Source: a virus
Strand: one strand, 5' to 3'
IMG/VR virus record: IMGVR_UViG_3300044940_000526
Coordinates: 1-32,409 of that record
Length of the DNA stretch: 32,409 nt
The position numbers and the translations under genes were made by a program. The notes under the pieces are model-generated. The model saw nothing but the letters and a program-made list of their open reading frames with translations. It did not search any database and was not told where the DNA came from. Numbering within the stretch: the stretch's first letter is position 1; every line of letters starts with the position of its first letter. Of the stretch, positions 1 to 32,409 are shown piece after piece.

Positions 1-1
1 C

Positions 2-1930
2 TCGGGGAAGGCGCCGCCCGGCAAGAAGATGCTCGGGCCTGTCGCCGGCGGCGCGGTGCGGCTCGCGCCGATGCCCGAGGACGGGCGGATCGGCGTGGCG
101 GAGGGGATCGAGACCGCGCTCGCCGCCATGGCCCTGTTCGACGTTCCCGCTATGGCGGCGCTCTCGGCCGACGGGCTGCGGCGCTGGCAGTGGCCGGAGG
201 GAACCCGCCACGTCACCATCTTCGCCGATGCCGGGCATGCCGGGATGCAGGCCGCGGCGACGCTGGCAGATCGGCTGAACGTCGCGGACATCCCCTCGCG
301 CATCGTTGCTCCGCTGCATGGCGACGATTTCAACGACGACCTGCGTCGCGGGGCGACCGCCGCCGACTACGAGCAGGCGGCTGGCGGGGAGCCGAAAGCG
401 CCCGCCACCGCGGCGGCGCCCGCGACGGTGGAAGAGCTGCTCACCGCCGCCTCCGGTCTCACCCGGCCGCCTGACTCCGAGCCTCTCGCCGACCTGCTGG
501 GTCGGCTGGCCCTGGCGCGGCTCGACCCGCTCCCGGAGCGCCAGGTCCTCGCCGCGGTGAAGATCGCCACGGGGATCGCCGTCTCCATCTTGGAGAAGCA
601 GCTGGTGGAGCTGCGCCGGCGCGTGAACGCGACCGGCGACGTTCGCCGCGCGCCTGTCCGGCCGCCCTGGGCATCGCTGCTGCGGATCGACGCCGGCGGC
701 ACGCCTGAGCGGAACGAGGCCAACGTCATCACGGCGCTCTCGCTCGACGCTGCCTTCACCGGCGCGCTGATGTTCGACGAGTTCAGCCAGGAGATCATCG
801 TCGCACGGGCGCTGCCCTGGGATCCTGCAGGCACGGTGCATCCCCGCCCCTGGAGCGAGGCGGACGACGTGCGCTGCGCCGAGTGGCTGCAGCGGCACGA
901 GATCAACGTCCCGCCCGTGGTGGTCGGCCGCAGTGTTGTCGCCGTGTCGCGCAACGTCCGCATCCATCCGGTACGCGACTACCTCGAAGCGCTGGCCTGG
1001 GACGGCACGCCGCGCCTCGACATCTGGGCCGTCACCTACCTCGGCGCCGAGGACACGCCGCTCCACCGGAGCATGGCCGCGCTGTGGATGGTCTCCGCCG
1101 TGGCGCGGATCATGCAGCCCGGCTGCAAGGCCGACCACATGCTGATCCTGGAAGGGCCGCAGGGCATCCGGAAGTCGACCGCCCTGAAGGTGCTGGCCTC
1201 CGAGCCCTGGTTCACCGACGAGCTCGCCGAACTCGGCTCGAAGGACGCGGCGCAGCAGATGCGCGGCATCTGGATCATCGAGATGGCGGAGCTCGACGCC
1301 ATCGGCCAGGCGGACGTGTCGCGCATCAAGGCCTTCTTGAGCCGCACCACCGACCGCTATCGACCGCCCTACGAGCGCTACGTCGTCACCGTGCCGCGGC
1401 AATGCGTCTTCGCCGGCACGGTGAACCCAGACACCTACCTGCGCGACGAGACCGGCAATCGGCGCTTCTGGCCGCTCCGCTGCGGCGACATCGACCTCGA
1501 CGGGCTACGGCGCGATCGCGACCAGCTCTGGGCCGAAGCAGTCGCGCGCTATCGCGCCGGGGCGCCCTGGTGGATCGAGGATCGCGCGCTCGTCGCCGAA
1601 GCGAGTGCGGCGCAGGAGGCGCGCTACCAGGGCGACGCCTGGGACGCGCGGATCGAGCGCTGGCTCGTCTCCGAGCGCAGGCCGGTGAATGTCGGCGTCG
1701 GACACTTCGAGGACTGGCAGGAGCGCTTCGTGCCGAGGGCAAAGCCGCTGACCGACGTCTCGATCGGCGAGGTGCTGGAACAGGCGCTTGGCATCGAGGC
1801 CGCGAAGTGGACGCGCGCCGACCAGATGCGCGTCGGCGCGTTCTTCCGCGCGAGGAAGTGGGCGAAGTACCGGACGAAGACCCCGCCGCGGGAGTGGCGC
1901 TACGTGGCGCCCGGGACGCCAGCGCCATGA
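2..1930 (+). CDS. Toprim/VapE-family primase-helicase, 5'-truncated by window edge
   Basis: Phage DNA replication protein that joins a primase-type Toprim fold to a VapE (virulence-associated E) P-loop ATPase, probably priming and unwinding phage DNA. The reading frame is open to the left edge, and the residues before the first Met (position 29) fit the family, so the true start lies outside the window. Numbering from that Met, the Toprim glutamate lies in VAEGIETA (about 23-30) and an acidic motif in FADAGHAG (about 65-72). A proline/alanine-rich linker follows. The ATPase has Walker A GPQGIRKST (376-384) and the late family signature around RDETGNRRFWP. It sits directly before a repeat-rich non-coding stretch, as a replication protein beside its origin might. 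I am confident of the family; the exact biochemical role is inferred. Confidence 0.88.
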   Translation, partial: SGKAPPGKKMLGPVAGGAVRLAPMPEDGRIGVAEGIETALAAMALFDVPAMAALSADGLRRWQWPEGTRHVTIFADAGHAGMQAAATLADRLNVADIPSRIVAPLHGDDFNDDLRRGATAADYEQAAGGEPKAPATAAAPATVEELLTAASGLTRPPDSEPLADLLGRLALARLDPLPERQVLAAVKIATGIAVSILEKQLVELRRRVNATGDVRRAPVRPPWASLLRIDAGGTPERNEANVITALSLDAAFTGALMFDEFSQEIIVARALPWDPAGTVHPRPWSEADDVRCAEWLQRHEINVPPVVVGRSVVAVSRNVRIHPVRDYLEALAWDGTPRLDIWAVTYLGAEDTPLHRSMAALWMVSAVARIMQPGCKADHMLILEGPQGIRKSTALKVLASEPWFTDELAELGSKDAAQQMRGIWIIEMAELDAIGQADVSRIKAFLSRTTDRYRPPYERYVVTVPRQCVFAGTVNPDTYLRDETGNRRFWPLRCGDIDLDGLRRDRDQLWAEAVARYRAGAPWWIEDRALVAEASAAQEARYQGDAWDARIERWLVSERRPVNVGVGHFEDWQERFVPRAKPLTDVSIGEVLEQALGIEAAKWTRADQMRVGAFFRARKWAKYRTKTPPREWRYVAPGTPAP

Positions 1931-1945
1931 CGCAGCGGCACTCCC

Positions 1946-2231
1946 GTCCAACCTCGTCCAACCTCGTCCAACCTCGGCGCCTGAGGTTGGACGGGCGGAG
2001 ACGCGGGTTTTCTGCGGCATTCCGCGCGCTCGTCCTGTCTCGTCCAACCTGTCCAACCTTCTCCCTTAGAGCCATACGCGAAGCATGTAGGTCCGCCGGA
2101 CATCCATTTTCCTATACGGGTTTAGGGGCGAGGTCGGCAGGTTGGACAGGTTGGACGGCGCAAACCAAACCGCTGATTAAACAGCAGATTTCCTGTCCAA
2201 CCTGGTGTGGCGAGGTTGGACCAGGATGGAC
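1946..2231. repeat. Array of GTCCAACCT repeats in both orientations (candidate origin or operator)
   Basis: The stretch 1931-2379 holds no convincing gene. It contains ten exact copies of the 9-mer GTCCAACCT. Forward copies start at 1946, 1956, 1966, 2042, 2051 and 2195; reverse complements start at 1983, 2139, 2148 and 2213. A one-mismatch reverse copy starts at 2223. The first three are perfect 10-bp tandem units, and the third forms a 10-bp stem with the copy at 1983 (7-nt loop). A tandem forward pair (2042-2059) faces a tandem reverse pair (2139-2156) across a 79-nt, more AT-rich centre. The position between a primase-helicase and a RuvC-like gene suggests an iteron-like replication origin or a multi-site operator. 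The repeats are seen directly; the function is inferred. Confidence 0.85.
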
Positions 2232-2379
2232 AGCCAGCCCTCGGCAGCGCCGCGGCCCGATCGCGCGCGGGCCGCCCAACCCGTCGATCAGCCCCTCGAA
2301 GCCGGGCAGCGACGGCGAGCTCCGCCAAGAACCGCGCCGTCGCCGCCCTCACCAGGACGATCCCCTTTCGGAGACCCCC

Positions 2380-2928
2380 ATGGCTCCCGTGACTCTCCCC
2401 ATGCCCGCTGTCGGCGCAAGCGGGCCGCCTGTCGTGGCGCCGCTGCCGGTCGCTCTCGCACGTCCCGCTGTCCTCGCTCTCGACCTCGGCACCACCACCG
2501 GCTGGGCACTGCGCAGCCAGGATGGCGGCATCGCCTCCGGCATCATGACCTTCCGACCCGGCCGCTTCGAGGGCGGCGGCATGCGCTACCTGCGCTTCCG
2601 CAGTTGGCTCGGCGAGCTGGCAGCGCTTGCCGGCGGCCTCACGCGCATCGCCTTCGAGGAGGTGCGCTCCCACGCAGGCACGGACGCCGCGCATCTCTAC
2701 GGCGGCTTCCTCGCCCACCTGTCTGCCTGGTGCGAGGAGCGAGGTGTCCCCTACGAGGGCGTTCCGGTCGGCACGATCAAGCGCTTCGCCACTGGCCGCG
2801 GCAACGCCGACAAGGCGGCGATGATCGCGGCAGTGCGCGCTCGCGGCTTCGCACCGGCGGACGACAACGAGGCGGACGCCATCGCCCTGCTGCTCTGGGC
2901 CACCGAGGGCCAAGGAGGCCGGGCATGA
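2380..2928 (+). CDS. RuvC-like Holliday junction resolvase
   Basis: Predicted RNase H-fold endonuclease of 182 residues that would cut branched DNA made during phage replication and recombination before packaging. Catalytic acidic residues fit the RuvC family: D35 in LALDLGTTTGW on the first strand, E93/E94 in IAFEEV, and D166 within the DNEADAIALL helix. A proline/valine-rich leader of about 28 residues precedes the fold. The start at 2380 is preferred because GGAG lies about 6 bases upstream; an in-frame ATG at 2401 is an alternative. Its last bases overlap the next start as ATGA, indicating translational coupling. Phage forms annotated as crossover junction endodeoxyribonuclease share this size and motif order. 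Confidence 0.85.
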   Translation: MAPVTLPMPAVGASGPPVVAPLPVALARPAVLALDLGTTTGWALRSQDGGIASGIMTFRPGRFEGGGMRYLRFRSWLGELAALAGGLTRIAFEEVRSHAGTDAAHLYGGFLAHLSAWCEERGVPYEGVPVGTIKRFATGRGNADKAAMIAAVRARGFAPADDNEADAIALLLWATEGQGGRA

Positions 2929-3152
2929 GGTTGCCCGCCTCGCCGGCACTGCCCCGATGCAGCCTCGACATCGGCCGCAGTCCGACCACCGAGGCCGAGC
3001 TCAACGCCATGCGCGCCGCCGCTTGGCACCGCCACGGCGTCGCCGCCCTGTCGGTGGCGGACATCGCCGACCCCTGGCTGCGCCAGGCGATCACCAACGA
3101 GGCCAACCGCCGCTGGGGACAGCGGCAGGGAGGACATGGTCATGGCGGGTAG
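2925..3152 (+). CDS. Small hypothetical phage protein
   Basis: A 75-residue protein that I do not recognise. Its ATG overlaps the stop of the RuvC-like gene (ATGA), and its 3' end overlaps the start of the DUF6456 gene by 17 bases, so it lies in a tightly coupled early run. The middle is predicted helical (TEAELNAMRAAAWHRHGV, then a SVADIADPWLRQAI segment), with a basic, glycine/histidine-rich tail. No membrane segment or metal motif is obvious. A small DNA-binding or accessory replication factor is possible from context only. It is supported as a gene mainly by the overlapping arrangement, not by recognised homology. Confidence 0.6.
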   Translation: MRLPASPALPRCSLDIGRSPTTEAELNAMRAAAWHRHGVAALSVADIADPWLRQAITNEANRRWGQRQGGHGHGG

Positions 3153-3696
3153 GCGCAAGCAGAGGCGCGGCGGCGCGGCGGGCGAGGATCTGTCCAGGCC
3201 CTCGAAATGGCGGCTGCAGCACGGCGGCTTCTCCGAGCCGATCCGCGAGGCGGACCCGGAGACCGGCACGCCTGTGCTGCACCGCCGCGCGGTGGACACG
3301 CTCGGGCTGATGCTGGCGAAAGGCACCATCACGCACGAGATGCACGAGGCGGCGGAGATCTTCCGCAGGCTGTTCCGCATCGCCTGCTTCGACGGCATGG
3401 CGACGTCGCAGCTGCTTCGCATCCCAGGCGCCGGGAAGGACATGCTCTCGACGCTGCAGCTTGATGCCCGCTGTAGGATCGCGGCGGCGCTGGACGCGCT
3501 CGGGGGGCACGACAGCCCCGGCGGCGCCTGCGCCTGGTTCGTCATCGGCCTGGAGTTCTCGGTGCGGGAATGGGCGATGCGCCAGGGCTGGGCGGGACGC
3601 CGGCTGCATGGCCCGGTGGCGCAGGGCATCCTGGTCGGGGCGCTCGGAACGCTTGCCATGCATTTCGGGCTGACCCCCCGCGCCACGGCGGCGTGA
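3136..3696 (+). CDS. DUF6456 domain-containing protein
   Basis: A 186-residue protein with the C-terminal DUF6456 pattern seen in alphaproteobacteria and their prophages: a glycine-bounded segment, a tryptophan-containing WFVIGLEFSVREWA helix (about 135-148), then a GWAGRRLHGPVAQGILVGALG segment. The N-terminus is short and basic. DUF6456 proteins are often linked to helix-turn-helix regulators, so a role in DNA binding or late-gene control is possible but unproven. Two starts are in frame (ATG 3136 and ATG 3142); an AGGAC sequence lies just upstream of the first. It closes the early run and is followed by about 260 bases without a gene. Confidence 0.75.
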   Translation: MVMAGRRKQRRGGAAGEDLSRPSKWRLQHGGFSEPIREADPETGTPVLHRRAVDTLGLMLAKGTITHEMHEAAEIFRRLFRIACFDGMATSQLLRIPGAGKDMLSTLQLDARCRIAAALDALGGHDSPGGACAWFVIGLEFSVREWAMRQGWAGRRLHGPVAQGILVGALGTLAMHFGLTPRATAA

Positions 3697-3782
3697 CGCG
3701 GCGGCCAGGGCGATCCGCGTCGCCCCGGCCGCGCTGTTACAATTCTCCCCGTGGCGCTGCGGAAATCGTTGCCGCTAGACTC

Positions 3783-3805
3783 CTCGCACGTTGAGAAGGT
3801 GCGAG
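3783..3805. other. 7-bp inverted repeat in the 3697-3958 non-coding stretch
   Basis: CTCGCAC (3783-3789) and GTGCGAG (3799-3805) form a perfect 7-bp stem with a 9-nt loop, between the DUF6456 gene and the first methyltransferase. There is no T-tract, so it is not a classical terminator; an operator or attenuator is equally possible. The rest of the stretch shows only two GTTGCCAG copies (3903 and 3920) close to the methyltransferase start. Confidence 0.4.
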
Positions 3806-3958
3806 CGCATCTCGATCCTTGAGCCGCATGGTTCCTTCCCGCGCCTGGCTTATGCGGGACGCGGGAGCGCGCAAGCTTCCTAGCGCCAGGCCGGTTTTCC
3901 AGGTTGCCAGCGTTGCGCAGTTGCCAGCCGCGCCGGCCACCATTCCATCACCACGCAG

Positions 3959-5446
3959 GTGCAGATGCCTCAGGCCCCCTGGGCTGCGAGCGCCGTCGAG
4001 GCGCGCGCGGTCGCCGCGCTGCTGCCCTATGCCGGGAATGCACGCACGCATTCCGCCGAGCAGGTGGCGCAGATCGCGGCCTCCATCCTCGAGTTCGGCT
4101 TCGTCGCGCCGATCCTTGTGGACGAGCGTGGCGAGATCATCGCCGGCCATGGTCGGCTGCTGGCCGCGAAGTCCCTCGGCCTCGACACTGTGCCGACGAT
4201 CGTCCGCGGCGGCCTGACCGAGGCCCAGAAGGCAGCGTATCGCCTCGCCGACAATCGCATCGCGCTGAATGCCGGCTGGGACGAAGCGCTGCTCGCGGCC
4301 GAGGTTGCGAAGCTGCAGGAGATGGGCGGCGTCGACCTCGCGCTGACCGGCTTCGACGGCGCCGAGATCGAGCGGCTGCTGGCCGGGCTGGAGGCGGTGG
4401 CAACCGAGCCTGGCAACGGCGCGGCTGCCAGCCCGGCGGTTGCCAGCGTTGCCGAGCCGGCCCCTGGCAACCAGCCGGACGCGGATGGCGCCGAGCCGGT
4501 TGCGGATCCCGCGGATGCCGAACCGGAGCCGCCACGCCAGGCCGTCGCGCGGGTCGGCGACATCTGGTTGCTGGGCGAGCACCGCCTCGCCTGCGGCGAC
4601 AGCACGAACCGCTCCACCGTGGCTCGCGTCATGGCCGCGGACCGGGCAGCGCTGCTTTTCACCAGCCCGCCCTACGGCAATCAGCGCGCCTACACCACCG
4701 GCGGCGTCTCCGATTGGGACGCGCTGATGCAGGGCGTGTTCCAGCATCTCGACGGTGCGCTGCGGCCGGACGGCCAGGTGCTTGTCAACCTCGGCCTGAT
4801 CCACCGCGACGGGGAATGGCTGCCCTACTGGCAGGGCTGGCTCGACTGGATGCGGGCGCAGGGCTGGCGGCGCTTCGGGCTCTACGCCTGGGACCAGGGG
4901 CCCGGCCTGCCGGGCGACTGGAACGGGCGCCTCGCGCCGGCCTTCGAGCTGGTCTTCCACTTCAATCGCGAGGCGCGGCCCCCGAACAAGATCGTGCCCT
5001 GCAAATGGGCCGGCACCCCGAACAAGGGCAGCGGGCTGCGCGCAGCCGATGGCGAGGTGAAGGCCTATACCCACATCGGCCTGCCGGTGCAGGAGATGCG
5101 GATCCCGGACAGCGTGCTGCGCATCACCCGCCACAAGGGACGGGGCATCGAGACCGAGCACCCGGCGGTGTTCCCCGTCGCGCTGCCGGAGTTCCTGATG
5201 CGCGCCTACACGGAGGAGGGCGACGTCGTGTTCGAGCCGTTCGGCGGCTCCGGCACCACGATTCTGGCCGGCCAGCGCATCGGGAGGCGCGTCCGCGCCA
5301 TCGAACTCGCACCGGCCTATGTCGACCTCGCCATCGCCCGCTGGCGCATGCTGCACCCCGACCTGCCGGTGACGCTGGCGGAGGACGGCCGGGACTACGA
5401 CACCGTCGCCGCCGCGCGCGCCGAGGAGCCCGCCCGTGCCGCCTGA
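3959..5446 (+). CDS. ParB-domain DNA methyltransferase (SPPY type)
   Basis: Fusion of an N-terminal ParB/Srx-like domain (about 15-115, with HSAEQVAQIAASILEFGF and the IIAGHGRLLAAK motif) to a permuted class-beta amino-methyltransferase. The catalytic motif TSPPYG is at 235-240; an SPPY motif favours, but does not prove, N4-cytosine methylation. The AdoMet-binding motif EPFGGSGTT is at 426-434, near the C-terminus. A proline/alanine-rich linker of about 45 residues joins the halves. Such proteins methylate phage DNA, probably shielding it from host restriction. The start is GTG 3959; ATG 3965 is equally plausible. It overlaps the next methyltransferase by 11 bases. Confidence 0.88.
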   Translation: MQMPQAPWAASAVEARAVAALLPYAGNARTHSAEQVAQIAASILEFGFVAPILVDERGEIIAGHGRLLAAKSLGLDTVPTIVRGGLTEAQKAAYRLADNRIALNAGWDEALLAAEVAKLQEMGGVDLALTGFDGAEIERLLAGLEAVATEPGNGAAASPAVASVAEPAPGNQPDADGAEPVADPADAEPEPPRQAVARVGDIWLLGEHRLACGDSTNRSTVARVMAADRAALLFTSPPYGNQRAYTTGGVSDWDALMQGVFQHLDGALRPDGQVLVNLGLIHRDGEWLPYWQGWLDWMRAQGWRRFGLYAWDQGPGLPGDWNGRLAPAFELVFHFNREARPPNKIVPCKWAGTPNKGSGLRAADGEVKAYTHIGLPVQEMRIPDSVLRITRHKGRGIETEHPAVFPVALPEFLMRAYTEEGDVVFEPFGGSGTTILAGQRIGRRVRAIELAPAYVDLAIARWRMLHPDLPVTLAEDGRDYDTVAAARAEEPARAA

Positions 5447-6704
5447 CCTCCGCGTCGAGACGCTGCCGCTGGCCTCGCTCGTGCCCTACGCCGCGAACGC
5501 CCGGCAGCACCCGCCCGAGCAGGTGGCGCAGCTCGCCGCCTCGATCGGCGAGTTCGGCTTCACCGTGCCGGTGCTGGTGGACGATGCCGGCGTGCTGATC
5601 GCCGGCCACGGCCGCGTCCTCGCCGCCAAGGCGCTCGGCATGGAGGCGGTCCCCGCCATCCGCCTGTCGCACCTGACCGAGGCGCAGGCGCGGGCCTATC
5701 GGCTGGCCGACAACCAGCTCGCGCTGAACTCCACCTGGGAGGAGAGCCTGCTCGCCGCCGAGCTCCGCGCGCTGCGCAGCGACGAGTTCGACCTCGGAAT
5801 GATCGGCTTCGACGCCGGCACGCTGGACCGGCTCCTGGCCGAGGCGGTGCCCGAGGTGGCCGCGCGGGGCGGCGGCGATCCCGACGCCCCGGCGCCTCCG
5901 CCGCCCGAGGCGCCCGTCACCCGCGCCGGCGACCTCTGGCTGCTCGGCCCGCACAGGCTGCTCTGCGGCGACGCCACCTCCGCTGCGGACGTCGCGCGGC
6001 TGCTCGACGGCGCGCGGCCGCACCTGATGATCACGGACCCGCCCTATGGCGTGAACTACGATCCCGAGTGGCGGAACGAGGCGGGCGTCTCGGCGACGAT
6101 GCGCACCGGCAAGGTGGCGAATGACGACCGCGCCGACTGGCGCGCGGCCTGGGCGCTGTTTCCCGGCGACGTCGCCTATGTCTGGCACGCGGGCATCCAC
6201 GCGCGCACCGTGATCGAGAGCCTGGAGGCGGCCGGCTTCGCGGTGCGCAGCCAGATCGTCTGGGCCAAGCCGCGCTTCGTGCTGGGGCGAGGCGACTACC
6301 ACTGGCAGCACGAGCCCTGCCTCTACGCCGTTCGCAAGGGGGCGACCGGCCACTGGCAGGGCGCGCGCGACCAGGCGACGCTCTGGCCGATCAGCACCGG
6401 CGGCGACGAGGACGCGGCGACGGTGCACGGCACCCAGAAGCCGGTGGAGTGCATGCGCCGGCCGATCGTCAACAACAGCGCGCCGGGGGAGGCGGTCTAC
6501 GAGCCCTTCTGCGGCAGCGGCAGCACGATCATCGCCGCCGAGACGACGGGGGGCGTCTGCTACGCGATGGACAGCGACCCGCGCTACGTGGACGTCGCGG
6601 TACGGCGCTGGCAGGCGTTCACCGGACGCGCTGCCGTGCTGGCCGGGGAGGAGACGGTCTTCGACGACGTCGCCGCCGCCCGCAGCACGCAGGCGGCGGC
6701 GTGA
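5436..6704 (+). CDS. ParB-domain DNA methyltransferase (DPPY type)
   Basis: A second ParB-methyltransferase fusion of 422 residues, paralogous to its upstream neighbour. The ParB-like domain covers about 5-105 (HPPEQVAQLAASIGEFGF, LIAGHGRVLAAK). The catalytic motif is DPPYG at 201-205, usual for N6-adenine enzymes, and the AdoMet motif EPFCGSGST is at 356-364. The short linker is almost pure proline/alanine. The start is GTG at 5436, inside the end of the previous gene, with GAGGAG about 7 bases upstream, so translation is coupled. The different catalytic motif suggests the two enzymes modify different bases or sites. DNA protection against restriction is the likely role. Confidence 0.9.
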   Translation: MPPDLRVETLPLASLVPYAANARQHPPEQVAQLAASIGEFGFTVPVLVDDAGVLIAGHGRVLAAKALGMEAVPAIRLSHLTEAQARAYRLADNQLALNSTWEESLLAAELRALRSDEFDLGMIGFDAGTLDRLLAEAVPEVAARGGGDPDAPAPPPPEAPVTRAGDLWLLGPHRLLCGDATSAADVARLLDGARPHLMITDPPYGVNYDPEWRNEAGVSATMRTGKVANDDRADWRAAWALFPGDVAYVWHAGIHARTVIESLEAAGFAVRSQIVWAKPRFVLGRGDYHWQHEPCLYAVRKGATGHWQGARDQATLWPISTGGDEDAATVHGTQKPVECMRRPIVNNSAPGEAVYEPFCGSGSTIIAAETTGGVCYAMDSDPRYVDVAVRRWQAFTGRAAVLAGEETVFDDVAAARSTQAAA

Positions 6705-6708
6705 AGCC

Positions 6709-7047
6709 CTATGCGATCAGCGCCATGAGCTTCGCGCGGACTTCCTCAAGCTCGGCCGCTGCGACGCGGCCCTTGTGCGAAGCGCGCCGGGCGCGCCAGT
6801 CGAGGCTCTTCACCTGGTCGGCAAGGACCACGCTGTCGGGCTTGCCGGCGATCGCAACCTCGAACGGGTAGCCCTTGATCCGCGTTGTCAATGGACAGCA
6901 GACTATCAGGCCGGTCTTGCCATTGTAGGCCGCTGGGCTCAGCACCAGCGCCGGGCGGCGCCCGGCCTGCTCATGACCGGCCTGGGGGTCGAACTCCAGC
7001 CAGACGATGTCGCCCGCGTCCGGGACGTAGGGCGCCCGCCTCACCAC
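6709..7047 (-). CDS. mazF: MazF/PemK-family endoribonuclease toxin
   Basis: Toxin of a type II toxin-antitoxin pair, 112 residues, the usual MazF length. It has the family start DIVWLEFDPQAGHEQAGRRPALVLSP (about 12-37, with the conserved GxEQxGxRP-like loop), a central CPLTT strand and the LADQVKSLDW segment. MazF cuts mRNA at short sequence motifs and halts translation unless bound by MazE. It starts with GTG and overlaps the antitoxin gene by 7 bases. Its stop codon lies only 4 bases from the stop of the convergent methyltransferase gene. In a prophage such modules can stabilise the element or act in phage exclusion. Confidence 0.93.
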   Translation of the reverse strand: MVRRAPYVPDAGDIVWLEFDPQAGHEQAGRRPALVLSPAAYNGKTGLIVCCPLTTRIKGYPFEVAIAGKPDSVVLADQVKSLDWRARRASHKGRVAAAELEEVRAKLMALIA

Positions 7048-7283
7048 ACCTCACGGCCCTTCGCCGGGCCGAAATCGACCGCATCGTGCCGGTTCTCCTC
7101 GGTGATGCGATCGAGCAGAGAGGCGAGATCCCAGCTGCGATCGCGGATCGGCTCGATGATGATCCGCCCCTCCTCCTCGCGCAGCTCGACAGGCTGATCG
7201 AGCGAGAGACGCGCGGCCGCCATCACCGACGCCGGAATGCGCACGGAGGCGCTGTTGCCCCACTTCTTGATCGTGACGCGCAT
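7041..7283 (-). CDS. mazE: MazE/AbrB-family antitoxin
   Basis: An 80-residue antitoxin. The N-terminal swapped-hairpin AbrB/MazE DNA-binding domain (about 1-48) is clear from VTIKKWGNSASVRIPASVM and the VELREEEGRIIIEP strands. The acidic C-terminal tail (about 50-80) should wrap the MazF active site. It is the first gene of the pair, starts with ATG, and has GGAGGG 4 bases upstream, so antitoxin translation should exceed that of the GTG-started toxin. A sigma70-like promoter with a perfect TTGACA lies just upstream. MazE family members, alone or bound to toxin, usually repress their own promoter. Confidence 0.93.
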   Translation of the reverse strand: MRVTIKKWGNSASVRIPASVMAAARLSLDQPVELREEEGRIIIEPIRDRSWDLASLLDRITEENRHDAVDFGPAKGREVW

Positions 7284-7312
7284 CGCGCCCTCCGATTGTT
7301 CGCTGTTCCCGG

Positions 7313-7341
7313 GCTCTAGGGTACCGCCATGGATGTGTCAA
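7313..7341 (-). promoter_or_regulatory. Predicted sigma70 promoter for mazEF
   Basis: On the minus strand, TTGACA (plus 7336-7341) is followed after 17 bases by TAGAGC (plus 7313-7318), about 30 bases before the mazE ATG. The -35 is a perfect consensus and the -10 matches at three of six positions. The spacing and position support the call; the weak -10 limits confidence. Confidence 0.5.
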
Positions 7342-7356
7342 CATTGTAGATACGGC

Positions 7357-7383
7357 CCGCCAGGGATCGCGGCTCCCTGGCGG
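7357..7383 (-). terminator. Hairpin after the DUF3489 gene, possible terminator
   Basis: CCGCCAGGG (7357-7365) and CCCTGGCGG (7375-7383) form a 9-bp perfect GC-rich stem with a 9-nt loop. It lies 36 bases beyond the DUF3489 stop codon and before the mazEF promoter, where a terminator would separate the two minus-strand units. No T-tract follows, so it may be Rho-assisted or structural only. Confidence 0.4.
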
Positions 7384-7418
7384 ACGCCATGGCCACGGGG
7401 CGCCGGTGCCGGCAGCTC

Positions 7419-8237
7419 TCACTCCTCGATCCGGTAGATCGAGTGGGATCCCTTCGCGCCTTGCTTGTTCGGCCCGACCTGGCGGATGCGCTCGGCGGCG
7501 ATCACGGTGATGCCCTGGCGCTTCTTCAGGCCCGCGAAGAACCCCCGCACCGTGTGCGGCTGCCAGCCGGTGGCCTCGACGATCTGCGCGATGGTCGCGC
7601 CCTCCGCGCGGCGGAGCATCGCCAGCACCTGCTCCTGCTTCGTGCCCTCGCGCGGCTTGCGCGGCGCGCCGTGCTCGCGCGCGGCGCGGGGCGGCTTGCC
7701 GGCCAAGGCGACGCGGAGCACCTGCATCGGGCCGTCAAGGGCGGTGATCATGTCCGTCTCGCGGTTGGCCTCCTCGTCCCAGGCGGCCAGCACCGCGGCG
7801 GCAGCGTCGCGCAGGCTCGCGCGCGGGGCGGGCGTTGGCGCGACCTGAGCGGGTTCGGCGTCCTCCGCGGGGACATTCTCCTCCGGCGCGTCCTCCCCGC
7901 CCGTGGGCGCCGTGAAGGCCACCGGCGTGGCCTCGGCCGGCGCCGGGCGGTGGTGCCGGGTGGCGTCATCGGCCGCGGTGCTGTCCTCGGGGTCGAGGCC
8001 GATTGCGCGCAGCCCCTGCTCGGTGAGGCGCAGCAGGCGGGTGCGGCCGTCGATCTGCCAGACGTCGCGGGCATGGTACGCGGCGGCGTGTTCGTCGCGG
8101 ACCAGCCCCTGCTTGAGCAGGGCCTTCGCCACTGCCTGCCGCGCCCCGGCGGGCAGCCGGTCGGGCGGCGGCGCCAGGCGGTCGGGGCGCTGGCTGGCCT
8201 CGATCAGGATCGCGCGCTGGGTGTCGGTGAGCGTCAT
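7419..8237 (-). CDS. DUF3489 domain-containing protein
   Basis: A 272-residue protein with an N-terminal helical region beginning LTDTQRAILIEASQRPD, a low-complexity Pro/Ala/Glu/Asp linker in the middle, and a C-terminal DUF3489 domain (about the last 80 residues: TKQEQVLAMLRRAEGATIAQIVEATGW and TVRGFFAGLKKRQG). That domain looks like a winged helix, so DNA binding is likely. Such proteins are common on alphaproteobacterial plasmids and islands. An in-frame start 15 codons upstream exists, but the Met before TLTDTQ (position 8237) matches the usual family start. It stands alone on the minus strand between mazEF and two paralogous small genes. Confidence 0.8.
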   Translation of the reverse strand: MTLTDTQRAILIEASQRPDRLAPPPDRLPAGARQAVAKALLKQGLVRDEHAAAYHARDVWQIDGRTRLLRLTEQGLRAIGLDPEDSTAADDATRHHRPAPAEATPVAFTAPTGGEDAPEENVPAEDAEPAQVAPTPAPRASLRDAAAAVLAAWDEEANRETDMITALDGPMQVLRVALAGKPPRAAREHGAPRKPREGTKQEQVLAMLRRAEGATIAQIVEATGWQPHTVRGFFAGLKKRQGITVIAAERIRQVGPNKQGAKGSHSIYRIEE

Positions 8238-8346
8238 CGCGGGGTCTCCGGCTGCCGGAGCCGACCCTCGGCCCCCTACCACCCCGAGCCCCGCAGGGTG
8301 GCCTGCCGGGGCATGGGCGGCGCCGCGCCGCGGCGGGCGAGGCGCG

Positions 8347-8715
8347 TCAGTCCTGCTGCGCGGCCTCGGCGGCGATGCCCTCGCCGAGCACGAAGCCCGT
8401 CAGGTAGGGCAGCCCCGCGGGGATCCCGCTCTCGCGGCTGATGCGGCGGCTGATCCGCCAGCCCATCCAGGTGGCGGTGGCGCGGGCGATGGCGTCGGGC
8501 AGGCTGGCGCCGGCGTGGAGATGGCTGCCGACTTCGTCCGCCAAGTGCCGGCCATGGCGGCTGTCCAGGAAGGCGCGCACCGAGTCCGCATCCGCACCCG
8601 TCTCGCCCTGGATGGCGGCGAAGGCGATCGGCCAGGCGGCCGCGGCGCGCTCGCCCATGGCGCCCCAGAAGCCCCAGGCCTCGTTCCGGGTGGGCAGGAT
8701 GGTGGGGTTGGTCAT
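8347..8715 (-). CDS. Conserved hypothetical protein, paralogue A
   Basis: A 122-residue protein of a family I know only as unnamed proteins of alphaproteobacterial plasmids and islands. The core reads GFWGAMGERAAAAWPIAF, then TGADADSVRAFLDSRHGRH, a helical ATATWMGWRISR segment, and GIPAGLPYLTGFV at the end. It is mostly helical and no catalytic motif is recognised. The start at 8715 is chosen because GGAG sits 6 bases upstream; longer in-frame Mets up to 8811 would translate a leader shared at DNA level with the next gene. It is clearly paralogous to the gene at 8845-9231. It retains the full family C-terminus, unlike that copy. Confidence 0.72.
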   Translation of the reverse strand: MTNPTILPTRNEAWGFWGAMGERAAAAWPIAFAAIQGETGADADSVRAFLDSRHGRHLADEVGSHLHAGASLPDAIARATATWMGWRISRRISRESGIPAGLPYLTGFVLGEGIAAEAAQQD

Positions 8716-8793
8716 CGTCGTCTCCATCGTGGTGCGGGGCATCCCCTGCGCGTGACGGAGCATTCGCGCTGCGGCGGGGGCTGAGCCAAGCGC
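8711..8793. repeat. Direct repeat copy 1 (leader of paralogue A)
   Basis: This 83-bp segment matches 9227-9309 at 79 of 83 positions. It covers the start codon, the ribosome binding site and the upstream leader of the gene ending at 8347. The similarity stops near 8794, so the duplication includes the control region and the coding start. Conservation of the leader is higher than that of the downstream coding sequences. Confidence 0.9.
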
Positions 8794-8844
8794 GATGCGG
8801 CGCTGCTTCATGGCTTTGTTCGGGGGGTTGGGATCATCTTCTGA

Positions 8845-9231
8845 TCAGAAGGAGGTCGGCCCGCGCCCGTCATCGATGTCGATCACCGCCGCCGCCTTCT
8901 CGATCGCGAGGAGCAGGGCGGGCACGCCCATGCGCGGCCGGCCGGTGATCGGGCAGCCGCGGTCGAGGATCTGGACGACCATTGCGTCCTTGGTGGCCTC
9001 CGCGATGGCCTGCGCAAGGCACAGCCCCTGGCGCTGGTGGTCCAGCACCTCGGCGGCAAAGCCGCGTCCCAGACGGCTGTCGAGGAAGCCGCGGACATCA
9101 TCCGCCTCGGCCCCGGTCGAGAGGGCGATCGCCTCGAAGGCGATCGGCCAGGCGGTGGCGGCCTGCTCTCCCATCGCGCGCCAGAAGCCGCCCTGCCTGT
9201 TCTGCGCGGCCAGGATCATCGTCTCGGTCAT
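8845..9231 (-). CDS. Conserved hypothetical protein, paralogue B (divergent C-terminus)
   Basis: A 128-residue paralogue of the neighbouring gene. The shared core is GFW-AMGE-AA-AWPIAF, then TGAEADDVRGFLDSRLGR, then an AIAEATKDAM helix. After about residue 85 it departs: the WMGWRISR/GLPYLTGFV ending of paralogue A is replaced by a different tail rich in short hydrophobics (MGVPALLLAIEKAAAVIDIDD). The start at 9231 uses the same GGAGACGACG ribosome-binding context as paralogue A. A 14-bp palindrome (8838-8851) spans its stop codon. The function is unknown; the duplication with tail replacement suggests two related proteins with different partners. Confidence 0.68.
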   Translation of the reverse strand: MTETMILAAQNRQGGFWRAMGEQAATAWPIAFEAIALSTGAEADDVRGFLDSRLGRGFAAEVLDHQRQGLCLAQAIAEATKDAMVVQILDRGCPITGRPRMGVPALLLAIEKAAAVIDIDDGRGPTSF

Positions 9232-9309
9232 CGTCGTCTCCATCATGGTGCGGGGCATCCCCTGCGCGTGATGGACCATTCGCGCTGCGGCGGGGGTTGA
9301 GCCAAGCGC
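9227..9309. repeat. Direct repeat copy 2 (leader of paralogue B)
   Basis: This segment matches 8711-8793 at 79 of 83 positions and holds the start codon, ribosome binding site and leader of the gene ending at 8845. It lies between that gene and the divergent terminase small-subunit gene, so it may also contain promoter elements. No strong -35/-10 pair was found in it. Confidence 0.9.
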
Positions 9310-9356
9310 CGTCGCCGCGATGGCGATTGCTATCTTCGAGGGATCTCGATCACATC

Positions 9357-9935
9357 ATGATCGCCGCTGCGCAGTCGGGCCGCGTGGCCTCGCAGCGCGA
9401 GGTGGCGCGCCGCCTCGGCATTTCCCACACGGCGCTGCAGAAGGCGCAGCGCGCCGGCCGTATCGCGCCCGAGGCCGACGGGGCCTGGGATGTCGAGAAG
9501 GTTCGCGCGCGGCTGGCGGACAGCAGCGATCCTGTCCGGAAGACCGCGACTCTGGTGCAGCCAGCAGTGGCAGCACCCCGGCCCGCATCGCCGCCGCCTG
9601 TCGCCGCGATTCCGCCGGCCGCCGATCCCCTGCCGCGCGCGCCCCAAAGCACCTTCCACGACGCGCGCACGGCGAACGAGGTGCTCAAGGCGCAGGAGCG
9701 GCGGCTACGGCTCGACGAACGAAAGGGCAAACTGGTCGACAAGGCTCGTGCGCTCCTGCTCGTGCACCGGCTCGCCAAGGAGGAGCGCGACGCCATCCTG
9801 GCCTGGCCCGCCCGCGTTGCGGCCGAGATGGCGGCCGAACTCGGGGTCGATGCGCACCGGCTGCAGACGATGATGGATGCGCGGCTGCGCCAGCACCTCG
9901 CTGAGCGGCACGATGTCCGCGTGAGCGTCGGCTGA
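9357..9935 (+). CDS. Phage terminase small subunit (Nu1-like)
   Basis: A 192-residue predicted DNA-recognition subunit of the packaging terminase. A helix-turn-helix region is at about 10-38 (SQREVARRLGISHTALQKAQRAGRIA), as in Nu1-type small subunits. A proline/alanine-rich linker (about 65-98) leads to a helical C-terminal half (TANEVLKAQERRLRLDERKGKLV) that probably mediates assembly. It is directly followed by the large subunit with a TGATG overlap, which supports the role. The ATG at 9357 is preferred; longer in-frame sequence upstream would run through the duplicated leader. It opens the late region on the plus strand. Confidence 0.8.
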   Translation: MIAAAQSGRVASQREVARRLGISHTALQKAQRAGRIAPEADGAWDVEKVRARLADSSDPVRKTATLVQPAVAAPRPASPPPVAAIPPAADPLPRAPQSTFHDARTANEVLKAQERRLRLDERKGKLVDKARALLLVHRLAKEERDAILAWPARVAAEMAAELGVDAHRLQTMMDARLRQHLAERHDVRVSVG

Positions 9936-11890
9936 TGGTGGGCGAGCATCTGCTGGACGAACTCGGCCGCTTCGAGGGCGACGCCGAAATACTGCAGGCC
10001 TGGCGCGACGGCATGGCGCCGGAGCCGGCGCTGCTCGTGTCGGAATGGGCCGACCGACATCGCCTGCTCGGCAGCCGCGGCTCCGCCGAGCCCGGGCCGT
10101 GGCGCACCGCACGCACGCCCTATCTGCGCGAGATCATGGACGCGTTGTCGCCGGCGCACCCGGCACGGCGCGTGGTCTTCATGAAGGGCGCGCAGGTCGG
10201 CGGCACCGAGTGCGGCAACAACTGGATCGGCTACGTCATCCACCACGCGCCGGGGCCGATGCTCGCGGTGCAGCCGACCACCGAACTGGCCAAGCGCTTC
10301 TCCGACCAGCGCATCGACCCGCTGGTCGAGGAGACGCCGGCGATCCGGGAGCGGGTGGCGCCGGCGCGGTCGCGCGACAGCGGCAACCGCCAACTGTCAA
10401 AAGAGTTCCCGGGCGGCCAGCTGGTGATGACCGGCGCGAACAGCGCGGTCGGGCTACGCTCCATGTCGGCGCGCTTCCTGTTCCTCGACGAGATCGACGC
10501 CTATCCGGGCGACGTCGAGGGCGAAGGCGACCCGATCGCCTTGGCCGAGGCCCGCGCCCGCACCTTCGGCTGGCGGCGCAAGATGCTGCTGGTCTCGACG
10601 CCGACCATTGCCGGCCTGTCGCGGATCGAGCGCGAGTACCTGGCGACCGACCAGCGGCGCTACTTCGTGCCCTGTCCGCATTGCGGCCACTGCCAGCATC
10701 TGCGCTTCGAGCGGCTCGTCTGGGACGAGGGCCAGCCGGAGACGGCGCGGTATCTCTGCGAGGATTGCGACGGGGCGATCGGGGAGCAGCACAAGGCAGC
10801 AATGCTGGCCGCGGGCGAATGGCGGGCCACCGCCACGGCGACGGACCCGCACGCCGTCGGCTTCCACATCTCGGCGCTCTACTCCCCGCCGGGCTGGATG
10901 CCTTGGTCGGAGATCGCCCGGCTGTGGCTCGCGGCGCAGGGCGACGACCGCGCGATCAAGACCTTCCGGAACACCGTCCTCGGCGAGACCTGGCAGGAGG
11001 CGGGCGAGGCGCCGGACTGGCAGCGCCTCTACGACCGCCGGGAGCACTGGCCCGCCGGCACCGTGCCGATGGGCGGGCTGCTGCTGACGGCCGGCGTAGA
11101 CGTGCAGCGCGACCGCCTCGAGGCGAGCCTCTGGGCCTGGGGCCGGGACCGCCAGTCCTGGCTGGTCGAGCACCGCGTGCTCCCCGGCAACCCCTTCGAG
11201 GGGAGGGTGTGGGAGGAGCTCCGCCTCACCCTCGGCGAGACCTGGCGGCACGAGAGCGGGCACCGCATGCCCATCGCCATGGCGGCGATCGACAGCGGCG
11301 ACGGCATGACGACGGCCGAGGTCTACAGCTTCGTCCGCCGCGCCGGCGCGGGCCGCGCCATTGCGGTGAAGGGCCAGGACGGGCTGCGCGCCGCGATCGG
11401 ACAGCCGGCGGCGACGGAGGTGCGGCGCAATGGCCGCAAGCTCGGCGGGCTGAAGGTCTGGCCGGTGGGATCCTCCTTCCTGAAGGCCGAGACCTACGGC
11501 TGGCTGAAGCTCGACCGGCCGACCGAGGAGAGCGGCGATCCCTTCCCGCCGGGCTACGTGCACCTGCCGGTGTATGCGGCGGGCGAGGAGTTCTGCCGGC
11601 AGATCACGGCGGAGCAGTTCGTGGCCCGCGCCGGGCGGAACGGCTTCCGCCGGCTGGAGTGGGTGAAGACGCGCGAGCGCAACGAGGCGCTGGACTGCCG
11701 GGTCTACGCCCGCGGGGCCGCGGCGGCGCTCGGCATGGACGGCTGGGGCGAGGGGCGCTGGGCGCGGATGGCCGATGCGCTGTCGCTGCCGGCGGCGGAG
11801 CCGACGCCCGCCAAGACGCAGCATGCGTCCACCTCCGCCATAACGCGCCCCCGCGCCTGGCTCGCCCCGCGCTCTGGCTGGCTGCGCTGA
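9935..11890 (+). CDS. Phage terminase large subunit, GpA family
   Basis: The 651-residue packaging motor and nuclease of the lambda gpA family. The ATPase has Walker A MKGAQVGGTE (83-92) and Walker B FLFLDEID (181-188). A zinc-binding-like cluster follows (C247, C250, C253, then C275, C278). The C-terminal nuclease region starts near AGVDVQRDRLEASLWAWG and has AAIDSGDG as another acidic motif. It cuts concatemeric phage DNA and pumps it into the prohead. Its ATG overlaps the stop of the small-subunit gene, and the gpW-like joining gene follows 13 bases later. Length and motif order are normal, so this copy looks intact. Confidence 0.96.
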   Translation: MVGEHLLDELGRFEGDAEILQAWRDGMAPEPALLVSEWADRHRLLGSRGSAEPGPWRTARTPYLREIMDALSPAHPARRVVFMKGAQVGGTECGNNWIGYVIHHAPGPMLAVQPTTELAKRFSDQRIDPLVEETPAIRERVAPARSRDSGNRQLSKEFPGGQLVMTGANSAVGLRSMSARFLFLDEIDAYPGDVEGEGDPIALAEARARTFGWRRKMLLVSTPTIAGLSRIEREYLATDQRRYFVPCPHCGHCQHLRFERLVWDEGQPETARYLCEDCDGAIGEQHKAAMLAAGEWRATATATDPHAVGFHISALYSPPGWMPWSEIARLWLAAQGDDRAIKTFRNTVLGETWQEAGEAPDWQRLYDRREHWPAGTVPMGGLLLTAGVDVQRDRLEASLWAWGRDRQSWLVEHRVLPGNPFEGRVWEELRLTLGETWRHESGHRMPIAMAAIDSGDGMTTAEVYSFVRRAGAGRAIAVKGQDGLRAAIGQPAATEVRRNGRKLGGLKVWPVGSSFLKAETYGWLKLDRPTEESGDPFPPGYVHLPVYAAGEEFCRQITAEQFVARAGRNGFRRLEWVKTRERNEALDCRVYARGAAAALGMDGWGEGRWARMADALSLPAAEPTPAKTQHASTSAITRPRAWLAPRSGWLR

Positions 11891-11903
11891 AGGGAGGACG
11901 CGC

Positions 11904-12140
11904 ATGGACCCGACCGTCCTAGCCTGGGCGCTTGCGCAGCCGGCCGGCAGTCGTGCGGCTGCGCTCGCCGCGGCCTACACGGGCGGCACCACGCGCGTGA
12001 CCTTCGACGGGCGGACCGTGGAGTACCGCAGCCTCGACGAGCTTGGCCGGGCGCTCGCCGTGCTGCGCGGGGCGGAGATGAGCGCAGCGCGCCGCCCCTC
12101 CATGACGCTCGCCGCATTCTCGCGGGGCGGCGGGGCATGA
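11904..12140 (+). CDS. gpW-like head-tail joining protein
   Basis: A 78-residue protein in the place and size of lambda gpW, between terminase and portal. The segment TRVTFDGRTVEYRSLDELGRALAVL (about 30-54) is typical of gpW/phage head-tail joining proteins: a short beta hairpin followed by a helix. gpW-type proteins bind the portal after packaging and prepare it for tail attachment. The ATG follows GGGAGGA with good spacing. The next plus-strand gene, the portal, is separated from it by an antisense toxin-antitoxin module whose toxin stop is only 17 bases away. Confidence 0.8.
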   Translation: MDPTVLAWALAQPAGSRAAALAAAYTGGTTRVTFDGRTVEYRSLDELGRALAVLRGAEMSAARRPSMTLAAFSRGGGA

Positions 12141-12157
12141 CGCGCCTGCGGCAGCAG

Positions 12158-12562
12158 TCACTCACCGGGCGCGATCAGCGTGACTGTCGGGAAATGGCTG
12201 CGGTAGCGGCGGACATCACGGGTCAGCAACGGCAACCGGGCGACCGCGGCATGCGCCCCGATGAAGAAATCCGGCAGCACGCCTGTGCGCGTCCCGCCGC
12301 CCGCCCGGTAGCGCTGGAACACCTTGCCGGCCAGGAACAGCGCCTCGCGCGGGATGGGCGCCGTCTCGACCTGGGCGATGGCGAGCGCCTCCTCGACCTC
12401 CTCCATCCGCAGGAAGCACACCGAGAGCTCGGCATACACCACGTCATTGATCAGGATGGGGCCACGGACCGCGGCCGCCTCGAGCTGGCGCTGCGACCAG
12501 TCCGCCCAGGCGGGGTTCTCCGTGACGAGGTCGAGCAGGACATTGGTGTCGACGAGCGTCAC
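12158..12562 (-). CDS. vapC: VapC-family PIN-domain ribonuclease toxin
   Basis: A 134-residue PIN-domain toxin. Acidic active-site residues appear as D5 in LVDTNVLLDL, E46 in VVYAELSV and D98 in GVLPDFFIGAHAA, with a further D in LLTRDVRRY. VapC toxins cut tRNA or rRNA to stop translation. It starts with GTG, one base after the antitoxin stop, so the two are co-translated. The module lies antisense inside the phage late region, between the gpW-like and portal genes. The pairing with an AbrB-type antitoxin is common for VapBC. Confidence 0.9.
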   Translation of the reverse strand: MTLVDTNVLLDLVTENPAWADWSQRQLEAAAVRGPILINDVVYAELSVCFLRMEEVEEALAIAQVETAPIPREALFLAGKVFQRYRAGGGTRTGVLPDFFIGAHAAVARLPLLTRDVRRYRSHFPTVTLIAPGE

Positions 12563-12563
12563 C

Positions 12564-12809
12564 TCAGCCCTCGCCGCGGGTCAGCGCCATGATCTCCTCG
12601 GTGGTCATCCCGGCACTGGCGCGCCCGCGCAGCCTGGCGAAGCGGCTTGGCGGACGGCGGGTCGGGCCGCGGCGGCCCAGCTTGCTCAGCACGACGCGCC
12701 CGTCCTCGGCCACCTCGAAGGCGACCGTGCTGCCTGGTTTGATGCCGAGCAGCTCGCGCACCTCCTTGGGAATGGTGACCTGACCCTTGGTGGTGACCGT
12801 CGTGGCCAT
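12564..12809 (-). CDS. vapB: AbrB-family antitoxin (VapB type)
   Basis: An 81-residue antitoxin. The AbrB DNA-binding domain fills about 1-46 (TTVTTKGQVTIPKEVRELLGIKPGS, then VAFEVAEDGRVVLSKL). The C-terminal tail (RPPSRFARLRGRASAGMTTEEIM) should bind and inhibit the PIN toxin. The Met at 12809 is chosen because the domain begins right there; the frame stays open far upstream without coding sense. The start codon is ATG, and a TATTAC -10-like hexamer lies about 10 bases upstream. It diverges from the portal gene across 78 bases, so autoregulation could also touch portal transcription. Confidence 0.9.
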   Translation of the reverse strand: MATTVTTKGQVTIPKEVRELLGIKPGSTVAFEVAEDGRVVLSKLGRRGPTRRPPSRFARLRGRASAGMTTEEIMALTRGEG

Positions 12810-12887
12810 GGGCGCCCCTGTAATACCGAAGTTCTGGCGGGTCTTACTTAACGCCTCGCCCGGGTGGCTTCCAGTGGAGAGCGCGCG

Positions 12888-14372
12888 ATGATGGAACGCC
12901 TCCGCGCGGCATGGCAGGCGCTGCGCGGCTATGCGGCGGCACAGGACCAGCGCGCCTCCGCCTGGGCGCCGTCCGGCGGCAGCGCCACGAGCGAGGTCGG
13001 CATGGCCGCGGCGACGGTCGCACGCCGGGCCCGTGACGCGGTACGCAACGATCCCTACGCCAGCCGTATCGTCGATCTCTGGACCGGCAATGCGGTGGGC
13101 GCCGGCATCACGACGCGCTGGCCGGATGCACGCCACGCCGATGCCTGGCGCCGCTGGGCGGAGAGCACGGCCTGCGACGCCGAGGGGCGGCTGGACCTCT
13201 ACGGCCTGCAGGCGCTTGTGATGCGCGCGGTCGTCGAGAGCGGTGAGTGCTTCGTGCGTTTCCTGATGGTGCTTCCGTCGCCCGCCAATCCGATCGGCCT
13301 GCGGCTGCAGGTGCTGGAGAGCGACCACCTCGACACGGCGCGGAACGGCATCGTCGACGGGGCCGCGACCATCCAGGGCATCGCCCTCGGCGAGGCCGGC
13401 GAGCCGGTCGGCTACTGGCTGCACCGGGTGCATCCCGGCGCGGCCTGGATCCTGCCGGGCTCGACCTGGCTCAGCAGCGAGCGCATTCCGGCCGGCGACG
13501 TGCTGCACGTCTATCGCAAGCGCCGACCGGGCCAGCTGCGCGACGTCTCCTGGCTTGCGCCGGTGCTGCTGCGGCTCCGCGACCTCGGCGACTACGAGGC
13601 CGCCCTGCTGATGAAGGCCAAGATCGAAGCCTGCCTAGCCGCGGTCGTCACCGAGGAAGGCGACGAGGCGCTCACCGGCGCCGCGGCCGGCCTGCTCCGG
13701 GACGCCCAGGGCCGGACGGTCGAGAGCTTCGAGCCAGGCATGATCCTCTACCGTCGCGGCATGGGATCCGTGGAGGTGGTGAATCCGAGCGGTGGCGGCA
13801 GCCACGCCGCCTTCGCCCGCCGCGCGCTGGAGGCCGCTGCCGTCGGCGCCGGCCTGACCTACGACCAGGTCTCGGGCGACCTGACCCAGGCGAACTACTC
13901 CTCGCTCCGCGCCGGCAAGATCGAGTTCCGCCGGCTCTGCGAGCAGGTGCAGTACGGCATGCTGATCCCGATGCTCGTCCGGCCCATCGCGGACCGTTTC
14001 CACGCACAGGGCGCGCTGCTCGGACTGTGGGGTGCCGAAATGCCGGACGGTGTCAGTCACGTGCCGCCGGCGCACGAGATGATCGACCCGCTGAAGGACA
14101 CCACCGCCCTCATCGCCCAGGTCCGCGCCGGCTTTGTGCCGCAGCCCGAGGCCGCCGGCGCGTTCGGTTACGACTTCCGGGCCGCGGTGGAGATGATCCG
14201 CGAGGCCAATGCGCTGCTCGATGAAGCGGGCATCTCCCTCGACACCGATCCACGCCGCGTCGCGAAGTCGGGCGCCGCACAGGACGCCGCGCAGATGGCC
14301 GCCGTCGAGATCGCCGCCACCGGCGCCGCCGCGCCTCCCCGCGCCGAGCCAACCCCAGGAGCCCCCGCATGA
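12888..14372 (+). CDS. Phage portal protein, lambda gpB family
   Basis: A 494-residue portal, the dodecameric ring at the capsid vertex through which DNA enters and leaves. Family features include DPYASRIVDLWTGNAVGAGI near the N-terminus, ESGECFVRF, the VLESDHLD motif, RIPAGDVLHVYRKRRPGQLRDVSWLAPVL in the centre and DLTQANYSSLRAGKIEFRR toward the C-terminus. The ATG at 12888 has GGAGAG 6 bases upstream and is preferred over the GTG at 12864. The 3' end overlaps the next gene as ATGA. Its C-terminal tail is alanine/proline-rich. Confidence 0.95.
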   Translation: MMERLRAAWQALRGYAAAQDQRASAWAPSGGSATSEVGMAAATVARRARDAVRNDPYASRIVDLWTGNAVGAGITTRWPDARHADAWRRWAESTACDAEGRLDLYGLQALVMRAVVESGECFVRFLMVLPSPANPIGLRLQVLESDHLDTARNGIVDGAATIQGIALGEAGEPVGYWLHRVHPGAAWILPGSTWLSSERIPAGDVLHVYRKRRPGQLRDVSWLAPVLLRLRDLGDYEAALLMKAKIEACLAAVVTEEGDEALTGAAAGLLRDAQGRTVESFEPGMILYRRGMGSVEVVNPSGGGSHAAFARRALEAAAVGAGLTYDQVSGDLTQANYSSLRAGKIEFRRLCEQVQYGMLIPMLVRPIADRFHAQGALLGLWGAEMPDGVSHVPPAHEMIDPLKDTTALIAQVRAGFVPQPEAAGAFGYDFRAAVEMIREANALLDEAGISLDTDPRRVAKSGAAQDAAQMAAVEIAATGAAAPPRAEPTPGAPA

Positions 14373-15862
14373 TCGCCGGCGCCTACGACTGGGCGGACGA
14401 CATGCTCAAGATCAAGAGCATGCAGAAGAAGTTCCGCGACAGCTTCAACGGGACCGAGATCAACCCGGCCCGCTGGGATGTCGCGGCCAGCGGCAGCGGC
14501 ATGGCGCTCGCGGTCGCGGACGGGACCATCACCATCTCGACCGGCACGACCCTCGACGACGAGATCGTGCTGACCAGCCGCAGCGCCTTCACCATCCCGC
14601 TGCGCGTCATGGTCGCGGTGAACCTCAGCCAGCGCATCGCCGGGCAGTCGGTCTGGCTCGAGCTGGTCTCCGTCGATCCGACCTCCGCCCAACCGGACGG
14701 CCGCAGCGCCGCGGCCTGGCGCCTCGACGGCACCAGCCCGACGCTCGCGAATTACGAGGTGCAGAGCGAGGGCGCGCCGCGGCTCGTCACCGCCTCCGCC
14801 TCGACCATCCCGACCACGGTCCCGGCGGGCTGGTCGGTGCTGGAGATCGAGCCGACCAACGACGAGTGCTGGTTCCACGGCCGGCAGATCGACACCACCG
14901 CGGCGCGCTCCAACTCCTATGTCCGCCACCAGCAGATCCCGGAGCCGAATGCGCTCTACCGCTTCCGGATCCGGGTGCGGAACCGGCAGTTCATCAACGG
15001 CATCTCGGCGGTCGCCAACAACGGCTCCGGTCTGGTGCGGATTACCCGCGCCGCGCATGGCTTCGCGACGAACGACGTGGTGACGGTGGCGGACGTCTCC
15101 GGCGTGCCGGGGGCGAACGGCACCTTCACCATCACGGTCATCGACGCGAACAGCTTCGACCTGGTCGGCTCGACCTTCTCCGGCGCCTACCTGAACACCG
15201 GCTGGGCCTCGGTCTCGCGCAACCTGGCGCCGGCGTCGAGCACCGACGTGAAGGTGCAGTTCGTCACCATCGCCGACTACGCCGAGCTCACCACCGAGAT
15301 CACCGCCGGCCGCGGCCAGTCGGTCGCCGGCCAGGGGCTCGGGGTGAACGTGCTGAGCAATGTCGCGCCGACGCTGACGGCAGTGGGCGGCCAGGCGCGC
15401 AACACGAACGGCGCTCTGCCGGTGCTGGTCGCCACGGGACTGGCGGCCAACCCCACGGCGGTGACCACCGGCCGCGGCATCGACCTCTTGGCAACGCTGA
15501 TCGGCGCGCTGGTCAACAAGCCCTTTTCGATCCCGGAGGCGGACTGGCAGTACGCCGGCGCCGCGGGCGGGATCACCGGCACAGCCGACGTGGTGCTGAA
15601 GGCCGCGGCCGCCGCCGGCATCCGGAACTATGTGACCTCGATCGACCTGCGGAACGCCCACGCCACGGTGGCGACGGAGGTGGTGATCAAGGACGGGGCG
15701 ACGGTGATCTGGCGGCAGCTGCTGCCAGCAGCGATGGCCTCACCCGTCGACATCACCTTCCCGACGCCGCTGCGGGGCACGGCGGCGACGGCGGTGAACT
15801 TCGCCTGCCTGACCACCGGCGCGCAGGTCTACGTCAACGCGCAGGGCTACGCCGCGCCGTGA
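14369..15862 (+). CDS. Phage structural protein with FCCH-like repeat (possible capsid decoration or fibre)
   Basis: A 497-residue predicted virion protein. It is rich in Ala/Thr/Val/Gly beta-strand sequence and has no membrane segment. Around residues 222-275 (LVRITRAAHGFATNDVVTVADVSG and NGTFTITVIDANSFDLVGS) is the repeat often annotated in phage proteins as a ubiquitin-activating E1 FCCH-like domain; this is a small beta module and does not imply ubiquitin chemistry. The N-terminal third resembles a jelly-roll-like surface domain. It is coupled to the portal by an ATGA overlap and precedes the protease-capsid fusion, a place that suggests a head-associated fibre or decoration. The function is inferred from position and composition. 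Confidence 0.6.
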   Translation: MIAGAYDWADDMLKIKSMQKKFRDSFNGTEINPARWDVAASGSGMALAVADGTITISTGTTLDDEIVLTSRSAFTIPLRVMVAVNLSQRIAGQSVWLELVSVDPTSAQPDGRSAAAWRLDGTSPTLANYEVQSEGAPRLVTASASTIPTTVPAGWSVLEIEPTNDECWFHGRQIDTTAARSNSYVRHQQIPEPNALYRFRIRVRNRQFINGISAVANNGSGLVRITRAAHGFATNDVVTVADVSGVPGANGTFTITVIDANSFDLVGSTFSGAYLNTGWASVSRNLAPASSTDVKVQFVTIADYAELTTEITAGRGQSVAGQGLGVNVLSNVAPTLTAVGGQARNTNGALPVLVATGLAANPTAVTTGRGIDLLATLIGALVNKPFSIPEADWQYAGAAGGITGTADVVLKAAAAAGIRNYVTSIDLRNAHATVATEVVIKDGATVIWRQLLPAAMASPVDITFPTPLRGTAATAVNFACLTTGAQVYVNAQGYAAP

Positions 15863-15890
15863 CGGCCGTCGTCCACAGCTTTTCCCGCGC

Positions 15891-15911
15891 TTAGCCACAG
15901 GCTTATCCACA
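15891..15911 (+). promoter_or_regulatory. DnaA-box-like pair before the protease-capsid gene
   Basis: TTATCCACA at 15903-15911 is a perfect DnaA consensus box, and TTAGCCACA at 15891-15899 differs from it at one base. A shorter GTCCACA lies about 20 bases upstream. They sit in the 48-base gap between two late genes, and the last bases form the ATG of the next gene. DnaA could act here as a regulator; chance occurrence is possible. Confidence 0.4.
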
Positions 15912-17380
15912 TGAGCGAGACGACCGAGCCAGGCGGGGGCGACCCCGCGCCGGATGCCCCTGCCATGCCGATCGTGGCGCAGCGCGCGCTGGCGGCCCCG
16001 GCCACCGTCGATCGTGCCGCGCGCACCGTCGAGGTGGTGTGGTCGACCGGCGCGCGGGCCCGCAACTTCGTCCCCGCCCTCGGCCTCATCACCGAGGAAC
16101 TGGAGATGTCGCCGAACGCGGTGCGCATGGACGCGCTGCGCTCGGGCCAGGCCCCGGTGCTGAACACGCATCGGCGCGGCGATGCCCGCGACGTCCTTGG
16201 CCGCGTCACGGCCGCCCGCCTCGAGCGCGGCCGCGGTTACGCCACGCTGCAGTTCAGCACCGCCGCCGATGTGGAGCCGGTCTGGCAGCGCATCGCCGAC
16301 GGCACTCTGCGCGCGGTGAGCGTCGGCTATCGCGTGCACCGCTACGAGCCGCGGCCGGACGCCGCGACCGGCGAGACCGTCCACCGCGCGGTGGATTGGG
16401 AGCCCTTCGAGATCTCCGTCGTACCGGTCCCGGTAGATCGTGACGCCGCAGTCCGCGCGCAGGGGGAGCAGGGCCTCTCCGCGCCGGCGATCGAACCCGC
16501 CCTGCCTGACGAGGAACCCACCATGCCCGAGACGACGCCGGAGACCCCGGCCGCGCCGGCGCCGTCTGCGCCGCCCATCCCGCCCCAGGAGACCACCGTG
16601 ACCACCACGCCCAGCCCTGCGCCGGCCGCACAGCCCGAGCCCACCCGCGCCGCGCCCGCGCCGGCCACCCCGCCGATCGACCTCGACGCGATCCGCGCCG
16701 AGGCCGAGCGCGCCGTCGCCGAGCGCATCGCCAGCTACGAGCCGGTGCTCGCCGCCGCGCGCGGCCTGCTCCCCGCCGACACCATCGACGCGCTGCGCCA
16801 GGCGGCGATGCGCGATCGCGCCAGCTCCGAGGTGCTGCGCGCCCGGCTGTGGGAGGCCTTCACCCAGGCGCAGACGGCCCGCCCGACGCTCCCGGCCCGC
16901 CCGGAGAGCGGCCCCGGCCACGATGATCCGGCGCAGCTGCTCGACGCCATGGCCGAGGCGCTCGCCGCCCGCTCCATGCCGGGCTACCAGCCGCAGGGCT
17001 CCGGCCGCCACGCCGAGTTCATGGGCTGGCGGCCCTCCGACATGATCGGCGAGCTGCTGCGCGCCGCGGCGATCGCAACCCGCCGCGCAACCCGACGCTG
17101 CTCGCCGAGCGCGCCTTCCACACCACGAGCGACTTCCCGGCGCTGCTCTCGGCCGCGGCCAACAAGATGCTGCTCGCCGCCTATCAGCCGGCGCAGCCGA
17201 CCTACCGGCAGATCTTCCTCCGCCGCGACTTCCGCGACTTCAAGCCGCACCGGCACCTGCGCATCGGCGACTTCCCGACGCTGCTGCCGCTCGCCGAGAA
17301 CGGCGAGATCCAGGTCGGCACCATGTCCGAGAGCCAGGAGATCGTGCTGCTGCAGACCTTCGCGCGGCGCATCCGCGTGA
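15911..17380 (+). CDS. Prohead protease / major capsid fusion, 5' part (frameshifted near 17066)
   Basis: Protease portion of a prohead protease-major capsid fusion. The protease domain (about 25-185) carries the expected His in VLNTH (H87) and Ser in AVSVGYRV (S137), followed by the WEPFEISVVPVP motif. After it comes a long Pro/Ala/Thr linker and a helical scaffold-like region (DAIRAEAERAVAERIASYEPVL). Sense is lost near 17066: the frame turns into Arg/Ser-rich sequence, while the capsid domain continues in the -1 frame. Restoring one base in the GC run 17060-17070 would give one protein of about 696 residues, ending at 18000. So the true coding part here is 15911 to about 17066. The gene lies downstream of a DnaA-box-like pair. 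Confidence 0.85.
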   Translation: MSETTEPGGGDPAPDAPAMPIVAQRALAAPATVDRAARTVEVVWSTGARARNFVPALGLITEELEMSPNAVRMDALRSGQAPVLNTHRRGDARDVLGRVTAARLERGRGYATLQFSTAADVEPVWQRIADGTLRAVSVGYRVHRYEPRPDAATGETVHRAVDWEPFEISVVPVPVDRDAAVRAQGEQGLSAPAIEPALPDEEPTMPETTPETPAAPAPSAPPIPPQETTVTTTPSPAPAAQPEPTRAAPAPATPPIDLDAIRAEAERAVAERIASYEPVLAAARGLLPADTIDALRQAAMRDRASSEVLRARLWEAFTQAQTARPTLPARPESGPGHDDPAQLLDAMAEALAARSMPGYQPQGSGRHAEFMGWRPSDMIGELLRAAAIATRRATRRCSPSAPSTPRATSRRCSRPRPTRCCSPPISRRSRPTGRSSSAATSATSSRTGTCASATSRRCCRSPRTARSRSAPCPRARRSCCCRPSRGASA

Positions 17381-18000
17381 CGCGACCGATGCTGGTCAAC
17401 GACGACCTCGGCGCCTTCACCGACTTCGCCGCGGCGATCGGCCGCCGCGTCGCCGAGTTCGAGAACGCGACGGCCTACCAGCTGCTGAACAGCGGCAATG
17501 GGGACGGCCCGACGCTCACCACCGGCAACGCGACGGTGTTCGGCACCGGCGCGGGGCGCGCGAACAAGGCCGGCGCAGGCTCCGCCCTCGACCTGCCGAA
17601 CCTCGCCATCGGCCGCGCCGCCATCATGCGCCAGCGCACGCTCGACGGGCTGCCCATCTCGATCGGCAGCACCATGCGCCTCCTGGTCGGCCCGAGCCAG
17701 GAGCTCGCGGCGCGGCAGCTCACCGTCAGCGTCGCCGCCAACCAGATCGGCAACGCGAACGTCTTCGCGGGCTTCGTGCAGCCGCTGGTCGAGCCGCTGA
17801 TCCAGAACAACCGCTGGTACCTGTTCTCCGATCCGCTCTCGGCGCCGGTCTACGTCTACGGCTACCTGAACGGGGCGGAGGGACCGCAGGTCACCACCGG
17901 CCCGGTCTCGGGCGTCGACGGCGTCGAGGTCAGCGTGATCTTCGACTTCGGCGTCGGCGCCATCGACTGGCGCGGCGCGTGGTTCAATCCGGGGACGTGA
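17167..18000 (+). CDS. Major capsid protein, 3' part of the protease-capsid fusion
   Basis: Capsid domain of the fusion, read in the frame one base back from the protease part. From the nearest Met it has 277 residues, but capsid-like sequence (LAERAFHTTSDFPALLSAAANKM) already begins at about 17101 and there is no good ribosome binding site, so it is unlikely to start independently. Features typical of HK97-fold capsids include RRDFRDFKPHRHLRIGDFP, NGEIQVGTMSESQE, the ARRIRVTRPMLVNDDLGAF segment and a C-terminal GVEVSVIFDFGVGAIDWRGAW. It is the main shell protein. Either the gene is inactivated or the assembly lacks one base. Confidence 0.87.
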   Translation: MLLAAYQPAQPTYRQIFLRRDFRDFKPHRHLRIGDFPTLLPLAENGEIQVGTMSESQEIVLLQTFARRIRVTRPMLVNDDLGAFTDFAAAIGRRVAEFENATAYQLLNSGNGDGPTLTTGNATVFGTGAGRANKAGAGSALDLPNLAIGRAAIMRQRTLDGLPISIGSTMRLLVGPSQELAARQLTVSVAANQIGNANVFAGFVQPLVEPLIQNNRWYLFSDPLSAPVYVYGYLNGAEGPQVTTGPVSGVDGVEVSVIFDFGVGAIDWRGAWFNPGT

Positions 18001-18390
18001 TCATCTCGACCGCAGGATGGGCACGCCATAGCGCCTGGCGTGCCCGTCATCGGTCACGAAAGTCGCGTTCTCGGCCGCTGCCTGAGCGAGGAGGAGCTGG
18101 TCGAACGGGTCGCGATGCCGGTCGGAGGACGGCAGCAGCAGCAGCCGCTCGACATGCCCGGGCGTCAGGTCCAGCAGATCGAACCCGGCGCGCACGCTGT
18201 CCTGGATCAGCGCGGAAACGTCGACGTCGAGCTTGCCGATCCGCACCTTGATCGCCGCCTCCCAGAAGGAGACGACGCTGACCAGCACCGTGTTGGCGGG
18301 GTCGGCGATCGCCGCGCGGGCCTTGCGCCCGAGCTGATCGTCGCCGGCCGCGAACCACAGCAGCACATGGGTGTCGAGCAGCAGCCTCAC
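18001..18390 (-). CDS. vapC: PIN-domain toxin, VapC family (DTHVLLW type)
   Basis: A 129-residue PIN-domain ribonuclease. The start LLLDTHVLLWFAAGDD gives the first active-site Asp (D6). E44 in SFWEAAIKVRIGKL and D94 in HRDPFDQLLLAQA, plus D115 in FVTDDGHARRYG, complete the acidic site. This subtype is usually paired with a Phd/YefM-like antitoxin, as here. It begins with GTG and overlaps the antitoxin stop by four bases (GTGA). Its own stop codon directly abuts the stop of the capsid gene (18000/18001), with no space between the convergent genes. Confidence 0.92.
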   Translation of the reverse strand: MRLLLDTHVLLWFAAGDDQLGRKARAAIADPANTVLVSVVSFWEAAIKVRIGKLDVDVSALIQDSVRAGFDLLDLTPGHVERLLLLPSSDRHRDPFDQLLLAQAAAENATFVTDDGHARRYGVPILRSR

Positions 18391-18665
18391 GCGGCCGGGC
18401 CGCGGCGACGCGGCGGGAAGGGGTCGGCCTCCATCGCGGCCAGGACATCCGGCGGCGTTTCCCGGAAATCCGGCGCCATGCGGATCCGCCCCTTCATGAA
18501 GCCGAACGGCCGCGGCGCAGCGGCCGGGCGCTCCACCGGCACCAGGCGGGCCACCGGCTCCCCATGCGAGGTGACCAGCACCGACTGCCCGCGTTGCACG
18601 CTCCGCAGGTGTTCGGAAAGCCGGCCGCGCAACTCGCGCACGCTCACCTTGGCTTCGTCAGGCAT
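18387..18665 (-). CDS. Phd/YefM-family antitoxin
   Basis: A 92-residue antitoxin. The N-terminal Phd/YefM DNA-binding fold shows as KVSVRELRGRLSEHLRSVQRGQSVLVTSHGEPVARLVPV (about 5-43). The C-terminal tail (FMKGRIRMAPDFRETPPDVLAAMEAD) matches the toxin-binding region that accompanies PIN toxins of the DTHVLLW type. The ATG at 18665 is chosen because GGAGG lies just upstream; a longer in-frame start at 18716 would lie within the promoter. A TGTACA core in the promoter fits the known operator preference of YefM/Phd repressors. Confidence 0.9.
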   Translation of the reverse strand: MPDEAKVSVRELRGRLSEHLRSVQRGQSVLVTSHGEPVARLVPVERPAAAPRPFGFMKGRIRMAPDFRETPPDVLAAMEADPFPPRRRGPAA

Positions 18666-18687
18666 GCCCCCCTCCGTGACCACATGG

Positions 18688-18716
18688 AGTGTACACGCGA
18701 GGGTCGCCCGCGGCAA
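18688..18716 (-). promoter_or_regulatory. Predicted promoter and TGTACA operator of the Phd-PIN module
   Basis: On the minus strand TTGCCG (plus 18711-18716) is followed after exactly 17 bases by TACACT (plus 18688-18693). The 8-bp palindrome GTGTACAC (18689-18696) overlaps the -10 element. TGTACA is the known core recognised by YefM antitoxins, so repressor binding would block RNA polymerase. The antitoxin ATG follows about 22 bases after the -10. Confidence 0.6.
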
Positions 18717-18767
18717 CGACCCCGCACCCTCGTCTCGCCGCTCTACGCTCTTGAGGAGACCCTCCCC

Positions 18768-19118
18768 ATGCGCAACTGCCTTCGCCCCGACGCGCGCTCC
18801 ATCCCGATGCTCGTGCCCTACCCGGGCGGCATCCTCGCCGGCCAGGGCCTCCTGGTCGGCGCCTTCTTCGGTGTGGCGGCCTCCGACGCCGCGCAGAACA
18901 CGCCGGTCGAATGCGAAACCCGCGGCGAGTTCGAACTCCCGAAGGAGCCTGCGTTGGCCATCACCCAGGGCGCGCGCGTGTTCTGGGACAACACCAACCG
19001 CCGCATCACCACCACCGCCAGCGGCAACTTCCAGGTCGGGCTGTGCACCGTCGCCGCCGCCGGCGCCGATCCCACCCTGCGCGTCATGCTCGCCCGCGTG
19101 CCGGCGGCAGGCGCATGA
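18768..19118 (+). CDS. DUF2190 family head decoration protein
   Basis: A 116-residue protein with the DUF2190 pattern: PGGILAGQGLLVGAFFGVAASDA, then ECETRGEFELPKEPALAITQGARVFWDN and ITTTASGNFQVGLCTVAAA. Members are small beta-rich capsid-cement or decoration proteins that lie next to the capsid gene, although some databases carry an old RecA/RadA label for them. GAGGAG lies about 9 bases before the ATG. The gene overlaps the endolysin start (ATGATG). It is the first plus-strand gene after the Phd-PIN module and would be expected to follow the capsid directly. Confidence 0.85.
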   Translation: MRNCLRPDARSIPMLVPYPGGILAGQGLLVGAFFGVAASDAAQNTPVECETRGEFELPKEPALAITQGARVFWDNTNRRITTTASGNFQVGLCTVAAAGADPTLRVMLARVPAAGA

Positions 19119-19642
19119 TGCCGCGGCCCGAACGCTTTGCCGCCTGCGTGGCCGAGGTGCTGCGCCACGAGGGCGGCTATGCCGACCTTCCGCGTGACCC
19201 GGGCGGCTGCACCAACCGCGGCATCACCCGGCGCACGCTGGAAGGCTGGCGGCGGGAGCCGGTGAGCTGCGAAGACGTCCGCGCGCTGACCGAGGCGGAG
19301 GCGCGGGCGATCTACCGTGCGCACTACTGGAACGCCGTGCATGGCGACGAGCTGCCGGCCGGCATCGACCTCGTCGCGTTCGACGCCGCGGTGCTCAGCG
19401 GCCGGCGCCGGGCGGCGCTGTGGCTGCAGCAGGCGCTTGGCGTCACGGCTGATGGGGTGATCGGCCCGCGGACGCTGCGCGCAGCGCGCGGCGCGAATGA
19501 CCGGGCGGCGGTGATCACCCACGCCTGCCGCCTGCGCCTGGACTTCCTGCGCGGGCTCGACACATGGCGCGATTTCGGCCGGGGCTGGAGCCGCCGCTTG
19601 GGGGAGGTGCGGGCCGCGGCGCTCGCCATGGCGGGCGCATGA
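19115..19642 (+). CDS. Endolysin, glycoside hydrolase family 108 (N-acetylmuramidase)
   Basis: A 175-residue muramidase that would cut peptidoglycan for lysis. The GH108 signature is at the N-terminus: VLRHEGGYADLP with the catalytic Glu E19, then DPGGCTNRGITRRTLEGW (28-45). The C-terminal half has the peptidoglycan-binding type 3 pattern (LWLQQALGVTADGVIGPRTLRA). There is no signal peptide, so it needs a holin; a holin-like gene lies one gene downstream. It overlaps both neighbours by four bases. Its position inside the head/connector genes rather than at the end of the tail module is unusual. Confidence 0.92.
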   Translation: MMPRPERFAACVAEVLRHEGGYADLPRDPGGCTNRGITRRTLEGWRREPVSCEDVRALTEAEARAIYRAHYWNAVHGDELPAGIDLVAFDAAVLSGRRRAALWLQQALGVTADGVIGPRTLRAARGANDRAAVITHACRLRLDFLRGLDTWRDFGRGWSRRLGEVRAAALAMAGA

Positions 19643-19947
19643 CCGCCTTCACCGCGGCCATGGCGGCGCTGCTCGCCGATCCCCATCTCGGCGCGGCGGC
19701 GCTCTACCGCCAGGGCGGCAGCGGGCCAGCGGTGCCGGTGCGCGTGCTGCGCTCCTCGCCCGATCGCGTCGCCGGCACCTTCGACACCAGCCTGCTCCAG
19801 GCGACCGACGTGCTCGCCGTCGCCATCGCTGCGCTCCCCGACCTCGCCCCCGGCGACAGCTTCGCCCTCGGCGACGAGCTGCTTACCGTCACCCAGGCCG
19901 AGCGCGACGCCACCGGCACCGCCTGGCGCGTCCTCTGCCAGCGATAG
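19639..19947 (+). CDS. Phage head-tail joining (connector) protein
   Basis: A 102-residue protein of the size of small head-completion proteins. It has an N-terminal helix (TAFTAAMAALLADPHLG), then beta strands (VPVRVLRSSPDRVAGTFDTSLLQATDVLAVAIAALPDLAPGD), ending in LLTVTQAERDATGTAWRVLC. This layout is typical of gpFII/ATP-binding-sugar-transporter-like proteins of prophages, which complete the connector between portal and tail. It overlaps the endolysin stop by ATGA. It is assigned from size, fold pattern and order. Confidence 0.68.
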   Translation: MTAFTAAMAALLADPHLGAAALYRQGGSGPAVPVRVLRSSPDRVAGTFDTSLLQATDVLAVAIAALPDLAPGDSFALGDELLTVTQAERDATGTAWRVLCQR

Positions 19948-19957
19948 GACCACCGCC

Positions 19958-20278
19958 ATGCCGCAGAACAGCCCGAGCCTCTGGCTGGTGGCGGTCGAGC
20001 TCGCCATGGGCGCCGCCGCCGGCCTCGCCGGGGGCTTCGTCCGCTGGAACCACCCCGAGCGGCGACGCCTCGGCTGGCGCCTGGCCTGGGAGGTGCCGTC
20101 GGCCGCGCTGGTCGGCAGCGCCGGCTACGCGCTGGCCGGGTTGCTCGAGTTCAACGAATACGGGCGGTTCCTGTTCGCCTTCGTGTTCGGCTATCTCGGC
20201 CAGGCGGCGCTGCACGACCTCGCGGTGGCGATCCTGCGCCACCGCAGCGGCCTGCCGCCGGGCGGGCCTGCACCGTGA
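19958..20278 (+). CDS. Holin-like small membrane protein
   Basis: A 106-residue inner-membrane protein. Three likely hydrophobic segments are visible: about 11-28 (VAVELAMGAAAGLAGGFV), 46-63 (VPSAALVGSAGYALAGLL) and 71-91 (FLFAFVFGYLGQAALHDLAVA), with a basic loop (RWNHPERRRLGWR) after the first. Size, segments and the nearby endolysin suggest a holin that releases the muramidase. It resembles LydA-type phage holins in outline, but I cannot confirm the family. The start has AGGACC upstream. It overlaps the DUF6441 gene by GTGA. Confidence 0.68.
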   Translation: MPQNSPSLWLVAVELAMGAAAGLAGGFVRWNHPERRRLGWRLAWEVPSAALVGSAGYALAGLLEFNEYGRFLFAFVFGYLGQAALHDLAVAILRHRSGLPPGGPAP

Positions 20279-20991
20279 GGCTCGCCGCCAGCCTGACCGG
20301 CGATCTGCGCCGTCTGCTGGCCGAGGAGGTGCGCGCCGGGGAGCGGGCGGCGATGGCCGCGATCCGCGCCGAGACGGAGCAGGCCAGGCAGGAGCTGCGA
20401 CAGCAGGTGATGCCGGCCTTCGGCGGCAACGCGCGCGGGGTGGCGAACGCCTGGCGCGCGCGGGTGTTTCCGACCTCGGGGGAGTCGCTGCGCCCGGCCG
20501 GGCTTGTCTGGACCAAGGTGCCGGACGTGATCGACGCCTTCGAGCGCGGCGCGCTGATCCGCCCGAAGGGCGGAGGGAAGTTCCTGGCCATCCCGACCGG
20601 CTTCAACCGGCAAGGCAGGCGGCGCGGCGCCAAGGCCCGGGTCAGCCCGCCGCAGATGGTCGCCTCGCGGCAAGGGTTTCTCCGGCCGTTCAAGTCGGGG
20701 CGAGGCTTCGTGTGGTGCCTGCCGGTGCGGCAGGGGGAGCGCACGGGGCGCGGCCGCGCGCCGCTGATCGCCGGCGGGCTTGCTCCGGTCGCCAGCTCCC
20801 GCCGCAAGGGGGCAGCGGCGTGGCAGCAATCGCTGCTCGCCCAGGGCTTCGTGCCGATGTTCATGCTGCTGCCGCAGGTCAAGCTCGCCAAGCGGTTGGA
20901 TGTCGCCGGCACCGCCGAGCGCGCGCTGCGACGCCTGCCCAGGCGCTTCGTCGCGGCATGGGAGCGCGAGAGCGGGAGGATCGCCGCATGA
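20275..20991 (+). CDS. DUF6441 family phage protein (tail completion)
   Basis: A 238-residue protein with the DUF6441 pattern of alphaproteobacterial prophages: LAASLTGDLRRLLAEEVRAGERAAMAAIR at the start, a WRARVFPTSGESLRPAGLVWTKVPDVIDAFERGALI segment (about 59-94), KFLAIPTGFN, and a final helix ending in RFVAAWERE. It is basic, with no membrane segment. The gene sits where gpZ/HK97 gp10-like tail-completion proteins lie, just before the tail terminator and tube, so that role is inferred. It starts with GTG inside the holin-like gene's end and is coupled to the next by ATGA. Confidence 0.78.
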   Translation: MRLAASLTGDLRRLLAEEVRAGERAAMAAIRAETEQARQELRQQVMPAFGGNARGVANAWRARVFPTSGESLRPAGLVWTKVPDVIDAFERGALIRPKGGGKFLAIPTGFNRQGRRRGAKARVSPPQMVASRQGFLRPFKSGRGFVWCLPVRQGERTGRGRAPLIAGGLAPVASSRRKGAAAWQQSLLAQGFVPMFMLLPQVKLAKRLDVAGTAERALRRLPRRFVAAWERESGRIAA

Positions 20992-21434
20992 GCACGCGCG
21001 AGACCGCCATCGCGGCGCTGCACGCCCGGTTGCAGACGGTGCTGGCCCTCCGCAATCCCGCGCCCCTGGTGCTGCGCGGCGAGACCGTGCCGCAGCGCAT
21101 CCCGCCCGGCGGGATCGTGGTGATCCGCGATGGCGAGACTGTCGAGGAGACGCCGATTCTCTCCCCGCTCTCCTATGCCGTCCGGCATGCGGCCGAGGTC
21201 GAGATCATCGTGACCGGGGCGACGCCAGCCGCGCGGGTCGCTCTGCTCGATGCGCTGCTGATGGACGTGGCCGCGGGCATCGCCGCGCACCGCACCCTTG
21301 GCGGTGCGGTCGAATGGGCCGAGCCGGGCGCTGCCGACTTCGAGGACGTGACCTTCGAGGGCGCAGCCGCCGCGCGATCGGCGCTGATGCCCGTCTCGCT
21401 CTTCTTCACCGTGGCGGCGACGCCGCTGTCCTGA
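20988..21434 (+). CDS. Tail terminator-like phage protein
   Basis: A 148-residue protein, in some prophage annotations mislabelled acyl-CoA transferase. The N-terminus TRETAIAALHARLQTVLAL is a helix followed by VLRGETVPQRIPPGGIVVIRDG, then beta strands (AEVEIIVTGATPAARVALLDALLMD) and an ending in ALMPVSLFFTVAATPLS. This helix-sandwich pattern and the position directly before the tail tube fit a tail terminator (lambda gpU-like). It is coupled to the preceding gene by ATGA. A short gap with GGGAGG leads to the tube gene. Confidence 0.7.
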   Translation: MSTRETAIAALHARLQTVLALRNPAPLVLRGETVPQRIPPGGIVVIRDGETVEETPILSPLSYAVRHAAEVEIIVTGATPAARVALLDALLMDVAAGIAAHRTLGGAVEWAEPGAADFEDVTFEGAAAARSALMPVSLFFTVAATPLS

Positions 21435-21450
21435 CACAGGGAGGTTCCCC

Positions 21451-22407
21451 ATGCCCCGCGCGATCGGCGCCAACTGCCGCGTCCACATGTTCCCGGAGAC
21501 GGTCTATGGCACCGCGCCCGGCGGCAACTGGCGGCGCATGCCCTTCCTCTCGGTGGACCTCGGCGCCGAGCAGCCGCTGCTCGACAACGCGATCATCGGC
21601 GCGGGCAACAACCGCGACGCGGCGGCGCCCTTCCTCGATACCGTCACCGTGCAGGGGCAGGCGGTCGTGCCCGTCGATCAGATCAACATCGGCCACTGGC
21701 TGCGGCTGCTGCTCGGCGCTCCGACGACGACCGGCACCTCGCCGAACTTCATCCATACCTTCGGGTCCGGCGCCGCGACGCTGCCCTCGAATGCCATCGA
21801 GATCGCCTATCCGGACGTGCCGAGCTTCGAGGTGTGCACAGGCGTCCGGGCGAACAGCCTCGAAATCGACTTCTCGCCGACCGGCCCCGCGACGGCGATC
21901 TTCGGCCTGATGGCGCAGGGCAGCGTGCGCGCCGGCACGACCGGCGCCGGCACGCCGACGAGCGCGACCATCACCCTGTTCAACAAGGCGCAGGGGAGCA
22001 TCCAGCGCAACGCGGCGCCGCTGGCTCAGGTCACGGCCGCGCGGCTGTCCTTCACGAACAACATGGAGGCCGTGCGCACGATCCGCGCCGACCGCCGCAT
22101 CGAGGGCGTTGATCCGGGCATCTGCCAGGCGACGGGCCAGATCACGGTCCGCTTCGAGAACACGACGCTTCTGACCCAGGCCCAGGACGGCACGGCAGCG
22201 GAGTTCGCCCTGGCCTACACGATCAACGCCAACCGCAGCCTGACCTTCACCCTGCACGAGGTCTACCTGGCGCTGGCCAGGACCCCGATCGAGGGGCCGG
22301 CCGGGGTGGAGGCGAGCTTCGAGTTCCGCGCGGCATTCAACGCCACCGCCACCCGCATGATGACCGTGGCGCTCAGGAACGATCAGGCCGGCACGGTCTA
22401 TTCGTGA
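21451..22407 (+). CDS. Phage major tail tube protein
   Basis: A 318-residue tail tube protein whose rings form the channel of the non-contractile tail. It begins with the typical RAIGANCRVHMFPETVYGTAPGG, then MPFLSVDLGAEQPLLDNAIIGAGNNRD, and shows the beta-rich body GANSLEIDFSPTGPATAIFGLMAQGS-like and LSFTNNMEAVRTIRADRRIEGVDPG, ending in MMTVALRNDQAGTVYS. The ribosome site GGGAGG is 7 bases upstream. The next plus-strand gene, the tail chaperone, is separated from it by the antisense parDE-like module. Confidence 0.9.
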   Translation: MPRAIGANCRVHMFPETVYGTAPGGNWRRMPFLSVDLGAEQPLLDNAIIGAGNNRDAAAPFLDTVTVQGQAVVPVDQINIGHWLRLLLGAPTTTGTSPNFIHTFGSGAATLPSNAIEIAYPDVPSFEVCTGVRANSLEIDFSPTGPATAIFGLMAQGSVRAGTTGAGTPTSATITLFNKAQGSIQRNAAPLAQVTAARLSFTNNMEAVRTIRADRRIEGVDPGICQATGQITVRFENTTLLTQAQDGTAAEFALAYTINANRSLTFTLHEVYLALARTPIEGPAGVEASFEFRAAFNATATRMMTVALRNDQAGTVYS

Positions 22408-22410
22408 GGA

Positions 22411-22743
22411 TCACGTCTCGCCAAACATGCCACACAGCGCGTCCTGCGGATCGCGGGCCCCGTGCAGCACCCGCAGGATCCGTGGCGGCGTCGCCGTCGC
22501 CCGATAGACGATCACAAACTGGAAATCCGGCACGACGAGGAAACGCACATCCTCGGGCGCCAAGGCAGGGCGCCTGACGCCCATCTGCGGATAGGTCCCG
22601 ATGCGAAGGGCGGCGGCCACGACCTGCTCGCGAAGCCGCCGCGCCGCTGCCGGATTGTCGTCGGCAATGAACGCCGCTGCTTCGGCGAGGTCGCGACGTG
22701 CCTGGGCCGACAGGATGGCCGGGCGTGGGGGCGCCGAGCTCAG
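22411..22743 (-). CDS. parE: ParE/RelE-family toxin, probable CTG start
   Basis: ParE-type toxin. Only a GTG at 22620 gives a standard start, producing 69 residues that lack the first helices. The frame upstream encodes the missing family sequence (SAQARRDLAEAAAFIADDNPAAARRL), and the only sensible start is CTG at 22743, overlapping the antitoxin stop as CTGA and preceded by GGAAG at 8 bases. This gives 110 residues, the normal size. The rest shows TYPQMGVRRPALAPEDVRFLVV, VIVYRATATPPRILRVLHGARDP. ParE toxins poison DNA gyrase, RelE relatives cut mRNA; which applies is not decided by sequence. Its stop lies 3 bases from the tail tube stop. Confidence 0.78.
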   Translation of the reverse strand: MSSAPPRPAILSAQARRDLAEAAAFIADDNPAAARRLREQVVAAALRIGTYPQMGVRRPALAPEDVRFLVVPDFQFVIVYRATATPPRILRVLHGARDPQDALCGMFGET

Positions 22744-23012
22744 CGGGCGTGCTTCCGAGCCCGCTTGGCTTCCGCCTCGGCGATGATCGCGTCCATTTCG
22801 CCGGCGACCTGCTCGACCTCGAACCAGCCCGTCTCGTCAGCCTCGCGCTCCGCGGCTTCGAGCATGCGCGTGAAAGCCGCGCGCCTCTCCTCCTGGTGCT
22901 GCAGCAATCGCAACGCCGCGCGCATGACCTCGCTCACACTGCCATAGCGCCCAGAGGCCACGCAGCGCTCCGCAAAGCCTTCGAGCTCGGGCGTCAGGCT
23001 GACATTCGGCAT
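22740..23012 (-). CDS. parD: ParD-family antitoxin (ribbon-helix-helix)
   Basis: A 90-residue antitoxin. The N-terminal ribbon-helix-helix DNA-binding domain shows as VSLTPELEGFAERCVASGRYGSVSEVMRAALRLLQHQEE (about 4-42). The C-terminal helices (RAAFTRMLEAAEREADETGW) wrap the toxin. The start is ATG with AGGACGG closely upstream. A 9-bp inverted repeat lies 17 bases upstream, a likely self-regulatory operator. It shares its last bases with the CTG of the toxin. The neighbours are the convergent tail tube and the divergent tail chaperone. Confidence 0.9.
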   Translation of the reverse strand: MPNVSLTPELEGFAERCVASGRYGSVSEVMRAALRLLQHQEERRAAFTRMLEAAEREADETGWFEVEQVAGEMDAIIAEAEAKRARKHAR

Positions 23013-23029
23013 TCCGTCCTCGTGCTCGT

Positions 23030-23052
23030 GCCATGTCAGACTTTGACATGGC
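23030..23052. promoter_or_regulatory. Inverted repeat, likely ParD operator
   Basis: GCCATGTCA (23030-23038) and TGACATGGC (23044-23052) form a perfect 9-bp inverted repeat with a 5-base centre. It lies in the 70-base gap between the divergent parD and tail chaperone genes. Ribbon-helix-helix antitoxins bind such palindromes, so autoregulation is likely, and binding could also affect the adjacent phage gene. No convincing -10 element was found for either direction. Confidence 0.6.
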
Positions 23053-23082
23053 GGGGGTGCATTTCAAGTCCGGAGACCTCCT

Positions 23083-23460
23083 ATGCTCACCCTCGACCTC
23101 CCGACCGAGCCGTACTGGATCGACCTCGCGCGCGGCGTGCGGGTCGAGATCAGGCCCGTGGACACCGCCATCATGGCGGCGGCCCAGGCCGCGGCGGCAC
23201 GCCGCCTCGGCGCCATGCGCGCCGCCGATCCCGATCTCGATCCCGACCTCGCGCGCGGGCTCGCCTTCGCGCTGCTCTGCAAGGGCCTCGCCCGGCACGC
23301 CATCACCGCCTGGGAGGGCGTCGGCGACGCGGCCGGCAAGCCGCTGCCTCTCACGCCCGAGGCGGCCGAGCGACTGATGGACCTCGACGACATGGCCTCC
23401 TCCTTCTGGGACGCGATTTCCCGTCCGCTGGCGGCGGTGGCGTCCGAGGGAAACGGCTGA
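23083..23460 (+). CDS. Tail assembly chaperone (gpG-like)
   Basis: A 125-residue protein equivalent to lambda gpG, the short form of the tail assembly chaperone that coats the tape measure. It is mostly helical after LTLDLPTEPYWIDLARGVRVEIRPVD, with AAAQAAAARRLGAMRAADPD, LAFALLCKGLARHAITAWEGVGD and ERLMDLDDMASSFWDAISRP. The last codons, GGA AAC GGC TGA, contain the slippery heptamer G GGA AAC in the correct phase. The position right before the tape measure and the overlapping -1 frame extension support the assignment. GGAG precedes the ATG by about 5-8 bases. Confidence 0.82.
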   Translation: MLTLDLPTEPYWIDLARGVRVEIRPVDTAIMAAAQAAAARRLGAMRAADPDLDPDLARGLAFALLCKGLARHAITAWEGVGDAAGKPLPLTPEAAERLMDLDDMASSFWDAISRPLAAVASEGNG

Positions 23461-23494
23461 GGGGCCGCGCCGAATGGCATTTCGGCGTTGGCCC
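23448..23494 (+). promoter_or_regulatory. Programmed -1 ribosomal frameshift signal (slippery site plus stem-loop)
   Basis: The heptamer GGGAAAC (23448-23454) is in the X XXY YYZ phase of the tail chaperone frame. After a 7-base spacer a stem-loop begins: outer arm GGGCC (23462-23466) with GGCCC (23490-23494), and inner arm CGCCGAA (23468-23474) with TTCGGCG (23481-23487) around a 6-base loop. The lambda G/GT site is the closely related GGGAAAG. Shifting at this point joins the gpG-like protein to the extension ending at 23798. Confidence 0.85.
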
Positions 23495-23798
23495 GGAATA
23501 CTGCCGTGGCTGCGCTGGCTTGCAACGCGACTGCGGCATCCAATGCCCGTACGCCGTCCACGCCCCCGCCAGTGCCGAAGCCGCCGCCGTCTGGCGGGCG
23601 GGAACGGCGGCGGCGAGGATCGGGCCGGCGGGGCTCGAGGTCGATGTGGCCGGCGCCGTCGCGCTGGCCGCGGCGGCCGGTGTCACCGGATGGGCGGCGG
23701 CCGAGATGATCGCGGCGTTCCGCGAGGGCGTGGACCTGGGGCAGGCGGCCCGGCGCAGCCGCGCCCCGGCGGCGGATGGAGGCGGCGAGAATGGCTGA
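23454..23798 (+). CDS. Tail chaperone C-terminal extension (gpT-like), expressed by -1 frameshift
   Basis: About 114 residues in the -1 frame after the slippery site, giving a fusion of about 238 residues from 23083. It begins RLRGRAEWHFGVGPEYCRGCAG, then has four cysteines in the pattern CxxC-x6-CxxxC that could bind metal, and ends with a helical GVTGWAAAEMIAAFREGVDLGQAARRSR. There is no start codon with a ribosome site for independent translation. In lambda the equivalent GT form is made at a few percent and binds the tape measure while recruiting tail tube subunits. The end overlaps the tape measure start by 8 bases. Confidence 0.8.
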   Translation, partial: RLRGRAEWHFGVGPEYCRGCAGLQRDCGIQCPYAVHAPASAEAAAVWRAGTAAARIGPAGLEVDVAGAVALAAAAGVTGWAAAEMIAAFREGVDLGQAARRSRAPAADGGGENG

Positions 23799-24654
23799 CG
23801 CCACCCGGCGCGTCTCCGTCCGGCTGTCGCTCGATGACGGCGCGCGCGTCAAGCAGGGCATGCGCGAGATCGGCGAGGCCGGCGACCGCGAGCTCAAGCG
23901 CATCAAGGACGGGGCCGATCGCGCCTCGCAGTCCCTGCGGCTTCTCGATGCGGCGACGCGCGCGCTCTCCTTCCTCGGCGTGGCGGCCGGTCTGCGCGCG
24001 CTGGTCACGGCCGGCGATCAGCTTGCCGCGTCCATGGGTCGGCTCACGAACGCACTCGGCAGCGTCGAGCGGGCCGGCGAGGTCTATGAGGCCCTCTACA
24101 GGGACGCCTTGCAGACCGGCGTGGCGGTGCGCGAGAGCGCCGAAACCTTCAGCCGCTTCTCCATCGCGGCGCGCGAGATCGGCGCGACTGCGGAAGAGGT
24201 GCTCCGGCTCGTCACCGGCCTGCAACGGCTTGCGATCTCCTCCGGCGCCAGCACGCAGGAAATCCAGGGCAGCACGCAGCAGCTCGCGCAGGCGCTCGCC
24301 TCCGGCGTCCTGCAAGGCGACGAGCTTCGCAGCATCCTCGAAGGGATGCCCCGCCTTGCCCAGGGTCTCGCGCGCGAGCTCGGCGTCTCCATCGGCGAGC
24401 TTCGCAAGATGGGGAGCGAGGGCAAGCTCACCGCCGATACGGTGTTCCCGGCGCTGCTTCGCGCGGTCGAGCGCGTCAACGGGGAGTTCGACCGCGCGCC
24501 GCTTTCGGTCGGACGCGCCTTCGGGCAGTGGCGGCCGCGGCCGACCAGTGCCTCGCGCGACTGGATCAGGCGATCGGCCTGTCGAGCCGTCTCGCGCAAG
24601 GGCTTTCGGCCGGGGCGTGGGCGCTCGACACCGTGCGGCGCGGGGCGGGGCTGA
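23791..24654 (+). CDS. Tail tape measure protein, N-terminal part (frameshifted near 24526)
   Basis: N-terminal portion of the tape measure that sets tail length. It shows the usual domain: DATRRVSVRLSLDDGARVKQGMREIGEAGDRELKRI, then LSFLGVAAGLRALVTAGDQLAASMGRLTNALGSVERAGEVYEALYRDALQTGVAVRESAETFSRF-like (about 55-125), STQEIQGSTQQLAQALASGVLQGDELRSILEGMP and TADTVFPALLRAVERVNGEF. The ATG at 23791 has GGAGG upstream. From about 24526 this frame becomes Arg/Ser nonsense, while family sequence continues in the -1 frame; one extra G in the run at 24527-24531 would give FGQVAAAADQC. True sense here therefore ends near 24526. Confidence 0.86.
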   Translation: MADATRRVSVRLSLDDGARVKQGMREIGEAGDRELKRIKDGADRASQSLRLLDAATRALSFLGVAAGLRALVTAGDQLAASMGRLTNALGSVERAGEVYEALYRDALQTGVAVRESAETFSRFSIAAREIGATAEEVLRLVTGLQRLAISSGASTQEIQGSTQQLAQALASGVLQGDELRSILEGMPRLAQGLARELGVSIGELRKMGSEGKLTADTVFPALLRAVERVNGEFDRAPLSVGRAFGQWRPRPTSASRDWIRRSACRAVSRKGFRPGRGRSTPCGAGRG

Positions 24655-25931
24655 TGACAGAGAGCGAGCGCGTCGCCGACATGCGCGCGCAGCGCGACGC
24701 CATCGCGGCCGAAATCCGGCGCCTGGAGCAGGAGGCCGAGCGCCCGCCGCCGCGACGCGGCACGATCCGTCGCGGGCTGACGGGCATCGCGGAGCGCCAG
24801 GCCGGCGTCGATCGCGCGCGCCGTCTCGAGGAGCTTCGCCAGCAATACCGCGAACTGAACGAGGAGATCGAGCGCCAGGAGCGGGAGGCCGCCGAGCGCT
24901 CCGAGGCCGAGCGGGAGGCGGCGGCGCAGCGCGCGGCCGAGGCGCGTCGTCGTCGAGCAGAGCAGGATGTCACGGAGCTTCGCCGGAAGCTCGAAGCCGA
25001 GTTCCGCATCCAGGAGGAGTTCGAGGAACGCATCCGTCGCCTGCGCGAAGCCGAAAGCTCAGGCGCCATCGACGCGGCGGAGCGGCAGCGTCTGGAAGCC
25101 CTGGCGACGCGCGAGCGCGACGAGGCCCTGCGCCGCCTGGAAGGCTCCGTCCGTCGCGTCACGGCGGCGCAGCGCGAGAACCGCGACGCCGAGCGCGAGA
25201 CGAACGACATCCTGCGCGAGCGCGAGCGGCTGATCCAGAACAACGAGGACGCGCAGGAGCGCTACGCCCGCCGCATGGAAAACCTCGGTCGGCTCGTCGA
25301 GCGCGTCGAAAGCATCGGGTTTCCGATCCCGGACGAGACGATCTCTCGCGAGGCCCAGGCCGCGCTGGACGAGCTTGAGCGTGCGCAGAACCGCCTGACC
25401 GACGCCACCAGCCGGACTTCGGACACGGCCCGCGAACTCGGCCTGACCTTCTCGTCGGCCTTCGAGGACGCGGTGATCCGCGGGAAGAAGTTCTCCGACA
25501 TCCTCAAGGGGATCGGCCAGGACATCGCGCGCATCATCGCGCGCCGGACGATCACGGAGCCGCTCGGCAATGCGCTGAACGGCGTTCTGTCGGGCTTGTC
25601 CTTCGGGAACGTGTTCAGCGGCATCGGCTCCTGGCTCGGCGGCCTCTTCCGCGCCGAGGGCGGGCCGATCGCCGCCGGGCAGCCCTACATCGTGGGCGAG
25701 CGCGGGCCGGAATGGTTCGTGCCGAAGCAGGCAGGCGCCGTCCTGCCGAACGGCACTTCGCCCGGCGGCACCACGATCAACACCAGCATCGCCATCGACG
25801 CCCGCGGCGCGGATGCCGGCGTCGAGGCGCGGCTGCGGATCATGGGGGCGCAGATCGCCCGGCAGGCTTCGGCGATGACGCTGGACGCCATCCGCCGCGG
25901 CGGCGCGGCCTACGAGACGGTGCGCGGATGA
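24528..25931 (+). CDS. Tail tape measure protein, C-terminal part
   Basis: Continuation of the tape measure in the -1 frame, 467 residues. It has a long charged coiled-coil region (about 50-300, rich in Glu/Arg) and a C-terminal domain typical of tape measures: TSSAFEDAVIRGKKFSDILKGIGQDIARI, FSGIGSWLGGLFRAEGGPIAAGQPYIVGERGPEWFVP, and TTINTSIAIDARGADAGVEARL. It begins with a GTG without a good ribosome site, so separate translation is unlikely. With one base restored, both parts make about 713 residues. It is coupled to the next gene by ATGA. The break probably abolishes normal tail length control. Confidence 0.86.
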   Translation: MAAAADQCLARLDQAIGLSSRLAQGLSAGAWALDTVRRGAGLMTESERVADMRAQRDAIAAEIRRLEQEAERPPPRRGTIRRGLTGIAERQAGVDRARRLEELRQQYRELNEEIERQEREAAERSEAEREAAAQRAAEARRRRAEQDVTELRRKLEAEFRIQEEFEERIRRLREAESSGAIDAAERQRLEALATRERDEALRRLEGSVRRVTAAQRENRDAERETNDILRERERLIQNNEDAQERYARRMENLGRLVERVESIGFPIPDETISREAQAALDELERAQNRLTDATSRTSDTARELGLTFSSAFEDAVIRGKKFSDILKGIGQDIARIIARRTITEPLGNALNGVLSGLSFGNVFSGIGSWLGGLFRAEGGPIAAGQPYIVGERGPEWFVPKQAGAVLPNGTSPGGTTINTSIAIDARGADAGVEARLRIMGAQIARQASAMTLDAIRRGGAAYETVRG

Positions 25932-26614
25932 CGGAATACGCCTGGCCCGCCGAGCTTCGCCCTTCCCGGCAGGTCTTCTATCTCCAACCCAACACCCTGC
26001 GCTTCGTCTCGCCGATCACCCGGCAGACCCAGGTGCTGCGGCGCGAAGGCGCCCGGTGGATCGCCGACCTCACCTTCGACCCGCTCAACGCCCGGCTGGC
26101 CGGCGTGCTGGAAGGGCTGCTCGCGGCCCTGGCTGGCTCCGTCAATACGGTCCGGCTGCGCGACTTCCGGCGGGAGTTCCGCACGGGCGATCCGCGCAGC
26201 CAGGGCGACGTGCCGACCGGCCCCTACAGCTTCACCGACAACACGATCTTCACGGACAATACCGGCCTGGTCGTCGGGTCCGGCAATCCTTCGCTCGCGG
26301 CCGGAGCGCCGCGCGGCGCGCTGCAAATCATCACGCAAGGCTGGTGGCCGAACGCGATTGCCGTGGGGGCGGGCGACTGCATCGGCCTCGGCGGGCGGCT
26401 CTACATGGCGACGGAGCGCATCGTCGCCTCGGGTGCGGGCACGGCGACCATCCCCATCGCGCCGCCGCTGCGCGCCGCCGCACCCATCGGCGAGGCGCTG
26501 GTCTTCAACAACGTGACCACCCCCATGCGCCTCGTCTCTGACGACGAGAGCGTCAACCCGACGCGCCCGGGCCGCTTCACCGCGATCTCCTGCCGCTTCG
26601 AGGAGGCCCTGTGA
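25928..26614 (+). CDS. Distal tail / baseplate protein (predicted)
   Basis: A 228-residue protein directly after the tape measure, where distal tail proteins lie. It starts EYAWPAELRPSRQVFYLQPNTLRFVSPITRQTQVL, has LDPLNARLAGVLEGLLAAL-like helical segment (about 58-75) and VRLRDFRREFRTGD, then a mostly beta region ending in FTAISCRFEEAL. The final FTAISCRFEEAL-type motif recurs in phage proteins of this place. It shares four-base overlaps with both neighbours. The role as tail-tip hub component is inferred from order; I do not recognise a named family with certainty. Confidence 0.62.
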   Translation: MTEYAWPAELRPSRQVFYLQPNTLRFVSPITRQTQVLRREGARWIADLTFDPLNARLAGVLEGLLAALAGSVNTVRLRDFRREFRTGDPRSQGDVPTGPYSFTDNTIFTDNTGLVVGSGNPSLAAGAPRGALQIITQGWWPNAIAVGAGDCIGLGGRLYMATERIVASGAGTATIPIAPPLRAAAPIGEALVFNNVTTPMRLVSDDESVNPTRPGRFTAISCRFEEAL

Positions 26615-27192
26615 CCGATCCGGCCATTCGCGCCACGCCCCGGCTTACCGATCAGGCGGCTTCCGCCGCCACGGCCCCGGTCGCCGCGCCGGTCATCCTG
26701 TGCGATCTCGACTTCGCCTCCGGCCCCTTCCGGGTCTGGACGGGTCTCGGGCAGCTCTCCTGGGCCGGCCGCGTGTTCGAAGGCATCGGGAACCTCGGCG
26801 TCATGAGCGACGTGGAGGAGACGGTCGAGCTGCGCGCCGTGCGCCTGACGCTCTCGCTCTCGCCCGTCCCGCAGTCGGTCATCGACATCGCTCTCTCCGA
26901 GCGCTCCTACCGGCTGCGGAGCGCGCGGCTGTGGCTCGCCCTGCTCGACGAGGCGGGCGGCTTCGTCGCCGACCCTTTCCCGCTCTGGGCGGGCATCATG
27001 GACACCATGGAGGTCGTGGACGGCGCGGAGCCGCGCGTCACGCTCTCCTGCGAAAGCCGCCTCGTCGATCTCGAACGCGCCGAGGTGCGCCGCTACACCG
27101 ACGCCGACCAGCAGGCCGAATACCCGGGCGACCGCTTCTTCGAGTACGTGCCGGCCCTGCAGGACGCCGAGATCAGGCTGCCGCGCCGGTGA
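26611..27192 (+). CDS. Tail tip (hub) protein, DUF2163-like position
   Basis: A 193-residue protein with a beta-rich fold: VILCDLDFASGPFRVWTGLGQLSWAGRVFEGIGNLG (about 28-63), the VEETVELRAVRLTLSLSPVP segment, LRSARLWLALLDEAGGFV, and VTLSCESRLVDLERAEVRRYTDADQQAEYPGDRFFEYVPAL. The ending resembles tail-tip proteins in which a beta-barrel carries a surface motif before the C-terminus. It corresponds in order to the DUF2163-type gene that precedes the peptidase-like gene in gene-transfer-agent-like tails. It starts with GTG overlapping the previous stop (GTGA). I call it a hub protein from context with moderate confidence. Confidence 0.62.
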   Translation: MTDPAIRATPRLTDQAASAATAPVAAPVILCDLDFASGPFRVWTGLGQLSWAGRVFEGIGNLGVMSDVEETVELRAVRLTLSLSPVPQSVIDIALSERSYRLRSARLWLALLDEAGGFVADPFPLWAGIMDTMEVVDGAEPRVTLSCESRLVDLERAEVRRYTDADQQAEYPGDRFFEYVPALQDAEIRLPRR

Positions 27193-27542
27193 AGCGGCTC
27201 CCCGACTGGCCGACCCGGCTCGCTGCGGTGCTGCGGGAGGCCGAGCATCGCCCCTTCGACGACGCGCGCTGGAACTGCGGACGCTTCGTGCTCGCCTGCG
27301 TCGAGGCCATGACCGGGCAACGCCCCTCCTGGCGCGCAGCGCCCAGCCTCGAAGCGATGGCGGCCAGCGCGGGCTTCCCGCCCATCGCGCCGGCCCTCGC
27401 GCGGCCGGGCGACGCGGTGATGGCGCCCGATCCCGATCGGCTCGGCATCGTGGTCGCGGCTGGCCGCGCCGCCTTCGTCGGGCCGCGCGGCCTCCTGCAC
27501 ATCCCCGCCGCCTCCTGCGCGGCGGCCTGGAGGATCGGCTGA
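27189..27542 (+). CDS. DUF6950 family protein (NlpC/P60-like)
   Basis: A 117-residue protein with the DUF6950 start LPDWPTRLAAVLREAEHRPFDDARWNCGRFVLACVEAMTG, in which C30 sits where NlpC/P60 cysteine peptidases have their catalytic Cys. GDAVMAPDPDRLGIVVAAGRAAFVGPRGLLHIP follows, a strand pair that normally contains the catalytic His; the expected His-Gly is replaced by LGIV, so activity is doubtful, although a His occurs later (LLHIP). In other phages the protein of this place is a tail-associated peptidoglycan peptidase. It starts with GTG overlapping the preceding stop. An 80-base gap follows. Confidence 0.75.
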   Translation: MKRLPDWPTRLAAVLREAEHRPFDDARWNCGRFVLACVEAMTGQRPSWRAAPSLEAMAASAGFPPIAPALARPGDAVMAPDPDRLGIVVAAGRAAFVGPRGLLHIPAASCAAAWRIG

Positions 27543-27622
27543 CGGCACCCTCGCGGCAGCGCGGCCGGCCGGATGTTCCAACCCCAGCGGCGCCTTCGGT
27601 CGCGATGCCGCGAGGAGCCCTC

Positions 27623-29623
27623 ATGCCCGCCGCCATCCCCATCGTCGCGGTGATCGCTGGCGCGGTCGGCTCGGCCGCGGTCGGCGGCGGCGTCATCGGC
27701 GCCCTGGTCGGCGCGGGCGCCGCCATCGCCGTCTCCGTCATCGGCGGCGCCATCTTCTCCTCGCCGCGCGCCGCCAGCAGCGCGAACTTCAACGACACGA
27801 GCGGCGGGACTACCAGCACCGCCGTCGAGGCCCAGACCCGCACGCAGTCCTTCCGGCAGGCGATCACCGAGCACCAGATCGTCTTCGGGTGCGCGAAGGT
27901 CAGCGGCCCCATCGTCTTCATCCACAGCGCCACCGACGATGAGGGGCGGGAGGACGGCTACTTCCATGCCGTGGTCGTCCTGGCGGGGCACCGCGTCCGT
28001 TCCATCGGCGAGGTGTTCCTCGCGGACAAGTCCGAGGCCGATCCTGTGTTCAGCGGGCTGGTCCGGATCGACCGTCATCTGGGCGACCCCGATCAGGCGG
28101 CGAACGCGAACCTTGTCGCCGAGACGGGCGGGAAGTGGACCGCCGATCACCGCGGGCGCGGCCGGGCCTACATCGCCGTCCGGCTCAAGATGCGCCCCGA
28201 GGCCTTTCCTTCCGGGCCGCCGAACATGGCCGCCATCGTCGAGGGGGCCGATACGATCTACGATCCGCGCACCGGCGGCTTCGGCTGGACGGACAACGCC
28301 GCGCTCTGCCTCGCATGGTATCTGACCGCGCCCTTCGGCTGGCGGGCGTCCTGGGACGAGATCGACATTCCCTCGGTGATGGCCGCGGCCAACATCTGCG
28401 ACGAGATCGTCGGGCGTCGCGACGGCACCGCAGAGCGCCGCTACACGGTCAACGGGCGCGTCTCCCTGCGCGAGGGCAAGATCGCCATCACGCGGAAGCT
28501 GCTCGCCGCCATGGCGGGCACACTGGTCGTCTCGGGCGGGCGCTTCATCATGCACGCGGGCGCCCCGGCCATCCCCGCCTCCTCCATCACGGCGGGCGAT
28601 CTGCGCGGCGACGTGAGCGTGATCGGCAGCCGTTCCCGGCGCGATCTCTTCAACGGGGTGCGCGGGGTCTATGTGGACCCTGCGAAGAACTGGCAGCCGA
28701 CCGACGCGCCGCCGCTGCTGGCCGCGAACTATGTCGCCGAGGACGGGGGCGAGGCCATCTACCGCGATCTCGACTTCGCGCTGACCACATCGCCCGCGAC
28801 GGCGCAGCGCCTCATGAAGATCGAGCTCGAACGGAACCGCCGCCAGCGGACCGTGAGCATCCAGGCCAATCTATCCGCGCTCCGCTTCCGTCCCTGGGAC
28901 GCGGTGATGGTCGCCATCGACCGCATCGAGCCCTTCCCCGCGCGGATCACGGGATGGCGCTTCGCGCCGGAGGGCGGCATCGACCTGACGCTCACGGAGG
29001 AGGATGCCGCCGTGTGGGAGTGGAACCCGGCGGTCGATGAGCGGGCGACGGGCGAAAGCCCCTCGGTCGTGCTGCCGCGCCCGGGCACCATCGCGAGCCC
29101 CGCCTCCATCATCGTCGGCACGCCCACCGTGCCGGTCTTCGTTGCGCTCGGCGTGGATTGGGCGGCGGTGCCCTCGGCGCATCTCGCGGGCTACGACGTC
29201 GAGGCGCGACCCGCCTCGGTGGGGTTCTGGCTTGCCGTGGTGGCCGGCACCGGCGCGTTGTATGTCGTCTTCCCGACCGGCGAGCCGACAGCCTTTCGGG
29301 TGCGCGCGCGGGCGCAGAGCGGCGCGGTGTCGGGATGGCGCGAGGCGCTGATCCCGAACGCGCCCTCCGGCCTCGCCGCCACCGGCGTCGCGGGCGGCAT
29401 CCAGATCACCGGCAGCTACCCGTCCGGCGTGACGGGGGTGCAGGTCTTCGAGGCGGCTTCGAACAACCTCTCGGCCGCGGCCTTGCAGGCGACGATCACC
29501 GCGCTGCCATGGACGCGCAGCGGGCTCGCCACCGGCGATGCGCGCTGGTTCTGGCTCCGGGGCGTCTCGCCGCAGGGCAACCTGTCGGCCCTGATCGGCC
29601 CCGTCACCGCGACCGCGCTGTAG
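27623..29623 (+). CDS. Tail tip attachment protein, J-like
   Basis: A 666-residue central tail protein, the counterpart of lambda gpJ. The N-terminus is a Gly/Ala/Val hydrophobic stretch (about 5-50, SAAVGGGVIGALVGAGAAIAVSVIGGAIF). Then come TRTQSFRQAITEHQIVFG, VVLAGHRVRSIGEVFLAD, FGWTDNAALCLAWYL, VSLREGKIAITRKLLAAMAGTLVVSGGRF and FNGVRGVYVDPAKNWQPTDAP, all common to this class. A fibronectin-like C-terminal part (from about 475) carries FRVRARAQSGAVSGWREAL. GAGGAG lies 5 bases before the ATG at 27623, better than the ATG at 27605. It forms the tip that contacts the host receptor. Confidence 0.87.
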   Translation: MPAAIPIVAVIAGAVGSAAVGGGVIGALVGAGAAIAVSVIGGAIFSSPRAASSANFNDTSGGTTSTAVEAQTRTQSFRQAITEHQIVFGCAKVSGPIVFIHSATDDEGREDGYFHAVVVLAGHRVRSIGEVFLADKSEADPVFSGLVRIDRHLGDPDQAANANLVAETGGKWTADHRGRGRAYIAVRLKMRPEAFPSGPPNMAAIVEGADTIYDPRTGGFGWTDNAALCLAWYLTAPFGWRASWDEIDIPSVMAAANICDEIVGRRDGTAERRYTVNGRVSLREGKIAITRKLLAAMAGTLVVSGGRFIMHAGAPAIPASSITAGDLRGDVSVIGSRSRRDLFNGVRGVYVDPAKNWQPTDAPPLLAANYVAEDGGEAIYRDLDFALTTSPATAQRLMKIELERNRRQRTVSIQANLSALRFRPWDAVMVAIDRIEPFPARITGWRFAPEGGIDLTLTEEDAAVWEWNPAVDERATGESPSVVLPRPGTIASPASIIVGTPTVPVFVALGVDWAAVPSAHLAGYDVEARPASVGFWLAVVAGTGALYVVFPTGEPTAFRVRARAQSGAVSGWREALIPNAPSGLAATGVAGGIQITGSYPSGVTGVQVFEAASNNLSAAALQATITALPWTRSGLATGDARWFWLRGVSPQGNLSALIGPVTATAL

Positions 29624-29633
29624 GGATATCGGC

Positions 29634-31463
29634 ATGCCCGCACGCATCGACGACCTGCTTGTCCTCAACACGGCCGTCAACAAGAACGACCTCGCCAAGT
29701 ATCTGCGCGACCGCGAGGCGGTCCTTCCCAACGACTTCGGCGGCCTCGGCGATGGCGTGGCCGACGATCGGACGGCCATCCAGGCTTGCTTCGACCGCGC
29801 GGGGACGGATCAGAAGTTCGCGGTCATCCCGCCCGGCACCTGGAACGTGTCCGGCACCGTCACCCTGCCGGGCGCCGCCCGCGGCCTGATCATGCAGGGC
29901 GCCATCCGCTACACCGGCTCGGCGCCCACCTCGGTCCTGGTCCTCGGGGACGGCGGCACCACGCGCAACGGCGAGAAGCTCTACACGGGCCTGAACGTCA
30001 TCCGCGCCACGCAGTCCGACTGGTCCTCCGAGGCCGATATCGGCATCACCGTGCGGAACGTCGATGCGAGCCAGATCGAGCTGCGGCGGGTGGAAGGCTT
30101 CACCATCGGCATGCGCACGCTGGGCGACGGCCGCGGGGTGGAGGACAGCACCTTCATGCTGGGGCGCATCGTCAACTGCCGCATCGGCCTCGACATATGG
30201 TGCGCGACCGCGACGGCCTGGAATACCTCGGTCCGCTACTACGGCGGGCACTTCGCCTGCGCGACCGGGGTGAACGCCGCCCAGGACCGCTACGGCATCC
30301 GACTGGGCAACGAGCCGGGCGCCTACACCAACCACAACCGGCACGTCTTCGACGCGCCGAACTTCGAGCTCCGTCAGGCGGGGTCCAACCTCGCCATCCC
30401 TTTCCTCAACCAGACCTCAGGCTCCGCCATCATCGCGCGGAACATGCGCATGGAGGCCTGCTCGCCCATCGCCGCCCGCCACACAGCCGGCGCCCAGGAT
30501 TGCGAGTACGACGTGGCCTGGACCAACACATACCTGGTCGGCATCGACTACACCCCGACCGCCAACCGCTGCGGCAACGCCGTCATCAACCGCCACCGCG
30601 CGCCGGCCTCGCGCTTCACCCGCTACCTGGCCGGGGTGGAGAACGTCCGCGCCAAGGCCTTCCGGCACTCGGCCACCGAGATCGGCGTCGAGGGGCTGTG
30701 CACCATCGCCACCTCCACCACCGCGGCCACCCTTATCGCGGACTTCTGCTTCAACGGGCTGACCGGCCTGACGCCGACCGCGCGCGGCGTGCAGCTCGCC
30801 GCCAACCGCGGCCTCGGCTGGGTCCTGGACGTCACCCAGGCGAAGGAGTTCGCCCTCGCCCATTGGCTCGTCTCCGGCGCCGCCGGCGGGCGGCTCTTTG
30901 CCCGCTGCTTCGACGCCGCGGGCCAGATCCGCGAGAACCTGCCGGGCGACCTGCTCGCCTCGCTCACCACGATGCTGTGGAACGCGCCCGCCAAGGGCTG
31001 GAACGCCGGCGCGCCGATGGACGACGCCAACCTCAACCGGCGCATGACGCTGCGCTTTGGCCCCGGCGTGGCCTTCGCGCAGATCGGCATCATCGGCTTC
31101 GACGGGGTGATCGAGCTCGAGGCGCTGCGCCTCTTCGGGCTGCCGGAAACCGCCCCGACCATCCTGAACGGCACGCCGACGATGCCGAACTCCGGACAAC
31201 GGAGCTTCGTCGCGGAGGTGGAGGTGGACCTGCCGAGCCTCGCGCCCGGGGCCGAGCACCTGTTCGACGTGACGCTGCCCGGCGCGCGGCCGGGGGATCT
31301 GTGCAGCGCCGCGCTCGCCACATCGAGCCGCTTCGTGCAGGTGGCAGGGCATGTATGGACCAACAACACCGTCCGCGTCGTCGCGCGCAACGTCACTGGC
31401 TTCAGCGTGGATCTGCCCTCCGCGACGCTGATGGTGGAGGCGAGGAAAAGGACGGTGCCGTAA
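29634..31463 (+). CDS. Tail fibre / tailspike with pectate-lyase-type beta helix
   Basis: A 609-residue receptor-binding protein. The N-terminal motif NDFGGLGDGVADDRTAIQACFDRAG (about 34-58) is the entry of the pectate-lyase superfamily beta-helix found in tailspikes. The middle (about 60-400) has repeated short beta strands with Asn/Gly turns, and the C-terminus (about 530-600) is a beta domain (FVAEVEVDLPSLAPGAEHLFDVTLPGARPGD) likely forming the trimer cap. It may bind or cut surface polysaccharide; catalytic residues cannot be assigned. The gene ends two bases from the convergent acetyltransferase gene and seems to be the last structural gene. Confidence 0.8.
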   Translation: MPARIDDLLVLNTAVNKNDLAKYLRDREAVLPNDFGGLGDGVADDRTAIQACFDRAGTDQKFAVIPPGTWNVSGTVTLPGAARGLIMQGAIRYTGSAPTSVLVLGDGGTTRNGEKLYTGLNVIRATQSDWSSEADIGITVRNVDASQIELRRVEGFTIGMRTLGDGRGVEDSTFMLGRIVNCRIGLDIWCATATAWNTSVRYYGGHFACATGVNAAQDRYGIRLGNEPGAYTNHNRHVFDAPNFELRQAGSNLAIPFLNQTSGSAIIARNMRMEACSPIAARHTAGAQDCEYDVAWTNTYLVGIDYTPTANRCGNAVINRHRAPASRFTRYLAGVENVRAKAFRHSATEIGVEGLCTIATSTTAATLIADFCFNGLTGLTPTARGVQLAANRGLGWVLDVTQAKEFALAHWLVSGAAGGRLFARCFDAAGQIRENLPGDLLASLTTMLWNAPAKGWNAGAPMDDANLNRRMTLRFGPGVAFAQIGIIGFDGVIELEALRLFGLPETAPTILNGTPTMPNSGQRSFVAEVEVDLPSLAPGAEHLFDVTLPGARPGDLCSAALATSSRFVQVAGHVWTNNTVRVVARNVTGFSVDLPSATLMVEARKRTVP

Positions 31464-31465
31464 TG

Positions 31466-32257
31466 TCACTCTGACCGCGCGCCACCCGCAGCGAGGGGGT
31501 CGCGACCGACCTGCCATCGGCGAACCGTCACGGAGAACCCGGCCGCCCGGTAGGCGCGGCAGGCGGCGCCGTTCTCCTCCGTCGTGGTGAGCAAAAGCCG
31601 CGCAACGCCTGACCGCGCAAAGTGCCAGCGCAGATGGAGCGCGAGGCGGCGGGCGAGGCCGCGCCCGCGCGCCTCAGGCACCGTCAGAAAATGGCCGATC
31701 AGCGCCGTCTCGCCCGCGACACCGATCGTGCCGGCCATCGCCACGATGCGACCACCCTCGCGGATGGCGGCGAGGGGAAGGTCCGCCATGCGGGCCGACA
31801 GCACCGTGTCGGGGTTGTGCTGAGCCATCGTCGCGGCGGCCTCGGCGAACCCCGCCCGGCCCAGCATCCGCGCATCGGGATCGGGAGCCGCGCCGCCGGT
31901 CGTCGCTGCCATCGCGAGCATTGACTGCGGTGGTCCGAGCGCATCGCCGGCGAGCGCCAAGACCTGCGCGTGATGCGCTATCGTCAGGTGCAACTCCAAC
32001 CGGCCGGGCCATTCGAGCAGCCCCCGCAGATCCTCCTCGTGCAGATCGCCGACGGTGCTGAACACCGCAATCCCGTCGAAGCGCGCCCCGAGCGCTGCCC
32101 CGCGCCGCGCGTGCCCGATCCGCACGAGGGACACGTCCTCGCCCCGCGCCGAATCGGCCTCGGCGAGCGCCAAGTAGAAGGACAGCATGGCGTCGCCCGC
32201 GACAAGGTGCCGCAGCAGCTCGAGGTCGCCGGCGGGGAGCCTGGAGAGCGGTACCAT
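31466..32257 (-). CDS. GNAT family N-acetyltransferase
   Basis: A 263-residue protein with a C-terminal GNAT domain: GGRIVAMAGTIGVAGETALIGHFLTVPEARGRGLARRLALHL (acetyl-CoA pyrophosphate loop RGRGLA) and LLLTTTEENGAACRAYRAAGFSV as the final strand and helix. The N-terminal half is a less conserved domain often seen in two-domain GNATs. The substrate is unknown. The Met at 32257 (VPLSRLPAGDLELL) is preferred because longer starts run into the promoter region of the divergent gene at 32345. It lies antisense to the tail fibre gene, two bases from its stop, and could be a host gene at the prophage edge or a phage cargo gene. Confidence 0.8.
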   Translation of the reverse strand: MVPLSRLPAGDLELLRHLVAGDAMLSFYLALAEADSARGEDVSLVRIGHARRGAALGARFDGIAVFSTVGDLHEEDLRGLLEWPGRLELHLTIAHHAQVLALAGDALGPPQSMLAMAATTGGAAPDPDARMLGRAGFAEAAATMAQHNPDTVLSARMADLPLAAIREGGRIVAMAGTIGVAGETALIGHFLTVPEARGRGLARRLALHLRWHFARSGVARLLLTTTEENGAACRAYRAAGFSVTVRRWQVGRDPLAAGGARSE

Positions 32258-32344
32258 CCTCGTTAGCTGCCATGTGGCACCGCCCCGCGTCTTGAACGAA
32301 ACCGGCCATTGACCCGCGCCACCGGCTCTCGGGATGGTCCCGGC

Positions 32345-32409
32345 ATGACGGCCCATCCGCCCCTCCGCATCCTGCCGCTGCCGGATCTCGGCGGCATCGA
32401 GGTCGCGCG
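32345..32409 (+). CDS. Start of an unidentified gene, cut by the window edge
   Basis: Only about 21 residues are visible, from an ATG in an open frame that reaches the last base: TAHPPLRILPLPDLGGIEVA. The LRILPLPDLG-type start recalls coenzyme F420-0:glutamate ligase (CofE), but so short a piece is not enough to name it. It diverges from the acetyltransferase gene across about 87 bases. It would help define the prophage border. Confidence 0.35.
   Translation, partial: MTAHPPLRILPLPDLGGIEVA

Follow-up and report, generated by a model that had tools for sequence, protein, structure and literature searches.

In SaPIs, the C-terminal domain of Rep recognises an iteron origin directly 3' of its own gene; SCCmec Cch2 likewise uses its C-terminal domain to bind repeats located 3' of cch2 (PMC7581432). 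PICI origins consist of an AT-rich region between two iteron sets, 3' of rep, a layout stated to be known in no other bacterial replicon (PMC6092414). SaPI origins have been described as loading two head-to-head hexameric helicases (PMC9894130). The satellite P4 alpha protein is a primase-helicase which initiates at its own repeats, ori and crr (mentioned in PMC6092414).

A dense array of short repeats lies next to a vapE gene in a stretch of viral DNA of 32,409 nucleotides (the window; positions 1 to 32,409 of IMG/VR virus record IMGVR_UViG_3300044940_000526). From comparison of related loci and the analogy with the systems above, this array is very probably a replication origin of the SaPI/PICI type, carried by an alphaproteobacterial tailed phage and putatively bound by the phage's own VapE initiator-helicase. 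An earlier note on the window had suggested an origin used by the VapE/Toprim protein, and comparative evidence (the layout, the association with vapE and a repeat word which tracks VapE) strongly supports this suggestion. P4 alpha differs from VapE in both protein family and origin layout. Cch2 is alike as a self-loading helicase, and its C-terminal domain, when isolated, binds direct repeats downstream of the gene (PMC7581432). However, it belongs to the D5/Primase_C-term helicase family and has AAGTG iterons, three only. A search of the literature (open-licence papers) found no earlier account of such origins in phages.

The repeat array and its neighbours

The vapE gene (29..1930, + strand) encodes a Toprim_3 domain, a VapE helicase domain and a C-terminal winged helix in 633 aa counted from the first ATG. 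Its open frame continues past the left end, leaving the N-terminus outside the window; relatives have approximately 850-960 aa. Pfam matches were to VapE-like_dom (PF05272; 4.9e-85, 284.8 bits with a cut-off of 25) and Toprim_3 (5.2e-24), while the PHROG match was DNA helicase. The P-loop helicase domain of the VapE/PriRep1 family is seen both in the PF05272 match and in a match to 7pds (profile E 8.4e-84), in which PriRep1, labelled 'Similar to D. nodosus vapE', was solved with dsDNA; we take 7pds to be the structure from Qiao et al. 2022. The helicase regions are homologous and model and structure align over about 460 columns, but at only about 25% identity.

The array sits between the vapE stop codon (1930) and a gene for a RuvC-like Holliday-junction resolvase, the next gene of the replication module (2380..2928, + strand, start codon approximate; phrog_159, E 2.4e-28). 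In 108 of 115 loci, the array likewise separates vapE from ruvC. The array itself (1946-2231) contains ten exact 9-bp copies of GTCCAACCT, in both orientations and within 286 bp, as the earlier note had counted them (1946-2221), and one near copy in addition. Exact copies lie at 1946, 1956, 1966, 2042, 2051 and 2195 on the + strand and at 1984, 2139, 2148 and 2213 on the - strand; the near copy, GTCCATCCT, has one mismatch and is on the - strand at 2223-2231. Elsewhere in the window there is a single stray exact copy, at 30383.

The left outer set is formed by three direct iterons with a 10-bp period (1946..1974, + strand), the perfect 3x10-bp tandem already reported (1946/1956/1966) being real, and by one inverted iteron (1984..1992, - strand). 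A left inner pair with a 9-bp period (2042..2059, + strand) and its mirror, the right inner pair (2139..2156, - strand), enclose a core of 79 bases (2060..2138), which is a candidate melting region. To the right are an outer iteron (2195..2203, + strand) and two outer inverted iterons, the second with one mismatch (2213..2231, - strand). The symmetry noticed earlier, of two forward and two reverse copies around a 79-nt centre, takes the form of a perfect 19-nt inverted repeat (2041-2059 / 2139-2157) with 79 nt separating its arms. The centre had also been described as richer in A/T; its A+T content is 43%, against 28% for the window, so that the A/T-richness of the core is modest. The core has CATTTTCCTATA-GGGTTTAG type sequence, which a pattern search over loci found to be kept in close relatives, in some of them with single-base changes.

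Such a density of repeats is beyond chance, as had been claimed. With up to one mismatch allowed, the whole window had 12 matches to GTCCAACCT; 100 dinucleotide shuffles averaged 2.98 and never reached 12. The densest cluster of any 9-mer per 290 bases had 10 copies in the window and a maximum of 4 in 200 first-order simulated windows.

The array has the same plan as SaPI origins and is best read as an origin of the phage that would load two VapE rings. By analogy with SaPI Rep and SCCmec Cch2, we infer that the C-terminal winged helix of Toprim-VapE binds the GTCCAACCT words. Since the words are arranged in two mirror-image sets on either side of a core of about 80 bases, two VapE helicase rings may assemble head to head; the rings would then melt the A/T-richer core, from which replication would start in both directions. 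As in SaPIs and PICIs, the candidate origin is 3' of the initiator-helicase gene (its first iteron follows the stop codon of vapE by 16 bases) and has an A/T-richer centre between two sets of short iterons. The counterpart of their origin-binding domain would be the C-terminal domain of VapE, a predicted winged helix with residues that covary with the word. In contrast to SaPIs and PICIs, VapE here has an N-terminal Toprim domain and the array can be up to 6.4 kb from vapE in relatives.

A further difference is the carrier. Genes for the terminase large subunit, portal, head and tail are present in the window, and the element is thus a tailed phage or prophage with structural genes of its own, not a satellite lacking a full set of them, as PICIs are. 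At the right end of the window, a gene for a GNAT-family acetyltransferase (31466-32356, - strand) is read from the strand opposite to the phage genes. Phages carry repeated terminase sites, and the array might in principle be a packaging (pac/cos-like) or recombination site. This is extremely improbable, given that 7.7 kb separate the array from the gene for the terminase large subunit, that the helicase gene is its neighbour and that its word follows VapE (see below), in covariation scans which covered VapE and RuvC.

Conserved layout and changing word in related loci

Viral and genome contigs were gathered by similarity to VapE, together with loci picked by GTCCAACCT itself; starting from the distant VapE of L094, a search yielded no more than 4 loci. 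Relatives swap the word coherently in most copies, for GTCCTACCT, GTCCCACCT, GTCCCAACC, GTCACCACC or GTCACCAACC, and keep the layout. The arrangement shared by these loci runs outer (+ + -), inner (+ + [+]), core, inner ([-] - -), outer (+ - -). Central spacing fits in 148 of the 158 unique loci with a named word, and the SaPI/PICI-type layout of two iteron sets around an A/T-richer centre, seen in the window as mirror sets with a 79-b centre, recurs as a forward-reverse (+ -) central pair in 145 of these 148. Their cores have a median length of 82 b (quartiles 79-87), with an A/T content above that of their own locus in 140 of 148 cases.

The check proposed in the earlier note was to look for GTCCAACCT clusters 3' of vapE in relatives, with their absence counting against the array. 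The layout was indeed kept there, but the word was replaced in most copies, and for that reason absence of GTCCAACCT would have misfired as a refutation. Literal GTCCAACCT was accordingly rejected as a mark of the family, its sequence changing among relatives. In L100, L101 and L102, where VapE is 94-95% identical to that of the window, GTCCAACCT has become GTCCTACCT at most copies and one inverted copy is unchanged. A literature search with the motif GTCCAACC gave unrelated matches only, among the matches listed.

Association of arrays with vapE extends well beyond the close relatives. For 90 of 172 distinct close VapE proteins and for 28 of 53 distant ones, a single 7-mer occurred six or more times, on both strands, no more than 700 b 3' of the vapE stop codon; in each of two control stretches inside the vapE gene, this was so in 0-1 loci. 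About half of the vapE loci have no array within 700 b, and in many the array is kilobases off. Among named phages, there are repeat clusters 3' of vapE in APSE-1 (GTAACAACC) and Marinobacter phage PS3 (GGTCACCCC), and also downstream of vapE in Staphylococcus phage 2638A and Pseudomonas phage LPPA36. In 7-mer counts, Strep phage Javan100 and Acidovorax phage Aval showed no clear array. For L326, whose VapE has RVGAWLKSRDWEKYR, no array was found within about 10 kb downstream of vapE, nor was one found near vapE in L501 and L253, with VapE of the same type. Defective copies of vapE were seen in L429, with an internal stop, and in L364, with a truncated frame.

The distance between array and vapE bears on whether the array might instead be a multi-site operator, at which VapE or another phage regulator would bind, mainly controlling transcription of vapE or of downstream genes. 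Autoregulation by initiators is common, and clustered intergenic sites are compatible with a regulator. However, relatives keep the layout at distances to vapE that range between about 20 b and 6.4 kb, a dyad around a melting-type core would be unneeded in an operator and there is no sigma-70-like promoter in the array region, as judged by a search which covers GC-rich alphaproteobacterial promoters poorly. An operator is therefore improbable.

A second repeat array, with the word GTTTCCACC or GTTACCA and a different spacing, is present in L282 (8850-9020), L201, L332, L199/L164 and L163/L202. It lies about 2.5 kb 3' of vapE in L201 and L332, and approximately 1.7-2 kb beyond the VapE-type array where both occur.

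VapE residues that track the word

The C-terminal region of VapE (aa 538-633; 1640..1927, + strand) is a predicted winged-helix DNA-binding domain. Its AlphaFold2 model has a mean pLDDT of 94 and the order of elements of a winged helix. Fold matches of the domain on its own include winged helices and PriRep1, at modest scores; the one to PriRep1 is weak (Z 5.8) and level with other winged helices. In the model, residue 603 (Gly; codon 1835..1837, + strand) is in helix 596-608, the predicted recognition helix, and residues 613 (Lys; 1865..1867, + strand) and 615 (Arg; 1871..1873, + strand) are on the following strand, 612-615, the predicted wing strand. The recognition helix and wing strand are the usual reading surfaces of winged-helix domains.

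These three residues track the word. Among the 211 unique VapE proteins compared, residue 615 ends the motif RVxxxxKxxxWxRYx and residue 603 follows RV. Every locus with a GTCACC word (29 of 29) has Q at residue 615, and where the word is of the GTCC class this residue is R or K in 116 of 117 loci, the exception being a G in the distant L038. At residue 603, ..CAC-type words go with G and ..CAA-type words with S, T or A; the 2 exceptions among 146 (L038 and L388) are doubtful, since both come from distant proteins in which the motif could not be aligned with confidence. All four combinations of residues 603 and 615 occur, each with its own word. At residue 613, R goes with GTCCCAC and K with GTCC(A/T)AC. 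The words differ by one base in length, and left and right alignments of them are both possible.

Column scans picked out the same positions. Residue 615 was top of 545 columns for the GTCACC class (100% of entropy; next column 60%), residue 603 was top of 545 for the CAA class (91%; next column 59%) and residue 613 was top of 511 for the remaining class (62%). The three residues give no explanation of the fifth base, which is A in the window and T in L100. From these comparisons the origin word appears to be largely predictable from the VapE protein. Whether VapE initiators read their origins via a compact, combinable residue-to-base code, made up of one recognition-helix and two wing-strand residues, is on this evidence an evenly balanced question.

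Two further groups of VapE proteins have arrays of their own. L010 and L289/L492 have distantly related VapE with RVA and EK.R-type motifs, and both have TGCCCAACCT-type arrays; this looks like convergence on the same residue-word rule. In L454-L456 and L485-L487, with VapE at 50-54% identity, 10-12 copies of GGTCCGG type are directly 3' of the gene, a class outside the rule that was tested.

That the word follows VapE also bears on other proteins of the early region. A DUF6456-like protein (3136-3696), which the earlier note had offered as a possible binder, has a Pfam score of 20.1 against a gathering threshold of 26.3 bits, so its name is uncertain. At 5436-6704, the window encodes a ParB-like N-terminal domain fused to a DNA methyltransferase (phrog_498). 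Both genes are in the same early region as the array and ParB-like proteins bind clustered sites, so that one of these proteins might bind the array as an operator or partition site. It is, however, very unlikely that either does so. Among the 134 array loci with 2.5 kb or more of downstream sequence, a DUF6456 relative was found in 35 and not found in 99, so that such a protein is not regularly encoded with the array, and of 418 fetched loci 97 had a ParB/methyltransferase relative within the fetched flank. Furthermore, VapE columns fully explain the word. Hairpin extrusion, another earlier suggestion, need not be invoked, since the repeats are maintained as protein-site words and vary in sequence with VapE.

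Kinship between loci could produce covariation, and the associations were counted over independent pairs on a tree of VapE minus its C-terminal domain (121 rows, quick method, some long branches). All 11 of 11 such pairs bear out the association of residue 615 with the word (p 0.00098), and 18-19 of 19 that of residue 603 (p ~4e-6 to 8e-6). The VapE body nearest to that of the window, from L285, is 98% identical over the compared columns, yet its helix and its word both differ. The C-terminal domain and array thus change together, and linkage is a real confounder of the covariation. The C-terminal domain and the adjacent array could be exchanged jointly by recombination, in which case some of the covariation would come from linkage. 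Three results weaken this explanation. Remote arrays, at over 700 b from vapE, follow the rule too, with zero exceptions among GTC words. On the same 81 loci, the best column of the adjacent RuvC protein accounts for no more than 60% and 28% of the word classes, against 100% and 100% for VapE. Finally, residues 603 and 615 act on different parts of the word.

The rule and its expected words were fixed in writing before the DNA of unseen arrays was fetched. Among 12 predictions for which arrays were found, 9 matched and 3 were partly right; several of the predicted loci are close relatives of each other and of the training rows, which makes this a check and not a fully independent sample. GTCCCAA was correctly predicted for L440, L441, L442, L457, L297 and L298, with arrays up to 6.4 kb from vapE. 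Predictions also matched for L491 and L277, with GTCACCAA, and for L262, with few copies of GTCACCAC. Those for L268, with GTTCCCAAC, and for L316 and L334, with GTCCCCAA, were partly right; L326 had no array within 10 kb, and the contig of L295 ended too early for its prediction. The rule also fits L312 and L327, which had not been named beforehand, and four new proteins (L472, L478, L479 and L481) seen before the prediction was written.

Implications for VapE elements

In phage and satellite annotation VapE widely bears a 'virulence-associated' label, and its mechanism was unknown in studies of streptococcal virulence (PMC6813308). The present comparison speaks for a role of phage VapE as an initiator-helicase that binds the origin. 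Systems of this kind are known from SaPIs and PICIs, and their origin layout is here extended to tailed phages; what is new is its presence in Toprim-VapE tailed phages, an array that is mobile along the genome, and the putative residue-word code.

Such a code would let origins be located, and their compatibility predicted, from sequence. If it is true, origin words would be predictable from the protein alone across many VapE elements, as would which phages and satellites can or cannot share an origin. A new origin specificity would then arise through one or two residue changes together with concerted replacement of the iterons.

Follow-up and report, generated by a model that had tools for sequence, protein, structure and literature searches.

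The window analysed here is a virus record taken over its full 32,409 bases (IMGVR_UViG_3300044940_000526, positions 1 to 32,409), in which a tail tube gene (PF18906) is followed by a tail assembly chaperone gene (PHROG 313) and a tape-measure gene (PF20155), the placing seen in lambda-type phages (Table 1). A Pfam search with the chaperone returned no match. Between the tube and chaperone genes lies a ParD-type antitoxin gene on the minus strand (22740-23012; PF03693, E 1.4e-12), for which a toxin partner was looked for and none was identified. A break in the reading frame divides the tape-measure gene (23791-25931), leaving 287 aa, a length also found in three near-identical metagenome contigs (L002-L004) that are identical over the chaperone; the gene is intact, at 713-718 aa, in L005, L007, L039, L109, and L113. 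As its tape-measure gene is broken, the window copy may be a defective prophage or under relaxed selection, though its frameshift site is intact.

Table 1. Coordinates of the tail genes and frameshift features in the window.
Feature	Position	Strand	Remarks
Tail tube protein gene	21451..22407	+	Pfam PF18906 Phage_tube_2, E 2e-51; PHROG 290
Tail assembly chaperone gene, G-like	23083..23460	+	125 aa; PHROG 313, E 1.2e-17
Slippery heptamer G_GGA_AAC	23448..23454	+	In chaperone phase, one codon before its stop
-1 frame extension, T-like	23448..23798	+	Stop 23796-23798
7-nt spacer	23455..23461	+	Contains 0-frame stop TGA, 23458-23460
Two-part stem-loop	23462..23494	+	Arms 23462-23474 and 23481-23494, one bulge
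Cys4 motif C-x2-C-x6-C-x3-C	23502..23546	+	C19, C22, C29, C33 of the extension
C-terminal part resembling Pfam DUF7697 / PHROG 11212 of relatives	23625..23768	+	From alignments; bounds approximate; window copy gives no profile match
Tape-measure gene, N-terminal part	23791..24654	+	Pfam PF20155 TMP_3, E 1.5e-48; frame broken

A preliminary description of this sequence had proposed a lambda-type programmed -1 frameshift at the end of the chaperone gene, and its reading of the site agrees with what we found. The chaperone frame ends GCG TCC GAG GGA AAC GGC TGA, placing GGGAAAC in phase in the last codons, where it is the sole in-phase heptamer of the form X_XXY_YYZ in the gene; in eight other ORFs of the window, such in-phase heptamers occur at only 3 of 3883 codon positions. 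The 7-base spacer is present as described, and the -1 frame is open for 116 codons when the two slippery ones are counted, which yields the predicted 114 residues past Asn124 and takes the extension just beyond the tape-measure start, its stop overlapping the ATG at 23791. GGGAAAC occurs three times in the window versus 1.5 expected, which is within chance, and many long ORFs overlap in this DNA. By itself, the window sequence does not make a compelling case for the site; it is conservation in relatives that establishes that the heptamer is more than a chance occurrence.

The comparison with close relatives covered 164 chaperone sequences, comprising the window, two sets of virus loci (13 and 70), and 80 genome loci, mostly from Acetobacteraceae; these counts, and those that follow, are of records rather than of events, because some viral and genome loci represent the same prophage (for example, L005 and L109) and L002-L004 do not differ over the chaperone. 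This revealed GGGAAAC at the same place in 160 of the 164. At the site, the glycine codon was GGA in 160/160 sequences, whereas in the bodies of the same chaperones GGA made up 8 of 1093 glycine codons. The exceptions were a locus with a stop codon at the site (L057) and three in which the chaperone frame is disrupted or ends differently (L147, L177, and L183), while in L112 the heptamer is kept with a different sequence behind it.

The same extension was also found behind more divergent chaperones. An in-phase heptamer preceded the extension in 18/18 cases, 14 of them virus loci and four phage records, the heptamer being AAAAAAG in 14, GGGAAAC in the phages RcKai and RcKemmy, AAAAAAA in Nostoc phage Nsp-JY21, and AAAAAAC in MT836000. 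Of 398 genomes from the same phylum, 14 were matched by a profile of the extension. The Cys4 extension is present in five distinct copies in the 3.8-Mb genome of Rubritepida flocculans (G001), which implies that this one genome contains several related prophages or prophage remnants. Outside this genome there were 26 places, two of which were dropped from the count: G013:C13, which carries AAAAAAC, and L219 (G235:C6), a partial match in which a T-like end directly follows tail-tube-like sequence with neither chaperone nor Cys4 part, and which is a prophage remnant. In all 24 places examined, the extension began precisely at a heptamer (22 AAAAAAC, one GGGAAAC, and one AAAAAAA). Further virus loci had a heptamer in 121 of 126 cases (120 AAAAAAC and one AAAAAAA), versus a background of in-phase heptamers at 16 of 11167 positions in chaperone bodies; the five without one were a locus at a contig edge (L294) and four in-frame fusions. 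Three heptamers besides GGGAAAC, namely AAAAAAC, AAAAAAG, and AAAAAAA, occupy the same place.

A downstream stimulatory RNA structure is frequent, although not universal, in lambda-type frameshifts. The two-part stem-loop that had been noted behind the spacer is present in the window, with a predicted energy of -25.6 kcal/mol over 50 nt. Over 61 nt, the energy was -29.7 (z -1.6) and 14 of 200 shuffled sequences folded equally well, while comparison with synonymous recodings of the extension gave a non-significant result (p 0.17), so that "ideal", the word originally applied to the stem, was an overstatement for the window copy. When 86 unique sequences were assessed against the same synonymous-recoding null, 21 fell below 0.05, with a mean z of -1.44. 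We also scanned folding energy by position, using 42-nt windows at offsets of -150 to +198 about the heptamer and leaving out L112. Mean energy was lowest at offset +12, counted from the first base of the heptamer, in group g1 (-25.4 versus an offset mean of -15.4; n 136), in group v3 (-24.4 versus -13.4; n 73), and in group v7 (-29.2 versus -11.7; n 38), and each of the 38 v7 sequences had its own minimum within +6 to +24. The structure signal was weak and shifted in group g2 (AAAAAAG, 11 sequences). The stems of the groups are unlike in sequence. Among close relatives, again without L112, covariation counts in two pairing registers were no higher than in shuffled alignments, since the outer stem is variable in register, and the alignment of the AAAAAAC group held too little variation for covariation analysis. 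By position, the family evidence for a structure downstream of the heptamer is strong.

The extension itself behaves as a coding sequence with a characteristic cysteine pattern. In the -1 frame the codon-position bias was 31761/30758/104095, and AlphaFold2 returned a confident fold for the window extension (pLDDT 90.5, pTM 0.81). Across 47 non-redundant rows, W10, G15, Y18, C19, C22, and C33 were invariant and C29 was conserved in at least 90%, with loops of varying length between the cysteines; the extension therefore carries four conserved cysteines in two pairs, as a zinc-binding (Cys4) domain would, and these may bind a metal. The CxxC-x6-CxxxC motif had been noted in this sequence as a possible metal-binding variation. 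The motif is there, as C19-x2-C22-x6-C29-x3-C33, but it is a hallmark of the extension family across prophages and phages of diverse hosts rather than a peculiarity of this phage. With the heptamer and the cysteines, whose conservation had been proposed as a check, the phase, place, and downstream structure are kept over hundreds of relatives' records.

Searches of sequence libraries recovered only part of this protein. The window extension had no Pfam match at E 1 and fell short of the DUF7697 cut-off (27 bits), a value exceeded by its relatives L035, L037, L206, L207, L339, and L348. In relatives, the DUF7697 (52 positions) and PHROG 11212 (55 positions) models match only the second half of the extension, suggesting that these library families are truncated pieces of frameshift products. 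The Cys4 domain had no match in Pfam, PHROGs, or NCBIfam. Fold searches of the PDB with the extension and with a fused protein (see below) gave no match at E ≤0.001, VIA-align returned only Z < 5, and sequence searches of the PDB gave nothing convincing; fold matches in BFVD were weak (best E 0.05) and include several tape-measure or tail-assembly chaperones.

The four in-frame fusions among the virus loci (L324, L326, L339, and L348) lack the heptamer and encode chaperone and extension in one continuous ORF, 252-260 codons long. A search with these four returned 12 loci, of which eight were fused contigs (the four queries and L358-L361) and the other four had AAAAAAC. The fusion junction aligns without a gap to the -1 product of frameshifting on AAAAAAC (AAKN-RIR versus EAKERIR). 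On a 54-row tree with midpoint rooting only, all fused rows group together (support 96/90) in a single clade that lies among frameshifting rows and requires one change. These rows have neither a conserved heptamer nor a stem, their folding energy at +12 being -8.1 versus a mean of -7.8 (8 sequences), although their G+C content is lower (0.49-0.58 in the four measured, versus 0.63). No second chaperone was seen on the four fused contigs searched, which are fragments. AlphaFold2 modelled the fused L348 protein with a pLDDT of 87.7 and a pTM of 0.73, with one helix (residues 129-148) running across the junction. The simplest reading is that the frameshift was lost a single time, when the two parts fused into one gene. 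The fused clade is a natural control for the -1 product and shows that this product is the protein kept by selection.

These observations bear on other ways in which the second frame could be expressed. The second frame might instead be an independently started gene, in line with the annotation of Nostoc phage Nsp-JY21, where a short second gene begins at an internal ATG; the DUF7697 and PHROG 11212 models likewise cover that second half only. An internal start would, however, omit the entire near-invariant Cys4 region, as the annotated second gene of Nsp-JY21 does. Start codons are also missing where they would be needed: among 261 unique stretches, 259 have no ATG, GTG, or TTG between the heptamer and the first cysteine, and 191 have none from the upstream -1 stop to the first cysteine. 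In the window, the -1 frame is kept open by an upstream GTG, so that the argument against initiation elsewhere comes from the relatives. Neither the heptamer nor the gap-free in-frame fusions would be explained by a separate gene. The preliminary description had named homologues with no slippery site and a separately started second gene as evidence that would count against a frameshift. None of the homologues proved to start a Cys4 gene on its own; where the extension occurs without a heptamer, it is either fused in frame or at a contig edge (L294). We therefore consider a separate gene very unlikely.

Just as unlikely is that the long form arises from transcriptional slippage on a homopolymer run rather than from slippage of the ribosome. 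The sites of many relatives are runs of six or seven A, and polymerases slip on runs of this length, but the window and its close relatives have GGGAAAC, with no run longer than three, and the invariant phase and the stem-loop 5-7 nt downstream fit ribosomes. Finally, the possibility that open frame and heptamer are accidents of GC-rich DNA, or that the site is a decayed remnant, to which the overlapping ORFs, the unremarkable GGGAAAC count, and the broken tape-measure gene of the window might point, is refuted, as far as comparison allows, by the confident fold and by the fact that numerous relatives conserve the heptamer, the cysteines, and the codon-position bias, and its likelihood is negligible.

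Taken together, the computed signal, its phase and conservation, the coding character of the extension, and the in-frame fused clade make it very probable that a programmed -1 ribosomal frameshift operates in this phage tail-assembly chaperone gene and gives a G-T-like fusion; the lambda-type reading first put forward for this DNA is supported by the conservation of heptamer, phase, place, downstream structure, and cysteines. We infer that shifting takes place and at what relative frequency, as well as the role of the products in assembly, along the following lines. Most ribosomes would terminate at 23458, yielding the short G-like chaperone, while a minority, delayed by the stem-loop 7 nt downstream, would slip back one base on G_GGA_AAC and read 114 more codons, producing a G-T-like fusion of ~238 aa. 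The domain added in this way would comprise a four-cysteine knuckle first and a helical part at its end. By analogy with lambda, the short form may coat the tape measure, with a few long forms recruiting the tail-tube protein.

A broader reading takes the Cys4 extension to be a metal-binding T domain, largely missed by annotation because it would be reachable only through frameshifting, and the fused clade to have given up making two products and to build its tails with the long form alone; we hold the arguments for and against this reading to be about evenly weighted. If it is true, the long-form-only tails of the fused phages would contrast with the balanced ratio needed by lambda. The fused clade offers a way to test whether tails can be assembled with a fused chaperone or truly require both forms at a set ratio.

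Lambda-type tail frameshifts are widespread among known systems. The review PMC5009743 gives a G/GT ratio of about 30:1 in lambda. It also covers the g-t frameshift of haloarchaeal virus HCTV-1, which has an archaeal host and the same heptamer, G_GGA_AAC. An AAAAAAC site has been proposed for the chaperone frameshift of Acinetobacter phage Loki (gp12/gp13; PMC5313236) and a putative UUUUUUC site for SPP1 (PMC6316719). The Loki chaperone was among the weak BFVD fold matches. In HK97, a script scan found no strict X_XXY_YYZ heptamer.

Closer counterparts are the Rhodobacter capsulatus phages RcKai and RcKemmy, which share both the GGGAAAC site and the Cys4 extension and in which the annotation has a joined frameshift CDS; the extension also matched nine more R. 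capsulatus phages, under two chaperone features. The chaperone of these phages is ~34% identical to that of the window. RcKai and RcKemmy differ in that the 0-frame continues for ~30 codons past the site and that the second cysteine pair is CxxC. A paper on R. capsulatus phages (PMC8601537) mentions that a frameshift is usually found in these genes and does not contain the word "cysteine". In a limited literature search of titles and the starts of abstracts, no description of a Cys4 extension or a fused chaperone was recognised. At the level of protein families, Pfam DUF7697 (PF24752) and PHROG 11212 resemble the C-terminal half of the extension in relatives, and DUF1799 (PF08809) bears a more distant likeness to the same half; none of the three models includes the Cys4 half, and all are listed as of unknown function.

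Compared to lambda G/GT, the site shares its position between the tail tube and tape-measure genes, an X_XXY_YYZ heptamer that is in phase with the chaperone frame and close to its 3' end, and a -1 extension that ends at the tape-measure start. The lambda signal is GGGAAAG, which, with its phase, was confirmed on J02459, versus GGGAAAC in the window, and the family described here differs from lambda in having a strong stem-loop. The chaperone matched lambda G with an hhalign probability of only 0.1%, its assignment coming from the profile match to PHROG 313. The extension and lambda T aligned weakly over 25 columns (probability 21%, E 0.001), with the first 25 residues of lambda T corresponding to part of the sequence behind the Cys4 region. 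The T region of J02459 encodes no cysteines, in agreement with the earlier statement that the motif is absent from lambda gpT, whereas the Cys4 region here lies between the heptamer and the helical part; as a lead only, the Cys4 knuckle may be an insert between the site and the T helix. The mechanism is known from lambda G/GT; the Cys4 extension family, a conserved four-cysteine domain present only on the frameshift product, and the fused clade appear to be new.
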